Assembly: GCF_005239095.1 (NCBI RefSeq)
Contig: NZ_SZUA01000001.1
Span: 1,345,049-1,409,048, forward strand
Length of the DNA: 64,000 nucleotides
Direction: 5' to 3'
From: Luteimonas gilva
GTDB lineage: Bacteria; Pseudomonadota; Gammaproteobacteria; Xanthomonadales; Xanthomonadaceae
Notes under the pieces: generated by a model
What the model was told of the DNA's origin: nothing
The model's input: only the letters and a program-made list of their open reading frames with translations
Database searches by the model: none
In this document: one piece after another, positions 1-64,000 of the stretch
How positions within the stretch are numbered: position 1 is the first letter of the stretch
How the letters are laid out: each line of letters starts with the position of its first letter
Translations under genes and position numbers: made by a program

Positions 1-573
1 TTCCTTCGCATAAGCGAAATGCGACAGGCCGATCATCGGCAACGACAAGGCGCACAGCAACCGCGCGCCGCATACGCCGCGCGCACCGGATAGCCAGCCC
101 GCCTTGCCGAGCGCGGCATCGCCGGCCCGCATCGCGAAGAGGGTCCAGGCCCCGGCGACGATCACGCCGATTTCGCCCACGCCCAACCATGAGAACGGCG
201 ACAACGGCCGCACGAACGCTACCGGCAGCTTCAGCGCCGCCCACCACAGCAGCGCGAACGCGAACAACGCGGCGGCCGCGATATCGGTCGCGCGACGCAC
301 GAGCAGACCGATACCGGCCGCGAGTTCGATCGCGGCGCAGGCATACACCAACAGGGTCCGCAGCGGCATATCCTGAGGAATGGGCTGCCACACCGATGCG
401 GAATCGCCGTAATACAAGCCGCGCAAACCGAGCGCGATCATGACGGCCGCCAACAAGGCATGACCCCAGCCGATGCGCGGGCCGTCGATCGCACCGGTGC
501 CGATCGACAAACGCTCTGTCATCCAACCTAAAGGACCGGTCCGCATCGCCTGCGCATCGGCATTTCTGTTCAT
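1..573 (-). CDS. DoxX-like integral membrane protein, 3' end cut by window edge
   Basis: An open frame of 191 codons runs from an ATG at 573 off the left edge with no stop, so the C-terminus is missing. The translation has several hydrophobic stretches separated by short polar loops, starting near residue 37 (ALLAAVMIALGLRGLYYG), then around residues 72-90, 96-110 and 135-145, as in small four-helix DoxX/DoxD-type or related membrane proteins. A GGAG-type ribosome site lies a few bases before the ATG. The frame keeps the codon pattern of its neighbours. Assignment to DoxX is by topology only, with no catalytic residue to confirm it; 'uncharacterised membrane protein' is the safe name. It is transcribed away from the GFA gene. 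Confidence 0.55.
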   Translation of the reverse strand, partial: MNRNADAQAMRTGPLGWMTERLSIGTGAIDGPRIGWGHALLAAVMIALGLRGLYYGDSASVWQPIPQDMPLRTLLVYACAAIELAAGIGLLVRRATDIAAAALFAFALLWWAALKLPVAFVRPLSPFSWLGVGEIGVIVAGAWTLFAMRAGDAALGKAGWLSGARGVCGARLLCALSLPMIGLSHFAYAKE

Positions 574-771
574 GGCGCTCCTCCCTATTGGTCGGAGTAT
601 GTGGAACGAAACGCACCGTTATGGGGACCAAATCTGAGAACATCGCGGAGAGCCACTTAACGGCGCGGTCACGCGCATCCGCCGACGATGCGGATGCATG
701 CGGGACGAACCGACATCGTCGCGCCGGTCGAAACGGCATCCCGCCGCATCGCTCACGCAAAGGAGACCGGC

Positions 772-1221
772 ATGATCCAAACCCGACACGGCAGCTGCCA
801 TTGCGGCGCGGTCCGTTTTTCTTGCGATATCGACCTGGCTCCCGCGGGCCAGCGCTCGCCCCCATTGCGCCCGGGCGACTGGTACGCCTCCACGCTACGC
901 TGCAATTGCTCCTTCTGCCGCAAGACCCGCATGTGGAAGAACCACGTCCCCGCCGAAGCCTTCCGCCTGCTGCAAGGCGCGGACCATCTGAGCCATTACC
1001 GCTTCGGCGAAGGTTCCATCGACCACACGTTTTGCAAGCGCTGCGGCGTCTACGCCTTCGTCTCCGCCAGCGAACCGGCCATGGGCGGCGACTTCTATTG
1101 CGTCAACATCGCCTGCCTGGACGACGTGAGCGAAGAGGAGTACGCCGCCGCGCCGATCCGTTACGAAGACGGCGCGCACGACGATTGGGGCCATCCGCCG
1201 GCGATCATCGGTTACTTGTGA
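772..1221 (+). CDS. GFA/CENP-V family zinc-binding protein
   Basis: A 149-residue protein of the GFA (glutathione-dependent formaldehyde-activating enzyme-like) fold. Visible zinc ligands are the CHCG pair (C9, C11), the CNCSFC cluster (C44, C46, C49) and the CKRCG pair (C88, C91), which is the complete family pattern. The family binds two zinc ions in a beta fold; only a few members have a shown activity, so the substrate is unknown. The ATG at 772 follows AAGGAGACCGGC, a good ribosome site, and is preferred to an in-frame start 84 bases upstream that lacks one. Its last 17 bases overlap the 3' end of the convergent CPBP gene. Confidence 0.85.
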   Translation: MIQTRHGSCHCGAVRFSCDIDLAPAGQRSPPLRPGDWYASTLRCNCSFCRKTRMWKNHVPAEAFRLLQGADHLSHYRFGEGSIDHTFCKRCGVYAFVSASEPAMGGDFYCVNIACLDDVSEEEYAAAPIRYEDGAHDDWGHPPAIIGYL

Positions 1222-2032
1222 ATTGCGACCACTTTCTCGTTCGCGATCGATGCCAAGCCAACACCGCAAAGGCCACGGCCAAGTTCAACGCCGCCATGCT
1301 CGACCAGATCGCCGGGCCCGCAGCTTGCGCCCGCTCCGGGTCGGCGAAGGAAGAAACGAACAAGGAACCCGCCGATGTACGCAACGCGGCATCCTGCACG
1401 AGGTTGTTGCCGATGTGGAAAGCCGCGACTAAGGCCAAGCTGCGCGTAGCGAGCATCAGGCATCCGTACAGCACGCTGGCCGTGCCGATCACCGTCAAAC
1501 CCGCCAACCAAGGCACGCCGCCCGCCACATGGGCGAGCACGAAGATCGCCGTAGGCAACAGTACGGCGGCGGCCGCACCGTAGCCTTCGTGCAACCTACG
1601 CATACCGTAACTGCGATATCCGACCTCTTCGGCGATGCCGATGGCCAAAGTCGCCGCGGTACCCATGGCGAAAGTCGCCGCCGTCAACTGCGGGTTCGGC
1701 GTCAGCCGGTAAGGCGCCCAAAACCAAACGACCGCGGCCCACCCTGTGGCCAGCGCTACGCCGCCCAAGAGACCCAGCGCCGCTCGGCGCAATGCGGGCG
1801 CGTCCGGCGAAACGCCGTAGTCGCGCCAACGCTCGCCGTGCCCTTTCAGGTGCCAAGCCGTAACCGCCAGCACGCCGACCGCGACGAAGAGGCATTTGAC
1901 CAACCACCCCAGGGCCGGCGACGCATCGCGTCCCGTCGCGATGGCCGCCAGCACCGTGCCGCCATAGGCGCAGAAAGTCACCAGCGCGAAATAACGCGCG
2001 ATCGCCCAGGGACGCCGAACGCCATCCTTCAT
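1205..2032 (-). CDS. CPBP family intramembrane metalloprotease
   Basis: A 275-residue polytopic protein. The CPBP (CAAX protease/bacteriocin processing) motifs are present in order: EEVGYRSYG (the EExxxR box), FVLAHV (FxxxH) and HIGNN (HxxxN), which together supply the intramembrane metal site. The family cleaves within membranes; bacterial members are linked to bacteriocin self-immunity or protein maturation, but no partner peptide is visible here. A GTG at 2041 would add three residues, but AAGGAGG sits 8 bases before the ATG at 2032, so that start was chosen. Monocistronic, convergent with the GFA gene. Confidence 0.85.
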   Translation of the reverse strand: MKDGVRRPWAIARYFALVTFCAYGGTVLAAIATGRDASPALGWLVKCLFVAVGVLAVTAWHLKGHGERWRDYGVSPDAPALRRAALGLLGGVALATGWAAVVWFWAPYRLTPNPQLTAATFAMGTAATLAIGIAEEVGYRSYGMRRLHEGYGAAAAVLLPTAIFVLAHVAGGVPWLAGLTVIGTASVLYGCLMLATRSLALVAAFHIGNNLVQDAALRTSAGSLFVSSFADPERAQAAGPAIWSSMAALNLAVAFAVLAWHRSRTRKWSQFTSNR

Positions 2033-2142
2033 GAGGACCACCTCCTTCGGATTGCGGACAACCTAACGCTCGCTGGCCGCGCGAGCGCATGCCGATGGTC
2101 ATCGTATGCGCGCCGACGCAACCTGGTCGATCCTATCGACGC

Positions 2143-3573
2143 CTAAACCTGCGCCGTCTTCCACTTTCCGCGACTGAACAACCACAGAGTGAACAACCCC
2201 ACCGACGTCTCGGACACGAACACCGCCCAGAACACGCCCGTGTGCTGCCAGCCAAGCGAAATCGCCAACGCGTACGACAGCGGAATCTGGATCAACCAGA
2301 AGAACACCAGATTGATCTTAGTCGGCGTCACCGTGTCGCCGGCGCCGTTGAAGGCCTGCACCGCGACCATCCACCAGCCGTAGACGAAATAGGAATACGA
2401 CAGGATCCGCAGCCATTCGCCGCCGATGCCGATCACTTTTTGATCGTCGGTGAATAGCCCGATCAGCTCGTGGTGGAAGAAGAAAAAAAGCACCGACACG
2501 AGCAAGGTGAAGGCCATGTTGTACCAGCCGATGTGCCACACCGAAGCTTCGGCGCGCTCCGGCTGCCCGGCGCCCAGGTTCTGCCCGACCAGGGTCGCGG
2601 CCGCGTTGGACATGCCCCAGGCCGGCATCAGCGTGAACATCATGATGCGCAGCGCGATCGTCGCGCCCGCCACCGCCTCGCTGCCCAGACTGGACAGGAT
2701 CCGCATCACGAAAATCCACGAGGTCATACCGATGATCATCTGGCCGACGCCGCCCAGCGACGTGCGCACGATGTTCCACAGAATCGCGCTCTGCACGACC
2801 AGCTGCGAAGGCGCGATGCGGATGTGCTGGCCGCGCCGGAAAATCGACCACAATTGGTACAGCACGCCCGTGCCGCGGCCGATGACGGTGGCGATGGCCG
2901 CGCCTTCGATGCCCAATTCCGGGAACGGGCCGATGCCGAAGATCAGCAGCGGGCACAAAATAATGTTCAGGCCGTTGGCTAGCCACAGCACGCGCATCGC
3001 GATCGCCGCATCGCCGGCGCCGCGGAAGATCGCATTGATCACGAACAGCAGCATGATCACCGCGTTGGCGCCGAGCATCCATTGCATGTAGCGGTAGCCG
3101 TGCTCCAGCGTCCAGGCATCCGCGCCCATCAGCCGCAGCAGATCCTTGGCGAAGAAGATGCCGGCCAAGGCGAACGGCACCGAGATCAGCAGCGCCAGGA
3201 AGATGGCCTGCACCGCGGTCGATGCGGCCTCCTCGCGCTTGCCTTCGCCGATGCGCCGCGCGACCACCGCCGTCGTCGCCATCGCCAGGCCCATGCCGAT
3301 CGCGTACAGCAGGAACAACAGACTCTCGGTCAGTCCCACCGTCGCCACCGCGGACGGGCCGAGCTTGGCGACGAAGAAGATGTCCACCACCGCGAAGGTG
3401 GATTCCAGCACCAGCTCGAGCACCATCGGCACGGCGAGCAGCAGCACCGCGCGGCGCATGGGGATTTTGGTGTAGTCCGCGTTCGTGCCGCGGAGGGCGT
3501 CGCGCAGCGCAGTCCAGGTGGAGTCCGCGGGCGCTACCGCCACGGTGTCTGTGGGTTGAGGTCCGGAGGTCAT
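2143..3573 (-). CDS. MATE family multidrug/cation efflux transporter
   Basis: A 476-residue protein of the usual MATE length with about 12 hydrophobic helices in two repeated halves. An N-terminal cytoplasmic tail of about 40 residues precedes the first helix (AVLLLAVPMVLELVLEST), and the ADIFFVAKLG-like segment VVDIFFVAKLGPSAVATVG is the typical helix 1-2 signature. MATE proteins export cationic drugs or metabolites in exchange for Na+ or H+ at the inner membrane; the ligand cannot be read from sequence. No regulator gene is adjacent, and the 150-base gap upstream to the DUF1697 gene shows only weak promoter-like sequence. Confidence 0.9.
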   Translation of the reverse strand: MTSGPQPTDTVAVAPADSTWTALRDALRGTNADYTKIPMRRAVLLLAVPMVLELVLESTFAVVDIFFVAKLGPSAVATVGLTESLLFLLYAIGMGLAMATTAVVARRIGEGKREEAASTAVQAIFLALLISVPFALAGIFFAKDLLRLMGADAWTLEHGYRYMQWMLGANAVIMLLFVINAIFRGAGDAAIAMRVLWLANGLNIILCPLLIFGIGPFPELGIEGAAIATVIGRGTGVLYQLWSIFRRGQHIRIAPSQLVVQSAILWNIVRTSLGGVGQMIIGMTSWIFVMRILSSLGSEAVAGATIALRIMMFTLMPAWGMSNAAATLVGQNLGAGQPERAEASVWHIGWYNMAFTLLVSVLFFFFHHELIGLFTDDQKVIGIGGEWLRILSYSYFVYGWWMVAVQAFNGAGDTVTPTKINLVFFWLIQIPLSYALAISLGWQHTGVFWAVFVSETSVGLFTLWLFSRGKWKTAQV

Positions 3574-3724
3574 GGTCGCGATCCCAGTGTTTGAAGGAGT
3601 GTAACGGCCGAGCGTGCTCCACGCCGGTCGCTCTATCTGAGACGAAGCAGGATCGGCCGAATCGACACGAATCCGAGACGATCTGCATCTTTTTCGCTCG
3701 ATCCAAACGAGCAGGTCGGCCGCC

Positions 3725-4240
3725 CTACTCCGCCGACATCCCGATGAGCTTCATCACGGTATTGAGATTGCGCCCCGTGCCGGTCTTCGCGGCCGGCAGC
3801 TTGAGCTTGGAATCGCCCATGCCCTCGCCGTAAGCGATATAGATCTCGCGGCGGCCCAGCGCGATGCGCTCGTCGGTCTGGTGGCTCGCGTGCTTCAGCG
3901 CATCCGCCGGCGGCGGCGCATCCAGGAAGACGACCACCAAGCGATTTCCGGCCGCATCCTGGAACGGATTTCCTGCCGCTACGGCCGCCAATTCTTCGTG
4001 CGTGCGTATCGCCACACCGACCGGCTTGCCGGCGTATTCCGCCAACGCCTTTTCCAAGGCCGATTTCGCCTTATCGGCGCTGCCTTTGCTGCGGAAAACG
4101 ACATTGCCGCTGGCGATGTAGGTGCGCACATCGCGGAAACCCGCGGCTTCGCACATCTCGCGCAGATCGGCCATCGGCAATTTGCCGGTGCCGCCGACGT
4201 TCACGGCGCGGAGCAGGCCCACATAGGTCGTCGTCGCCAT
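3725..4240 (-). CDS. DUF1697 family protein
   Basis: A 171-residue cytosolic protein that begins TTTYVGLLRAVNVGGTGK, the diagnostic N-terminus of DUF1697, and contains the conserved ASGNVVF segment followed by a second alpha/beta half. The family's function is unknown. In-frame starts at 4279 and 4252 exist, but the family begins 2-5 residues before the TYVGLLR block and a GAGGG site lies just upstream of the ATG at 4240, so that start is used. A palindromic repeat (4281-4358) lies between this gene and the 3' end of the next gene on the same strand. Confidence 0.85.
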   Translation of the reverse strand: MATTTYVGLLRAVNVGGTGKLPMADLREMCEAAGFRDVRTYIASGNVVFRSKGSADKAKSALEKALAEYAGKPVGVAIRTHEELAAVAAGNPFQDAAGNRLVVVFLDAPPPADALKHASHQTDERIALGRREIYIAYGEGMGDSKLKLPAAKTGTGRNLNTVMKLIGMSAE

Positions 4241-4280
4241 GCGCGCCCTCATTGATTCGACGGATGGGCAAGTATCCACC

Positions 4281-4358
4281 CGTAGCCCGGGTAAGCGAAG
4301 CGCACCCGGGATCGAGTCGCGACGTCACCCCGGGTGCGCTGCGCTTACCCGGGCTACG
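4281..4358. repeat. Palindromic intergenic repeat, 'gtagcccggg' family, copy 1
   Basis: Two inverted arms of about 30 bases (4281-4310 and 4329-4358) with one mismatch, both built on CGTAGCCCGGGTAAGCG and its complement, around an 18-base loop. The right arm supplies the last two bases before, and the stop codon of, the PfpI-like gene (stop at 4354-4356). A second copy lies at 9510-9582. Confidence 0.9.
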
Positions 4359-5484
4359 GCGCCCAGGGATATTCCAGCGTCAACGCCACATAGCGCGCGG
4401 TGCGCGGATCGAATTCGGTCGCGATCCGCGCCAGCACGTATTGCGGCGTCGCTCCGGGACGTTCTGGCGGCAGCGCCAGCGGATGCGCCGATGCGGACGC
4501 GTCGCCCACGCGCCCGGGCAGCACGACCAGTCCGCGCTTCGTGCGGACTTCCGGCCGGGCCGCGACCGACACCACCGACACGCGCTCGGTGCGGGAATAA
4601 GCGTCGGCGGTGATGCCCAGCGCGATCTCGTCGGCGCCTTCGACCGGCAACTCCCTTTCTTCTCGGCCCCAGAACTGGAGTTTGTTGCGCAGGAAGGTCC
4701 AACGGTGCGCATTGTTCAGACGGAACGCGGCGGAGGTGTGGCGCGCGTCCCAATATTCGATGCCCAGTTCGTTCGCGGTTTTCGCCGCGGCGTCGTGTCC
4801 GCCGATCGCCTCGACCAAGGCGAGCATCAGCGGCAACGAGGAGGTGATGCCGGTCGCGGTGGTGACGTCGCCGTCGGTCACGTAGCGGCGGTCCTGCACC
4901 CAGCGCATGCTCGGGTGGCGGGACTCGAGTTCTTCGACGGTGCTCCAATGGCTGGTCGCGCTGCGGCCGTCCAGCAAACCCGCGGCGCCCAGGGTCAGCG
5001 AGCCGTTGCAGACGGAAACGATCTTCGCCCCGGCCTGCCGCTGCGACAACAGCCAGGCGATGACGGCGTGGTCGTCGTACGGATCCATCGCCGGCACCAC
5101 GACGATGTCGGCGCCGCGCGGATAGCGGCGCGCGAATTCGTCGAAGCTCGCATCCGGCATCGCGCGCAAGTCGCTCGGGTACAAGCTCAGCGGCGCTTTC
5201 TTTTCGGCGACGACCACCACGTCCGCCACGTCGGCTTGGCGCAGCACGCCGTAAGGATTCAGCAAGTCGGCGATTTCGGTGCCCGCGTTCTGGGCGAGGA
5301 TGGCGATCACCGGCCGCGCCGCCGTCTTCGGCCGCAGCGCTTCGATGGCGCGGGCACGCTCGGTTGCCTCGATGGGCGCGGCCGTCGCGCGCGGCGTGGT
5401 GTCGGGCGCGCGGGACAGGAAGATCGCCGCGCTCGCGGTCGCCACGATCAATACGAGCAGAGCCAGGGTCGCCGCTTTTTTCAT
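4354..5484 (-). CDS. DJ-1/PfpI superfamily protein, membrane-anchored or exported
   Basis: A 376-residue protein with an N-terminal hydrophobic segment (residues 5-23) that should act as a signal anchor or signal peptide, followed by a class I glutamine-amidotransferase-like domain. The nucleophile elbow is visible as VSVCNGSLTLG with the candidate catalytic Cys at 159, and SATSHW follows as in the AraC-associated/GlxA-like PfpI branch. The C-terminal 130 residues are an additional region, not a helix-turn-helix. Enzymatic role is unknown: members include isonitrile hydratases and chaperone-like proteins. The stop codon is inside a palindromic repeat, so the natural C-terminus may have been changed by repeat insertion. 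Confidence 0.75.
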   Translation of the reverse strand: MKKAATLALLVLIVATASAAIFLSRAPDTTPRATAAPIEATERARAIEALRPKTAARPVIAILAQNAGTEIADLLNPYGVLRQADVADVVVVAEKKAPLSLYPSDLRAMPDASFDEFARRYPRGADIVVVPAMDPYDDHAVIAWLLSQRQAGAKIVSVCNGSLTLGAAGLLDGRSATSHWSTVEELESRHPSMRWVQDRRYVTDGDVTTATGITSSLPLMLALVEAIGGHDAAAKTANELGIEYWDARHTSAAFRLNNAHRWTFLRNKLQFWGREERELPVEGADEIALGITADAYSRTERVSVVSVAARPEVRTKRGLVVLPGRVGDASASAHPLALPPERPGATPQYVLARIATEFDPRTARYVALTLEYPWAP

Positions 5485-5630
5485 GCGGCGGAGTCTAAGG
5501 GGTATTGCGACTAGACGGCGTTAGTTCGGCGGCATGGCGTCGTGCGGCATGGCGTGTGACGCGAGTCACGCGCTGGCCGCTGCGCTGCAGCGGCTGCGTC
5601 CTTAACGCAACATCTCCGCGAGCCACGCGC

Positions 5631-6161
5631 TTGGACACCGAACAACTGAAGCAGATCAGCCTGCGGCTGGCCCACCTTTCCACCCTGCTCGAAGACCAGG
5701 CCCACAACGCGGCGCGCAAGATCGCCGCCAGCTCCGAAGCCCTGCTCCGCGGCGTCGAATACCAGGCGCAGTCGACGATGGCCCAGGCCGCCGAACGCGC
5801 CGTGGCGCCTTGCGCCGATCAACTCCAGCGCGGCGCCGAATCGGCCCGATGGGCCGCCGACGCCCTGCGCGAACAACGCCGCGTCCTCAGCGGCGCCCAG
5901 CAGAGCCTGGTCTACCTGGGCCTGGCCAGCCTGGGCATCGGCTGTCTGCTGGCTTTGGCCGCGACGGTGTACCGGGTCAAGACGGCCCGGGAGGAGGTGG
6001 CGCGCTACCGGGTCGAGGCGTCGCTGCTTAGGGCGGTTAACCAGGCCGATATTCAGGTCTGCGGTGGGCGGCTGTGCGCGAATGTGGGAGATCAGGGGAA
6101 AAGGAAGAAGTACCGGATCGTGGAGTCGAGATCTGGCACGGCAAATACAGGAGCCAAATGA
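5631..6161 (+). CDS. Membrane protein with coiled coil, resembles 'relaxation protein' genes
   Basis: A 176-residue protein: about 85 residues of alanine- and glutamine-rich helix (likely coiled coil), a single transmembrane helix (LVYLGLASLGIGCLLALAA), then a charged tail with the pattern ADIQVCGGRLCANVGD and a basic end. From memory, similar proteins in Xanthomonas and Lysobacter are annotated 'relaxation protein' and sit beside effector genes with XVIPCD tails; that annotation is unproven and I infer only a shared context. The start is a TTG at 5631; an in-frame TTG at 5505 would add a low-complexity leader rich in Arg and Trp. It is first in a four-gene operon, 9 bases before the OmpA-domain gene. 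Confidence 0.6.
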   Translation: MDTEQLKQISLRLAHLSTLLEDQAHNAARKIAASSEALLRGVEYQAQSTMAQAAERAVAPCADQLQRGAESARWAADALREQRRVLSGAQQSLVYLGLASLGIGCLLALAATVYRVKTAREEVARYRVEASLLRAVNQADIQVCGGRLCANVGDQGKRKKYRIVESRSGTANTGAK

Positions 6162-6170
6162 GGAAATCAA

Positions 6171-6683
6171 ATGAAATGCACCGCTTTCGCTGTTTTTTTG
6201 ATTTTGATCGCAACTTACGCGCACGCTGCCAAGCGAGTGATGGATGAAGATGGCCGATGCGCACCCTATCAGCCAGCGGCCTATATCCCAGAATCCAAGG
6301 ACGGAGAACCTGTCATCGTCCTAGACATAGGAGCATGGCCGCCGGGAATGACTTTTCGCTTCGATCAAGTCGACTTGACGCCCTACACCAAACGAACCCT
6401 AGATGAAGCTGTAAAGAGTCTTAACGAGTACCCCGATCTCCGCGTAGAGGTATCAGGCCATACGGATTCGATAGGCACGCGCCGCTATAACCAAGACCTA
6501 TCCGTTCGACGGGCAGCCGTGGCTTATAAGTACCTAATCGATCACGGTATCAAACCATCCAGGCTCACCTGGGCTGGCTATGGCGAAACTCGCTTTATTG
6601 CCCCGAACACGACCGAGGACGGCAAGGATTATCCCGACGGCAGATGCAGAAATCGCCGCATTGAGTTGAATGTACTTAATTAG
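6171..6683 (+). CDS. Small OmpA-domain periplasmic protein in effector operon
   Basis: A 170-residue protein with a signal peptide (cleavage after about residue 19, ATYAHA) and then essentially only an OmpA-like peptidoglycan-binding domain: VSGHTDSIGTRRYNQDLS, the RRAAVAYKYL helix and the closing NRRIELNV. The domain is very close to the C-terminus of the main porin at 47920-49014 (shared YPDLRVEV, APNT, EDG and NRR.ELNV blocks). It lacks a lipobox and a beta barrel, so it should be a free periplasmic peptidoglycan-binding protein. GAGGA precedes the ATG by 7 bases. Base composition is near 50% G+C, unlike the genome. It lies between the relaxation-like gene and the lipoprotein; it may help protection or envelope docking, which is inference. 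Confidence 0.8.
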   Translation: MKCTAFAVFLILIATYAHAAKRVMDEDGRCAPYQPAAYIPESKDGEPVIVLDIGAWPPGMTFRFDQVDLTPYTKRTLDEAVKSLNEYPDLRVEVSGHTDSIGTRRYNQDLSVRRAAVAYKYLIDHGIKPSRLTWAGYGETRFIAPNTTEDGKDYPDGRCRNRRIELNVLN

Positions 6684-6689
6684 AACCCT

Positions 6690-7286
6690 ATGAGAAATCA
6701 AAATATCGCCGATCGCCTCATGCTGGCTTTATTTCTAACCCTCTTATCGTCCTGCAAAACAGTTGAATACGCCCCTGAAAGCCGAACGAATCAATCAAAA
6801 ATACTTACTGCCTTTCTTGCGTTGGCCGAGACTAATTTCACCCCCGCAGGCATAACCCTAGAAGAAGCCGCATCGGCACTGGGGAAAACAATCGAACCGT
6901 CGATGGGCGACAGCACTGGTTACGGCTTTGGGGGCGAGCTCACGAAGGATTGGAACTATGGCGTGGGGCTGGAGAAGGACAGCATCATCGGGCCGAGATT
7001 CGAGCTTAGCTTCACCGCAAAAACGCCTGGCGCTTACATGCCGATGTCCGACATCTGTCAAATGGACTTTGATGACTTCGCCTCAAAACTGGAGGGGATC
7101 GGATTTCAACACAGCAGACACTATGGTCAACACGGAGCTCTAGGGTGGGACAGCTTCACAGACACTAGGCCGCAAAGCCGAGGCCTGATCATCGACGTGT
7201 ATACGCGTGGAGAGACTGAGGAATCTCCCGACAAGGCGGGTCACCTTTGCGTGCAATCGGCCGTTGCCATTGAAGAAGGAAAATAA
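6690..7286 (+). CDS. Lipoprotein, candidate immunity protein for the adjacent effector
   Basis: A 198-residue protein with a type II signal peptide: hydrophobic stretch LMLALFLTLL followed by the lipobox LSSC with the lipidated Cys at 22. Lys at +2 suggests the outer membrane. The mature part has no domain I recognise; it contains two further cysteines (in ICQMDF and HLCVQS) that could form a disulfide. The gene ends 3 bases before the effector and starts 6 bases after the OmpA gene, so co-transcription is near certain. In Xanthomonadales type IV secretion, antibacterial effectors with XVIPCD tails are typically encoded next to periplasmic lipoprotein inhibitors; by position and topology this is the candidate. 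Low G+C like its neighbours. Confidence 0.75.
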   Translation: MRNQNIADRLMLALFLTLLSSCKTVEYAPESRTNQSKILTAFLALAETNFTPAGITLEEAASALGKTIEPSMGDSTGYGFGGELTKDWNYGVGLEKDSIIGPRFELSFTAKTPGAYMPMSDICQMDFDDFASKLEGIGFQHSRHYGQHGALGWDSFTDTRPQSRGLIIDVYTRGETEESPDKAGHLCVQSAVAIEEGK

Positions 7287-7289
7287 TAA

Positions 7290-8873
7290 GTGGCCAGCCT
7301 CAGCAAAGAGTCAATCGAGCTCATCAATCGATTCGGCAGACAACCTGGAGTTGAACCCGAGCAAGCAGCGGCGCTAGAAACCATCATATGCAGCTCGGAC
7401 GTCTTGGCAAGACTGTTGAATTTAGCCGTATCGATCGGCTGCATAAAGCACATATCTTTACTCCCTCAAGGAGCCCATGCGGGCGGACAATATGTCTCGT
7501 CCGATGACTCCATTCGTATCGAACTGGGAGCGCTGAAGCGCCCCTATGACGCAATTTTTCTTCTTGGTCATGAAATACAGCACAGCTTGAACAAATCGTC
7601 TCTTGAGGAGGCAATCGAACGCTTCCGGATATCTGTCAGCTCTATCTCGAGAAGCACACTCCCCGTTCACGACTATACAGAGGCGATAGACGGGCTAATT
7701 TCGGCGCACCGCTATGACGAAGCCAAAGCCGAGATTGCCGGCTGGAACGCCTTAGTGGCTAGCGTACGAGAGAAAAATCCGTCTGCAGAACTAAGTGATG
7801 TTTATGTGGCGGCGCCATATCGAGCTGCAGATTTTGTCGATTTCTCCGGCGAGCATCCAAGAAACTATTCCTATACCCCAAAATCCAACATCACTTTAAA
7901 TACTGACCTCAGCCTTGAGGCTACGAAACCTAACATCGAGGCTATGGGGAAAAATTTCTTTGACGCCCCAGAGCTCGCAAAGATAGGTGATCTCGGAAAA
8001 TCGAACTACGCGACATATTACGGCGTCGAGGCCCTAGAGTTTTGTATTGCGCAAGAACGCGCAAACGCAAAACTTTTCGGCGAAAAGCCAAAAATGAGGG
8101 TCGACCTTGACAGGCTCGGGCTCAGCGAAAAACTGTTGGAGGAAGAAGGACTAAATCTTGGAAGAAGCAAGGTTCCGCAACCTTACTACGATACGGATTT
8201 AAGTCCCGCCGGTTTACGCTACTTCGACCATACCCAGGGCGGACGTTACGATCACCAATATGTCCCCCAGGCGGCTCATTTGCCTGACGCTGACCCGCAG
8301 GCAAGTCTTATCGATCGCTTCATAGATGCTCTGGAGCGCGACGATAAAGTCGCGTTGAGCCTTGCCAGGGCGATGTATATCAATTCAGAGGATGGGCAAC
8401 AGCTGATCCAAGATTCGATGGCGCATGCGCAAGAACGGAAGGCCGAGGCGGCAGCCTATATACGCTTTCGCGACCTTAGTGCGAACCCCGACGGCCCCAG
8501 CCTCGGCACCCTCACCGGCCGCCGCGATCCGCGCGATTGGGACCACCCCGACCATGCGCTCTACTCCGCAATCAGGCGCGAGCTGCCGCCGCAGGTTTCG
8601 GACGAGGCCGCCGCGCACGTGATGCTGCAGGCGAAGCAGGCGGGTATCGTGGAGCCGCGCGATCTGGACGGCGTCGAGGTCCGCAACGATCGCGCTTTCG
8701 TCGCGGGCAAGCATTTGCAGGCCGCGCATGCGGATCTGTCGCAAGATCCGCCGCCGATGCGGGAGATCGTTCGCCAGTCGGAGTTGCTGGACCAGCAAAT
8801 GGCCCAGGATCGCGCTCAGTGGCTGGCCCAGCAGCAGGAGCTGGCCCGCAGCGGTCCGTCGATCAGCCGTTGA
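7290..8873 (+). CDS. Putative type IV secretion effector: HExxH metallopeptidase-like N-domain with XVIPCD-like C-terminus
   Basis: A 527-residue protein without signal peptide. Residues 1-330 hold a zincin-like motif HEIQH (H94, E95, H98) in FLLGHEIQHSLN, with acidic residues downstream in RYDEAKAEIAGWNAL (E145, E148) as candidates for a third metal ligand, and a conserved-looking block near YFDHTQGGRYDHQYVP. Residues about 390-527 look like the XVIPCD secretion domain: DPRDWDHPDHALYSAIRREL near the start, a FVAGKHLQAAHADL block and a glutamine-rich end with LDQQMAQDRAQWLAQQQ. XVIPCDs dock effectors to VirD4 for killing of rival bacteria in Xanthomonas, Stenotrophomonas and Lysobacter. GTG start at 7290 with GAAGGA 9 bases upstream. 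G+C jumps from about 50% to about 70% near 8460, at the domain boundary. The enzymatic target (protein or peptidoglycan) is unknown. Confidence 0.8.
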   Translation: MASLSKESIELINRFGRQPGVEPEQAAALETIICSSDVLARLLNLAVSIGCIKHISLLPQGAHAGGQYVSSDDSIRIELGALKRPYDAIFLLGHEIQHSLNKSSLEEAIERFRISVSSISRSTLPVHDYTEAIDGLISAHRYDEAKAEIAGWNALVASVREKNPSAELSDVYVAAPYRAADFVDFSGEHPRNYSYTPKSNITLNTDLSLEATKPNIEAMGKNFFDAPELAKIGDLGKSNYATYYGVEALEFCIAQERANAKLFGEKPKMRVDLDRLGLSEKLLEEEGLNLGRSKVPQPYYDTDLSPAGLRYFDHTQGGRYDHQYVPQAAHLPDADPQASLIDRFIDALERDDKVALSLARAMYINSEDGQQLIQDSMAHAQERKAEAAAYIRFRDLSANPDGPSLGTLTGRRDPRDWDHPDHALYSAIRRELPPQVSDEAAAHVMLQAKQAGIVEPRDLDGVEVRNDRAFVAGKHLQAAHADLSQDPPPMREIVRQSELLDQQMAQDRAQWLAQQQELARSGPSISR

Positions 8874-9032
8874 CGGCTGTTCCCATAGCGTGAGCGCTCC
8901 GTCGGGCCGGCATTAGGGCGCGATACGCCGCCTGAACCGGCGATTCGGGCGATCGCGACGGACCATGTCGATTTCGGGCCGCCTCGCTCGTCGCGGTAAT
9001 GAGGGCTACTCCTCCACTCTAGGAAAATCGAC

Positions 9033-9488
9033 ATGACTTCGAACGCCAATACCGTCCGTCTCCACCGCGTCCTGGCCGCTCCGCCGGAGCGCGTCTACAA
9101 GGCTTTCCTCGACGCCGCGGCGCTGTCCAAGTGGCTGCCGCCGAACGGCTTCACCTGTACCGTGCACGAAATCGACGCGAAGGTCGGCGGCAAGTACCGG
9201 ATGAGCTTCACCAACTTCTCCACCGGCAACGGCCACAGCTTCGGCGGCAAGTATCTGGAATTGGTGCCGAACGAGAAGATCGTCCACACCGACGCCTTCG
9301 AAGACGCGAACCTGCCGGGCGAGATGATCACCACCATTGTCCTGAAGAAGGTGTTCTGCGGCACCGAAGTGAACATTACCCAGGAAAACCTGCCGAGCGG
9401 GATTCCGGTCGAAGGCTGCTATCTGGGTTGGCAGGATTCGTTGAATCTGCTCAATATGCTCGTGACGCCGGAAATTCCGGATAATTGA
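9033..9488 (+). CDS. SRPBCC/AHSA1 family protein
   Basis: A 151-residue START-like (SRPBCC) domain protein: begins VRLHRVLAAPPERVYKAF, continues with ALSKWLPPNGF and ends with the long C-terminal helix containing GCYLGWQDSLNLL. The fold binds hydrophobic ligands or acts as an Hsp90 co-chaperone-like module; the ligand is not predictable. An AGGAAA ribosome site precedes the ATG. Followed by a palindromic repeat and then by a second, only distantly similar SRPBCC gene, so the pair may be functionally linked but probably not one transcript. Confidence 0.85.
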   Translation: MTSNANTVRLHRVLAAPPERVYKAFLDAAALSKWLPPNGFTCTVHEIDAKVGGKYRMSFTNFSTGNGHSFGGKYLELVPNEKIVHTDAFEDANLPGEMITTIVLKKVFCGTEVNITQENLPSGIPVEGCYLGWQDSLNLLNMLVTPEIPDN

Positions 9489-9509
9489 GCCGAACTTTTA
9501 TCGACTCAC

Positions 9510-9582
9510 CGTAGCCTGAGCGCAGCGCACCCGGGTTGCCGCGGCACCGTGGCCCGGGTGCGCTGCGCTTACCCGGGCTACG
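9510..9582. repeat. Palindromic intergenic repeat, 'gtagcccggg' family, copy 2
   Basis: Inverted arms at 9510-9535 and 9553-9582 with the same core as 4281-4358 (CGCAGCGCACCCGGG and complement). It sits between two co-oriented SRPBCC genes and could fold into a strong RNA hairpin. Confidence 0.9.
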
Positions 9583-9670
9583 CTTGCTTTGTCGATCCCG
9601 CACCGCGCCGTTCGTCGTCTGCATAAGGCGCCGAAACGGGCCGTCCTCCCATCACCGATAAGGAATTCCC

Positions 9671-10090
9671 ATGAAGATCACCGTCGAAACCCTTGCCCGC
9701 ACCGATCTGAAGACCGCTTGGTCCGTCTACAACACGCCGGACGACATCACCCAATGGAATTCGCCATCGCCGGACTGGCACTCGCCGCGCAGCCAAGTCG
9801 ACCTGCGGGAAGGCGGCGCGTTCAATACGCGCATGGAGGCGAAGGACGGCAGCATGGGCTTCGACTTCGAAGGCACGTTCACGCGCGTCGTGCCGCAGAA
9901 GCTGGTCGAATACCGCATGGGCGATGGCCGCGAAGTCGCGGTGAGCTTCGACCAGGTGCCGGACGGCGTAAACGTCCGCGTGGTTTTCGACGCCGAATCC
10001 GAGAACCCCCCCGAATACCAGCAGCAGGGTTGGCAGGCGATCCTCGACAGCTACGCGCGTTATGCGGAAGCCAAGGCCGGCGCGCGATAG
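9671..10090 (+). CDS. SRPBCC/AHSA1 family protein
   Basis: A 139-residue SRPBCC protein of the activator-of-Hsp90-ATPase-like branch: starts KITVETLARTDLKTAWSVY, with DDITQWNSPSPDWH, LREGGAFNTRMEAKDG and the terminal helix GWQAILDSYARYAEA. AAGGAATTCCC precedes the ATG. Proteins like this are often annotated as polyketide cyclase or SRPBCC domain proteins and no activity can be inferred. Oriented like the SRPBCC gene upstream, separated from it by repeat 9510-9582. Confidence 0.85.
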   Translation: MKITVETLARTDLKTAWSVYNTPDDITQWNSPSPDWHSPRSQVDLREGGAFNTRMEAKDGSMGFDFEGTFTRVVPQKLVEYRMGDGREVAVSFDQVPDGVNVRVVFDAESENPPEYQQQGWQAILDSYARYAEAKAGAR

Positions 10091-10238
10091 TCGCGCCGGG
10101 CCATCGCGCGCCGAAGGGCTTTTGCGAACAGGCACCGGCCGCAGGGCGCGAACCTCAGCCCACTGCGGGGTGCGCGGCGGAATTCGTTACGCGGGCACCG
10201 CCGCAACCCAATCCTTGCAGCGCGCTGGTTAACGAAAA

Positions 10239-10313
10239 GTAGGCTGGATTGGCGCTATCAACCCAGCATTCCAGATTACGATTCGCTGGGTTGGTGAAGC
10301 TAACCCAGCCTAC
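10239..10313. repeat. Palindromic intergenic repeat, 'gtaggctgg' family
   Basis: Inverted arms of 29 bases, 10239-10267 and 10285-10313, with imperfect pairing (GTAGGCTGG...AACCCAGC against GCTGGGTT...CCAGCCTAC). It lies in the gap between convergent genes. No other copy was noticed in the window. Confidence 0.8.
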
Positions 10314-10358
10314 GGCCCTTGATTTTGTTTCCGTTACTTGACGTCGTAAGTAGAAATC

Positions 10359-10955
10359 TCAATCCGCCATCAACGCAGTCCGCACATCCGCCGGCAACTT
10401 GATGTAATCCGCCAGCTCCACCGCATGCTCGTTGAATAGCGCGCAGGCTTTCTCCAGCGGCACGCCGGCGCCGGCGGTGACGTCTTTCATGTCCTGTTCG
10501 ATGGTCTTGGCGAAGGCGGGACGCAGCATGTCCAGCATGTCGTCGGGCTTGCCGCCGGTCTTGGCGTAGATCGCCTGGGCGCGGGCCAGTTCGGCGCGGT
10601 TGTTGGACTGGAAACGGTTGGCGAAGGATGCGATGTCCGTGCCGCGTTCGCGGCAATAGGCGACGCGGGCTTCGGTGTTGATGTAGTAGAAGCCGTAGAA
10701 CATCTGCGCCGCGCGCAGGTTCTTCTGGTCCGTATCGGACGTCTTGCTCAGCATGTCGCGAGCCCGCTCTTCGCCGAGTTTCTTCATCGCATCGGTCAGC
10801 GGCATGTCCGGATACTTCTTGGCCGCCTCCTCCTGCATGTCGTCTATCTTCTGGGTGGCGTAGTACTCCATCCCTTTCTTGCCCAAACGATCGACGCCGA
10901 CGTAAGCCGCCAGCGCGACCACGATGATCAGAACCGCAACCCAAACCCTATTCAT
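10359..10955 (-). CDS. Hypothetical membrane-anchored protein
   Basis: A 198-residue protein with one N-terminal transmembrane segment (VWVAVLIIVVALAAYVGV) and a mostly helical, charged soluble region that should face the periplasm. Two cysteines (in VAYCRERG and KACALFNEH) are visible. No family recognised. GGAGGGGG lies a few bases before the ATG. It is 42 bases downstream of hutU on the same strand and may be read through from it, but nothing in the protein suggests histidine metabolism. Confidence 0.7.
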   Translation of the reverse strand: MNRVWVAVLIIVVALAAYVGVDRLGKKGMEYYATQKIDDMQEEAAKKYPDMPLTDAMKKLGEERARDMLSKTSDTDQKNLRAAQMFYGFYYINTEARVAYCRERGTDIASFANRFQSNNRAELARAQAIYAKTGGKPDDMLDMLRPAFAKTIEQDMKDVTAGAGVPLEKACALFNEHAVELADYIKLPADVRTALMAD

Positions 10956-10997
10956 GGAGCCCCCTCCCCTTCGTTGTAAGGCCGCGGCTGCGGCGCT

Positions 10998-12662
<1,665 letters not shown>

Positions 12663-12724
12663 GCCGGTCTGGGTCCGTGGTGCGGGGAAGCGGCGATTAT
12701 CGCCTAGGGCCCGCGGGGCTGCTC

Positions 12725-12927
12725 AGCCTCTCCCTTTTATTTACGGGAGGGCGAAAGGCGCGAAGCGCCAGGGAGAAGGTTCGGCTTTTCGCGCGATGCC
12801 CCAAAAAGAGCACAGTCGCTATTCCCGCCTGCGCGGGAATGACAGCCTAGGTTGCAGAGAGGTTTGACGCGATCCGTTAGCGTGCGCGCCCTCACCCAGC
12901 CCTCTCCCGCACGCGGGAGAGGGCTTT
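12725..12927. repeat. Cluster of three palindromic intergenic elements in the hutU/ada gap
   Basis: This accounts for most of the 341-base gene-free stretch 12663-13003. It holds a CTCCC...GGGAG element ending in GGGAGAAGGTTCGGCTTTTC (12727-12793, same family as 15018 and 46138), a short hairpin CATTCCCGC-like (12822-12841) and a CCTCTCCCGCACGCGGGAGAGGG hairpin (around 12900-12923, same family as 40869). No open frame with coding character was seen. Confidence 0.8.
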
Positions 12928-12991
12928 GAGCTGTGCAAGCGGCCAAAAATGGCCCTGTCCGAAAACGGCGAGTTCCGCCGCGCGGACGGCC

Positions 12992-12997
12992 TAGAAT
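12992..12997 (+). promoter_or_regulatory. -10 box TAGAAT for a leaderless ada-alkA transcript
   Basis: TAGAAT ends exactly 6 bases before the ATG at 13004, the distance expected if transcription begins at or next to the A of the start codon. No Shine-Dalgarno is present. The same geometry is found at hutI and lpxH. Confidence 0.5.
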
Positions 12998-13003
12998 GGC
13001 CCC

Positions 13004-14509
13004 ATGCACGGTATGCCCTCCCCCGAAATCTGCGACCGCGCGCGGATCGCCCACGATCCGCGATTCGACGGTCTGTTCTTCATCGCGGTACGCAGCACCG
13101 GCATCTATTGCCGGCCGGTGTGCCCGGCCCCGACCGCGAAACGCAAGAACGTCGTGTTCATGCCGACCGCGGCGGCGGCGGTCGCGGCCGGTTATCGGCC
13201 GTGCCTACGCTGCCGTCCGGAACTGTCGCCGGAGGCTTATGCGCGGATCGGCGAAGAAACGGTGCAGCGCGCGCTGGAACTGATCGCCGAAGGCGCGCTG
13301 CAGGACGGGTCGGTGGAAGACCTGGCGCAGCGCGTCGGCGTCAGCAGCCGCCAATTGCGGCGCTTGTTCCTGGCGCGCACCGGGGCGACGCCGATCGTCG
13401 TCCACAGCACGCGCCGGATGCTGCTGGCGAAGCAGCTGCTCACCGAAACCTCGCTGCCGGTGACGCAGATCGCGCTCGCGTCCGGCTTCAACAGTTTGCG
13501 CCGCTTCAATGCGGCGTTCCTGGAAGGCTGCGGCATGGCGCCGACGGCGATCCGCCGCCAGAACGCGAACGCGCCGGCCGGCGCGTTGACGTTGCGTTTC
13601 GGCTATCGGCCGCCGTTCGATTTCCCGCTGATGCTCGCCTTCCTGGCCAAGCGCGCGATCCCCGGCATCGAGCGCGTCAGCGCCGACAGCTACGAACGCG
13701 TGGTCGGCTCGCCGGACGCGCCGACCTTGATCCACGTCAGCGCGGATCCGAAGCGTCCCGAAGTGCTGTTGCGGATCGAAGGGCCGGACCCGCGCGCGAT
13801 TCCGGACATCGTCCGCCGCGTGCGCCGCGTGTTCGACTTGGATGCGGACCTGCGCGCCGTGCATGCGGTGCTGCGCGCCGAGCCGCAGCTGGCGCAGGCG
13901 ATCAAGAAGCGTCCGGGCCTGCGCGTGCCGGGCGGCTGGGACGGTTTCGAACTCGCGGTGCGCGCCGTGCTGGGCCAGCAGGTGAGCGTGGCCGGCGCGA
14001 CGACGTTGGCGCGGCGCTTGGTGGAAGCGTACGGCGAGCCGTGCAAGGGCGCGCCGGCGGGACTGGATCGCGTATTCCCCGCGCCGGAGCGCTTGGTGGG
14101 CGCGCCGCTGGAGTTGCTGGGCCTGCCGAAGACGCGCGCGGCGACGTTGCGTTCGCTGGCGCGCGCGGTGGCGGAAGGCCGCATCGATTTCGGCGCCGGG
14201 CAGAAGCTGGACGATTTCATCGAACGCTTCACCGCATTGCCGGGCATCGGTCCGTGGACGGCGCAATACGTGGCGATGCGCGCGTTGAGCCAGCCGGATG
14301 CGTTCCCGGCCGGCGACCTGGTGCTGCAACAAGTGCTGGGCGGCGCGACCACCGGCGACGGTTCGCGCCTGAGCGAACGCGCCACCGCGGCGCGCGCGGA
14401 AAACTGGCGCCCCTGGCGCGCCTATGCGGTGTTGCAGTTATGGCACCTGGCCGGCGACCATGCGGTGGAGCGGTCGGAACGAAGGAAGCGCGAACGTGTG
14501 GTTCGATGA
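13004..14509 (+). CDS. alkA: Ada-type methyl sensor/AraC regulator fused to AlkA DNA glycosylase
   Basis: A 501-residue, three-part protein. Residues 1-75 are the Ada N-terminal zinc domain with ligands C36, C40, C67 and C70 (IYCRPVC and CLRC), where C36 matches the methylphosphotriester acceptor. Residues about 80-190 are an AraC-type helix-turn-helix (VEDLAQRVGVSSRQLRRLF). Residues about 195-500 are 3-methyladenine DNA glycosylase II, with the helix-hairpin-helix LPGIGPWTAQYVAMRAL and the catalytic-Asp region AFPAGDLVL. It should sense alkylation, activate its own regulon and excise N-alkylated bases. The next gene, ogt, overlaps it by 14 bases, giving the O6-alkyl repair activity. This Ada-AlkA architecture is known in other bacteria. 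Confidence 0.93.
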   Translation: MHGMPSPEICDRARIAHDPRFDGLFFIAVRSTGIYCRPVCPAPTAKRKNVVFMPTAAAAVAAGYRPCLRCRPELSPEAYARIGEETVQRALELIAEGALQDGSVEDLAQRVGVSSRQLRRLFLARTGATPIVVHSTRRMLLAKQLLTETSLPVTQIALASGFNSLRRFNAAFLEGCGMAPTAIRRQNANAPAGALTLRFGYRPPFDFPLMLAFLAKRAIPGIERVSADSYERVVGSPDAPTLIHVSADPKRPEVLLRIEGPDPRAIPDIVRRVRRVFDLDADLRAVHAVLRAEPQLAQAIKKRPGLRVPGGWDGFELAVRAVLGQQVSVAGATTLARRLVEAYGEPCKGAPAGLDRVFPAPERLVGAPLELLGLPKTRAATLRSLARAVAEGRIDFGAGQKLDDFIERFTALPGIGPWTAQYVAMRALSQPDAFPAGDLVLQQVLGGATTGDGSRLSERATAARAENWRPWRAYAVLQLWHLAGDHAVERSERRKRERVVR

Positions 14510-15011
14510 ATTCAAGACGCCGATCGGCCGATTGGTCGTAGCCGCGGACGAAGGCGGCCTGCGCCACATCCTGTTCGAGCGCAACCGCCATCCGGTGCCC
14601 GGCGGCCGCAGCGCTTGGTTGCGCTCGCCCCCGCGCGTGGCGCATGCGCGCAAGCAGCTGGAAGAATATTTCGAAGGCGAGCGCCGCGATTTCGAATTGC
14701 CGCTGGCGCCGATGGGCACGCCGTTCCAGGTGATGGTGTGGAATACGTTGGCGGAAATCCCGTACGGCACGACTTGGAGCTACGGCCAGCTCGCGAAACT
14801 GATCGGCGAACCGGAATCGGCGCGCGCGGTGGGCGCTGCGAACGGGCGCAATCCGATTCCGATCATCCTGCCCTGCCATCGCGTGATCGGCGCGAACGGC
14901 GCCCTGACGGGTTTCGGCGGCGGGTTGGACGTGAAAGAGAAATTGCTGCGTTTGGAAGGCGCGTTGAAGTTGCCCGAGACCAAGCCGGTGACCGGCGATT
15001 TGTTCGGCTGA
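14496..15011 (+). CDS. ogt: Methylated-DNA--[protein]-cysteine S-methyltransferase
   Basis: A 171-residue O6-alkylguanine-DNA alkyltransferase. The suicide Cys is in IILPCHRVIGANG, preceded by the helix-turn-helix region GTTWSYGQLAKLIG and followed by GFGGGLDVKEKLLRLEG. It removes O6-alkyl groups from guanine onto its own Cys in the cytosol. The GTG at 14496 has AAGGA 8-10 bases upstream and gives the family's normal N-terminus (WFDEFKTPIGRL); an upstream in-frame ATG would add 24 unrelated residues. It overlaps the ada-alkA gene by 14 bases, so translation is probably coupled. Confidence 0.94.
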   Translation: MWFDEFKTPIGRLVVAADEGGLRHILFERNRHPVPGGRSAWLRSPPRVAHARKQLEEYFEGERRDFELPLAPMGTPFQVMVWNTLAEIPYGTTWSYGQLAKLIGEPESARAVGAANGRNPIPIILPCHRVIGANGALTGFGGGLDVKEKLLRLEGALKLPETKPVTGDLFG

Positions 15012-15017
15012 GGCTCT

Positions 15018-15165
15018 TGCCCTCTTCCCTCCGCGGGAGAGGGAAAGGCGCGCAGCGCCAGGGAGAGGGTTCGGCTTTTCGCAGGCATCTTCAAGCAAAG
15101 CACTCGCTTCGCTCACCCCTCTCCTGCCCTTCGGGCATCCTCCCCCCGCGAGGGGGGAGGAAGAA
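15018..15165. repeat. Composite palindromic repeat, long 'ctctccc' form, copy 1
   Basis: About 150 bases made of a CCTC(C)...CGGGAGAGGG hairpin, GCGCAGCGCC, GGGAGAGGGTTCGGCTTTTCGC, a CACTCGCTTCGCTC stretch, CTCTCCTGCCCTTCGGGCATCC and a closing C-run/G-run hairpin. The same order recurs at 46138-46288. It fills the gap between the convergent ogt gene and the SnoaL-like gene. Confidence 0.8.
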
Positions 15166-15168
15166 GCT

Positions 15169-15729
15169 TCAGCCCTTCGGGCAAGTTGCTAACCGGCCTT
15201 TTTTGAAAGCCTCAACCTGCGCATCCGTCGCAGGCTGCGGCTGCACGCCATCGTCGAACAACACGCGCCAAACGCCGTCGGCGTCCTTGTGCCACATCGA
15301 CTGGAACCCACCGATGGAGTAACGCTGCTTCGCGCCCGGCGCCAGGCTTTCGTACAGCGCCGGCCCGCTGGAATAGGCGATGTCGCCTTCGCCGCCGATC
15401 GCGACCATCGCCGGATACCAGGACAGCTTCATCCGCTTGCCTTCGACGATGCCGGCCCAGCTGCGCGCTATCTCATCGCGTCCGCGCTGCGGCTGCGGAC
15501 TTTTGGCGCCGAATACCGCGCCGGGATGCAGATGCGCGGCGAACGCGGCCGCATCGTGGTCGGCGACCGATTGCGCGAAGCTCAGCTCGCGCGCCCACAC
15601 TTCGCATTCGGCCGCGCTCAATCGGGGCGCCGGCGGTTCTGGGACGACCGCCCAGGCAGCGGCCATCGGCAGCGCCGCGGACAATGCGGCCAGAGCGGAA
15701 AGGAACAGGTGTCGCCTCGCTGCCGTCAT
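15169..15729 (-). CDS. Exported SnoaL/DUF4440-like (NTF2 fold) protein
   Basis: A 186-residue protein with a Sec or Tat-like signal peptide (TAARRHLFLSALAALSAALP, cleavage near AWA). The mature part is an NTF2-like domain: ELSFAQSVADHDAAAFAAHL, GRDEIARSWAGIVEG and a final SMWHKDADGVWRVLFDDG strand, as in DUF4440 proteins. The family spans enzymes and ligand binders, so no activity is claimed. The ATG at 15729 has GGAGGGG 6 bases upstream and is preferred to an ATG 24 bases upstream. Divergent from the pyrophosphatase-like gene 55 bases away. Confidence 0.82.
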   Translation of the reverse strand: MTAARRHLFLSALAALSAALPMAAAWAVVPEPPAPRLSAAECEVWARELSFAQSVADHDAAAFAAHLHPGAVFGAKSPQPQRGRDEIARSWAGIVEGKRMKLSWYPAMVAIGGEGDIAYSSGPALYESLAPGAKQRYSIGGFQSMWHKDADGVWRVLFDDGVQPQPATDAQVEAFKKGRLATCPKG

Positions 15730-15784
15730 GAAAATCCCCTCCGCCTCTGACATGCTTGGCCCAGGCTAAACGATCCGGAAACGC

Positions 15785-17047
15785 ATGCACCTGCCGTTCG
15801 TCATCCTCCGCGCCTTGCTGATTTGCTCTTTGCTGGCCGGTTGCGCCGGCTCCGGAACCCGCTCCGGACCGCCCGAACCGCGCACCGTGCTGTTGATATC
15901 GATTGACGCTTTCCGCGCCGATTACCTCGACCGCGGATTGACCCCGAACTTGTCGCGGATCGCGCGGCAAGGCGTGCGCGCCGAGTGGATGAATCCGTCC
16001 TACCCGTCGCTGACGTTCCCCAACCACTACACCATCGTCACGGGTTTGCGGCCGGACCATCACGGCGTGATCCACAACGCGATGTGGGACGCGGCATTGG
16101 GCGGCTTCAAGACCGCCGATCGCGATGCGGTCGGCGACGGAAGATGGTGGGGCGGCGAACCGGTCTGGGTCGGTGCGGAAAAAGCCGGCTTGCGCACCGC
16201 GACGATGTTCTGGCCGGGCAGCGAAGCGGCCATCGACGGCGTGCGTCCCACGTATTGGAAGAAATTCGACGAGAAGTTCAGTTACGAAGCGCGCGTCGAC
16301 CAAGTAATGGCCTGGTTGGATGCGCCCGCGACGCAGCGTCCGCGTTTGGCGACGTTGTACTTCGAGAAAGTGGACAAGGCCGGCCACGATTTCGGTCCGG
16401 ATTCGGCGCAGGTGCGCGATGCGATAGCGCAAGCGGATGCCGCCGTCGGGCGCTTGTTGCAGGCTTTGGATGCGCGCGGACGATTGCGCAGCACCGATGT
16501 GATCGTCGTGTCCGATCACGGCATGGCCACGGTCGGCCCGGGGCACGCGATCGCCACCGACGAGATGGTGTCCGCCGCCGACGCCAACGTGGTGTCGGAC
16601 GGGCAATCCGTCGGTTTCGCGCCCAAGCCGGGGCGCGAGCGCAGCGCCGAGGCGCGTTTGCTGGGCGCGCATCCGCATTACGACTGCTGGCGCAAGGGCG
16701 AATTGCCGGCGCGCTGGCAATATGGGACGAACCCGCGGATCCCGGCCATCGTCTGCCAGATGCGCGAAGGCTGGGATGCGATATCGCGGAAAAAACTGAA
16801 CGATCGTCCTAAGGATGCGGTTCGCGGTTCGCACGGCTACGATCCGGCGCTGCCGTCGATGCGCGCCTTGTTCATCGCGCGCGGGCCTTCGTTCCGCAGC
16901 GGCGCGACGCTGCCGCCTTTCGACAACGTCGACGTCTATCCGCTACTGACGCGGCTGCTGGGCATTCCCGCCGCGCCCAACGACGGCGATCCGCAGCGCT
17001 TGCTGCCGGCGCTGCGCGCGCCGCTGGCCGGAGGACAGGCGCGCTGA
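15785..17047 (+). CDS. Alkaline phosphatase-superfamily lipoprotein, nucleotide pyrophosphatase/phosphodiesterase type
   Basis: A 420-residue lipoprotein (hydrophobic leader then lipobox LAGC). The catalytic core is that of the NPP branch: first metal Asp in LLISIDAFRADYL, nucleophile Thr in PSLTFPNHYTIVTG, and metal residues in VSDHGMA and later GSHGYDP. Such enzymes hydrolyse phosphodiester or pyrophosphate bonds of nucleotides or phospholipids outside the cytoplasm; a close precedent is the Xanthomonas NPP. Short compared with multidomain eukaryotic NPPs but normal for bacteria. An EF-hand gene follows 34 bases downstream on the same strand; whether they share calcium or zinc biology is unknown. 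Confidence 0.9.
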   Translation: MHLPFVILRALLICSLLAGCAGSGTRSGPPEPRTVLLISIDAFRADYLDRGLTPNLSRIARQGVRAEWMNPSYPSLTFPNHYTIVTGLRPDHHGVIHNAMWDAALGGFKTADRDAVGDGRWWGGEPVWVGAEKAGLRTATMFWPGSEAAIDGVRPTYWKKFDEKFSYEARVDQVMAWLDAPATQRPRLATLYFEKVDKAGHDFGPDSAQVRDAIAQADAAVGRLLQALDARGRLRSTDVIVVSDHGMATVGPGHAIATDEMVSAADANVVSDGQSVGFAPKPGRERSAEARLLGAHPHYDCWRKGELPARWQYGTNPRIPAIVCQMREGWDAISRKKLNDRPKDAVRGSHGYDPALPSMRALFIARGPSFRSGATLPPFDNVDVYPLLTRLLGIPAAPNDGDPQRLLPALRAPLAGGQAR

Positions 17048-17081
17048 CGTTGGTACAGGGCATCCCCCGAGGAGCAAGCCC

Positions 17082-17456
17082 ATGCGTACCCTTTCGACCC
17101 TCGCCATCGCCCTGGCCGCCGCCGCTTTCTGCGCCTCCGCGGCCGCGCAAACCACAGCGGCCCCGGCCGCCAAGCCCGCCGCCGAACGCAAGGATCCGCG
17201 CGATCTGGACGGCGACCATCGCGCCAGCTGGGACGAATACCGCAAAGCGATGTCCGACAACTTCACGCGCTTGGACAAGAACGGCGACGGCGTGCTGGAA
17301 AGCGCCGAACTGCCGCAGCAACCGCCGCCGAAAGCCGGCCAGAAGCTGGCCCGCGCGCAATTCGAAAGCGGCTTGCGCGCCAGCTTCGATCATTTGGACA
17401 AGAACAAGGACGGCTTCCTGGCGGGCGATGAGTTTCCGGAACCCGGGAAGAAATAA
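17082..17456 (+). CDS. Secreted EF-hand domain protein
   Basis: A 124-residue protein with a signal peptide (LAIALAAAAFCASAAA) and three EF-hand-like loops: DLDGDHRASWDEY, DKNGDGVLESAEL and DKNKDGFLAGDEF. The second and third match the 12-residue calcium-binding consensus; the first is degenerate. It should be a periplasmic calcium-binding protein; no partner is known. Its ATG follows GGAGCAAGCCC. It lies 34 bases downstream of the pyrophosphatase-like gene and convergent with hutF, leaving only 9 bases between stop codons. A second, simpler EF-hand-like protein lies at 47110-47619. Confidence 0.88.
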   Translation: MRTLSTLAIALAAAAFCASAAAQTTAAPAAKPAAERKDPRDLDGDHRASWDEYRKAMSDNFTRLDKNGDGVLESAELPQQPPPKAGQKLARAQFESGLRASFDHLDKNKDGFLAGDEFPEPGKK

Positions 17457-17465
17457 AACGTAGCA

Positions 17466-18728
<1,263 letters not shown>

Positions 18729-18836
18729 GGCCTATTCTCGCCGAAATATCGCCCGAAAAGCCGTCGTGACCGGCGTTCGCAGCGCGCGGCGGCGCGTTGA
18801 GGCGATACAGCGAGCCCAATAGCCCAGCGGCGCGGC

Positions 18837-18842
18837 TACAAT
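18837..18842 (+). promoter_or_regulatory. -10 box TACAAT for a leaderless hutI transcript
   Basis: TACAAT ends 6 bases before the hutI ATG at 18849 and no Shine-Dalgarno is present. No good -35 box is visible 17 bases upstream, so an activator may be needed. It lies in the 120-base hutF/hutI divergent gap. Confidence 0.5.
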
Positions 18843-18848
18843 CGGTAA

Positions 18849-20087
18849 ATGCCTTCCGTCGCCGATACGCCCTGGGATGGACTGATCGTCGGCGCGAGCC
18901 TGGCGACGCTGGACGCGGACGCCGGTTATGGCGGCATCGAAGACGGCGCGATCGGCTGGCGGGACGGCATCTTGGCCTACGTCGGCCCGCGCGCTGCCCT
19001 GCCCGGCGATCCGGCCGCGTTGGCCCGGCAAACCATCGACGCGGGCGGCGGCTGGATCACGCCCGCCCTGATCGACTGCCACACCCATCTGGTCTTCGCC
19101 GGCGACCGCGCCGGCGAATTCGAACAGCGCCTGCAGGGCGCCAGCTACGAGCAGATCGCGCGCGCCGGCGGCGGCATCGTTTCCACGGTGCGCGCCACCC
19201 GCGCCGCGGACGAGGCGGAATTGTTGGCGCAATCGCTGCCCAGGGCCCGCGCTTTGCTGGCCGACGGCGTGGCCACGATCGAAATCAAATCCGGTTACGG
19301 CCTGGATTACGACAACGAACGCAAGATGCTGCGCGTGGCGCGCCGGATCGGCGAAGCACTCGGCATCGGCGTACGCACCACCTTCCTGGGCGCGCATGCG
19401 TTGCCGCCGGAGTTCGCCGGCAATCCCGATGGCTACATCGACCGAGTCTGCGAATGGCTGCCGCGGCTGCACGCGGAAGGCCTGGTCGATGCGGTGGATG
19501 CGTTCTGCGAGCGGATCGGCTTCGATGCGGCGCAAACGCGGCGCGTGTTCGAAGCCGCGCGCGCGCTGGGATTGCCGGTGAAGCTGCACGCCGACCAGCT
19601 CAGCGACGGCGACGGCGCCGCGCTGGTGGCCGAATTCGGCGGCCTGTCCGCCGACCACGTCGAACATACTTCGGTCGGCGGCGTGCGCGCGATGGCCGAG
19701 CACGGCACCGTGGCGGTGCTGCTGCCGGGCGCCTTCCACGTGCTGCGCGAAACGAAATTGCCGCCGCTGGACGAATTCCGCGCCCGCCACGTGCCCATGG
19801 CCGTGGCGACCGACTGCAATCCCGGCACTTCGCCGCTGCAGTCGCTGCGATTGGCGATGGCGCTGGCCTGCACCCATTTCAAGTTGACGCCGGAAGAAGC
19901 GCTGCGCGGCGCGACCGTGCACGCCGCGCGGGCGCTCGGATTGCACGATCGCGGCGCGCTGCGCGCCGGCATGCGCGCGGATTTCGCGCATTGGGCGATC
20001 GCGCAGCCCGCCGAGCTTTGCTATTGGCTGGGGGGAAATTCGCTCCGGTCCGTCTACATCGGTGGGAATCGAGCCCACTCCCTTTGA
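18849..20087 (+). CDS. hutI: Imidazolonepropionase
   Basis: A 412-residue metal-dependent amidohydrolase that opens 4-imidazolone-5-propionate to N-formimidoylglutamate, the third step of histidine degradation. Signatures in order: [18 protein letters not shown] (metal HxH), [26 protein letters not shown] and [13 protein letters not shown]. Length is normal. A much longer open frame (18797-21307) overlaps it in another frame but encodes arginine-rich shadow sequence until it becomes the dipeptidase. hutI is followed 29 bases later by an M19 dipeptidase gene, probably co-transcribed. Confidence 0.96.
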
Positions 20088-20116
20088 ATTCGTCCGACCG
20101 TTTTCCGGAGAACACG

Positions 20117-21307
20117 ATGCGCCCGACCGTCCTAGCCGCCGCTCTCTTGCTCGCCGCTCCCGCTTTCGCCGCCGACGACGCGGCGAACAAGCTCGCCCAG
20201 GACGCGATCATCGTCGACACGCACATCGATGCGCCCGGCGGATTGATGAGCCATTGGGCCGAACTCGGCAAAGATGCGGCGAAGTTCGAGTTCGATTATC
20301 CGAAAGCGCGCAAGGGCGGCTTGGACGTGGCCTTCATGTCGATCTACACCTCCGCCAAACAGGACGGCGAAGGCACCGCCTGGCAGACGGCGAACGAGAT
20401 GATCGATGCGGTCGAGGCGCTGGCCGCACGCAACCCCGACAAGTTCGCGCTGCTGCGCTCGCCCCAGGATGTCGACAAGCTGCGCCAAGGCGGACGCGTG
20501 CTGCTGCCGCTGGGCATGGAAAACGGCGCGCCGATCGGCGACGACCTGTCGCAACTGAAGTTCTTCTTCGACCGCGGCGTGCGCTACATCACCCTCGCCC
20601 ACAGCGCGGCGAACCGGATCGCCGATTCGTCCTACGGCATCGAACGCAAATGGCACGGGCTGAGCCCGTTCGGCAAGCGAGTCGTCGCCGAAATGAACCG
20701 GCTCGGCATCATGGTCGATGTTTCGCATATCTCCGACGAATCGGCGAAGGAGACGATCGCCCTGAGCAAGACGCCGGTGATCGCCAGCCATTCCGCGTTC
20801 CGGCATTTCACCCCGGATTTCGAGCGCAATATCAGCGACGAGCTGGCCAAGGCCGTCGCCGCGAAGGGCGGCGTGGTGCAGATCCCGTTCGGCACCGCCT
20901 TCGTCGACCCGAAAGGCGCCGCGAACACGCAAGCGCATTTCCGCGCGATCAACGAATTCAACAAGCGCAACGCCGAGTTGAAAGCGGCGGGCAAGCCGCT
21001 GGAAAGCGAGGACGAATTCGACAAGGCCTGGGCCGAGGCGCATCCGCCGCCGCAGACCAAGATCGACGCGGTGCTGGACCAGATCGACTACGCGGTGAAG
21101 CTGATCGGCGTGGACCACGTCGGCGTCGGCTCGGACTTCGACGGCGTCGACGGCGAATTGCCTGACGGACTGCGCACCGTCGCGGACTATCCGAACTTCG
21201 TGGCGGGCCTGCAGGCGCGCGGTTACAAGGATGCGGACATCCGCAAGATCCTGGGCGGCAATCTGTTGCGGGTTTGGACTGCCGTAGAAGCCGCCGCTAC
21301 GCGCTAA
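20117..21307 (+). CDS. Exported M19 family membrane dipeptidase
   Basis: A 396-residue zinc dipeptidase with a signal peptide (VLAAALLLAAPAFAAD). M19 signatures: DTHID (metal HxD), MENG in the bridging-Glu region, TLAHSAAN, MVDVSHISD and SHSAFRHFT. M19 enzymes hydrolyse dipeptides, including some with a D-residue at the second position, in the periplasm. CCGGAG precedes the ATG at 20117. It follows hutI closely; supplying histidine or other amino acids from peptides would fit but is inference. A palindromic repeat lies just after its stop. Confidence 0.93.
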   Translation: MRPTVLAAALLLAAPAFAADDAANKLAQDAIIVDTHIDAPGGLMSHWAELGKDAAKFEFDYPKARKGGLDVAFMSIYTSAKQDGEGTAWQTANEMIDAVEALAARNPDKFALLRSPQDVDKLRQGGRVLLPLGMENGAPIGDDLSQLKFFFDRGVRYITLAHSAANRIADSSYGIERKWHGLSPFGKRVVAEMNRLGIMVDVSHISDESAKETIALSKTPVIASHSAFRHFTPDFERNISDELAKAVAAKGGVVQIPFGTAFVDPKGAANTQAHFRAINEFNKRNAELKAAGKPLESEDEFDKAWAEAHPPPQTKIDAVLDQIDYAVKLIGVDHVGVGSDFDGVDGELPDGLRTVADYPNFVAGLQARGYKDADIRKILGGNLLRVWTAVEAAATR

Positions 21308-21316
21308 CCGCTTTAT

Positions 21317-21393
21317 TGTAGGAGCGGCTTCAGCCGCGAGCTCCGCCCGCTGGCGATCCGAAAGGAGAGCTCGCGGCTGAAGCCGCTCCCGCA
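21317..21393. repeat. Palindromic repeat, 'gtaggagcggcttcagccgc' family
   Basis: Inverted arms built on GGAGCGGCTTCAGCCGCGAG and its complement. Other copies: 26603, 28698, 29554, 47759, 59733, and a variant inside folC (33473). It lies in the gap between the dipeptidase gene and a minus-strand fragment. Confidence 0.92.
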
Positions 21394-21407
21394 TAAGCCA
21401 TGGAACC

Positions 21408-21767
21408 CTATTGCTTCGCCGCGGCTTCCGGCGTCACGCTGCGCTGCACCTTGCCGTCGGCATCCAGGAATTCGATTTTCGCCGCGCCGTCGGCCGCGAC
21501 CTGCAGGCGCAGACGCGTCCTGCCCTTGTCGTCCTTGAGCGTGACCATCGAACTGCGCTCGGCGTTCTTGCCGATGAACAGGCGTTGTTGCCCGTAATAT
21601 CCGCTTTCGTAACGTTCCTTCATCAATTTCTCGCGGTCGGGCGCCGCCATCGCGTCCAGCTTGGCGGTCTCTTCCAGGTCTTGCACGATCGGACGGAGGG
21701 GACGGTCGTTGACGATCATGCCCGCCCGTTCTTTGCCGTCCTCCTGGACGCCGAGCAACTGCACCAC
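21408..21767 (-). pseudogene. Truncated hypothetical protein, N-terminus probably lost
   Basis: A 119-codon frame that reads like the C-terminal part of a longer protein, with YGQQRLFIGKNAERSSMVTL and LRLQVAADGAAKIEFLDADG strands. Its only starts are GTG codons at 21767 and 21764 without a ribosome site; the frame is open for about 15 codons further upstream to a stop at 21813-21815 but has no ATG there. The bTHX terminator begins 6 bases beyond that stop, leaving no room for a signal sequence or a proper promoter. A 5' deletion is the simplest reading; a short GTG-initiated gene is possible. Confidence 0.5.
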
Positions 21768-21820
21768 CTGATCGTGCTCGGCGAGGCCGCATCGCGCATG
21801 AAGTGCCGGTCGTCATCATG

Positions 21821-21850
21821 AAAAAGCCCCGCTCAAAGCGGGGCTTTTTT
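21821..21850. terminator. Rho-independent terminator, probably bidirectional
   Basis: AGCCCCGCT and AGCGGGGCT arms around a 3-base loop, with A-run before and T-run after, so either strand can use it. On the minus strand it ends the bTHX transcript. Confidence 0.85.
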
Positions 21851-21868
21851 CGAAACGTCGCGGGACGC

Positions 21869-22060
21869 TTATTCCGGCTTGACGGCCTTCTTCGCCACGG
21901 CCTTCTTCGCCGGAGCCTTGGCCACGCTCTTGGTCGCGGTCTTCTTCGCGGCGGGCGCCGCGCCGGTGCCGGCGGCCTTGGCGGTGGCGTGCGAACGCGC
22001 GTTGCCGTAGCTGGAGTTATAGCGCTTGCCCTTGGCGGTCTTGCGGTCGCCCTTGCCCAT
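21869..22060 (-). CDS. 30S ribosomal protein bTHX
   Basis: A 63-residue, strongly basic protein starting MGKGDRKTAKGKRYNSSYG, the signature of the small-subunit protein THX (bTHX/Thx family), which sits in the head of the 30S subunit. The ordered N-terminal 30 residues are followed by an alanine/lysine-rich tail with AKKTATKS and AKKAVAKKA repeats, longer than in Thermus. The start at 22060 is preferred to an upstream in-frame start at 22126 because AGGAG lies 8 bases before it and the family begins at this Met. A terminator follows at 21821-21850. The first 22 residues of the longer frame look non-coding. Confidence 0.9.
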   Translation of the reverse strand: MGKGDRKTAKGKRYNSSYGNARSHATAKAAGTGAAPAAKKTATKSVAKAPAKKAVAKKAVKPE

Positions 22061-22135
22061 CGTCTTGCTCCTGATCTCGTTGGTTTCGCGTGCGCCGGAC
22101 GCGGCGCAAGCCGCAAATCCTAGCACGCGGCGCCC

Positions 22136-22543
22136 TCAGGCGCTTTCCGCAGCGGCGCTCGCGGCGTGGGTCAGGCGCAGATTGACGAAATGCGCGGCGG
22201 CCAGCATCAGGCCGCCGACCGTCATCAGCACGGCATGAGTCAGGTCGTGGTGGTGCAAGGGGCTGAACGTCGCCAGCCAGACCAGGGCCAGCGCCGGCAA
22301 CAACAGCGCCCATGCGCGGAAGACGCGATGGCGGCGGTAGCCCAGGGTCAGCGTGGTGGCCGCGAGCAACGTGGCGAAGATCACGAAGGCCTGGTCCAGG
22401 TCGATCCAGCCGCTGATGTTCAGGCCGAAGGCCGGCAGCAGGGCGACCAGGATCGGCAATAAGGCGCAGTGGATCGCGCACAGAAAGGAGGCGGCGAAGC
22501 CGAAGCGGTCAGCGCGGTGTAAAGCGGATTGGGGACTGGACAT
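22136..22543 (-). CDS. MerC domain membrane protein
   Basis: A 135-residue protein with four hydrophobic helices and the MerC pattern FLCAIHCALLPILVALLP (Cys-x2-His-Cys-like site in the first helix). MerC proteins were defined as mercury carriers; stand-alone members in this family are often found with zinc-uptake genes and their cargo is unsettled. The longer frame begins at an ATG (22576) that is part of a TATAAT box, so the ATG at 22543 is used. Divergent from the ZnuD-like receptor with a shared AT-rich promoter core. Confidence 0.82.
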   Translation of the reverse strand: MSSPQSALHRADRFGFAASFLCAIHCALLPILVALLPAFGLNISGWIDLDQAFVIFATLLAATTLTLGYRRHRVFRAWALLLPALALVWLATFSPLHHHDLTHAVLMTVGGLMLAAAHFVNLRLTHAASAAAESA

Positions 22544-22564
22544 GACTTTTGAGGGATGGCGCCG

Positions 22565-22592
22565 GTTTTGAAACATTATAACATCCTAATCC
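22565..22592. promoter_or_regulatory. Shared divergent promoter core between merC-like gene and ZnuD-like receptor
   Basis: An AT-rich island in GC-rich DNA. The minus strand reads TATAAT (22575-22580) about 31 bases before the merC ATG; the plus strand reads TATAAC (22577-22582) about 31 bases before the receptor ATG. It contains a TATAACAT half-site like that of gamma-proteobacterial Zur boxes, but the palindrome is poor, so Zur control is inference. Confidence 0.4.
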
Positions 22593-22613
22593 TGGCCCAT
22601 CCAACCGACTCTA

Positions 22614-24626
22614 ATGATGACCAAGTCTTTGTTGCGCCGCACCCCGCTCTTTTTGGCCCTGGTCCTGGCTTCCGCCCCAGTTTGGGCCGCCGATCCGCCG
22701 ACGCCCGCCCAAGACAAGGCCCGCCATGAAGACAAGGCCACCGAACTGGACGCGGTCGTGGTCACCGCCAGCCCGCTGCGCGGCGGCGTCGAGGACCTGG
22801 CCAAACCGGTCGAAGTACTGTCGGGCGAACGTCTGGACGAGGTGCGCGGCGCCACCCTGGGCGAGACCGTGAACAGCTTGCCGGGCGTGCAAACCTCCAA
22901 TTTCGGCGCCGGCGTGGGCCGTCCGATCATCCGCGGCCTAGACGGCGCCCGGGTCAGCATCCTCTCCGGCGGCCTGCAAACCCAGGACGTATCGACCGTG
23001 AGCCAGGACCATGCGCCGGCGGTGGAATCCTTCCTCGCCGACCAGATCGAAGTGCTGAAAGGGCCGTCCACCCTGCTCTACGGCTCCGGCGCGATCGGCG
23101 GCGTGGTCAACGTGGTCGACGGCCGCATTCCCGAATCGCCGCCGGACGACGGCGCCAGCGGCCGCGCCGAGGCGCGCTACGACAGCGTCAGCCAGGGCTT
23201 CACCGAGATGGCGCGCGTCGATGTCGGCAACGACCGCTTCGCATTCCACTTCGACGGCGTGTACCGCGACAACGACGATTACAAAACGCCAGACGGAACG
23301 CAGCTCAACAGCTTCCTCAAAACCAAGACCGGCGCCGTCGGTGGATCGCTGTTCGGCGATTGGGGCTTCGTCGGTTTCGCCCGTTCGCGCTACCACGACA
23401 CTTACGGCAATCCCGGCGAACCCGGCAATCCGGAAGAAGGCGAGCTGGGCGTGCACTTGGACATGAAGCAGAACCGCAACGAGCTGAAGGGCGGCATCAA
23501 CCATCTGTTCTCGGATAACGGTACGCTGCGCTTCAGCGTGGCCGACACCGATTACGAGCATATCGAATTCGAAGGCGCGGACGTGGGCACGCGTTTCCTG
23601 AAAACCGCGACCGAAGGCCGCGCGGAATACGCGCTGACCGGCTTGGGCGGTTGGGATCTGGCCTTCGGCGGTCAGGCGTCGAACAGCGAATTCGAAGCGA
23701 TCGGCGAAGAAGCCTTCGTGCCGCGCGTGCAGACCCACGGCCGCGGCATTTTCGGCGTGGCCAAGCGCAAGTGGGATGCCTTCCAACTGGATTTCGGCGC
23801 GCGCGTCGACGACGTGCGCAGCGATCCGGCCGACGCCGCGGCGCGCGACTTCAAGCCGGTCAGCGCCTCGATCGGCGGCATTTGGCACTTCGCCAAGGAT
23901 TGGGATCTGACCGCAAACCTCGATCGCGCCGAACGCGCGCCGGCCGAGGAGGAACTGTTCGCGAACGGGCCGCACATCGCCACGGCTTCGTTCGAAATCG
24001 GCAACCCGAACCTCACCGAAGAAGCGGCCAACCAGCTCGAATTCGGCCTGCACTACCACGGCGATCGGATCCAGGCGAAGCTCGCGGCTTATTACAACCG
24101 CTTCGACGACTACATTTTCCTCGTCGATACCGGCGAAATCGTCGCCGGCGAGGAAGAAGACCTGCCGGTGCGGCAATGGTCGCAGGCCGATGCGCGCTTC
24201 CGCGGCTTCGAAGGCGAAGCGACGTTCAAATTCGCCGACAACTGGAACCTGCGCGTGTTCGGCGACACGGTGCGGGCGACCTTCGCCGAGGGCGGCGGCA
24301 ACGTGCCGCGGATCGCGCCGTCGCGCGCCGGCGCGGACCTGCAATGGCAGCAGGAAGGCTGGCGCGCATCGCTCGGCGCGGTGCGCTACGCCAAGCAGGA
24401 CAAGGTCGCCATCAACGAAACCCCGACCGACGGCTACACCCTGGTCAATGCGCACGTCGCCTACCACTGGGACATGGGCAACGACGACTACAGCAGCGGC
24501 TGGGAAATTTTCTTGGACGGCAGCAACCTCACCGACGAGACCGCGCGCGTGCACACCTCTTTCCTGAAGGACAAGGTCGTGCTTCCCGGCCGCGGCGTCA
24601 GCGCAGGGTTGCGCGTGTTCTTCTGA
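22614..24626 (+). CDS. TonB-dependent outer-membrane receptor, ZnuD-like
   Basis: A 670-residue receptor: signal peptide (LLRRTPLFLALVLASAPVWA), TonB box region (ELDAVVVTASPL), plug domain with IRGLDGARVSILSGG, TVSQDHAPAVE and QIEVLKGPSTLLYGSGAIGG, then a 22-strand barrel ending RGVSAGLRVFF. The plug text and EVGN-like EIGNPNLTEEAANQLEFGL block resemble the zinc receptor ZnuD, but the long histidine-rich external loop of Neisseria ZnuD is absent. It would import zinc, or another chelated ligand, using the proton motive force. Divergent from the MerC gene; zur lies 2 kb downstream. A terminator follows at 24696. Confidence 0.85.
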   Translation: MMTKSLLRRTPLFLALVLASAPVWAADPPTPAQDKARHEDKATELDAVVVTASPLRGGVEDLAKPVEVLSGERLDEVRGATLGETVNSLPGVQTSNFGAGVGRPIIRGLDGARVSILSGGLQTQDVSTVSQDHAPAVESFLADQIEVLKGPSTLLYGSGAIGGVVNVVDGRIPESPPDDGASGRAEARYDSVSQGFTEMARVDVGNDRFAFHFDGVYRDNDDYKTPDGTQLNSFLKTKTGAVGGSLFGDWGFVGFARSRYHDTYGNPGEPGNPEEGELGVHLDMKQNRNELKGGINHLFSDNGTLRFSVADTDYEHIEFEGADVGTRFLKTATEGRAEYALTGLGGWDLAFGGQASNSEFEAIGEEAFVPRVQTHGRGIFGVAKRKWDAFQLDFGARVDDVRSDPADAAARDFKPVSASIGGIWHFAKDWDLTANLDRAERAPAEEELFANGPHIATASFEIGNPNLTEEAANQLEFGLHYHGDRIQAKLAAYYNRFDDYIFLVDTGEIVAGEEEDLPVRQWSQADARFRGFEGEATFKFADNWNLRVFGDTVRATFAEGGGNVPRIAPSRAGADLQWQQEGWRASLGAVRYAKQDKVAINETPTDGYTLVNAHVAYHWDMGNDDYSSGWEIFLDGSNLTDETARVHTSFLKDKVVLPGRGVSAGLRVFF

Positions 24627-24695
24627 TCTTCCCCCCGCCGCAGCGGCTCCGGTGCCGTGACCTCATGCACGCCCGGAGTCGTTGCGGATCTTTCG

Positions 24696-24722
24696 AACCG
24701 GCTTCGGCCGGTTTTCTTTTTT
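24696..24722 (+). terminator. Rho-independent terminator of the ZnuD-like gene
   Basis: AACCGGC and GCCGGTT arms around a TTCG tetraloop, followed by TTCTTTTTT, 70 bases after the receptor stop codon. Confidence 0.88.
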
Positions 24723-24728
24723 GCTTTT

Positions 24729-24812
24729 GTAGAGTCGAGCCTGCTCGACTGCCCTTTTTCCCAGAAGCGACGCCGGATGGAAATCAAAGCAGTCGAGCAA
24801 GCTCGACTCTAC
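24729..24812. repeat. Palindromic repeat, 'gtagagtcgagc' family
   Basis: Left arm GTAGAGTCGAGCCTGCTCGACTGC and right arm GCAGTCGAGCAAGCTCGACTCTAC bracket about 35 bases. Related in design to the 'gtagagcggagc' elements at 29519 and 60549. It lies between the receptor terminator and the marR promoter. Confidence 0.88.
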
Positions 24813-24870
24813 GGCCGCGACGTGCCGTTCCATAACTGCAACCGAGCAGGCTTGCATCCGCCGAAGATAT

Positions 24871-24886
24871 AAGTGTATATACACCT
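24871..24886. promoter_or_regulatory. Probable MarR operator/promoter
   Basis: A perfect 12-base palindrome GTGTATATACAC (24873-24884), extended by an A/T pair to 16 bases with one mismatch, in otherwise GC-rich DNA and 24 bases before the marR ATG. TATATA could serve as a -10 element, so repressor binding would block transcription of marR and the MFS gene. Confidence 0.65.
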
Positions 24887-24908
24887 ATCTCACGCCGCCT
24901 GCACGGAA

Positions 24909-25352
24909 ATGGCCCATCCACCCCCGTCCGCTCCGACTTGCACCTGCTTCCGCCTGCGCAAGCTCAGCCGGTTGATGTCGCAACGCTACGACCGCCGTCT
25001 GGCCGAGGCCGGACTCAACATCAACCAATACTCACTGCTGCGCCGTGCCGAAGGAGAGCCGCGCGGCATCGGCGAGTTGGCCAAGAAAATGGGCATGGAC
25101 CGCACCACCCTCACCCGCGACCTGAAGCCGCTGATCGCTTCCGGGTGGATCGCCGTGGCCACGGGCCAAGATGCGCGCCGCCGCGTCGTCACCGTCACCG
25201 CGGCCGGCAAACGCGCGGCGGAAAAAGCCAGACCGTTGTGGCTGCAGGCGCAGCAAGAGATCGAAAACGCGATCGGCGACGCCGCCACCCAACGTTTGCA
25301 TGCCCAACTCGACGCCGCCCTGCTCCGGCTACAAGCGGAGAACGGCCGATGA
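24909..25352 (+). CDS. MarR family transcriptional regulator
   Basis: A 147-residue winged-helix regulator: dimer helix (TCFRLRKLSRLMSQRYDRRL), recognition region IGELAKKMGMDRTTLTRDLKPL and wing with DARRRVVTVTAAG. MarR proteins usually repress and are released by small phenolic or redox signals; two cysteines (TCTCFRL) near the N-terminus could be redox or metal sensing. A longer frame starts at 24873, but that start is inside the palindromic operator, so the ATG at 24909 is used. The stop overlaps the start of the MFS gene (ATGA), making one regulated unit. Confidence 0.9.
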   Translation: MAHPPPSAPTCTCFRLRKLSRLMSQRYDRRLAEAGLNINQYSLLRRAEGEPRGIGELAKKMGMDRTTLTRDLKPLIASGWIAVATGQDARRRVVTVTAAGKRAAEKARPLWLQAQQEIENAIGDAATQRLHAQLDAALLRLQAENGR

Positions 25353-26593
25353 ATACCGCATCGCAGAGCAAAACGAATGCGTGGCCGCTGATCCTCGCCG
25401 CGGCGGCGATGCTGATGATCACCATGGGCGTGCGCCAATCGCTGGGCCTGTTCGTCAAGCCGATCGGCGCCAGCACCGGACTGAGCATCGTCGACATCAG
25501 CTTCGCGCTGGCGATCGGGCAATTCGTCTGGGGCGCGGTGCAGCCGTTGTTTGGCGCTTTAGCCGATCAGCGCGGCGCCGGACGGGTGCTCGTCGCGGGC
25601 GGCATCCTGTTGGCGGCGGGCATGGCGCTGACGCCCGTGTTCGGTTCGTCGTGGGGCTTGCTGCTCACCCTCGGCGTGCTCTCGGCGGCAGGCGCGGGCG
25701 CGGGCAGTTTCTCGATCCTGATCGGCGCCACCGCGCGGCGCATCCCCGCCGAAAAGCGCTCGATGGCCGCCGGCGTGATCAACGCAGGCGGCTCGTTCGG
25801 CCAATTCCTGTTCGCGCCGTTCGCGCAAGCGGTGATCAGCGCCGCGGGCTGGGTCGCCGGCATGTGGGCGCTGGCCGCGGCCGCATTGGCGACCTTGCCG
25901 CTGGCTTGGCCGTTGCGCAGCCGGCGTGCGGCGCCCGAGGCGGCCGCGCCCGCCGTCGCGAACGCGGCGACGCCCGCCGACATCGGCTTGCGCGAACAAC
26001 TGCGCATCGCAGCGCGCGACCGCAGCTATTGGCTGCTGCATCTGGGCTTCTTCACCTGCGGCTTCCACATCGCCTTCCTGGTGACGCATTTGCCCAGCGA
26101 AATCGCGTTGTGCGGCTTGCCGGAAAGCGTGTCCGCCACCGCATTGGCGCTGATCGGCCTGTTCAACGTCGGCGGCAGCTTGGCCGCGGGCTGGCTGGGA
26201 CAACGCTACCGGATGAAATCGCTGCTGGCGCTGATGTACGCCAGCCGTGCGGCGATGATCGCGTTGTACCTGGTCTCCCCGCCCACGCCGATCGTGTTCT
26301 ACGTCTTCGCCGCGGGCCTGGGACTGACTTGGCTGGCGACCGTGCCGCCGACCGCGGGCTTGGTCGGCAAGCTGTTCGGACCGCGCTATCTCGGCACGCT
26401 GTTCGGACTGACCTTGTTCTCGCACCAGATCGGCGGTTTCTTCGGCGCCTGGGTCGGCGGGTTGGTGATTTCCCGTTTCGGCGATTACACCTGGATGTGG
26501 TATGCCGACATCGCGCTGGCGCTGATCGCAGCGGCGGCGAATCTGCCGATTCGGGAAACGCGGATCGTGCGCAGCGCTGTTGCGCCCGCGTGA
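25349..26593 (+). CDS. MFS transporter, oxalate/formate antiporter-like or monocarboxylate type
   Basis: A 414-residue major facilitator with 12 predicted helices and a polar central loop (about residues 190-220). N-terminal ITMGVRQSLGLFVKPI and the motif GALADQRGAGRVLVAGGILL fit the monocarboxylate/oxalate-formate branch of the superfamily. The substrate is unknown. It begins with an ATG overlapping the marR stop by 4 bases, so it is probably the main target of that repressor. The next gene in the same direction is far away; a palindromic repeat follows its stop. Confidence 0.88.
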   Translation: MNTASQSKTNAWPLILAAAAMLMITMGVRQSLGLFVKPIGASTGLSIVDISFALAIGQFVWGAVQPLFGALADQRGAGRVLVAGGILLAAGMALTPVFGSSWGLLLTLGVLSAAGAGAGSFSILIGATARRIPAEKRSMAAGVINAGGSFGQFLFAPFAQAVISAAGWVAGMWALAAAALATLPLAWPLRSRRAAPEAAAPAVANAATPADIGLREQLRIAARDRSYWLLHLGFFTCGFHIAFLVTHLPSEIALCGLPESVSATALALIGLFNVGGSLAAGWLGQRYRMKSLLALMYASRAAMIALYLVSPPTPIVFYVFAAGLGLTWLATVPPTAGLVGKLFGPRYLGTLFGLTLFSHQIGGFFGAWVGGLVISRFGDYTWMWYADIALALIAAAANLPIRETRIVRSAVAPA

Positions 26594-26602
26594 TGGCTTT
26601 TC

Positions 26603-26694
26603 GTAGGAGCGGCTTCAGCCGCGAGCTCTTTGCGGCAAATCGCGAGTTTGGTCGGAGTTTGCAGGAAAAAGCTCGCGGCTGAAGCCGCTCCTAC
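26603..26694. repeat. Palindromic repeat, 'gtaggagcggcttcagccgc' family
   Basis: Left arm from 26603 (GTAGGAGCGGCTTCAGCCGC) and right arm ending at 26694 (GCGGCTGAAGCCGCTCCTAC), nearly perfect, between the convergent MFS and zur genes. Confidence 0.92.
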
Positions 26695-26704
26695 AAAAGC
26701 AGCC

Positions 26705-27193
26705 TTACGCGGCTCGCGCGCAATCGGCGCAGAGGCCGTGCACTTCCAAAGTTTGCGCTTGCGGCATGAAGCCCAGTGCGCGGGCGCGCTCGTCCAGCTG
26801 CGCGACGACGCGCTCGTCTTCCAATTCGACCGCGTTATGGCAACGGTCGCAGATCAGGAACGGCACCGAATGCTGCGCCGTGCTCGGATGGTGGCAGGCG
26901 ACGAAGGCATTGACCGATTCGAGTTTGTGGATGAAGCCGTTGGCGAGCAGGAAATCCAACGCGCGGTACACGGTGGGCGGCGCGGCTGCGCCGGCGCCTT
27001 CGCCGTTGCGGACCTGATCGAGCAGGTCGTAGGCCTTGATCGGGCGGCCGCCGTCGGCGATCAGACCCAGTACTCGCGCGCGGATCGGGGTCAGGCGCAG
27101 GCCGCGTTCGTGGCAGGCGCGCTCGACCGCGCGCACGAAGCCGGAAGCGTCGTGGACGTGGTGTTTGGGGTCGGTGCAAGCGTGCTCGGCCAT
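26705..27193 (-). CDS. zur: Fur family regulator, probable zinc uptake regulator Zur
   Basis: A 162-residue Fur-superfamily repressor. The winged helix includes GLRLTPIRARVLGLIADGG and PPTVYRALDFLLANGFIHKLES, and the C-terminal structural zinc cysteines are in CDRC and VHGLCADCARAA. The His-rich N-terminus (HACTDPKHHVHD) and the overall pattern match Zur rather than Fur. With zinc bound it would repress uptake genes; the ZnuD-like receptor and MerC gene 2-4 kb away are likely targets. The ATG at 27193 is preferred to a GTG at 27214 (neither has a strong ribosome site). It follows gltX by 31 bases on the same strand. Confidence 0.85.
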   Translation of the reverse strand: MAEHACTDPKHHVHDASGFVRAVERACHERGLRLTPIRARVLGLIADGGRPIKAYDLLDQVRNGEGAGAAAPPTVYRALDFLLANGFIHKLESVNAFVACHHPSTAQHSVPFLICDRCHNAVELEDERVVAQLDERARALGFMPQAQTLEVHGLCADCARAA

Positions 27194-27224
27194 GGTCAGA
27201 TGATGGTGCCGCACGCGCCCGGAC

Positions 27225-28640
27225 TCAAGCCGGCAGCCGTTTCAGGGCCTGATCGATGCGTTCCAGCGCCTGCGCCTGCCCCGCCAAATACACGGTATGC
27301 GAGATATCCGGACTCACCTGGGTCCCGGTGATCGCCACCCGCAGCGGCTGCGCGATCTTGCCCATGCCGATGCCCAAGGCTTCGGCGGTTTCGTGCAATG
27401 CGGCGGAAACCGTTTCCGCGGTCCAGGAACTCAGCTTCGACAGTCGATCGCGCGCCTCGGCCAGCGGCATGCCCGCGGCTGCGGTGAGATGTTTGGCGAC
27501 CGCGGCATCGTCGTATTGCTCCAACGGCCGGTACCAAACCGCGGCGCGCGCCGCCATTTCCTTCAGCGTCTGCACGCGGTCGCGCAAAGCGACGACCACG
27601 TCGGCCGGCTTCGGGCCCGAAGCCAAATCGTAGCCTTCGTTGAGCAGATGCCATTCCAGGTGCTTGGCGACGTCGTTCGGATCGTCGTTCTTCAAGTATT
27701 GCTGGTTCAACCAGCCGAGCTTGGCCGGATCCAGGCGCGAAGCCTTGGCGTTGACGTCCTTCAGGTCGAACAAGCGCTGCATCTCTTCGATGCTGAAGAT
27801 TTCCTGGTCGCCGTGCGACCAGCCCAGCCGCACCAGGTAATTCAGCAGCGCATGCGGCAGATAGCCCTCGTCGCGATACTGCATCACGTCGGCGGCACCG
27901 GTGCGCTTGGACAATTTCGCGCCATCCGGGTCCAGGATCATCGGCAAATGCGCGAAATACGGCACCGGCGCGCCCAATGCCCGGTAGATGTTGATCTGGC
28001 GCGGGGTGTTGTTGACGTGGTCGTCGCCGCGCACCACGTCGGTGATCCGCATGTCCAGATCGTCGACCACCACCGCGAAGTTGTAGGTGGGATAGCCGTC
28101 GGAGCGGAAGATCACCAAATCGTCGAGCTCGTCGTTGCTCCACTCGATGCGGCCTTTGACCTTGTCGTCGAACACGACCGTGCCGCCTTGCGGGTTCTTG
28201 AAGCGGATCACCCGGTTCGGATCGTCGCGGTGCGCCTCATCGAAGCCGGGCTCGTTGCGGTCGCGATAGGCGCCGTTGTAACGCGGCTTCTCGCCGGCGG
28301 CGATCATCGCCTCGCGCGCCGCTTCGAGTTCTTCCTTGGTCTCGTAAGCGTAATAGGCGTGGCCGGAAGCGACCAGTTGCTCGGCGACTTCGCGATAGCG
28401 ATCCAGGCGGTGGGTCTGATAGATCGGACCCTCGTCGTAGTCCAGGCCCAGCCAATCCATCGCTTGCAGGATCGCGTCGATCGCGGCCTGGGTGCTGCGC
28501 TCGCGGTCGGTGTCCTCGATCCGCAGGATGAACTGGCCGCCGCGGCGGCGCGCCTCCAGCCAGCAATACAGCGCCGTGCGGGCGCCGCCGATGTGCAGGT
28601 AGCCGGTGGGACTGGGCGCGAAGCGGGTGCGGCAGGTCAT
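27225..28640 (-). CDS. gltX: Glutamyl-tRNA synthetase
   Basis: A 471-residue class I aminoacyl-tRNA synthetase that charges tRNA-Glu in the cytosol. The HIGH box is [11 protein letters not shown] after [10 protein letters not shown], and the KMSKS box is KLSKRTG. Length is normal for non-discriminating or discriminating bacterial GluRS. The real start is the ATG at 28640; the frame stays open far upstream through a palindromic repeat and antisense to lpxH, which is a GC-rich artefact. A TAAAAT box lies about 30 bases upstream of the ATG on the coding strand. Confidence 0.97.
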
Positions 28641-28697
28641 GCGGGCGTCTGGAAACGGGAAGGCCTGCATTTTAGCGGACCCGCCGCCGCCTCGCTT

Positions 28698-28773
28698 TGT
28701 GAGAGCGGCTTCAGCCGCGAGCTCTTCCGTTCCAGAGTGCGGAAGGAACTCGCGGCTGAAGCCGCTCCCACAA
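28698..28773. repeat. Palindromic repeat, 'gtaggagcggcttcagccgc' family
   Basis: Arms GAGCGGCTTCAGCCGCGAG and complement, ending just before the lpxH -10 box. It occupies the divergent gltX/lpxH promoter region, unlike most copies, which lie at gene 3' ends. Confidence 0.9.
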
Positions 28774-28790
28774 GAGCAGAGGCTCGGCTC

Positions 28791-28796
28791 TACAAT
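28791..28796 (+). promoter_or_regulatory. -10 box TACAAT for a leaderless lpxH transcript
   Basis: TACAAT ends 6 bases before the ATG at 28803; the intervening GCGGGG is not a plausible ribosome site at that distance. Same geometry as ada-alkA and hutI. Confidence 0.5.
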
Positions 28797-28802
28797 GCGG
28801 GG

Positions 28803-29522
28803 ATGACGACGTTGTTCATCTCCGACCTCCACCTCGACCCCGCGCGCCCCGACATCACCCGCCTCTTCGGCGAATTCGTCGACGGCGAGGCCCGCAGCGC
28901 CGATGCGCTCTACATCCTCGGCGATTTGTTCGAAGCCTGGGTCGGCGACGACGATCCTTCCGAAGCCGGCGCCTTCGTAGCGCAGAAGCTGCGCGCGCTC
29001 GCGGATGCCGGCGTGCCGGTGAGCTTCATCCGCGGCAACCGCGATTTCCTGGTCGGCGACGATTTCGCGCGCCGCGCCGGCATGGCGATCCTGCCGGATC
29101 CGGCCGTAGTGATGCTGTACGGAAAGCCGACGCTGCTGATGCACGGCGACCTGCTTTGCACCGACGATGTGGCCTACCAGCAATTCCGCGCGCAGACCCG
29201 CGATCCGGCCTGGCAGGCGCAATTCCTGACGCAGCCTTTGGTCGCACGCCTGGCGTTCGCCGAGAAGGCGCGCGCCGCCAGCAAGGCGCGCGCGGGCGAA
29301 CTGCGCGATGCGGGCACGATGGAAACCATCACCGACGTGTCGCCGGCCACAGTGGCCGAAGCCTTCAAGCGTTATGGCATTGACACGCTGATCCACGGCC
29401 ATACGCATCGGCCGGCGGTGCATGAGGCCAACGGCAACACGCGGATCGTGCTCGGGGATTGGTATGAACAAGGATCGGTGCTGCGGGTGACCGCCGAAGG
29501 CGCGAAGCTGTCGGCTTTGTAG
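28803..29522 (+). CDS. lpxH: UDP-2,3-diacylglucosamine diphosphatase
   Basis: A 239-residue calcineurin-like phosphoesterase that cleaves UDP-2,3-diacylglucosamine to lipid X and UMP in lipid A synthesis, at the inner membrane. Metal-site motifs in order: [41 protein letters not shown] and [11 protein letters not shown]. Length and motif order are those of LpxH. Divergent from gltX. A palindromic repeat begins at its stop codon. Confidence 0.96.
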
Positions 29523-29643
29523 AGCGGGGCTTGCTCCGCTGCTCTTGCTTTTCGCAGGAGCGGCTTTAGCCGCGAGCTCTCTTCTTCAAATCGCGGCATT
29601 GCGAGTATTTGATGGAGAAAGCTCGTGGCTAAAGCCGCTCCCA
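29519..29643. repeat. Two juxtaposed palindromic elements after lpxH
   Basis: A left-arm-only 'gtagagcggggcttgctccgctgc' unit (29519-29543) overlaps the lpxH stop codon, followed by a full 'gcaggagcggctttagccgc' palindrome (29554-29643). Confidence 0.88.
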
Positions 29644-29662
29644 CAAAAAAGCCGGGCTCGGG

Positions 29663-30463
29663 TTATGCGCTTAATTGCTGCAGCGCTTTCAATTCTTCTT
29701 CGCCGAAACCCGCCGCGCTGCGGGCTTCGAGATTGAACGGCCCATGCAGCACCGCGCGCGCATACTCCGCGAGCAACTCGCGGAAACGCGGTTCCGGCTC
29801 CACGCCGGCGCGCTCGCAGAACCAACGAAACCAGCGCGATCCGGCCGCGACGTGCGCCACTTCCTCGCGCAAGATGATTTCCAGGATGCCGGCCGTGGCG
29901 TCGTCGGCCAGCGCGCGCAGTTTCTCGATCATCCCCGGCGTCACGTCCAAGCCGCGCGCCTCGAGCACGCGCGGCACCAGCGCCATCCGCGCCAGGCCGT
30001 CGTGCGCGGTCTTTTCGGCCATTTCCCACAGACCGTTGTGGGCGTCGAAATCGCCGTAATCGCGGCCCAATTCGTTCAGGCGCCCGCGCAGCAGGACGAA
30101 ATGGCGCGCTTCGTCGTTCGCCACGCTCACCCAGTCCGCGTAGTAAGCGTCCGGCATGCCGCGGAAGCGGTAGACCGCATCCCAGGCCAGGTCGATGGCG
30201 TTGAATTCGATGTGCGCGATGGAGTGGACGAAAGCCGCGCGGCCTTCCGGCGTGCCGAAACCGCGTTTGGGCAGATCGCGCGGATGCACCAGCGCCGGCT
30301 TGGGCGGGCGGCCGGGCATGCGGATCGGTTCGGGCGGCGGCGCGGTGGGATCGATGTGCAACTCGCCGCTGCGGTACGCCTCCGCCGCGGCGAAAGTACG
30401 CGCCACTTTGTCCTCGCACGAGCGCGCGCCCAGACACTCGCGCGCGGCCGCGAATAACGTCAT
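29663..30463 (-). CDS. DUF455 family ferritin-like protein
   Basis: A 266-residue protein of the DUF455 ferritin-like group. Four-helix metal-site residues are visible in HIEFNAIDLAWDAVYRF, ANDEARHFVLLRGRLNELG and ILREEVAHVAAGSRWFRW, giving the E-x2-H-type ligands of a di-iron site. Members include proteins distantly related to tRNA hydroxylase MiaE; activity is unknown. An ATG at 30478 lies inside a palindromic repeat, so the ATG at 30463 (TLFAAARECL) is used. Same strand as purF, separated from it by that repeat. Confidence 0.85.
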   Translation of the reverse strand: MTLFAAARECLGARSCEDKVARTFAAAEAYRSGELHIDPTAPPPEPIRMPGRPPKPALVHPRDLPKRGFGTPEGRAAFVHSIAHIEFNAIDLAWDAVYRFRGMPDAYYADWVSVANDEARHFVLLRGRLNELGRDYGDFDAHNGLWEMAEKTAHDGLARMALVPRVLEARGLDVTPGMIEKLRALADDATAGILEIILREEVAHVAAGSRWFRWFCERAGVEPEPRFRELLAEYARAVLHGPFNLEARSAAGFGEEELKALQQLSA

Positions 30464-30472
30464 TCCCAATGC

Positions 30473-30564
30473 CGTCATCCCGGCGAAAGCCGGGATCCAG
30501 TGCTATCCGACATGCGTGACGGTCGCGCCGTCCCCCCTGGATCCCGGCTTTCGCCGGGATGACG
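30473..30564. repeat. Palindromic repeat, 'cgtcatcccggcgaaagccggg' family
   Basis: Perfect 28-base inverted arms at 30473-30500 and 30537-30564 around a 36-base loop, between purF and the DUF455 gene. Other copies: 37523 and 35274 (compact). Confidence 0.95.
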
Positions 30565-30578
30565 AGCATGAAGAGGCA

Positions 30579-32051
30579 TCAGGACGCCAAACGCCGCTTC
30601 TTCTTCGCCTCGTCCGAACGCAACTGCTGGATGCGTTCGAAGTAACCGGGCTCGATGCCGGTGACGTATTCGCCGCTGAAGCAGGAACTGTCGAATTTGC
30701 GGCCCGGGAATTTCGGCCCGGCGACGGCGGCTTCCAGGTCCTTCAGTTCCTGGTAGATCAGCCAATCGCAGCCGAGCAATTCTTCGATCTCCTTTTCGGT
30801 GCGGCCGTGCGCGACCAGTTCTTCCGACGAAGGCATGTCGATGCCGTAAATGTTCGGATAGCGCACCGGCGGCGCCGCCGAAGCCAGATAGACCTTGCGC
30901 GCCCCGGCGTCGCGCGCCATCTGCACGATCTGCTTGGACGTGGTGCCGCGGACGATGGAATCGTCGACCAGCAGCACGACCCGGTTCTTGAATTCCAGCG
31001 GAATCGGGTTGAGCTTGCGCTTCACCGACTTCGCCCGCTCGCCCTGCCCCGGCATGATGAAGGTGCGGCCGACGTAGCGGTTCTTGATGAAGCCCTCGCG
31101 GTACTTCACGCCGAGCAGATTGGCGATTTCCAAAGCCGCATCGCGCGAGGTGTCCGGGATCGGGATCACCACGTCGATGTCGTGGTCGGGACGTTGGCGC
31201 AGGATCTTCTCGCCCAGGGCCACGCCCATCCGCATCCGCGCTTTATGCACCGAGATCTCGTCCATCATCGAGTCCGGACGGGCGAAATAGACGTATTCGA
31301 AGATGCAGGGGAAGTTCTGCGGATCCTGCGCGCAGATCCGGGCGTGAATCTCGCCGCGCGCGGTGACCACGATCGCTTCGCCCGGCGCGACGTCGCGCAT
31401 GCGCTCGAAGCCGAGGATGTCCAACGCCACCGATTCGGACGCGATCGCGTATTCGATGCCGGCATCGGTATTGCGCCGGCCCAGCACCAGCGGACGGATG
31501 CCGTGCGGATCGCGGAACGCCACCAGGCCGAGTCCGAGCACGGTCGCGACCACCGCATAGCCGCCTTTGGCGCGACGGTTGACGCCTTCGATGGCGCGGA
31601 ACACGGAATCGGGGGTCAGCGCCTTCTGCGTGTCGAGCTCGTGAGCGAACACGTTCAGCAGCACTTCCGAATCGGATTCGGTATTGACGTTGCGCCGATC
31701 TTGTTCGAACACCTCGCGGCGCAGCGCGTCGGTGTTCACCAGATTGCCGTTGTGCGCGAGCGCGATGCCGTACGGCGAATTGACGTAGAACGGCTGCGCC
31801 TCGTCGCTGCCTTCGCTGCCGGCGGTCGGATAGCGGCAGTGGGCGATGCCCACCCGCCCTTCCAACAGCGCCATCGCCTTGGCGTCGAACACGTCGCGCA
31901 CCAGGCCGTTGCCCTTGTGCACGCGCAGCTGCGTGCCGTTGGCGGTGGCGATGCCCGCGGCGTCCTGGCCGCGGTGCTGGAGCACGGTCAGGCCGTCGTA
32001 CAGCGCGGCTGCGACTTCAGTGGTGCCGACGATGCCGACGATGCCGCACAT
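30579..32051 (-). CDS. purF: Amidophosphoribosyltransferase
   Basis: A 490-residue enzyme making 5-phosphoribosylamine from PRPP and glutamine, the first committed step of purine synthesis. The catalytic Cys is residue 2 (MCGIVGIVG, exposed after Met removal), followed by the glutaminase domain with [15 protein letters not shown]; the phosphoribosyltransferase PRPP loop is [14 protein letters not shown]. It lies 41 bases after the SPOR-domain gene on the same strand. In most gamma-proteobacteria cvpA lies between these two; it is absent here. Confidence 0.97.
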
Positions 32052-32091
32052 GTTGCTTACTCCGCGCCGCGTCGCAGCGCCAAAAAATCGG

Positions 32092-33093
32092 TTACGGATG
32101 CGGGCGGACGATGCCGTCCATCCCGGTTTTCGCCTTCACTTGCGCCTTGAGCTGGTCGGCCTCGGCGCGGCCGACCACGGGCCCGACTCGGACGCGCGAC
32201 AACGGGCCCTTGTCGGTCTTCACTTGTTCGACGAAAGCGCTGAAGCCGGCCGCGCGCAAACGATCGCGCAAGGCGTTGGCGTCCGCAGGCTTGCTGAAGG
32301 CCGCCAGCTGCACCGCGAAGCCCGTGCCGCTGGCCGCAGACTTCGCCGGCGCGGGCGCCTGGACGGTAGATGGGGGCGCAGGCTTGGTTTCAACAGCCGG
32401 CTTGGGAGCGGCGGGCTTGGTTTCGGCGGGTTTGGGCGCGGCGGCGATCGGCTCGGCATCGAGCACGACCACGCTGCCGCGCAAACCCTGCGGCAATTCT
32501 TGCGCACGCAGGCGCGCGGCTTCCGCATCCGGACGCGTGGCATAGGGGCCGACCCGGATGCGGTAACCGCTGCGTCCGTTCACCGTGGCCGGTTCGCTGT
32601 ACGCGGGGAGCTTCGCTTGCTTGAGCGCGCGCACCGCGCCTTCGGCATTGGCCGCGCTGGCGAAGCTGCCGAGATTCACGGCGTAATCGCCGCCGGCCGC
32701 AGGCGCCGGCAAAGAAGCGGCGGGCGCCGGCGCTTCGGCCGGCAGAGCGGCCGGGGCCGACACGCCGCCCTCGCCCAAAGGCACGGGCTGGCTGGCGGAT
32801 GCGGTTGCGGCCGGCGCCGTCGTTGCGGGCTGCGGACGGGCCGGATCGGCCGCGTCGGGCGACGCCGAGGATGGAGTCATGCCCACGGCGCCGCCTTCGG
32901 GCGCTTCGGCGGGCGTCACTAGGGGCAATTCGCGGGTTTCGTATTGGCCTGCCGGCGCATTGGGCATCGTCAGCGGCACATCGGCCACGCCGCTGTCCGG
33001 CGCCGGTCCTTGGATCAGCATCGGCAGGAAGATCACCGCCAGCGCGATCAGGATCACTGCGCCCCACAGGCGCTGTTTCAGGGCAGGTTCCAT
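32092..33093 (-). CDS. SPOR domain protein, DedD-like
   Basis: A 333-residue inner-membrane protein: one N-terminal helix ([19 protein letters not shown]), a proline/alanine-rich periplasmic linker, and two SPOR domains ([21 protein letters not shown] near residue 140 and [21 protein letters not shown] near residue 255). SPOR domains bind denuded glycan strands at the division septum; DedD with one SPOR supports FtsN-dependent constriction. Two SPOR repeats is the usual form in Xanthomonadaceae. It sits between folC and purF, the normal dedD position. A TATAAT box (33128-33133) precedes it. Confidence 0.9.
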
Positions 33094-33127
33094 CGGGGCT
33101 CGGGGGGCACGGCGGATCGCCGCGCGA

Positions 33128-33133
33128 ATTATA
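33128..33133 (-). promoter_or_regulatory. -10 box TATAAT for the SPOR protein-purF unit
   Basis: On the minus strand TATAAT lies about 34 bases before the ATG at 33093 and after the folC stop. The -35 region is weak. It would allow purF transcription independent of folC. Confidence 0.5.
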
Positions 33134-33155
33134 CCCGCGCCGGACGGGCCCCGAA

Positions 33156-34610
33156 TTAACCGACGGATGCGCCGAGCGCGACGAGCGCGGCCGCGGCGGT
33201 GTGGAACGAACCGAAGATCAGGACGCGGTCGCCCGGCTGCGCTTGCGCCAATGCCGCGGCCAAGGCCTCGGGCACCGTCGCATGACGCGAGCCCGCACCG
33301 GCGGCGGTCGCGGACAAGCGCTGCGCGAAGGCGTCCGCGCCGAGGCCGCGCGGATTGACGTCGGCCAATCCGGCTAGGAACCAACCATCGACGCATTCGG
33401 CCAAGGCATCCACGACGCCCGCCACATCTTTGTCGCCCAGCGCCGCGAACACCGCGTACGTGCGTTTCGCCCTTGCGGGAGGGGCTTCAGCCCCGACCGC
33501 TTCTGTCGGGGCTGAAGCCCCTCCCGCAAAAGAATTCAACCATCTCGCGAGCTCGCGCGCCGCTTGCGGGTTGTGGCCCACATCCACCACCACTTCCACG
33601 CCGCCGCGATCGAAAGCCTGCAGGCGGCCGGCGACGTTCGCCGCAGCGACGCCCGCGATCAGCGCCGCATCGTCGATCGGTTCGCCCAAGGCGCGCAAGG
33701 CGGCGATCGCGGTCGCCGCGTTGCGCAATTGCGCGGGCGCGGCCAGCTTCGGCGTCGGCAATTCGATGCCGTAACCGATCTCGCGCCAACGCCAATGCGC
33801 GCCGTCGATGCGTTCGAAGAAGAAATCGCTGCCCGCGCGCAGCGCCGAAGCGCCGATGGCGTAGGCGTGGCGCAACACGCTGGCCGGCGGATCGTCTTCG
33901 CCCAGCACCAGCGGCTTCCAGGCGCGGGCGATGCCGGCCTTTTCGAAGCCGATCTTCTCGCGATCGTCCCCGAGATAGTCCTGGTGGTCCAAATCGACCG
34001 TGGTGATCACCGCGACGTCCGGGTCGACGATGTTGGTGGCGTCCAGCCTGCCGCCTAGGCCGACTTCGAGGATCGCTAGATCCAGATCGCCGCGCTCGAA
34101 CAACCACAATGCTGCGAGCGTGCCGTATTCGAAGTAGGTCAGCGAGATTCCTTCCCCTTCTCCCCTCGGGAGAAGGTGCCCCGCAGGGGCGGATGAGGGT
34201 TCGGTGGAAACGCCGACATTCGGGTTCGCGTCGCTATTCCGAACCCTCGCCCCAACCCCTCTCCCGAGGGGAGAGGGGCTTAGCCGCGCGGCTTCGATCG
34301 CTTCGAAGGCCTCGATCAAGGCTTCATCGCTCGCATCCTGACCGCCGATACGAACGCGCTCGTTGTAGGCGAGCAGATGCGGCGAGGTGTAGGCGCCGAT
34401 GCGCCAGCCCGCGGCCTTGGCGATGGCTTCGACGAAGGCGACCGTGGAGCCTTTGCCGTTGGTGCCGCCGATCGTGACGACATGCTTGGCCGGCTTGCCC
34501 AAGCCCAGCCGCGAAGCCACTTCGCGCACGCGATCCAAGCCCATGTCGATGGACTTGGGATGCTGGCGCTCGACGTACTCCAGCCAATCGGCGAGGGATC
34601 GTCCGTTCAC
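33156..34610 (-). CDS. folC: Folylpolyglutamate/dihydrofolate synthase with two in-frame repeat insertions
   Basis: A 484-residue Mur-ligase-like enzyme that adds glutamate to dihydropteroate/tetrahydrofolate. ATP loop IGGTNGKGSTVAFVEAI, then AYTSPHLL, EVGLGGRLDATNIV, TTVDLDHQDYLG and the C-terminal VVVDVGHNPQAAREL are all intact. It is some 60 residues longer than usual because two palindromic repeats are translated in frame: residues 110-154 (34149-34283) between EAIEAAR and ISLTYFEYG, and about 361-381 (33468-33530) between ARWLNS and KRTYAVFAALGDKD. Both are at positions where homologues have short loops. The GTG start overlaps the stop of the upstream phosphatase gene (GTGA). Confidence 0.93.
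   Translation of the reverse strand: MNGRSLADWLEYVERQHPKSIDMGLDRVREVASRLGLGKPAKHVVTIGGTNGKGSTVAFVEAIAKAAGWRIGAYTSPHLLAYNERVRIGGQDASDEALIEAFEAIEAARLSPSPLGRGVGARVRNSDANPNVGVSTEPSSAPAGHLLPRGEGEGISLTYFEYGTLAALWLFERGDLDLAILEVGLGGRLDATNIVDPDVAVITTVDLDHQDYLGDDREKIGFEKAGIARAWKPLVLGEDDPPASVLRHAYAIGASALRAGSDFFFERIDGAHWRWREIGYGIELPTPKLAAPAQLRNAATAIAALRALGEPIDDAALIAGVAAANVAGRLQAFDRGGVEVVVDVGHNPQAARELARWLNSFAGGASAPTEAVGAEAPPARAKRTYAVFAALGDKDVAGVVDALAECVDGWFLAGLADVNPRGLGADAFAQRLSATAAGAGSRHATVPEALAAALAQAQPGDRVLIFGSFHTAAAALVALGASVG
33473..33529. repeat. Palindromic repeat inserted in frame in folC (second insertion)
   Basis: Perfect 25-base arms 33473-33497 and 33505-33529 with a 7-base loop; a variant of the 'ggagcggcttcagccgc' family with cores AGGGGCTTCAGCCCC and GGGGCTGAAGCCCCT. 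It encodes a segment rich in Ala, Gly and Pro in FolC. Confidence 0.95.
34149..34283. repeat. Composite palindromic repeat inserted in frame in folC (first insertion)
   Basis: 135 bases containing CCTTCTCCC...GGGAGAAGG, CCCCGCAGGGGC, then a middle flanked by GGGTTCGG/CCGAACCC, and CCCCTCTCCCGAGGGGAGAGGGG. It shares the 'ctctccc' core with the intergenic elements at 12725, 15018, 40869 and 46138. Confidence 0.93.
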
Positions 34611-35251
34611 AGCGCGCGATGCACGGCTTCGCCGAAGAACGGCGTGTGGTGCGCGCAATCGTTCAGCCGCACCACTTCCAGGCGCTCGACGTCGGCGCCC
34701 TCCAGCAGGTTGATCGTGGTCGGCGCCTGGCGGAACGTCCACAAGCGCGCAAGCGGAATGCCGAGGATGCGGCAGAGCAGTACGCGGTTGACCGCATCGT
34801 GGGCGACGACCAGCAAAGTATCGTCGCGGCCCAAGCCTTCGGAGGCGCGGGCCAGCGCCGGCCAAGCGCGGTCGAACACGTGCTGCAGCGATTCGCCTTC
34901 CGGCATCAGCACTTCGTGCGGCGTGTCGCGCCAGGCTTGCAGGCGTTCGCCGTCGCGGTCGCGGATTTCGCCGGCGAGCAAGCCTTCCCAAGTGCCGTGG
35001 GCGATTTCCATCAGGCCCGGATCGGTGGTCAGCAGGTTTTGCCGCGATTCGCCGAGCGCGAGTTCCGCGGTGCGCTTGGCGCGGACCAGCGGCGATGCGA
35101 CGGCGCGATCGATAACGACGTCCTTCAATCGTTCGCCGAGCGCGCGTGCCTGCGCTTCGCCGACCGACGACAGCGGGATGTCTTCCTGGCCTTGGTAGCG
35201 GCCTTCCGCGTTCCAGGGGGTTTCGCCGTGGCGGGCGAGGATGATTTTCAT
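34607..35251 (-). CDS. Histidine phosphatase (phosphoglycerate mutase-like) family protein
   Basis: A 214-residue enzyme with the phosphohistidine motif LARHGETPWNAEGRYQG, the second Arg/Glu positions in ASPLVRAKRTAE and GLMEIAHGTWEG, and the second catalytic His in VVAHDAVNRVLL. Members act as cofactor-dependent phosphatases on many small substrates. It lies 59 bases downstream of serA on the same strand and overlaps folC by 4 bases. Histidine-phosphatase-type phosphoserine phosphatases are known in some bacteria, so a role in serine synthesis is possible but unproven; alpha-ribazole phosphatase (CobC) is an alternative with no cobalamin genes nearby to support it. Confidence 0.88.
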   Translation of the reverse strand: MKIILARHGETPWNAEGRYQGQEDIPLSSVGEAQARALGERLKDVVIDRAVASPLVRAKRTAELALGESRQNLLTTDPGLMEIAHGTWEGLLAGEIRDRDGERLQAWRDTPHEVLMPEGESLQHVFDRAWPALARASEGLGRDDTLLVVAHDAVNRVLLCRILGIPLARLWTFRQAPTTINLLEGADVERLEVVRLNDCAHHTPFFGEAVHRAL

Positions 35252-35273
35252 GCAACGATATCCCTTACAGTTC

Positions 35274-35301
35274 CGTCATCCCGGCGCAAGCCGGGATGAC
35301 G
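35274..35301. repeat. Compact hairpin of the 'cgtcatcccggc' family
   Basis: CGTCATCCCGGC and GCCGGGATGACG with a 4-base loop, perfect, between serA and the phosphatase gene. It may act as a processing or attenuating hairpin within the unit. Confidence 0.93.
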
Positions 35302-35310
35302 ATTTGAAAT

Positions 35311-36876
35311 TTACAACGACTCGATCGACAGCACGCCCGGAATCCCGCGCACCGCCACCAACTGCGACTCCGGCACCGCGCGGTCCACCGTGATCGCCGC
35401 GAGCGCCTCGCCGTCGCCCTTGGCGCCGAGCGAGAAGTTCGCGATGTTCACTCCTGCCGCGCCCAGATGCGAGCCGACCAGGCCGATCATGCCGGGCCGG
35501 TCCTCGTTGCGCATCAGCAGCAGATGCGCTTGCGGATCGAATTCGATTTCCACGCCGTCCAGCCGCACCACGCGCGGGCCGCGGTGCAGCGTGGCCTCGA
35601 TCTCGCGCGCCGCGCCCTGCTCGCCTTCTACGCGCAGCTTCAACAAGCGGTCGAAACCGTCGCCGTCGCCGCCGACCGTTTCCGCCACCACCAGGCCGCG
35701 CGCCGCGGCTTCCTGCAGCGCATTGACGGGCGTGACGCGGCTGGATGCGCTGCCCAGCAGCGAGGCGACCAGCAATCGCGTCAAAGGCCGCGGATCCAAC
35801 GATTCCGCGCGCCCCGCATAGGTGATGTGCAGGCGCGTGGGCGCCGGCACCAAGCGCGCGGCCAACTTGCCCAACGCCGACATCAACGGCATCCACGGGC
35901 CCACCTCGCGCGCGGCTTCGGCGGTCAGCGGCGGCAGGTTGACGCAGCCGGCGACCGCGCCGGTATCGATGAAATCGACGATCTGCCGCGCCAGGATGGT
36001 GCTGACCGCTTGCTGCGCTTCGCTGGTCGACGCGCCCAGATGCGGCGTGAGGATCAGTTTCGGATGGCCGCGCAACGGCGAGTCGGCTTGCAGCGGTTCG
36101 GTGGCGAACGTGTCGAGCGCGGCGCCGGCCAGATGGCCTTCGTCGAGCAGGCGCAGCAGGGCTTCTTCGTCGACCAAACCGCCGCGCGCGGCGTTGATCA
36201 CGTACGCGCCCTTCTTCATGGCCCGCAGATTCTGTTCGGACAACAGATTGGTGGTGTCTTTCGTGCGTGGAATGTGCAAGGTGACGATGTCGGCTTTCGC
36301 CAGCAGTTCGTCGAGCGGCTTCAACGGCACGCTGCCCTTGCCGGCGGCCGATGCGGGCAGGAACGGATCGTACGCGGCGACATCCATGCCGATGCCCTGC
36401 GCCTTGCGCGCGACGGTGCTGCCGATGCGGCCCAGGCCGATCACACCCAGCTTCTTGCCTTCCAATTCGAAACCGGTGAGGCCGGCTTTCGGCCATTCGC
36501 CGGCCTTCATGCCGGCGTCGGCGCGCGGGATGTGCCGCGCCAGCGCGAACAGCAGCGAGATCGCATGTTCGGCCGCGGCCAGCGTGTTGCCGTCGGGCGC
36601 GTTCATCACCGCGATCCCCTTGGCGGTGGCGGCGTCCACGTCGATGGTGTCGACGCCGGCGCCGGCGCGGCCGATCACTTTCAGCTGCGGCGCGTTGGCG
36701 ATCGCTTCGGCGCTCACCTGGGTGGCCGAACGCACCAACAGCGCGTCGACGCCTTGCAGCGCCTGCGCGAGCTTGGCGGGGTCTTTGATCGGGTCGGAAA
36801 TTTCGACGTCCCAGCCCGCCTCGCGGAACAAGGCCAAGCCATCGTCGTGGATACCGTCGCAAGCCAGCACTTTCAT
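35311..36876 (-). CDS. serA: D-3-phosphoglycerate dehydrogenase, long form
   Basis: A 521-residue enzyme oxidising 3-phosphoglycerate to 3-phosphohydroxypyruvate, the first step of serine synthesis. NAD fold GVIGLGRIGSTVARKA, catalytic segments NAARGGLVDEEAL and the His-bearing LTPHLGASTSEAQ are present, followed by the extra substrate-binding-like domain (about residues 320-440) and a C-terminal ACT domain (about 450-521, MRNEDRPGMIGLVG). AGGAG precedes the ATG at 36876. The domain order is that of the mycobacterial-type long SerA. Serine feeds glycine, linking it to the tdh/kbl route later in the window only by metabolism. Confidence 0.95.
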   Translation of the reverse strand: MKVLACDGIHDDGLALFREAGWDVEISDPIKDPAKLAQALQGVDALLVRSATQVSAEAIANAPQLKVIGRAGAGVDTIDVDAATAKGIAVMNAPDGNTLAAAEHAISLLFALARHIPRADAGMKAGEWPKAGLTGFELEGKKLGVIGLGRIGSTVARKAQGIGMDVAAYDPFLPASAAGKGSVPLKPLDELLAKADIVTLHIPRTKDTTNLLSEQNLRAMKKGAYVINAARGGLVDEEALLRLLDEGHLAGAALDTFATEPLQADSPLRGHPKLILTPHLGASTSEAQQAVSTILARQIVDFIDTGAVAGCVNLPPLTAEAAREVGPWMPLMSALGKLAARLVPAPTRLHITYAGRAESLDPRPLTRLLVASLLGSASSRVTPVNALQEAAARGLVVAETVGGDGDGFDRLLKLRVEGEQGAAREIEATLHRGPRVVRLDGVEIEFDPQAHLLLMRNEDRPGMIGLVGSHLGAAGVNIANFSLGAKGDGEALAAITVDRAVPESQLVAVRGIPGVLSIESL

Positions 36877-37114
36877 CGTCGAACTCCTGTGGGGAAGGTC
36901 CCGCGGAGTCCCGGCAGCCGGCGCAACGTGAGCGATGAATCGGAATAACGGCCGCCAACGGCGGCTGGATCGAACACGGGTCGGGAGACGGGGCCGGCTG
37001 GCATGGGAATCCGCGACGGGTTCAGCGTAGCAGACCGCGGCGGCGGCGCAAGAGGCTGGCCACGGCGGCCGGTCTCGGCGAGGATGGCGCTCCCTCGGCG
37101 GCGGAGATCGGCCC

Positions 37115-37510
37115 ATGTCCCGGCAAATCAAAGGCGAATTCGACGTGAAACGCAGCCCCGAAGCGCCCTGCGACCTGGGCGACGGCGTCCAGGCCGGGCA
37201 TTTCCGCTTCGACAAGCGTTTCCACGGCGATCTGGACGCAGTCGGCGTGGTCCACATGCTCGCGGCGATGACGCAAACCGAAGGCTCGGGCGCTTATGTC
37301 GCGATCGAACGCATCGTCGGCACGCTGGCAGGCCGCAGCGGCGCGTTCCTCACCCAACACAGCGGCGTCATGGACCGCGGCGCGCCATCGCTGTCGCTGA
37401 CGGTGGTGCCCGATTCGGGCAGCGACGGACTGGAAGGGCTGCGCGGGTCGATGAAGATCGATATCGTCGATGGGAAGCACTACTACACCTTCGACTACGA
37501 CTTGTTCTGA
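37115..37510 (+). CDS. DUF3224 family protein
   Basis: A 131-residue protein of the DUF3224 family: GEFDVKRSPEAPCD at the start, RFDKRFHGDLDAVGVVHMLAA in the middle and a conserved GRSGAFLTQHSGVM strand, ending with a MKIDIVDGKHYYTFDYDL hairpin. The fold is a small beta barrel of unknown function. No signal peptide. The ribosome site is weak (GGCGGAGATCGGCCC before the ATG). Divergent from serA. Confidence 0.88.
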   Translation: MSRQIKGEFDVKRSPEAPCDLGDGVQAGHFRFDKRFHGDLDAVGVVHMLAAMTQTEGSGAYVAIERIVGTLAGRSGAFLTQHSGVMDRGAPSLSLTVVPDSGSDGLEGLRGSMKIDIVDGKHYYTFDYDLF

Positions 37511-37522
37511 ACTTCCCCACGC

Positions 37523-37607
37523 CGTCATCCCGGCGAAAGCCGGGATCCAGGCCGACGCAATTACGGTAACGATGTAGTCCTGGGTCCCGGCTTTCGCCGG
37601 GATGACG
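37523..37607. repeat. Palindromic repeat, 'cgtcatcccggcgaaagccggg' family
   Basis: Arms at 37523-37550 and 37580-37607 with one mismatch, 29-base loop. Part of the 321-base gene-free stretch 37511-37831. Confidence 0.94.
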
Positions 37608-37831
37608 GGCTTGAGATTGCGCCGGCCTGCACGATTGGTTCCGTCGAAACAGGATGCATGCGAAGAACCGCACGCACCGCAGCTCACAGCTGCGTAGTGA
37701 TGCGTTTCACAGATGCGCGATGCTGCATCGCATCGTCCGAAATCTTCATCGCGCGCTAACCGCTTTCCAACAAAACGCTGCCTACATTCCTTCGGCCGGC
37801 ACGAAGCCGGCGGCAAGACAGGGAGAAAGAC
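37608..37831. other. Gene-free leader region of the small secreted peptide pair
   Basis: No coding frame of credible composition. It is less GC-rich than its surroundings, contains a CTACAT box near 37786 that could be a -10 element, and ends with GGGAGAAAGAC before the ATG at 37832. Probably the 5' regulatory region of the two peptide genes. Confidence 0.4.
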
Positions 37832-38062
37832 ATGCGTAGGAAATCAGCGCTCGCGCTGGGCCTGGCGGCCGCAGCGGCGGTAGGCGCGGCGATCGCCGCG
37901 GTGGGCCCGACGGGACCGGGCCAGTTCTATTACTACTACAACGACGCCGGCCAGATCGTCGGCTATCAAGCGATCCATTGCGACGGCACCCGCGAAGCCT
38001 GGGGCAAGTTCACCCGCAATTACGCCGACGGCTATTTCATCTGCGATCCGGACCCGACCTGA
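37832..38062 (+). CDS. Small secreted protein, DUF6289-like, copy 1
   Basis: A 76-residue protein: RRK followed by an Ala-rich signal peptide (residues 5-23), then a mature part of about 50 residues with FYYYYNDAGQIVGYQAIHC, a Gly-rich turn, WGKFT and a closing YFICDPDPT. Two cysteines suggest one disulfide. Aromatic-then-acidic pattern (YYYYNDAGQIVG...CDG...WG) matches my memory of DUF6289 small proteins, whose function is unknown. GGGAGA lies 5-10 bases before the ATG. A paralogue follows 21 bases later. Confidence 0.75.
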   Translation: MRRKSALALGLAAAAAVGAAIAAVGPTGPGQFYYYYNDAGQIVGYQAIHCDGTREAWGKFTRNYADGYFICDPDPT

Positions 38063-38083
38063 TCCCCCTCACAGGAGAAAAAC

Positions 38084-38311
38084 ATGCGCAGGAAGACCGC
38101 AATCACCTTGGGTTTGCTGGCGGCGATCGCCGCCGGCGTCGCCATCGCCCGCCCGCCCGGGCCCGACGAGATCGGCGAGTTCTATTTCTACTTCGACCAG
38201 GACGGCAACATCGTCGGCAGCGCCTCGCTGGATTGCGAGGGCAATCTGTACGAGTCCGGCATCCGCACCAACTTCTACAGCAGCGGCCACGCCATCTGCA
38301 ATCCGGATTGA
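38084..38311 (+). CDS. Small secreted protein, DUF6289-like, copy 2
   Basis: A 75-residue paralogue of the preceding gene: same MRRK start and signal peptide design (AITLGLLAAIAAGVAIA), FYFYFDQDGNIVGSASLDC in place of FYYYYNDAGQIVG, and ICNPD at the end. The two cysteines are conserved in place; the WG of copy 1 is missing. CAGGAGAAAAAC precedes the ATG. The pair is clearly a tandem duplication and likely one transcript. Could be a bacteriocin-like or signalling peptide; no processing or export genes adjoin it. Confidence 0.75.
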   Translation: MRRKTAITLGLLAAIAAGVAIARPPGPDEIGEFYFYFDQDGNIVGSASLDCEGNLYESGIRTNFYSSGHAICNPD

Positions 38312-38319
38312 GGACGAAG

Positions 38320-38449
38320 GCGTAGGGTGGGCCTTGGCCCACCATCGCCATGGTCGGTTGCGGTGAGCAATCGGCGAAGAACGCCATCGTTTCCATCATT
38401 GTTCGAAGCGACTCGCACACGGCAATGGTGGGCCAAGGCCCACCCTACG
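38320..38449. repeat. Palindromic repeat, 'cgtagggtgggcc' family
   Basis: Perfect 24-base arms 38320-38343 and 38426-38449, each itself a hairpin (GTGGGCCTTGGCCCAC), separated by 82 bases. It lies between the peptide pair and the convergent dipeptidyl peptidase gene. Confidence 0.93.
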
Positions 38450-38457
38450 CCAGGGGA

Positions 38458-40629
38458 TCACTTCGCGACGACGTTCAACTCCTGCAGCAGCTGCGGCGCG
38501 GGATAGACCTCTTGCATGATCCAGCGCATATAGCGCTGGTCGACCGAGATCATGCGCGTCATCACCGGGTCGAATACCCAGTTCGAGCTCACCGATTCCC
38601 AGTTGCCGTCGAAAGCCAAGCCGACCAGATTGCCGCGCGCGTCCAGCACCGGCGAGCCGGAGTTGCCGCCGGTGATGTCCAGATCGGACAGGAAATTCAC
38701 CGGCACCGTGCCCAAACGCTTGTCGGCCAGGCCGCCGTAGCGCTTGGCGGCGATCGCGTCCAGCAGCGGCTTGGGCGCATCGAACGGCTCCTTGCCGGTG
38801 GCCTTGGCCGCCACTTCCTCCAGCTTGGTGAACGGCTGCTGCTTGCTGCCGTCGACCTTGGTGTAGCCCATCACGTTGCCGAAGGTGATGCGCAGCGAGG
38901 AATTGGCGTCGGGATAGACGAACTCGCCCTTGCTCTTCTTGTAGTCGGCCACCGCCTGCAGATACACCGGCCGCGCGACCAGCGCTTCGCCGGCGCGGGT
39001 CTTGCGTTCGTCTTCTTGCTTGAGCAACGTCGGCATCATCGCCACGGCCAGCTGGATCGCCGGATCCTTGCTCGATTCGAAAGCCTTGCGGTCGGCCTTG
39101 AACCATTTCATCCGTTCGGCGGTGCCGCCGAGCTTGCTCTTGCCGAGGCGGTCGACCGCTTTGCCGACGGCTTTTTCGTCGTTGCCCGCCAGCCATTTGT
39201 CCAAGGCTTCGACGCGCTGGCCTTGCGGGAGCGCGATGTACTGATCTAGCCAGTAGCGCTGCAATTCGCGGTCCATCGTCGGCTGGTAACGGCGCTCCAT
39301 CTGCTTGATGCCGCCTTCGATCGCGGCCAGGTCCCGTTCCTGGAAACCGGATTCGCGTTCGGCGTCGGGCTTGGCGCGCTCGATCGACAAGCGGTACAGC
39401 ATCGCCGCCGTGCCGACCACGCCGGTATTGGAGAACTGGCCGAACACCAGATCGCGTTCGCGCGTGGCTTTGGCCTGATCGCTCACCGCGACCAATTGGT
39501 CGTGCGCTTCCAGCGCCGGCTTGCCCTTATCGCCTTGCTTCTTCAACCAATCGAGCACCGCCGCTTCTTCGCGGTGCTTGGTGGCGGCGGCGTCGGTGCG
39601 CTTGAAGCCTTCCAGCTGGCCGTCGTAGTTCTTCAGCACGTTTTCCCAGCCGCGCACGGTGTTGGCGTACTTCACGCCGATCTCGGGATTCTTCTTGCTC
39701 TGTTCGTCCACCAACGCGACCAATTTCTTGAAATGGCCGCTGATGGTCGGATAGGTCCAGGCCGCGGTGTTGTCGAAATCGCCGGCCAGCGCGTAGCGGC
39801 TGGTCGTGCCGGGGTAGCCTGCGACCATCACGAAATCGCCGGGGCCGAGCGGCTTGTCCGCGATCTTCAGCCAATGCTTGGGCTTGTACGGCACGTTGTC
39901 GGCGGAATACGCCGCGGGCTTGCCGTCCTTGCCGACGTAGGCGCGATAGAACGAAAAATCGCCGGTGTGGCGCGGCCACATCCAGTTGTCGACTTCGCCG
40001 CCGTAGTTGCCGATGCTGCTCGGCGGCGCGTAAACCAGGCGCACGTCCTTGATTTCGAGATTGCGGAACAAGCGGTAGACGTTGCCGCCGGAGAAGCTGT
40101 ACAGGCGGCAGCGATAGCCTCCCGCGGCTTCGCATTGCGCGACCAGCTTCTTGTCGATCGCTTCCAAGGCTTGCGTGCGGCCGAGCGCATCGGGCGCGGC
40201 GGCGATCGCGGCCTTCACTGCCGGCGTCACGTCCTGGATCGAATCCAGCGCGTAGATGCGCGCGTTCGGCCCGGCGCTGAGTTCGCCGTCGCGCGTGGCG
40301 GCGTTGAAGCCGTCGTTCATCAAGTTCTTTTCCGGCGTGGAATTGAGCTGGATGGCGCCGTACGCGCAGTGGTGGTTGGTGACGACCAGGCCGTCGGGAG
40401 ACACGAAACTGGCGGTGCAACCGCCGAGCGACACGACCGCACCCATCGGATCACCGGTGAGATTGGCGAGCTGCTTCGGATCGAGCTTCAAGCCCGCTTT
40501 TTTCAGCGGACCGGCGATTTCGGGCAGTTGCTGCGGAACCCACATGCCCTCGCCCGCGCGGACGGAATCCGCCATGCCCGCACCGAGCGTTGCGGTGACG
40601 ATAGCGGCGGCCAAGAGGTGATAGCGCAT
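38458..40629 (-). CDS. S46 family dipeptidyl peptidase, DPP7 type
   Basis: A 723-residue exported serine exopeptidase that removes dipeptides from free N-termini in the periplasm. Signal peptide of about 25 residues; catalytic His in VVTNHHCAYG; catalytic Ser657 in [11 protein letters not shown]; the helical lid domain lies between. The residue 18 after the catalytic Ser is Gly675 (GLAFDGNWE). Rouf et al. type reasoning in this family ties Gly at that site to DPP7-like hydrophobic specificity and Arg or Ser to DPP11-like acidic specificity. AGGAG precedes the ATG at 40629. The paralogue at 40927-43083 has Ser there, so the two probably divide substrates. Confidence 0.93.
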   Translation of the reverse strand: MRYHLLAAAIVTATLGAGMADSVRAGEGMWVPQQLPEIAGPLKKAGLKLDPKQLANLTGDPMGAVVSLGGCTASFVSPDGLVVTNHHCAYGAIQLNSTPEKNLMNDGFNAATRDGELSAGPNARIYALDSIQDVTPAVKAAIAAAPDALGRTQALEAIDKKLVAQCEAAGGYRCRLYSFSGGNVYRLFRNLEIKDVRLVYAPPSSIGNYGGEVDNWMWPRHTGDFSFYRAYVGKDGKPAAYSADNVPYKPKHWLKIADKPLGPGDFVMVAGYPGTTSRYALAGDFDNTAAWTYPTISGHFKKLVALVDEQSKKNPEIGVKYANTVRGWENVLKNYDGQLEGFKRTDAAATKHREEAAVLDWLKKQGDKGKPALEAHDQLVAVSDQAKATRERDLVFGQFSNTGVVGTAAMLYRLSIERAKPDAERESGFQERDLAAIEGGIKQMERRYQPTMDRELQRYWLDQYIALPQGQRVEALDKWLAGNDEKAVGKAVDRLGKSKLGGTAERMKWFKADRKAFESSKDPAIQLAVAMMPTLLKQEDERKTRAGEALVARPVYLQAVADYKKSKGEFVYPDANSSLRITFGNVMGYTKVDGSKQQPFTKLEEVAAKATGKEPFDAPKPLLDAIAAKRYGGLADKRLGTVPVNFLSDLDITGGNSGSPVLDARGNLVGLAFDGNWESVSSNWVFDPVMTRMISVDQRYMRWIMQEVYPAPQLLQELNVVAK

Positions 40630-40868
40630 GCGGTGCTCCTGAATTGGATCGGTCTGGGAGTCTAGCCCAGGCTTTTCGGGCGCAGGCATGACTAAAGTTG
40701 GGTCGCGGGGGTTTGGTGCGGCGAGGGCGCCAGTCTTGGCTATGCGCGTCTCAAATGCCGATATCTCGCTCGCACGGCGGTCTGCGGGCTATGAATCCGG
40801 CCTCTGGGCGATCGTAGGTTGGATTGAGCGCAGTTCCGTAGATAGCTGCGCAGGCCAAGGCGACTACG

Positions 40869-40914
40869 CGCGCCCTCACCCAACCCTCTCCCGCAAACGG
40901 GAGAGGGCTTTATC
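40869..40914. repeat. Hairpin of the 'ctctcccg' family, possible terminator
   Basis: GCGCCCTCACCCAACCCTCT precedes CCCTCTCCCG...CGGGAGAGGG and a short T-run, nearly identical to 12886-12926. On the minus strand it lies between the two S46 genes. The rest of the 40630-40926 gap holds nothing recognised. Confidence 0.75.
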
Positions 40915-40926
40915 GCGGCGGCTCGC

Positions 40927-43083
40927 TTACTCCGCGGGGAGATTCATTTCCTTCAACAGATGCGGCGCCGGATAGACTTTCGCCAGCAACCAGCGCAGAT
41001 AGCGCATGTCGACGTGGATCGCGCGCTTGTAGCGCGGATCGAACATCCAGCTGGCGCTGACCGCTTCCCAGTTGCTGTCGAAGTTCAAGCCGATCAGGCG
41101 CCCGTTCGCATCGAGCACGGGCGAACCGGAATTGCCGCCGGTCGTGTCGAGGTTGGTCAGGAAATCCACCGTCTGCGTCTTCAACTTCGGATCCGCCGTG
41201 CCGCCGAAATCGCCCTTGGCGATGGCGTCGCGCAGCGGTTTGGGCGCATCGAACGGGGCTTTGCCGGTATGCTTCTCGACGATGCCCTGCACCGTGGTCA
41301 GCGGCACGTAGGTGACGCCGTCGCGCGGCGACATGGTGCTGACCTTACCGTAGCTGACGCGCAACGTGGAGTTGGCGTCGGGATAGACCGCGCGGCCCTG
41401 CGATTTGCGGTAGCCGATCAGGGCGCGCATATAGGCCGGACGCAGCCGCAGCAGGTCGCCTTCGCGGGATTTGTCCGTTTCTTCCTGGCGCAACACCGCC
41501 GGCAGCAGCTTCGCGGCCGCCAGCATCAACGGGTCGGTCGACGCCGCGACATCCGCCGGAGCGGCTCTCAACCAGCGCAGGCGCTCGGCTTCATCGCCGA
41601 GTTTGGTTTGCGCGTACAGCGCGTCGATCGCCGCCTTCGCTTGCGCATCGTCGCCGCCGAACACGGCATCCACTTCGGCGATGCGCTGCGCCGCGGGCAG
41701 CGCGCGATAACGCTTCAGCAGATCCGACAGCAGCGCTTTCTCGACATCGGCGTCGTAGCGGCGCTGGACCTGCTTCAGCGAGCCTTCGATCAAAGCTTCG
41801 TCGCGCTGCTGGAAGCCGCTTTCGCGCTGCGCGTCGGGCTTGCCGCGCTCGGCGGCCAATCGCTGCAGCGTCACCGCCGAACGCAACAGCTGCGGCTGGC
41901 CGCGGATCAGTCCGAACAGCTGGTCGCGTTCGCGCGTGGCGGCGCCGGCGTCCAACACTTTCTGCGCAGCGGCGATGTCGGCCTGGATCGCCTTGGCGTC
42001 GGACTGCTTGCCCAACCAGGCCAGCATCGCTTTTTCGTCCGCGGCGCGGGCGCTCACCGCATCGCTGCGACGCAGGCCGTCCAGCTCGCCCTGGGCGCGC
42101 TTAAGGCCGTTCTTCAGGCTGGCGACTTGCGAGGCGTACAGCACTTTCGCCGACGGCTTGGCGGCCGTCGCGGCTTCGATGGTGTCGATCATGCCGTCGA
42201 ACAGCGCTACCCGCGCCGGCAGCTGCCATTCGATCTGGCTCTTGAATTCGGACGCCATCCGATGACGGTAGGTGACGCCCGGATAACCGGCCAGCATCGC
42301 GTAATCGCCTTCGCCCACCGGATCGGTGGAGATCTGCAGATGCGCCGGCGGCCGGTACGGCACATTGTCCTTGGAATAGGCGGCCGGCTTGCCGTCCTTG
42401 CCGACGTAGGCGCGCAGGATTGTGAAATCGCCGCTATGGCGCGGCCAAACGAAGTTGTCGATCTCGTCGCCGTAGTTGCCGATCGCTTCCGGCGGCGCGT
42501 AGACCAGACGGATGTCCTTCAGTTCGAGCTGCTTGATCAGATAGAAATCGGTGCCGTAATACATGTTGGCGACGCTGCAGCGATAGCCCACCTCGCTTTC
42601 GCATTCGGCGACGGCCGCTTTGCTGGCCGCATCGACCGCGTCGTAGTAAGCGCGTCCGGTCTTGCCGCGCGCGTCGGCCAGGATCTTGTCGGTGATGCGG
42701 TCGAAGCCGGTCGTCACCAGCACGCGGTAATCGGGATTGGCCGGCAATTCCGCGTCGCGGTTCGCGGCGATGAAGCCGTTGCCGATCAGGTCGCGGTCTT
42801 TGTTGCTGTTGTACTGGATCACGCCGAACGCGACGTGGTGGTTGGTCAGCACCAGGCCGTCGCCGGACACGAAGGCGCCGGTGGCGCCGCCGACCTTGAC
42901 CACCGCGTTCATCGGCGGCTTGGCCAGCTCGGCCAGGCCGGCGGGGTCGCCCTGGAACCCGGCGGCTTTCAGCTGCGCGGCGATTTCGGGCAATTGCGAA
43001 GGCATCCACATGCCCTCGTCGGCATGCGCGGCGGCGGGCAGCAGGGTGGCGGCGACCGCCATGGCCAACATACGTCGGGGCAC
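40927..43083 (-). CDS. S46 family dipeptidyl peptidase, DPP11 type
   Basis: A 718-residue paralogue of the gene above it in the map, with signal peptide ([17 protein letters not shown]), catalytic His in LTNHHVAFG and catalytic Ser652 in [11 protein letters not shown]. The specificity position is Ser670 (GLNFDSNWE). In S46 peptidases Arg or Ser here goes with DPP11 activity on Asp/Glu at P1. Co-oriented with the DPP7-type gene and separated from it by 297 bases. Such peptidases let asaccharolytic, proteolytic bacteria feed on peptides, in keeping with a Lysobacter-like lifestyle. Confidence 0.93.
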
Positions 43084-43257
43084 GGACTACTCCTGGTGGA
43101 TTGCGAATCAGCGACGATAGACGCGGCATCGCCGCGCAGGCAACTGCCGCCGGTCACCGCCCTGCCTCGGCTTGCCGCGGGCGGTACAATTGCGATCTCT
43201 TTCCGCCCATCCGTCCCAGGTCCGCCCATGTCGTCGATTCCGTCGTTCCCGCCCAGT

Positions 43258-44280
43258 ATGAAAGCGCTGGTCAAGCGCGAAGCGGCCAAGGGCATCTGGC
43301 TGGAGGAAGTGCCGGTGCCGCGCCCGGGCGCGAACGAGGTGCTGATCAAGCTGGAGAAGACCGCGATCTGCGGCACCGACCTGCACATCTATCTGTGGGA
43401 CGAATGGAGCCAGCGCACGATCAAGCCGGGCCTGGTGATCGGCCACGAATTCGTCGGCCGCATCGTCGAGCTCGGGCCGGGCGTCGGCGGCTATACGCTG
43501 GGCCAACGCGTGTCGGCCGAGGGCCACATCGTCTGCGGCCATTGCCGCAACTGCCGCGCCGGCAAGCAGCATTTGTGCCCGAACACGGTCGGCATCGGCG
43601 TGAACCGCAACGGCGCCTTCGCCGAATACATCGTGATGCCGGCCAGCAACCTGTGGCCGATCCCGGACCAGATCCCGAGCGAGCTGGCCGCGTTCTTCGA
43701 CCCGTACGGCAACGCCGCGCATTGCGCGCTGGAGTTCGACGTGGTCGGCGAAGACGTGCTGATCACCGGCGCCGGCCCGATCGGCGTGATGGCCGCGGGC
43801 ATCTGCAAGCACATCGGCGCGCGCAACGTCGTGGTCACCGACGTCAACGATTACCGCCTGAAGCTGGCCGCCGACATGGGCGCGACGCGCGTAGTGAACG
43901 TCAGCAATACCTCGCTGAAGGACGTGATGAGCGATCTGCATATGGAAGGCTTCGACGTGGGCCTGGAGATGAGCGGCAATCCGCGCGCTTTCAACGACAT
44001 GCTCGACTGCATGTACCACGGCGGCAAGATCGCCCTGCTCGGCCTGCTGCCTAAGGGCGCGGGCGTGGATTGGGACCGGATCATCTTCAAGGGCCTCACC
44101 ATCCACGGCATCTACGGCCGGCGCATGTACGAGACCTGGTACAAGATGACGCAACTGGTGCTGGGCGGCTTCCCGCTGGGCAAGGTGCTGAGCCATCAAT
44201 TGCCGATCGACGATTTCCAGAAGGGGTTCGACCTGATGGAATCGGGCAAGTCCGGCAAAGTCGTGCTCAGCTGGAACTGA
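43258..44280 (+). CDS. tdh: L-threonine 3-dehydrogenase
   Basis: A 340-residue zinc-dependent medium-chain dehydrogenase oxidising L-threonine to 2-amino-3-ketobutyrate with NAD+. Catalytic zinc ligands in [12 protein letters not shown] and IGHEFVG; structural zinc cysteines in [20 protein letters not shown] fold [15 protein letters not shown]. The ATG at 43258 gives the conserved [12 protein letters not shown] start and the usual 340 residues; an in-frame ATG at 43228 adds 10 residues with no support in the family. A TACAAT box at 43185-43190 may be the promoter. kbl follows after a small membrane protein gene. Confidence 0.96.
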
Positions 44281-44284
44281 TGCG

Positions 44285-44887
44285 GTGAGCGAGCCGGCCG
44301 TCGACACCGCGCCGCCGCGCAAGGCCTGGTTCGAACGCGCGCCGATCAATCTCGGCGAGCTGGCGGTGGAGACGATCGCGGTGGTGATCGGCATCCTGCT
44401 CGCGCTGGCGATCGACGGCTGGTTCGACGCCAGGAAGGACCGCGAAACCGTCGCCAGCGCGCTGCAATCGATCCGCGCCGAGATCGCGCGCAACCGCGAA
44501 GCGGCGTTGAAGCACCAACGGCACCTGGACGCGATGGCGGCGGCGATGGAACGCGACAATCCGGGCGATGCGCCGCCGCGTCCCTGCTCAGCTTGGAAGG
44601 GCTGGTCGGGCACCCAGGAGCCGATGCTGCTCGATACCGCCTACAACGTCGCCATCGTCACCCAAGCGCTGGCCAAGATGCCTTTCGCGCAGGCCAGCCG
44701 GATCGGCGAGGTCTACGGCGGCCAGCAGTACGTGCAGAAGGTCTACGACAAGCTCGGCGCGCTGCTGTTGAACGACCAACCGATGCAGCTGCCCAACTGC
44801 GCCGGCATCGCCCGCGAGCTGGCGCGCAGCAGCGGAACTCTCGCCGCGCGCTATGAATTGCTGTTGCAACCGAATCCCAAGCCGTGA
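44285..44887 (+). CDS. Hypothetical single-pass membrane protein between tdh and kbl
   Basis: A 200-residue protein with a transmembrane helix near residues 26-47 ([19 protein letters not shown]) and a helical, charged domain after it. The helix pattern ([12 protein letters not shown].W) followed by a basic segment recalls DUF6090-type proteins of unknown function. The GTG start lies 4 bases after the tdh stop, and the gene ends 31 bases before kbl, so all three should be co-transcribed. Two cysteines (PRPCSAW and LPNCAG) lie in the soluble part. Role in threonine breakdown is not evident. Confidence 0.75.
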
Positions 44888-44918
44888 CCGGTTCGCGGCC
44901 CGACATCCCGAGGAAACC

Positions 44919-46115
44919 ATGTCCTTGACCGAACGCTACGCGAACACCCTCGACGAAATCCGCGAGGCCGGCCTGTTCAAGTCCGAACGCATCATCACCT
45001 CGCCGCAGTCGGCGCAGATCACCCTGGCCGACGGCCGCGAAGTGCTGAATTTCTGCGCCAACAACTATCTGGGCCTGGCCGACCATCCGGACATCATCGC
45101 CGCCGCGAAAGACGCGCTGGACACGCACGGTTTCGGCATGGCCTCGGTGCGCTTCATCTGCGGCACCCAGGACCTGCATAAGCGGCTGGAAAAGACCATC
45201 GCCGATTTCTTCGGCACCGAAGACACGATTTTGTACGCGGCCTGCTTCGACGCCAACGGCGGGCTGTACGAACCGCTGCTGGGCGAGGAGGACGCGATCA
45301 TCTCCGACGCGCTGAACCACGCCTCGATCATCGACGGCATCCGCCTGTGCAAGGCCAAGCGTTTCCGCTACGCCAACTGCGACATGGCCGACCTGGAGAA
45401 GCAGTTGCAGGCGGCGGATGCGGCCGGCGCGCGCACCAAGCTGATCTCCAGCGACGGCGTGTTCTCGATGGACGGCTTCATCGCCCCGCTCGACGAGATC
45501 ACCGCGCTGGCCAAGAAGTACAACGCGCTGGTCCACATCGACGAATGCCACGCCACCGGCTTCCTCGGCAAAACCGGGCGCGGATCGGCGGAAGTCAAAG
45601 GCGTGATGGACAAGATCGACATCTTCACCGGCACGCTGGGCAAAGCGATGGGCGGCGCCCTCGGCGGCTTCACCACGGCCAAGAAGGAAGTGATCGAACT
45701 GCTGCGCCAGCGCTCGCGTCCGTATTTGTTCTCCAATTCGCTGCCCCCGCACGTGGTGGCCGCAGGCATCAAGGCCTTCGAGATGCTCGACGCCGCCGGA
45801 GAGCTGCGCGAGCGCTTGGCCGAAAATACCGCGTATTTCCGCGAAAAGATGGCGGCCGCCGGTTTCGACCTGAAGCCGGGCACGCATCCGATCAGCCCGG
45901 TGATGCTGTACGACGCTCCGCTGGCGCAGAAATTCGCCGCGCGCTTGCTGGAAGAAGGCATCTACGCGATCGGCTTCTTCTTCCCGGTGGTGCCGCAAGG
46001 ACAGGCGCGCATCCGCACCCAGATGAGCGCGGCGCATACGCGCGAGCATTTGGATCGAGCGATCGCGGCGTTCACCAAGATCGGGCGCGAATTGGGCGTG
46101 GTGGGCGCGAAGTAA
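44919..46115 (+). CDS. kbl: 2-amino-3-ketobutyrate coenzyme A ligase (glycine C-acetyltransferase)
   Basis: A 398-residue PLP enzyme of the alpha-oxoamine synthase family. It splits the Tdh product with CoA into glycine and acetyl-CoA. The PLP lysine is in [16 protein letters not shown], the Asp/His region in [14 protein letters not shown], and [14 protein letters not shown] marks the N-terminus. CGAGGAAACC precedes the ATG at 44919; the longer frame from 44853 overlaps the previous gene and is rejected. With tdh it forms the standard threonine-to-glycine pathway. Confidence 0.96.
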
Positions 46116-46137
46116 CCTACAAGCTCACGCGCTTCAT

Positions 46138-46288
46138 CCCTCTCCCTTTACGGGAGAGGGAAAGGCCGAAGGCCAGGGAGAGGGTTCGGCTCTTCGCGCG
46201 GAGCTGCAGGCAAGATCAAAAGCACGCTTGCTTCGCTTCGCGCCCCTCTCCTGCCCTTAGGGCATCCTCCTCCACGAGGAGGAGGAAA
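46138..46288. repeat. Composite palindromic repeat, long 'ctctccc' form, copy 2
   Basis: Same order of parts as 15018-15165: CTCTCCC/GGGAGAGGG hairpin, GGCCGAAGGCC, GGGAGAGGGTTCGGCT, a GCTTGCTTCGCTTCGCGC stretch, CCTCTCCTGCCCTTAGGGCA and a CCTCCTCC/GGAGGAGG hairpin. It fills the gap between kbl and the convergent pseudouridine synthase. Confidence 0.8.
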
Positions 46289-46303
46289 AGCAGCCCTTCG
46301 CGC

Positions 46304-47035
46304 TTAAAGCGGCGACAACGACGCAGCCTCTTCCGCCGTCAACCTGCGCCACTGCCCCTTCGGCAATTCGCCCAGCGCCAAATCGCCGATCGCGACGCGC
46401 ACCAAGCGCAGCACTTCGATGTCGAACGCGGCCAGCAAACGCCTGATCTGACGATTGCGTCCTTCGTCCAGCACGATCTCCAGCCACGCATTCTTCTCGC
46501 CCGTGCGCAGCAAGCGCGCGGATTTCGCGCTCAAATGTTCGCCGCCCGCATCGACGCCGGCGATCATCGCTGACAGTTGCGCGGGCTCCGGCATCGCATT
46601 CGCTTGCACGTGGTAGGTCTTGTCCGGCCCGCGCTGCGGATCGGCGATGCGCGCCGCCCATTCCGGATCGTTGCTGAAGAGCAACAAGCCTTCGCTGGCC
46701 TTGTCCAAGCGCCCCACCGGCGCGATCCAGCCCAGGTCCGCGCCTTCGAAACAGCGGTACACGGTATCGCGGCCGCGTTCGTCGGCCGTCGTGGTCACCA
46801 GCCCGCGTGGTTTGTTCAGCATCAGATGGATCGGCGCGCGCTTCGCGAGCGGCTTGCCGTCGATCGCGATCGCGTCGCTGTCCACCGGCGTCGGAAATTC
46901 GGGATCGCGGATCGTCCTGCCCGACAAAGTCACGCGGCCCTCGCCGATCCACTGCGCCGCTTGCGTGCGCGAGCAGACGCCGCGCTTGGACAGCACGCGC
47001 GCCAACCCGTGCTTCGTTGGCGGACGCCGATTCAC
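46304..47035 (-). CDS. RsuA/RluB/E/F family rRNA pseudouridine synthase
   Basis: A 243-residue enzyme with an N-terminal S4 RNA-binding domain (ARVLSKRGVCSRTQAAQWIGEGRV) and the catalytic domain with the Asp in VGRLDKASEGLLLFSND, then a TYHVQAN strand and the GRNRQIRRLLAAF RNA-binding helix. It isomerises uridine in rRNA. Which of RsuA, RluB, RluE or RluF it is cannot be settled from the sequence alone; having an S4 domain argues against RluE. Start is a GTG at 47035. Confidence 0.9.
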   Translation of the reverse strand: MNRRPPTKHGLARVLSKRGVCSRTQAAQWIGEGRVTLSGRTIRDPEFPTPVDSDAIAIDGKPLAKRAPIHLMLNKPRGLVTTTADERGRDTVYRCFEGADLGWIAPVGRLDKASEGLLLFSNDPEWAARIADPQRGPDKTYHVQANAMPEPAQLSAMIAGVDAGGEHLSAKSARLLRTGEKNAWLEIVLDEGRNRQIRRLLAAFDIEVLRLVRVAIGDLALGELPKGQWRRLTAEEAASLSPL

Positions 47036-47109
47036 GACGATAGGCGCGACGCGAAGCTTGTCGCGCCGTTTTCCCTACACGAGTGCGGCATGCGATGCGC
47101 CGCGAACGC

Positions 47110-47619
47110 CTACGGTTTCTTCTTGGCGTCCGTCGCAGCCGGGGCCGGCGCGGCTTCGCCTGCGGCCGGAGCCGTGGCGGCCGGCTTGCGCCCCGCCACG
47201 CGCACGCCGCGGGCTTTCATCCAGGCGTCGAACTCGTCGGCGGTCATGCGCTTGCCGTTCTGGTTCATGTCGAAACGCCAGGGCGTGTTGTCGAACGCCG
47301 TCTTGGGCTTGTAGACCGACGGATCGTTGGGATCGAGCGCTTTCGGCGCCGGCCCGGCGTTGGCCACGTTGCAGCCTTCCACGCGCAAACGCAGGAGCAC
47401 CAAGTCGACCGACATGCTCTCGTCGTAGGCCTGCGCCAGCACGCCGCTGGGCGCGCCGAGTTGGGATGCGGTGGTGGACAGTTCCGACGACACCGGCGCC
47501 AGCAAGGTCGGGCGTACCGGCAAGGGTTGCGGCACGGCGGCGGTGTTGCAGTTCGCGGCTTGCGCGGAGACGGCGGCGCCTGCGAGCAGGCAGAAAGTAA
47601 GAATCGGTAGCGCGCGCAT
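47110..47619 (-). CDS. Secreted protein with degenerate EF-hand
   Basis: A 169-residue protein with signal peptide (ALPILTFCLLAGAAVSAQA) and one EF-hand-like loop DMNQNGKRMTADEFDAWM, followed by a low-complexity Pro/Ala/Lys tail. Two cysteines (ANCNTA and VEGCNVAN) may pair. The loop lacks some canonical calcium ligands, so calcium binding is uncertain. The ATG at 47619 is preferred to one at 47676 because it starts the signal peptide. Function unknown. Confidence 0.75.
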   Translation of the reverse strand: MRALPILTFCLLAGAAVSAQAANCNTAAVPQPLPVRPTLLAPVSSELSTTASQLGAPSGVLAQAYDESMSVDLVLLRLRVEGCNVANAGPAPKALDPNDPSVYKPKTAFDNTPWRFDMNQNGKRMTADEFDAWMKARGVRVAGRKPAATAPAAGEAAPAPAATDAKKKP

Positions 47620-47758
47620 GGCAATCCCCGCGTCGATGGATGCGGCGAGTGTAGGCCGCGTGTCCGGCGGCGACAAGCGCGCGACTCGTGCAGTGGGCAG
47701 GGTGCCGCGCTTCGCTTAGACCTGAACAGGAAATAGGCGCGGCGACCAGCTCTTTTTT

Positions 47759-47841
47759 GTGGGAGCGGCTTCAGCCGCGAGCTCTTGGCTCAGCTCGCAG
47801 CGATAGGGAGGAAAAGCTCGCGGCAGAAGCCGCTCCCACAA
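47759..47841. repeat. Palindromic repeat, 'gtaggagcggcttcagccgc' family
   Basis: Left arm GTGGGAGCGGCTTCAGCCGC; right arm GCGGCAGAAGCCGCTCCCAC with one mismatch. It follows directly on the terminator of the ompA gene. Confidence 0.9.
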
Positions 47842-47863
47842 AAGTGGCTATTCGATGATCCGG

Positions 47864-47895
47864 AAAAACGAAGCCCGGCGCGAGGCCGGGCTTCG
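47864..47895 (-). terminator. Rho-independent terminator of ompA
   Basis: On the minus strand CGAAGCCCGGC and GCCGGGCTTCG pair around a 5-base loop, followed by TTTTT, 25 bases after the ompA stop. Confidence 0.9.
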
Positions 47896-47919
47896 TGTAT
47901 CGCTTAGCTTGGCGTCCGA

Positions 47920-49014
47920 TTAGTTCTGGACGTTCAGCTCGGTGCGGCGGTTGCGCGCGCGGCCTTCCGGATTGTCCGAACCATCTTCGTTGGTGTTCGG
48001 AGCGATCGGACGGCTCTCGCCGTAACCCACCGGGCCCACCAGACGGCCGGCATCGATGCCGTTGCTGGTCAGATAGTCGTACACAGCCTTGGCACGACGC
48101 TCGGACAGCTTCTGGTTGTAGGCGTCCGTACCCTTCGAGTCGGTGTGGCCAGCCACTTCGACGCGCAGGTCGGGGTAACGCTTCAGGATCTCGATGGCCT
48201 CGTTGAGGATCGCGACCGCGTCAGGACGCAGCACCGACTTGTCGAAGTCGAAGTTCACGCCCTTCAGATCGATCGACACCGGCACCGGGCAGCCGTCCGG
48301 ACCGATGGTCTGGCCAGCCTGCGAACCGGGGCACTTGTCGTCGCAATCGTTCACACCGTCGCCGTCGCTGTCGCTGTCGGCGCAGGACGGAGCCGGAGCC
48401 GGCGGCGGAGCGGCAGCAGCCTCCGGGCCCAGGGCCACGGTCAGGCCGACCGAAGCCAGCAGATCGGTGAAGTAGTCTTCCTGCTGCTGAGCCGGACGCG
48501 CCTGGACATCGTCGAAGTCCACGCGGGTGCCGATTTCCGTACGCAGGTCCACGCGGCCGAAGTCGAACTGCAGGCCGGCGCCGAGGTTGGCGGCGACGTT
48601 GTTGTCCGAGTGCTGGGCCGGATTCGGGCCGAGCGCCGGGTTGCGGACGAACTCTTCCTCATGACGCTGCCAGCCGAGGCCCATACGGATGTACGGCCAC
48701 CACTTGCGGTCGGCGTTGCGGAAGTGGTAACGAGCATCGACCGAGGCGCCGTACTGGCTCCACCACAGGTTCGGGTTGGCGGTCTTGTCCGGGTTCTGAT
48801 AGTTCAGTTCGAAATCGACCGACCAGTTCGGGTTCAAGAACTTACCGAAGCCAACGGTGCCGAAGATGGTGTCTTCGGTGTCGCGATCCTTGTCCTGGAA
48901 GTTAACGCCAGTCGAACCGGCGACGTACCAGCGATCATCAAACTCCTGCGCGGAAGCGGCCTGCGCCACGCACAGCCCGCCCAACAGCGCAGCACAGAGG
49001 AGTTTCTTATTCAT
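47920..49014 (-). CDS. OmpA family outer-membrane porin (OprF-like)
   Basis: A 364-residue major outer-membrane protein: signal peptide (LLCAALLGGLCVAQAASA), an eight-stranded beta barrel (about residues 24-200), a Pro/Ala hinge, a thrombospondin type 3-like calcium repeat (DSDGDGVNDCDDKCPG) and a C-terminal OmpA peptidoglycan-binding domain (VEVAGHTDSKGTDAYNQKLS ... NRRTELNV). It anchors the outer membrane to the cell wall. AAGGAG lies 7 bases before the ATG, with an AT-rich leader of about 100 bases upstream. Codon use suggests high expression. Its OmpA domain closely matches the small protein at 6171. Confidence 0.93.
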   Translation of the reverse strand: MNKKLLCAALLGGLCVAQAASAQEFDDRWYVAGSTGVNFQDKDRDTEDTIFGTVGFGKFLNPNWSVDFELNYQNPDKTANPNLWWSQYGASVDARYHFRNADRKWWPYIRMGLGWQRHEEEFVRNPALGPNPAQHSDNNVAANLGAGLQFDFGRVDLRTEIGTRVDFDDVQARPAQQQEDYFTDLLASVGLTVALGPEAAAAPPPAPAPSCADSDSDGDGVNDCDDKCPGSQAGQTIGPDGCPVPVSIDLKGVNFDFDKSVLRPDAVAILNEAIEILKRYPDLRVEVAGHTDSKGTDAYNQKLSERRAKAVYDYLTSNGIDAGRLVGPVGYGESRPIAPNTNEDGSDNPEGRARNRRTELNVQN

Positions 49015-49180
49015 GTTCAGCTCCTTGATCAGGTAAATGTAGCGATATCACGGGTATTGCGTGGTTATGGTTTTAGACGGCCGTTCCGCACGCCATCCCA
49101 TCCAGATTAGTACCGGATATGTGAAAGCGGTGTTAACAATAGCATAACAGTTGAAACCTTGCCAACCCGACAGGGCCGTC

Positions 49181-50620
49181 CTAGGCCCGGTACAGGTTCA
49201 TGAAATCCTGGATCGGCAGGGCCTCTAGGGCCCCCGGCTCGCGGGCCAGGGCCATGATCCGGTCGGCCTGCTCGGCCGGCAACTGGGCCTTCAACGCGGC
49301 CTCGCATTTGGCCATCAGGACCGGGATGCCCTCGGCGCGGCGCTTGCGGTGGCCGATCGGGTAGTCGATGGAGACCTTGTCGGTCGAACTGCCGTCCTTG
49401 AAGAACACCTGGACCGAGTTGCCGATATAGCGCTTGTCGGCGTCGAAATAGTCCTGGGTGAACTGCGGGTTCTCGCGCACTTCCATGCGGTCGCGCAGGG
49501 CGTCGATGCGCGGGTCTGCGGCGACGTCGTCGTTGTAGTCCGAAGCGGTCAGGCGGCCGAAGATCAGCGGCACGGCGACCATGTACTGGATGCAGTGGTC
49601 GCGGTCGGCGTAGTTGGCCAGCGGGCCGGTCTTGTCGATGATGCGCACGCCGGCTTCCTGGGTTTCGATGACGATCTTTTCGATGTCGCCGATCCGGTCT
49701 TTCACCTGGCCGTGCAGTTGCATCGCGCATTCCACCGCGGTCTGGGCGTGGAATTCGGCGGGGAAGCTGATCTTGAACAGGACGTTCTCCATCACGTAGC
49801 TGCCGAACGGGCGTTCGAAGGCGAATTCCTTGCCCTTGAACGCCACGTCGTAGAAGCCCCAGGTCTTGGCGCTGAGCGCGCTCGGATAACCCACGACCTT
49901 CTTGTGCGCCGCGTTCAGCGCGTGGATCACGGCGCGGCGGCAGGCGTCGCCGGCGGCCCAGCTCTTGCGCGGACCGGTGTTCGGCGCGTGGCGGTAGGTG
50001 CGCAGCACGCCGTTGTCGATCCAGGAATGCGACACGGCGGTGATCACCTCGTCCTTGCCGCCGCCGAGCATCGCGGTGGCGACCGCGGTGGACGCCAGGC
50101 GGACCAGGATCACGTGATCCAAGCCGACCCGGTTGAACGAGTTCTGCAACGCGTACACGCCCTGGATCTCGTGGGCCTTGATCGCCCAGCCCAGCACGTC
50201 GCGCACGGTGATCTTCTTGCCTTCCTTGCGCGCCAGGTAATCGGCGACGGCCAGGATGGCGCCCAGGTTGTCGGACGGATGGCCCCACTCGGCCGCCAGC
50301 CAGGTGTCGTTGAAATCCAGCCAGCGCACCAGCGTGCCGATGTTGAACGCGGCCTGGACCGGATCGAGTTCGAACGAAGTGCCGGGCACGCGCGCGCCGC
50401 CGGGAAGTTCGCCGCCGGGAACCAGCGGACCGAGGTGCTTGACGCAGTCGGGGAACTTCATCGCCAGCATCGCGCAGGCTAGCGAGTCGAGCAGCATGTA
50501 GCGCGCGGTGTCGTAAGCCTCCTGCGAGTCGATCTGGGCGTCGATGACGTAGTCGGCGATATCGACCATCGGCTGGTCGGGATCGGGGCGCACGGCGGAG
50601 CGGATGTCGAAATGACTCAT
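49181..50620 (-). CDS. prpD: 2-methylcitrate dehydratase, MmgE/PrpD family
   Basis: A 479-residue MmgE/PrpD protein that dehydrates 2-methylcitrate to 2-methylaconitate (or the cis form) in propionate breakdown. Family text includes YDTARYMLLDSLACAML, LVRWLDFNDTWLAAEWGHPSDN, and RSWAAGDA-like PRKSWAAGDACRRAV. Length is normal. It lies about 11 kb from prpC/prpB (61175 onward), so the pathway genes are split. No acnD/prpF is seen in the window. Divergent from the dioxygenase gene. Confidence 0.93.
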   Translation of the reverse strand: MSHFDIRSAVRPDPDQPMVDIADYVIDAQIDSQEAYDTARYMLLDSLACAMLAMKFPDCVKHLGPLVPGGELPGGARVPGTSFELDPVQAAFNIGTLVRWLDFNDTWLAAEWGHPSDNLGAILAVADYLARKEGKKITVRDVLGWAIKAHEIQGVYALQNSFNRVGLDHVILVRLASTAVATAMLGGGKDEVITAVSHSWIDNGVLRTYRHAPNTGPRKSWAAGDACRRAVIHALNAAHKKVVGYPSALSAKTWGFYDVAFKGKEFAFERPFGSYVMENVLFKISFPAEFHAQTAVECAMQLHGQVKDRIGDIEKIVIETQEAGVRIIDKTGPLANYADRDHCIQYMVAVPLIFGRLTASDYNDDVAADPRIDALRDRMEVRENPQFTQDYFDADKRYIGNSVQVFFKDGSSTDKVSIDYPIGHRKRRAEGIPVLMAKCEAALKAQLPAEQADRIMALAREPGALEALPIQDFMNLYRA

Positions 50621-50752
50621 GGGTCCCTGGGAGGCTGGCGGAGGGGAAGCCCGCTATTTTGCCAGACGCAGCCGCTCCGGCCCCACCTTTGCAACGCAGC
50701 GGGCCGTTTCGACGGCTTGGCGAAGGCCAGCGCAAGTCGCATTTTTCGTGGC

Positions 50753-51544
50753 ATGGACGCCATGACCCGCCTTCCCGCCCTGTTCCTCTCCCACGGCTCG
50801 CCCATGCTGGCGGTCGAGGATTCTCCCGCCGGCCGTTTCTTGGATGGCCTGGGCGGGCAATGGCCGCGGCCGCGAGCCATCGTGGTCGCATCGGCCCATT
50901 TCGAGGCCGACCAGCCCAGCGTGGGCGGCGCGCCCGAACCGCAGACCGTGCACGATTTCGGCGGCTTTCCGTCGCAGCTCTACCAGATCCGCTATCCGGC
51001 GCCCGGCGCGCCGGCGTTGGCCGAGGCCATCGCCCACCGCTTGAGCGATGCGGGATTGGCGGCGCGGGTCTGCTCGCATCACTGGCTCGACCACGGCGTG
51101 TGGGTGCCTCTGCGGCGCGCCTATCCCGAGGCCGATATTCCGGTGGTGCCGCTGTCGGTGAATCCGCGCGCCGACGCGGCGCACCACTTCGCGGTCGGAC
51201 GCGCGCTGGCGCCGCTACGCGAGGACGGCGTGCTGGTGATCGGCTCGGGCGGCTTCGTGCACAACTTGCGCGATCTGGAATGGGACGATCGCGACGCGCC
51301 GCTGCCGGCCTGGGCCAACGATTTCGCCGTGTGGATGCGCGACAAACTGGAAGCCCACGACACCGCGGCGCTGTTGGATTGGCAGACGCGCGCGCCGCAT
51401 GCGCGCAAGGCGCATCCCACGGTCGAGCACCTGATGCCGCTGTTCGTCGCGCTCGGCGCCGGCGGCGACGCGGCGCGCGTGCGCAGCCTGCACCGTTCGC
51501 ACGAGTTCGGGTCGCTGGCGTTGGATGCGTTCGCCTTCGATTGA
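50753..51544 (+). CDS. LigB-type dioxygenase, DOPA 4,5-dioxygenase family (YgiD-like)
   Basis: A 263-residue class III extradiol ring-cleavage dioxygenase family protein: ALFLSHGSPMLAVED at the start (metal His), ASAHFEADQPSV, HHWLDHGVWVPL and GSGGFVHNLRD. In this fold the metal is held by these histidines. Related proteins act on catechols or DOPA; the substrate here is unknown. The frame is open 141 bases upstream, but ATG at 50753 starts the conserved part. Confidence 0.88.
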   Translation: MDAMTRLPALFLSHGSPMLAVEDSPAGRFLDGLGGQWPRPRAIVVASAHFEADQPSVGGAPEPQTVHDFGGFPSQLYQIRYPAPGAPALAEAIAHRLSDAGLAARVCSHHWLDHGVWVPLRRAYPEADIPVVPLSVNPRADAAHHFAVGRALAPLREDGVLVIGSGGFVHNLRDLEWDDRDAPLPAWANDFAVWMRDKLEAHDTAALLDWQTRAPHARKAHPTVEHLMPLFVALGAGGDAARVRSLHRSHEFGSLALDAFAFD

Positions 51545-51599
51545 TACCGCTTTCGTAGGTGCGAATTCATTCGCACGCTTTCGATCCTCATAGGAGCGG

Positions 51600-52514
51600 C
51601 TACAAGGGTTTTTCCCACGGCGGGTTTTCGCCGAACTTCTCGGCGAAGAAATCGACGAAGGCGCGCACCCGCGGCGGTACCAGCCTGCGCTGCGGCATGA
51701 CCGCGTAGATGCCGGTGGTGGCGATCGGATAGTCCGGCAAGACGACCTGCAGCCGCCCCGCGCGCAAATCCTCGCAAGCGTGCCAGGCTGAATGCATCGC
51801 GATGCCCAAGCCGGCGACCACGGCGTCGAGGATCACTTCGCCGTAGTTGCTTTCGATGCGGCCGCCGACCCGCACCGCGATCTCGCGGCCGTCGCGATCG
51901 TTCATCCGCCACACGTCCTGGCGCCCGGCGCTGCCGACCAGCAGCACGCATTCGTGGTTCGCCAGATCATCGGGCGTGCGCGGCGCGCCGTGCTTGCGCA
52001 GGTACTCGGGCGAAGCGCACAACACGCGCCGGTTGTCGGCCAGCTTGCGCGCGACCAGGCTGGAATCGTCGAGCGCGCCGATGCGGATGGCCAGATCGAA
52101 ACCGGAACTGATCAAGTCCAAGCGCTGATCGTTGAGGTTGATGCTCAACTTGACGCGCGGATGCCGGGCCATGAATTCGGGCAGCAGCGGCGAGATGTAC
52201 AGGCGGCCGAACGAAGCCGACGTCGTCACCCGCAAAGTGCCGGTGACGTCGCTGCTCGCCTGGCGCAGACCGCCGGTCAACGCCTCCAAATCTTCGACCA
52301 GCGCCCGGCCCTGTTCGGCGAGCGCCGCGCCTTCCGGCGTGGCGTGCAATTGCCGGGTGGTCCGATGCAGCAGGCGCACGCCCAGATCGCGTTCCAGGCG
52401 CTTGAGCCGCTGGCTGGCGACGGCGACGGACAGATCCAGGCTGCGCGCGGCGGCGCTGATCGAGCCGAGATCCAGCACCCGCAGGAACAGGCTGATATCG
52501 CCGATCCGGTCCAT
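51600..52514 (-). CDS. LysR family transcriptional regulator
   Basis: A 304-residue LysR protein: N-terminal winged helix-turn-helix (FLRVLDLGSISAAARSLDLS and RLKRLERDLGVRLLHRTTR) and the periplasmic-binding-like effector domain with TLRVTTSASFGRLYISPLL. The ATG at 52514 is the normal start; the longer frame would add 29 residues that cross the promoter. It is divergent from the MFS gene, with a TATCA-N9-TGATA operator between them, so it probably controls the MFS-AKR-QOR-PhzF cluster. Effector unknown. Confidence 0.92.
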   Translation of the reverse strand: MDRIGDISLFLRVLDLGSISAAARSLDLSVAVASQRLKRLERDLGVRLLHRTTRQLHATPEGAALAEQGRALVEDLEALTGGLRQASSDVTGTLRVTTSASFGRLYISPLLPEFMARHPRVKLSINLNDQRLDLISSGFDLAIRIGALDDSSLVARKLADNRRVLCASPEYLRKHGAPRTPDDLANHECVLLVGSAGRQDVWRMNDRDGREIAVRVGGRIESNYGEVILDAVVAGLGIAMHSAWHACEDLRAGRLQVVLPDYPIATTGIYAVMPQRRLVPPRVRAFVDFFAEKFGENPPWEKPL

Positions 52515-52517
52515 GAT

Positions 52518-52536
52518 TATCAACTGATTATTGATA
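52518..52536. promoter_or_regulatory. Probable LysR operator
   Basis: TATCA (52518-52522) and TGATA (52532-52536), an interrupted palindrome in an AT-rich island of about 45 bases in the lysR/MFS gap, immediately upstream of the lysR ATG. Fits LysR autoregulation and divergent activation. Confidence 0.5.
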
Positions 52537-52616
52537 CTGATTAGGGATATTGCCGGTTTCCGCTGAATATGCAACGGCCTAGGCTGGGCGCCTCTATTCA
52601 TCCTTCCCTGTCCATC

Positions 52617-53837
52617 ATGGCCACCCCACTCGCCCCGTCCCCGCCCTCGCGCCTTCCGCTGGGCCTATACGCGCTGACCGCCGGCGCCTTCGGCATCGGC
52701 ACCACCGAATTCGTGATCATGGGCCTGCTGCTGCAGGTCGCCGCCGACCTGCACGTGAGCATCGCCGCGGCTGGACTGCTGATCTCCGGCTACGCGCTGG
52801 GCGTGTTCGTCGGCGCGCCGCTGCTGACCGCGCTCACCAGCCGCATGCCGCGTAAAGCCGTGCTGGTGGCGTTGATGGTGGTGTTCACCATCGGCAATCT
52901 CGCCTGCGCGCTGGCGCCGAACTACACGGTGCTGATGATCGCGCGCGTGATCACCTCGCTCGCCCACGGCACCTTCTTCGGCGTCGGCGCGGTGGTGGCC
53001 ACGGGTTTGGTCGCGGCCGACCGCAAGGCCTCGGCGATCTCGATCATGTTCACCGGCCTGACCGTGGCCACGCTGCTCGGTGTGCCGGCCGGCGCATGGC
53101 TGGGACACGAATACGGCTGGCGCGCGACGTTCTGGGCGGTGACCGCGGTCGGCATCGTCGCCACCATCGTCATCGCCACGCTGGTGCCGGCCGATCGCGA
53201 AGACCATGCGCCGATCGCGTTTCGCGAAGAATTGAAAGTGGTGCGCCGCCCGCAGGTGTTGCTGGGGTTGCTGATGACCGTGCTCGGCTTCGCCGGCGTG
53301 TTCGTGGTATTCACCTATATCCAGCCGATTTTGACCCGCGTCACCGGTTTCGCCGACAGCGCGGTGTCGCCGATCCTGTTCCTGCTCGGCGTGGGCCTGA
53401 TCATCGGCAACCTGCTCGGCGGCCGTCTGGCCGACAAGCGTCTGATGGCGTCTCTGCTCGCCACCCTGGCGGGATTGGCGATCGTGCTGGTCCTGATGAC
53501 GTTCGCACTGCACAGCAAAGTGGCGACGGTGTTGTTCTTCGGCCTATTCGGCATCGCCGCATTCGCCACGGTGCCGCCGCTGCAGCTGTGGGTACTGCAG
53601 AAGGCCGAAGGCGCGCAGAATCTCGCTTCCAGCCTCAACATCGGCGCATTCAACCTGGGCAACGCGCTCGGCGCCTGGCTCGGCGGCGTGGTGATCGAAC
53701 GCGGTCCCGGGCTCGGCTCCATACCTTGGATCGCGGCCTTGGTGACGGTGTCCGGCATCGCGGTCGCGCTGTGGAGCGCGCGCCTGGAAAGGCCGCGGCG
53801 CGTGACCGTCGAAGCGGCGACGTGCACCGCCAACTGA
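52617..53837 (+). CDS. MFS transporter, DHA1 (AraJ/sugar-efflux-like) family
   Basis: A 406-residue 12-helix major facilitator: GLYALTAGAFGIGTTEFVIMG at helix 1 and GAPLLTALTSRMPRKAVLVAL in loop 2-3 are the DHA1 drug/sugar efflux hallmarks. It should export a small molecule with protons at the inner membrane. The ATG at 52617 starts the conserved part. First in a run of four same-strand genes with small gaps (22 bases, then a 4-base overlap, then 47 bases). Confidence 0.9.
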   Translation: MATPLAPSPPSRLPLGLYALTAGAFGIGTTEFVIMGLLLQVAADLHVSIAAAGLLISGYALGVFVGAPLLTALTSRMPRKAVLVALMVVFTIGNLACALAPNYTVLMIARVITSLAHGTFFGVGAVVATGLVAADRKASAISIMFTGLTVATLLGVPAGAWLGHEYGWRATFWAVTAVGIVATIVIATLVPADREDHAPIAFREELKVVRRPQVLLGLLMTVLGFAGVFVVFTYIQPILTRVTGFADSAVSPILFLLGVGLIIGNLLGGRLADKRLMASLLATLAGLAIVLVLMTFALHSKVATVLFFGLFGIAAFATVPPLQLWVLQKAEGAQNLASSLNIGAFNLGNALGAWLGGVVIERGPGLGSIPWIAALVTVSGIAVALWSARLERPRRVTVEAATCTAN

Positions 53838-53859
53838 ACTTTCGAAAAGGAACCGAACC

Positions 53860-54915
53860 ATGGAATACCGTTTTCTCGGCGCCTCCGGATTCAAAGTCCC
53901 CGCACTGGGTTTCGGCGCGGGCACTTTCGGCGGCAAAGGCCCTCTGTTCAGCGCCTGGGGCAATACCGATGTGGATGAAGCCAAGCGGCTGATCGACATC
54001 TGCCTCGACGCCGGCCTCAATCTGTTCGACACCGCGGACGTCTATTCGGACGGCGCATCCGAATCGATCCTCGGCGCGGCGCTCAAAGGCCGGCGCGACA
54101 AAGCCATCGTTTCGACCAAGCTGACGCTGCGCGCCGGCGACGGGCCAAACGATGCCGGCGCTTCGCGCCATCATTTGATCGAAGGCGTGAACAAGGCGCT
54201 GCGGCGCTTGGATACCGACTACATCGACCTGCTGCAATTGCACCACTTCGACGCGATGACGCCGGTCGAACAGGTGATGTCCACGCTCGACGATTTGGTC
54301 CGCGCGGGCAAGGTGCGCCACCTCGGCGTCTCGAATTTCTCCGGCTGGCAATTGATGAAATCGCAGGCCGCCGCCGACAGGCACGGTTATTCGCGCTACG
54401 TCGCCAACCAGACCTACTACTCGCTGATCGGCCGCGATTACGAGTGGGAGCTGATGCCGCTGGGCATCGATCAAGGCGTGGGGGCGGTGGTGTGGAGTCC
54501 GCTCGGCTGGGGCCGGCTGACCGGCAAGATCCGCCGCGGCCAACCCTTGCCGGAAGGCAGCCGCTTGCACGACACCGCCGGCTTCGCGCCGCCGGTGGAC
54601 GAGGAGCGTTTGTATCGCATCGTCGACGCGTTGGACGAAATCGCCGCCGAAACCGGCAAGACCATTCCGCAGATCGCATTGAACTGGCTGTTGCAGCGGC
54701 CGACCGTATCGACCGTGCTGATCGGCGCCCGCAACGAAGAACAGCTACGGCAGAACCTGGGCGCGGTCGGCTGGAACTTGACGGCCAATCAGGTCGCCAA
54801 ACTCGATGCGGCGAGCTACCTCACGCCGCCTTATCCCTATTACCCGTATTGGAACGGCCAGTTCGCCGAGCGCAATCCGCCGCCGGTCGCCGTACCGCGC
54901 CAGGAGTCCGCATGA
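53860..54915 (+). CDS. Aldo/keto reductase
   Basis: A 351-residue (beta/alpha)8 NADPH-dependent reductase. Catalytic Asp and Tyr in NLFDTADVYSDGASE, Lys in IVSTKLTL and His in LLQLHHFD; NADPH-binding C-terminal part with VLIGARNEEQLRQNLGAVGW. Family members reduce aldehydes and ketones; substrate unknown. AAAAGGAACC precedes the ATG. Its stop overlaps the start of the next gene (ATGA), so translation is coupled. Confidence 0.93.
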   Translation: MEYRFLGASGFKVPALGFGAGTFGGKGPLFSAWGNTDVDEAKRLIDICLDAGLNLFDTADVYSDGASESILGAALKGRRDKAIVSTKLTLRAGDGPNDAGASRHHLIEGVNKALRRLDTDYIDLLQLHHFDAMTPVEQVMSTLDDLVRAGKVRHLGVSNFSGWQLMKSQAAADRHGYSRYVANQTYYSLIGRDYEWELMPLGIDQGVGAVVWSPLGWGRLTGKIRRGQPLPEGSRLHDTAGFAPPVDEERLYRIVDALDEIAAETGKTIPQIALNWLLQRPTVSTVLIGARNEEQLRQNLGAVGWNLTANQVAKLDAASYLTPPYPYYPYWNGQFAERNPPPVAVPRQESA

Positions 54916-55931
54916 AAGCCGTCGCCCTCACCCGTTACCTGCCGATCGACGATCCGCAATCGCTGGTCGACGTCGAATTGCCGAAGCCGGATGCGCCCAC
55001 CGGTTACGACTTGCTCGTCCGCGTCGAAGCGGTATCGGTCAATCCGGTCGATACCAAAGTGCGTTCGCCCAAGCCCCAAGTCGAAGCGCAGCCGAAAGTG
55101 CTGGGTTACGACGCCGCTGGCGTGGTCGAAGCGGTCGGCGAAAAAGTCACTCGGTTCAGGCCCGGCGATGCGGTGTATTACGCCGGCGACATCACCCGCC
55201 CCGGCAGCGATGCCGAGTTCCAACTCGTCGACGAACGCTTGGTCGGCGCGAAGCCGCAGTCGTTGGACTTCGCCCAGGCCGCGGCGCTGCCGCTGACCGC
55301 GATCACCGCTTGGGAGTTGCTGTTCCAACGCATGCCCTTCGATGCCGACAACGGCGGTAAAGGTAAAACGCTGCTGGTGATCGGCGGCGCCGGCGGCGTC
55401 GGTTCGATCGCGATCCAGCTCGCGCGCCGCGCCGGTTTTACCATCGTCGCCACCGCCTCGCGGCCGGAAACGATCGAATGGTGCAAGACGATGGGCGCCG
55501 AACATGTGATCGACCATCGCCAACCGCTGGCCCAGCAATTGTCCGCGTTGGGCTTCGCGCAAGTGGATGCGGCGATCAATTTGGCCGACACCGACCGCTA
55601 CTGGGATGCGCTAGGCGAACTGTTGGCGCCGCAAGGGCATGTGGGCCTGATCGTCGAGCCTAGCGGCGCGCTGAAGATCGGCGATCCGTACAAGGCCAAA
55701 TGCATCGGCATCCACTGGGAGATGATGTTCGCCAGGCCGCGCTTCAAAACGGCGGACCAAGGCGAACAAGGCCGCATCCTCGACCGCATCGCGGCGTTGA
55801 TCGACGCCGGCGAATTGCGCAGCACACATACCGAAACGCTCGGCAAGATCGATGCGGCGAATCTGCGCGAAGCGCACCGGCGGCTGGAATCGGGGTCCGC
55901 CATCGGTAAGCTCACTTTAGCCGGGTGGTGA
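54912..55931 (+). CDS. Zinc-less quinone oxidoreductase-like medium-chain reductase
   Basis: A 339-residue MDR superfamily protein: GroES-like N-domain (VLGYDAAGVVEAVGEKVTRF and GDAVYYAGD) and an NADPH fold with LLVIGGAGGVGSIAIQLARRAG. The catalytic and structural zinc cysteines of alcohol dehydrogenases are absent, as in quinone oxidoreductases. It probably reduces quinones or enones. The ATG at 54912 overlaps the upstream stop; TGA at 55929-55931 is followed 47 bases later by the PhzF gene. Confidence 0.9.
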   Translation: MKAVALTRYLPIDDPQSLVDVELPKPDAPTGYDLLVRVEAVSVNPVDTKVRSPKPQVEAQPKVLGYDAAGVVEAVGEKVTRFRPGDAVYYAGDITRPGSDAEFQLVDERLVGAKPQSLDFAQAAALPLTAITAWELLFQRMPFDADNGGKGKTLLVIGGAGGVGSIAIQLARRAGFTIVATASRPETIEWCKTMGAEHVIDHRQPLAQQLSALGFAQVDAAINLADTDRYWDALGELLAPQGHVGLIVEPSGALKIGDPYKAKCIGIHWEMMFARPRFKTADQGEQGRILDRIAALIDAGELRSTHTETLGKIDAANLREAHRRLESGSAIGKLTLAGW

Positions 55932-55978
55932 GCGCGGCGCAGCGCCTCCATATTTCACGTCCGCTTCCGGAGAACCGA

Positions 55979-58916
<2,938 letters not shown>

Positions 58917-59252
58917 TGGGGCCTGGCCCGCATCCCATCTTTCCCTCCGGCGACCGCCACTTACCGCGACTTCCCGAACAAAAACTCCAAATTAATCAAT
59001 AATTTCCAGTTTTACCGTTCAGCCAGGGTTCGGTAATCCGCCGCTACCTTGCGCGCACTTTCTCCCCGCCCGGACCTGGGCGGGACCGGCGCCAGCCCGC
59101 AATCCTGCGGCTTTCGCGCCCGGGCAAAGGGCGCCACAGAGCCGCCCACGCCCTCCCCAGTACGCCATGCCGGTTTCCGGCGCCGATTCCCGTAAGGAAC
59201 CATGGGGGATCCGCGTCACGACCTGCGCAACGGAGCAAGGAGTACGCGTTAC
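58917..59252. other. Gene-free stretch between fadH and the SleB-like gene
   Basis: No credible coding frame. It contains an AT-rich island near 58980-59016 (AATTAATCAATAATTT), unlike the GC-rich surroundings, which could be a promoter, and a GC-rich hairpin near 59070-59090 (CCGCCC...GGGCGG). A start at 59202 was considered for the next gene and rejected. Confidence 0.35.
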
Positions 59253-59711
59253 ATGAAACTGGCCTGGATCCTCTGGCTGTCCCAAATGCTGCCCCAGCCG
59301 GCCGCCGATTCGTTGTGCCTGAGCACGACGGTCTACCTGGAAGCCCGCGACCAGTCGGTCCGCGGCCAGCAAGCCGTGGCCGAAGTCGCCCTGCGCCGCC
59401 GCGACAGCGGCCTGTGGGGCAACAACGTCTGCTCGGTGGTCACCGCTCCCAAGCAATTCGCCCCCACCCTGGTTTCGCGCCAGACCCGGCTCGGCAACAG
59501 CGAAGCCTGGGCCGAAGCCGTGACCGTGGCGCTCGAAGCCGAGCGCAACTGGGCCCTGCCGCCCGGCAAGCGCAAAGAGATTGTCCCCGGCGCCAGCCAC
59601 TTCATGGCCCACGCCATCGCCGCGCCGAGCTGGCGCAACGCCTACCAGGTGGCGACGATCGGCGACCACACTTTCCTGCGCGTGCAGAAGCTGAAACCGC
59701 GCCGCGGTTGA
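59253..59711 (+). CDS. SleB-like cell wall hydrolase (Hydrolase_2)
   Basis: A 152-residue protein with a hydrophobic N-terminus (KLAWILWLSQMLPQPAADS, signal peptide or anchor) and a hydrolase core: CLSTTVYLEARDQSVRGQQAVAEVAL with the catalytic Glu in the EAR motif, and a later ASHFMAH segment. SleB-type enzymes are lytic transglycosylases on peptidoglycan. AAGGAG lies 10 bases before the ATG at 59253. Small for the family but the core is complete. Confidence 0.82.
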   Translation: MKLAWILWLSQMLPQPAADSLCLSTTVYLEARDQSVRGQQAVAEVALRRRDSGLWGNNVCSVVTAPKQFAPTLVSRQTRLGNSEAWAEAVTVALEAERNWALPPGKRKEIVPGASHFMAHAIAAPSWRNAYQVATIGDHTFLRVQKLKPRRG

Positions 59712-59732
59712 TCGCCGCGGCTTCGATTTTTT

Positions 59733-59830
59733 GTAGGAGCGGCTTTAGCCGCGAGCTTTTTCTCTCAAATCCTTGCAATGTCGCGATTTGAAGCAATGAG
59801 CTCGCGGCTAAAGCAAAAGCCCGCCCCCAC
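59733..59830. repeat. Palindromic repeat, 'gtaggagcggctttagccgc' family, decayed
   Basis: Left arm GTAGGAGCGGCTTTAGCCGC is intact; the right arm is interrupted (GCGGCTAAAGCAAAAGCCCGCCCCCAC), so this copy has been altered. It lies between the SleB-like and GST genes. Confidence 0.85.
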
Positions 59831-59922
59831 GAAGCAAAGCCGCAACGATCCGTTGCGCCGCGGCGATTGAGCCTTCACGCCTCCGCGTCCATCATCGCGC
59901 CTCCTCGCAACGGAGTCGCTCC

Positions 59923-60534
59923 ATGAAGCTTTACTACTCGCCCGGCGCCTGCTCGCTGGCCGACCACATCGTGCTGGAATGGATCGGCAAGCCTTATGAA
60001 GCCGTGCGCGTGAACCGCGAGGAGCGCAAGCAGCCCGAATTCCTGAAGATCAATCCCGCCGGCGCGGTGCCCGTGCTCGAGGACGGCAGCTGGCGATTGA
60101 CGCAGAACGCGGCGATCCTCAATTTCCTCGCCGACAGTTTTCCCGAAGCGGGCCTGGGCGGCGACGGCACGCCGAAGAGCCGCGCCGAAGCGAACCGCTG
60201 GCTGGCGTTCGTCAATTCAGACATGCATCCGGCGTTCAAGCCGCTATTCGGTTCGACCGCTTATCTGGGCGACGAAGGCGCGATCGAAAAATCCAAGGCC
60301 GACGCCAAGAAGAAACTGCGTGGCATGTTCGCGACTGCCGACGCGCAATTGGCGGGCAAGGATTGGCTAATCGGGCAGCGTTCGATCGCCGACCCGTATT
60401 TGTTCGTGCTGACGCGTTGGGCCAAGGCCAACGACATCGACCTGTCCGGCCTTTCCAACCTCGAGCGTTTCTTCGCCCACATGCTGGCCGATGCGCACGT
60501 GCAGAAGGCGATGAAGGACGAAGGCCTGGCCTAA
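59923..60534 (+). CDS. Glutathione S-transferase
   Basis: A 203-residue cytosolic GST: thioredoxin fold with YYSPGACSLADHIVLEWIG (Ser/Cys near the active site, beta-class-like SPGACSL), the cis-Pro in NPAGAVPVLEDG and LTQNAAILNFLAD, then an all-helical C-domain. The N-terminal pattern is that of bacterial beta-class enzymes such as GstA. It conjugates or reduces electrophiles with glutathione. AACGGAGTC precedes the ATG. Confidence 0.93.
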   Translation: MKLYYSPGACSLADHIVLEWIGKPYEAVRVNREERKQPEFLKINPAGAVPVLEDGSWRLTQNAAILNFLADSFPEAGLGGDGTPKSRAEANRWLAFVNSDMHPAFKPLFGSTAYLGDEGAIEKSKADAKKKLRGMFATADAQLAGKDWLIGQRSIADPYLFVLTRWAKANDIDLSGLSNLERFFAHMLADAHVQKAMKDEGLA

Positions 60535-60548
60535 ACCGCTTTCGCTTT

Positions 60549-60664
60549 GTAGAACGGTGCTTGCTCCGCTGCCTTTGCCGTTGCTCGTGTAGAGCGGAGC
60601 TTGCTCCGCTGCTCTTATTCCATCGGGTCGGCGAGAAAAGCAGCGGAGCAAGCCCCGCTCTACA
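60549..60664. repeat. Palindromic repeats, 'gtagagcggagc' family
   Basis: A left-arm-only unit (60549-60572, one base changed) followed by a full palindrome 60589-60664 (GTAGAGCGGAGCTTGCTCCGC and GCGGAGCAAGCCCCGCTCTAC). It lies between convergent genes. Confidence 0.9.
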
Positions 60665-60669
60665 AAGCG

Positions 60670-61134
60670 TTACGCCATGGCGGCGCGCACGCCGCGTTCC
60701 CACTGCTGCGCCGACGGCACGCCCTTGCTCTTGGCGATCGCCGCGGTCAATTCCGGCAACAGCGCCGACAATTCGTCGGTGTCGTTGCAACGCTCGATCT
60801 TCAGCTGCATGAAATAGCCGCGCAGGCCCAGATGCTGGCGCACCGCTTCGGACATCAGTCCGCTCAGCACGCGATAACGGTCGGCCGCATCGGACCAAGC
60901 CGCAGCGGCTTCGGCGATTTGCGCCAGCGGCGCGATCAAACCCTGCTCGGCCAGTTGCGCCAACGCATCCGGCGGCGCGTGCAGACCGCTGGCCAGGCCC
61001 AGCAACTGGGCGATGTTGCGCCGGCCGTCGACCAGCAGCAACGTGGAGCGAAGCGCGGGCGGCAGCTTGCGCGCCCGCGTTTCGATTTCTTCGCGACCGG
61101 CATCGGTCTTGGCGTACACCTCGTCGGCTCGCAT
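60670..61134 (-). CDS. Hypothetical protein downstream of prpC
   Basis: A 154-residue soluble protein starting RADEVYAKTDAGREEIETRARKLPPALRSTLLLVDGRR, then two helical parts separated by an Ala-rich linker. The N-terminal TDAGREE...LP...R..LLLVDGRR pattern is seen in proteins of unknown function in proteobacteria. A GGAGGGGGAG site lies directly before the ATG at 61134; the longer frame would overlap prpC. It follows prpC by 40 bases and is probably in its operon. Confidence 0.7.
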   Translation of the reverse strand: MRADEVYAKTDAGREEIETRARKLPPALRSTLLLVDGRRNIAQLLGLASGLHAPPDALAQLAEQGLIAPLAQIAEAAAAWSDAADRYRVLSGLMSEAVRQHLGLRGYFMQLKIERCNDTDELSALLPELTAAIAKSKGVPSAQQWERGVRAAMA

Positions 61135-61174
61135 CTCCCCCTCCCCCGGCTCAGGATGCGCGCCGCGGTCTCCC

Positions 61175-62332
61175 TTAGCCGCGGCGTTCGATCGGCACGT
61201 ATTCGCGATCATCCGGCCCGGTGTAGTTGGCGCTCGGGCGGATGATCTTGCCGTCTTCGCGCTGTTCTATCACATGAGCCGACCAGCCGGACGTGCGCGC
61301 GATCACGAACAGCGGCGTGAACATCGGGGTCGGCACGCCCATCATGTGGTAGCTGGAGGCGCTGTACCAATCCAGGTTCGGGAACATCTTCTTCAGGTCC
61401 CACATCAGCGTTTCGATGCGCTCGCTGACGTCGAACAGCGTACGGTTGCCGCCCTCGTCGCACAGCTTGCGGCTGATGTCCTTGATGATCGGGTTGCGCG
61501 GATCGCCGATAGTGTAGACCGGATGGCCGAAGCCGATCACGATTTCCTTGCGTTCGACCCGGGCGCGGATGTCGGCTTCGGCTTCGTCGGCGGTCGAATA
61601 GCGCGAAATGATGTCCATCGCCACTTCGTTCGCGCCGCCGTGCTTGGGACCGCGCAGCGCGCCGATCGCGCCGGTGATGCAGGAATGCATGTCCGAACCG
61701 GTGCCGGCGATGACGCGCGCGGTGAAAGTGCTGGCGTTGAATTCGTGTTCGGCGTAGAGGATCAGCGATTTGTCCATCGCATCGGCGTGCAGCGCGCTCG
61801 GCGGCTCGCCGTGCAGCAAATGCAGGAAATGCGCGGCGATGCTGTCGTCGTCGGTTTCGACGTCGATGCGGCGGCCGTTGCGGGTGAAATGCCACCAGTA
61901 CAGCAGCATCGAACCGAAGCTGGCCATCAGCCGGTCGGCGATGTCGCGCGCTTCCGAAGCCGGGTGGCCTTCGCGTTCCGGCAACACCGTTCCCAGCACC
62001 GAGCAACCGGTGCGCATCACGTCCATCGGGTGCGCGTTGGCGGGCACCAGTTCCAGCGCTTCCTGCACGATCGCCGGCAGCCCGCGCAGGCGCTTGAGCT
62101 TGGCCTTGTAGGCCTTCAGCTGCGAAGCCGTCGGCAGCGCGCCGTGCACCAGCAGATGGGCGACTTCCTCGAACGTGGATTTGGTCGCCAGGTCGTGGAT
62201 GTCGTAGCCGCGGTAGTGCAGGTCGTTGCCGCTGCGGCCGACCGTGCACAGCGCGGTGTTGCCCGCGGCGGTGCCGGACAGGGCGACCGATTTTTTCGGC
62301 TTGAAGCCGGGCTGCGTGGAATTGTCGCTCAC
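61175..62332 (-). CDS. prpC: 2-methylcitrate synthase
   Basis: A 385-residue citrate-synthase-family enzyme condensing propionyl-CoA with oxaloacetate to 2-methylcitrate. Active-site residues: His in [13 protein letters not shown], His in [14 protein letters not shown] and the later Asp in the C-terminal domain. Length, start and the GLRGYDI-like [10 protein letters not shown] match PrpC rather than GltA. It is downstream of two small membrane protein genes and prpB on the minus strand. prpD is at 49181-50620. Confidence 0.95.
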
Positions 62333-62360
62333 TTTCGTTCTCCGTGATTCATCGGTCGGT

Positions 62361-62954
62361 TCAATCGGTAAAGGCTTCCGTCGCGGTCTGCCAGGGGCAT
62401 TGGGCCACCGGCCGCACCACCGGCTTGACGGGCGCGCGCCGGTCTTCGAACACCCAGCATTCTTCCAGGGTCGAGCAGTAACAAAAATCCATCCGTCCGC
62501 GCGCGTTCATTCCCCGACGGAAGCGCGCGTAAATCGACGGATCCTTGAAGATGAGCACGGCCAGCGACTCGCCGGGGCTAAGCACGGTTTCGGACAAGGT
62601 CGAATGGCCGTACTCGGCGCCGGACAAACCGAGCGCGGACAGCACGGCCGCCCAGTTGCGATACGGCTTGCCGTCGACGGTGATCCGCACCGTCTCTAGC
62701 TTGGCCGGACCGACGCCCTTGTTGAAGATGCTCACCCGACGGTCTTGGTCCTGGTAGGCGATGGTCGCGTGCGGCCACACCTGCGCGCGCACCTGTTGGC
62801 GCTGCACGTAGGCGGTGTAGCCGGACACCAGCAATGCGAGCAGGCCGATGCACGAAGCGACGATCATGCCGAAGGCGTCCCAACGTCGCTGCGGTTCGAT
62901 GCGCACCCGCGCGTCGCTGTCGGCATGCGGCGGCGGTCCGGGCGCCTGGCTCAT
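62361..62954 (-). CDS. Single-pass membrane protein in prp operon, paralogue B
   Basis: A 197-residue protein with a transmembrane helix ([22 protein letters not shown]) followed by [13 protein letters not shown], a beta-rich periplasmic-type domain with [21 protein letters not shown], and [14 protein letters not shown] near the C-terminus. It is a clear paralogue of the upstream gene (shared QRQQVRA.VWP, NKGVGPA, VDGKP, CYCS.L.ECW). Function unknown. The ATG at 62954 overlaps the stop of the upstream gene (ATGA). Confidence 0.8.
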
Positions 62955-63502
62955 TCGTAGAACTCGTCCGGCCCCATCGCCGGACAGCGCGCGACTTCGC
63001 GCTGCGCGTCTTCCAGCGATTCGCCCCAGGTCTGCGTGGTCCAGCACTCGTCCAGCGCCGAGCAGTAGCAGAGCTTGATCCGCAGGCGCTTACCGGCATG
63101 CCGGCGCAACTCGAGGAAGCGCTCGTGGCTGGAAGGTTTCAGGTAAACCAAATCCTCTCCGGCCGACAGCACCAGTCCGGCGAGCGAGCTGTAGGACTGG
63201 CCGGGATCCTGCAATCGCAGGCGTTCGAGCACCTGGCCCCAGCTGTGCGCCGGCTTGCCGTCGACTTCGACCCGCACCGAACGCACCATCGCCGGACCCA
63301 CGCCTTTGTTGGCGATGCGAAACTCGCCTGCCTGGCCGGCGTTGTACATCAGCAGCCGCGGCCAGACCTCGGCGCGCACCTGCTGGCGCTGGATCAACGC
63401 GGTGTAGGCCGAGACGGCCACCGCGACCAGGCCGATCAGCACCGCCGAGATCGCGGTGATGCGATCCCAATCGGTGCCGGGCTTGGCCTGCGCTTCGTTC
63501 AC
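62951..63502 (-). CDS. Single-pass membrane protein in prp operon, paralogue A
   Basis: A 183-residue protein: cytoplasmic N-terminus, transmembrane helix ([23 protein letters not shown]), then [12 protein letters not shown] and a soluble domain with [22 protein letters not shown] and [13 protein letters not shown]. Paralogue of the gene at 62361. Its ATG overlaps the prpB stop by 4 bases and its stop overlaps the next start, so it is tightly inside the prp operon. No family name recognised. Confidence 0.8.
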
Positions 63503-64000
63503 TTCGACTTGGCGAACAGGGTGTCGAGCTTCTGCTCGTAAGCGTGATAGCCGAGGAAGTCGTACAGCTCCTCGCGCGTCTGCAGCCGGTCGACGATGCC
63601 CTTCTGGGTGCCGTCCTTGCGCACGGTTTCGTAGAAGCCCAGCGCCGCCTTGTTCATCGCCCGGTACGCGCCGCAGCAGTACAGCGCGATGTCGACGTTC
63701 GCCTCGCGCAGCTCGTCGGTGGTGAAGAAAGGCGTGGAGCCGAATTCGGTGAGGTTGGCGAGGATCGGCACCTTCACCGCCTGCTTGAAGCGACGGTAGT
63801 CGTCCAGCGACTTCATCGCTTCGGGGAAAATCATGTCGGCGCCGGCGTCGACGTAGGCCACGGCACGTTCGATCGCCGAATCCACGCCTTCGCTGGCGGC
63901 GGCGTCGGTGCGGGCCATGATCACGAAGCTTTCGTCGTGGCGCGCGTCCACAGCAGACTTGATGCGGTCGACCATTTCGTCGGCCGGCACCACTTCCTTG
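63499..64000 (-). CDS. prpB: 2-methylisocitrate lyase, 5' part beyond window
   Basis: The C-terminal about 166 residues of PrpB, which splits 2-methylisocitrate into pyruvate and succinate. Visible: [19 protein letters not shown] (R/T-D region), [29 protein letters not shown] and the terminal Lys-rich end. The catalytic KKCGH-type loop lies upstream, outside the window, so activity cannot be judged. The frame runs open to the right edge, and its stop overlaps the next gene by 4 bases. Confidence 0.92.

Follow-up and report, generated by a model that had tools for sequence, protein, structure and literature searches.

Rickettsia palindromic elements (RPEs), palindromes of about 105-146 bp, lie both between genes and, in frame, within conserved genes (PMC10969869, PMC2229807), and an RPE-bearing guanylate kinase was found to be translated and active, with an altered substrate affinity (PMC2229807). 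The enterobacterial RU/ERIC repeats (Delihas) are small mobile repeats with open frames that are found inside genes and fused in frame, but their hosts and sequences differ from those considered here, and the part of the source that we consulted notes no shared acceptor site (PMC2759123). REPs have been reported inside ORFs of several bacterial species, S. maltophilia and X. oryzae among them, and two Xanthomonas species carry different REPs at much the same position of recB (PMC3733652). Since REPs in Xanthomonas and Stenotrophomonas genes are already published, in-frame palindromes in Xanthomonadaceae are not new in kind. Among titles and abstract openings of the papers listed, we found no literature on repeats in FolC or PurL, and no published description of two core-enzyme loops that each receive several unrelated families of palindromes in different genera.

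The gene at the center of this analysis is folC of Luteimonas gilva (genome G000), in a window of 64,000 nucleotides, the whole stretch of DNA that was analysed (Table 1). A first-pass annotation of the letters had described a 135-base palindromic repeat of an intergenic "ctctccc" class (here family 1), read in the folC frame without a stop and adding 45 residues between EAIEAAR and ISLTYFEYG, and had likened it to RPEs. As grounds for abandoning this reading it named the same segment in FolC of unrelated genera, or a second intact folC elsewhere. Coordinates, frame and inverted repeat were all borne out: the element (element 1) is 135 nt long and stop-free in the folC frame between these two motifs, and its arms (22 nt each) are 91% complementary. 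Its fold (-87.8 kcal/mol, z -7.1) was matched in stability by 0 of 200 shuffles and thus is not due to chance. In the alignment with E. coli FolC, the match runs to R116 and resumes at I119 (SLTYFEYG), with two residues between. Alignment with relatives therefore upheld the insertion, as E. coli and the empty relatives lack the segment; the net gain is 43 residues rather than 45, because empty relatives carry two extra residues at the site.

Table 1. Coordinates of folC and of the palindromes within it, counted from the first letter of the window.
Feature	Position	Strand	Remarks
folC, bifunctional dihydrofolate/folylpolyglutamate synthase	33156..34610	minus	ORF, GTG start at 34610, single copy
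Family-2 palindrome (GGGAGGGGCTTCAGCCCC), also in frame in folC	33473..33529	minus	approximately residues 361-380; arms 33473-33497 and 33505-33529 (25 nt each, perfect)
In-frame palindromic element, family 1 "ctctccc" (element 1)	34149..34283	minus	FolC residues 110-154; homologues without it, or with it replaced
Element 1 inverted-repeat arm	34155..34176	.	inverted-repeat detection
Element 1 other inverted-repeat arm	34257..34278	.	inverted-repeat detection

The protein read from this start, of 484 residues, passes two curated NCBIfam models (TIGR01499, 283 bits against a cut-off of 162.65; NF008101, 394 against 360) and has the FolC fold, which together place it among the bifunctional FolC proteins. 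folC is, in general, an essential gene. Searched against its own genome, the protein yields one match at E<=1e-30, and the Mur-ligase middle domain yields six hits, of which the five besides folC best match murE, murF, murC, murD and mpl (partial stretches); hence folC is single-copy, and no second intact folC was found in the genome, the completeness of which is given as 99.98%.

Family 1 resembles the RPEs in being a palindrome of about 105-150 bp that has copies outside genes as well as in-frame copies within them. It differs in its host, a gammaproteobacterium outside Rickettsiales, in that most of the copies examined lie outside genes, and in that two loops are here filled by several unrelated families. 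Given a host in Xanthomonadaceae, we did not file the element as an RPE, and we liken it to RPEs by behaviour and not by sequence comparison. RPE counterparts are reportedly present in Wolbachia.

Within the genome, family 1 is dispersed. The 79 matches at E<=10 were grouped into folC and 40 other places, all of which were inspected; this number is a minimum (at least 40 besides folC), as a later comparison turned up further copies. The copies share the layout AGCCCCTCTCCC...GGGAGAGGGGTTGGGGTGAGGG, a variable middle, and CCCTCATCCG...CACCTTCTCCC...GGGAGAAGG. A stop-to-stop ORF spans the element by at least 100 nt on each side in 19 of the 40 places, and local scores computed on each side of each element indicate coding on both sides in only one of them, purL; a score over the whole ORF misses folC (-1.8) when its stop-to-stop ORF extends upstream. 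Elsewhere, several elements reach into a stop-to-stop ORF at its 5' end and were not counted as lying inside genes, including at two ORFs that we take to be similar to glyS and purD. Of 17 anchored genomic copies, 12 are open in the folC frame (10 and 5 in the other two same-strand frames) and 10 in that of purL (11 and 4 in the other frames), against a background of 33% of mononucleotide shuffles. The search for in-frame copies in other genes that the first-pass annotation had proposed thus produced purL. In-frame inserts are not unique to this gene or this genome, since purL and ligD have them here and other genera have them at the FolC and PurL sites.

The ligD case belongs to a second family, which also occupies folC itself. 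A further palindrome, absent from the first-pass annotation, lies nearer the C terminus than element 1 and in the same frame (fold z -10.8); the site is similar in G003, whereas the palindrome is absent in two other genomes of the genus, G001 and G002. Family 2 gave 80 genome matches at E<=0.001, a number in which one place is often counted twice, once per strand, and its best 30 loci comprise 18 distinct places including folC, among which coding sequence lies on both sides only in folC and ligD. The ligD copy (DNA ligase D, L200:1501-1554) is in frame in the stretch that separates the ligase domain match from the polymerase domain match. Family 2 flanks a Y1-transposase gene on both sides at one locus (L214) and on one side at another (L212), in the same way as REPs flank RAYT genes (PMC2817692), and by these neighbors it is of REP kind.

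Family 1, in contrast with REPs and BIMEs, is longer, shows by eye no GT(A/G)G (GTAG included) or CGTC head at the ends of its copies (AGCCCCTCTCCC...GGGAGAAGG), and has no match at the six Y1_Tnp loci (3.2-3.4 kb each, two of them below the Pfam cut-off); these loci revealed no cognate Y1-transposase gene flanked by the family, and no enzyme that moves it was found. With terminal inverted repeats and no transposase of its own, element 1 has the form of a MITE. No target-site duplication was visible by eye when FolC and PurL inserts were compared with diverged empty sites. A sequence-specific target was considered and dropped: the sequence GCCGCGCGCGGC is frequent at empty FolC sites, yet only 24 of the 74 contain a palindrome of at least 10 bases centred there, and no palindrome is common to the 21 PurL sites without an insert that were examined.

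FolC matches were found in 386 of the 395 genomes of the family Xanthomonadaceae. At the site of element 1, 21-52 extra residues, mostly a recognizable element, are present in three of the four genomes of the genus and in 11 of 38 Pseudoxanthomonas. Besides G000, the genus includes a full-length element (G002), a shortened one (G003) and a site with eight extra residues of other sequence (G001). The filled Pseudoxanthomonas sites hold 38-52 extra residues; among the remaining 27 genomes, 19 were read as an empty site of 12 residues and eight were judged empty by match gaps (3-9 nt in all 27). Thus, another genus literally carries the same segment, one of the two grounds on which the first-pass annotation would have given up its reading. 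The segment is nevertheless an insertion, because it is absent from a genus mate, from 27 of 38 Pseudoxanthomonas and from E. coli.

Different element classes occupy this one site. There are 107 distinct FolC rows, 16 of which have at least 30 residues where the empty stretch holds 12. Judged by eye from the DNA, six of these carry the right arm seen in G000, six carry another right arm, one is the short element of G003, two are too degenerate for assignment, and one (G096) holds an unrelated repeat class that matches its own genome 93 times, mostly over part of the repeat. No clear element was recognized in the filled sites of P. wuyuanensis and Lysobacter sp. M2-1. The 12 clear family-1 inserts share position, orientation and frame. 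On a quick tree of the 107 rows (insert columns left out; support by SH-aLRT only, weak on 35 of 104 inner branches), the filled and empty states require at least nine changes; P. sangjuensis, which is filled, and P. helianthi, which is empty, are sisters on it.

The PurL loop, like the FolC site, is filled by several repeat classes in several genera. In G000, the family-1 palindrome (L180:2003-2128; C3:641502-641627; fold z -4.9) is in frame in a protein of 1360 residues and is read there on the element's opposite strand. The loop has 14-15 residues in 18 of the 38 Pseudoxanthomonas and 35-71 in 12; the other eight have a short loop, as judged from match gaps of 3-21 nt. The best 30 PurL loci of the family, which favor filled sites because they were picked as top matches to a filled query, include by eye 12 with the exact motif GEGARRADEG, four variants of it, three with a GTGD type that was judged a palindrome from its fold only, five of a GPAQ..RS type and six unclassified; the GPAQ type occurs in multiple copies in the genomes that carry it (20 matches in G023 and 21 in G342). 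Among 20 further PurL sites taken from the matches listed, two (G003 and G011) contain family 1, each together with further inserted material, and the other 18 have lengths of 12-27 residues. The clear family-1 inserts all have one orientation, and PurL inserts start at different codons. Both the FolC and the PurL site are filled in seven of the 38 Pseudoxanthomonas against 3.5 expected (Fisher p 0.017, with kinship ignored). The motif ADQWSASA, common to PurL inserts from three genera (L242, L286 and L308, the last adjoining a family-1 element), is perhaps a further repeat class.

The FolC sequence on either side of the insert is under purifying selection (dN/dS 0.13-0.19, computable for seven of 11 pairs). 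In the insert, dN/dS is 0.47-1.54 (nine of 11 pairs; identities only were available for the flanks of four pairs and the inserts of two), a rough estimate, as it rests on about 45 codons and hairpin pairing adds constraint. Selection therefore acts on the enzyme, and far less strongly on the added peptide. Between P. sacheonensis and strain CF125, for instance, the flanks have dN 0.027 and dS 0.214, and the insert 0.143 and 0.093. The AlphaFold2 model of FolC (49 sequences, from the window and relatives' loci) is mostly ordered (mean pLDDT 82.5), and its nearest solved fold is E. coli FolC (1w78, TM 0.92 by target length). Residues 121-152 and 362-375 fall below pLDDT 50, which predicts disorder in both inserts, and so do residues 78-83 outside the inserts; helices 95-110 and 159-172 flank insert 1. 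Thus, the structural mapping that the first-pass annotation had proposed puts element 1 in a predicted disordered segment between two helices, and the fold is predicted to be intact around the two inserts. Together with the constraint on the flanks, this supports the reading as an RPE-like in-frame palindrome in a housekeeping gene. The model of the PurL segment was poor (mean pLDDT 48) and was not used.

We consider it probable that a mobile, non-autonomous palindrome inserted into FolC and is read through as a flexible, dispensable loop, and that the site is re-used by several families. Such a repeat, with several dozen copies in this genome that lie mostly outside genes, would have entered between the helix ending in EAAR and the helix starting with SLTYFEYG. 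The length of the element preserves the frame, and the frame used is the one most often free of stops among the family copies, so that the ribosome would read through and FolC would gain the loop. Judging from the open frame, element 1 is probably translated as part of FolC and retained in the protein as a presumably harmless loop. Because the loop appears to tolerate very different peptides, elements of several families would land there over time, to be replaced by other copies, shrunk or lost, and the PurL loop would behave alike.

A rather unlikely alternative is that a single old family-1 insertion in FolC, and one in PurL, occurred in a common ancestor, was lost in most lineages and was overwritten elsewhere by recombination. 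It is simpler than recurrence, and the single codon position, orientation and frame of the 12 clear FolC inserts fit it well, as do the one orientation of the clear PurL inserts and short FolC sites resembling remnants (LSPASRGQ and ALRQAQDD). Apart from itself, the G002 insert moreover matches the folC insert of P. sangjuensis best (89%), although a dispersed copy in G003 reaches the same identity. Silent divergence argues against long co-inheritance with the gene: between G000 and G002, dS is 0.28 in the insert (dN 0.272) and 0.845 in the flanks (dN 0.125), and the inserts of G002 and P. sangjuensis are 85% identical while third positions of the flanks are 60% identical. The clean and scattered empty sites with their nine changes on the tree, the unrelated repeat class in G096 and the differing start codons of the PurL inserts also speak against a single origin. 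In a direct comparison of inserts, the G002 insert is 82% identical to the G000 folC insert, 83-85% to four other G000 copies and up to 87-88% to copies of its own genome. That it is no nearer the G000 folC copy, together with the low silent divergence, may point to turnover by repeated insertion or by conversion.

The insert could instead have been recruited as a loop with a selected function in FolC (binding, stability or regulation), which we regard as improbable. Its full-length persistence in several species is consistent with recruitment, and so are the four pairs with insert dN/dS of 0.47-0.63; the other five pairs (0.88-1.54), the predicted disorder and the many close relatives that lack the insert are not. 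A similarly low probability attaches to a more ambitious proposal, in which the FolC and PurL loops are standing acceptor sites for unrelated palindromes across Xanthomonadaceae and their occupancy has a shared effect, such as translated hairpins that set the synthesis rate of both enzymes. Even less credence can be given to a role of the insert as RNA, by which the hairpin would slow ribosomes or alter mRNA decay and so tune FolC output, with the peptide incidental; the very stable folds of both folC palindromes and the purL palindrome agree with this, but any mobile palindrome would fold so. It is scarcely believable that the segment is missing from the mature protein (through ribosome bypass, RNA removal or proteolysis) or that folC is decaying here, since the folC insert is stop-free and its flanks are constrained. 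In its favor, the P. sacheonensis purL insert (L239) does contain a TAA stop between flanks of low dN/dS (near 0.07 and 0.06 over 489 and 540 nt in the comparison with strain CF125), but this stop could have arisen recently or reflect a mistake in the draft assembly.

Read as insertion and read-through, these loci extend in-frame palindromes of the Rickettsia type to core enzymes of Xanthomonadaceae. The FolC and PurL loops represent natural, repeated experiments in the insertion of foreign peptides into a working enzyme, and the filled and empty alleles of close species make it possible to test how such repeats enter genes, whether they are neutral and how new protein segments originate.

Some minor observations concern the locus and the records compared. 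A different short palindrome (tcatcccggcgcaagccgggatga, window positions 35276-35299) lies directly upstream of the gene preceding folC. In Lysobacter chinensis, FolC is found at two loci (L105 and L106), which lie on separate contigs and show no difference over the stretch compared. The FolC of a record titled Bacillus subtilis SK7B5 (L128) groups with Stenotrophomonas, and the record is perhaps mislabelled or contaminated.
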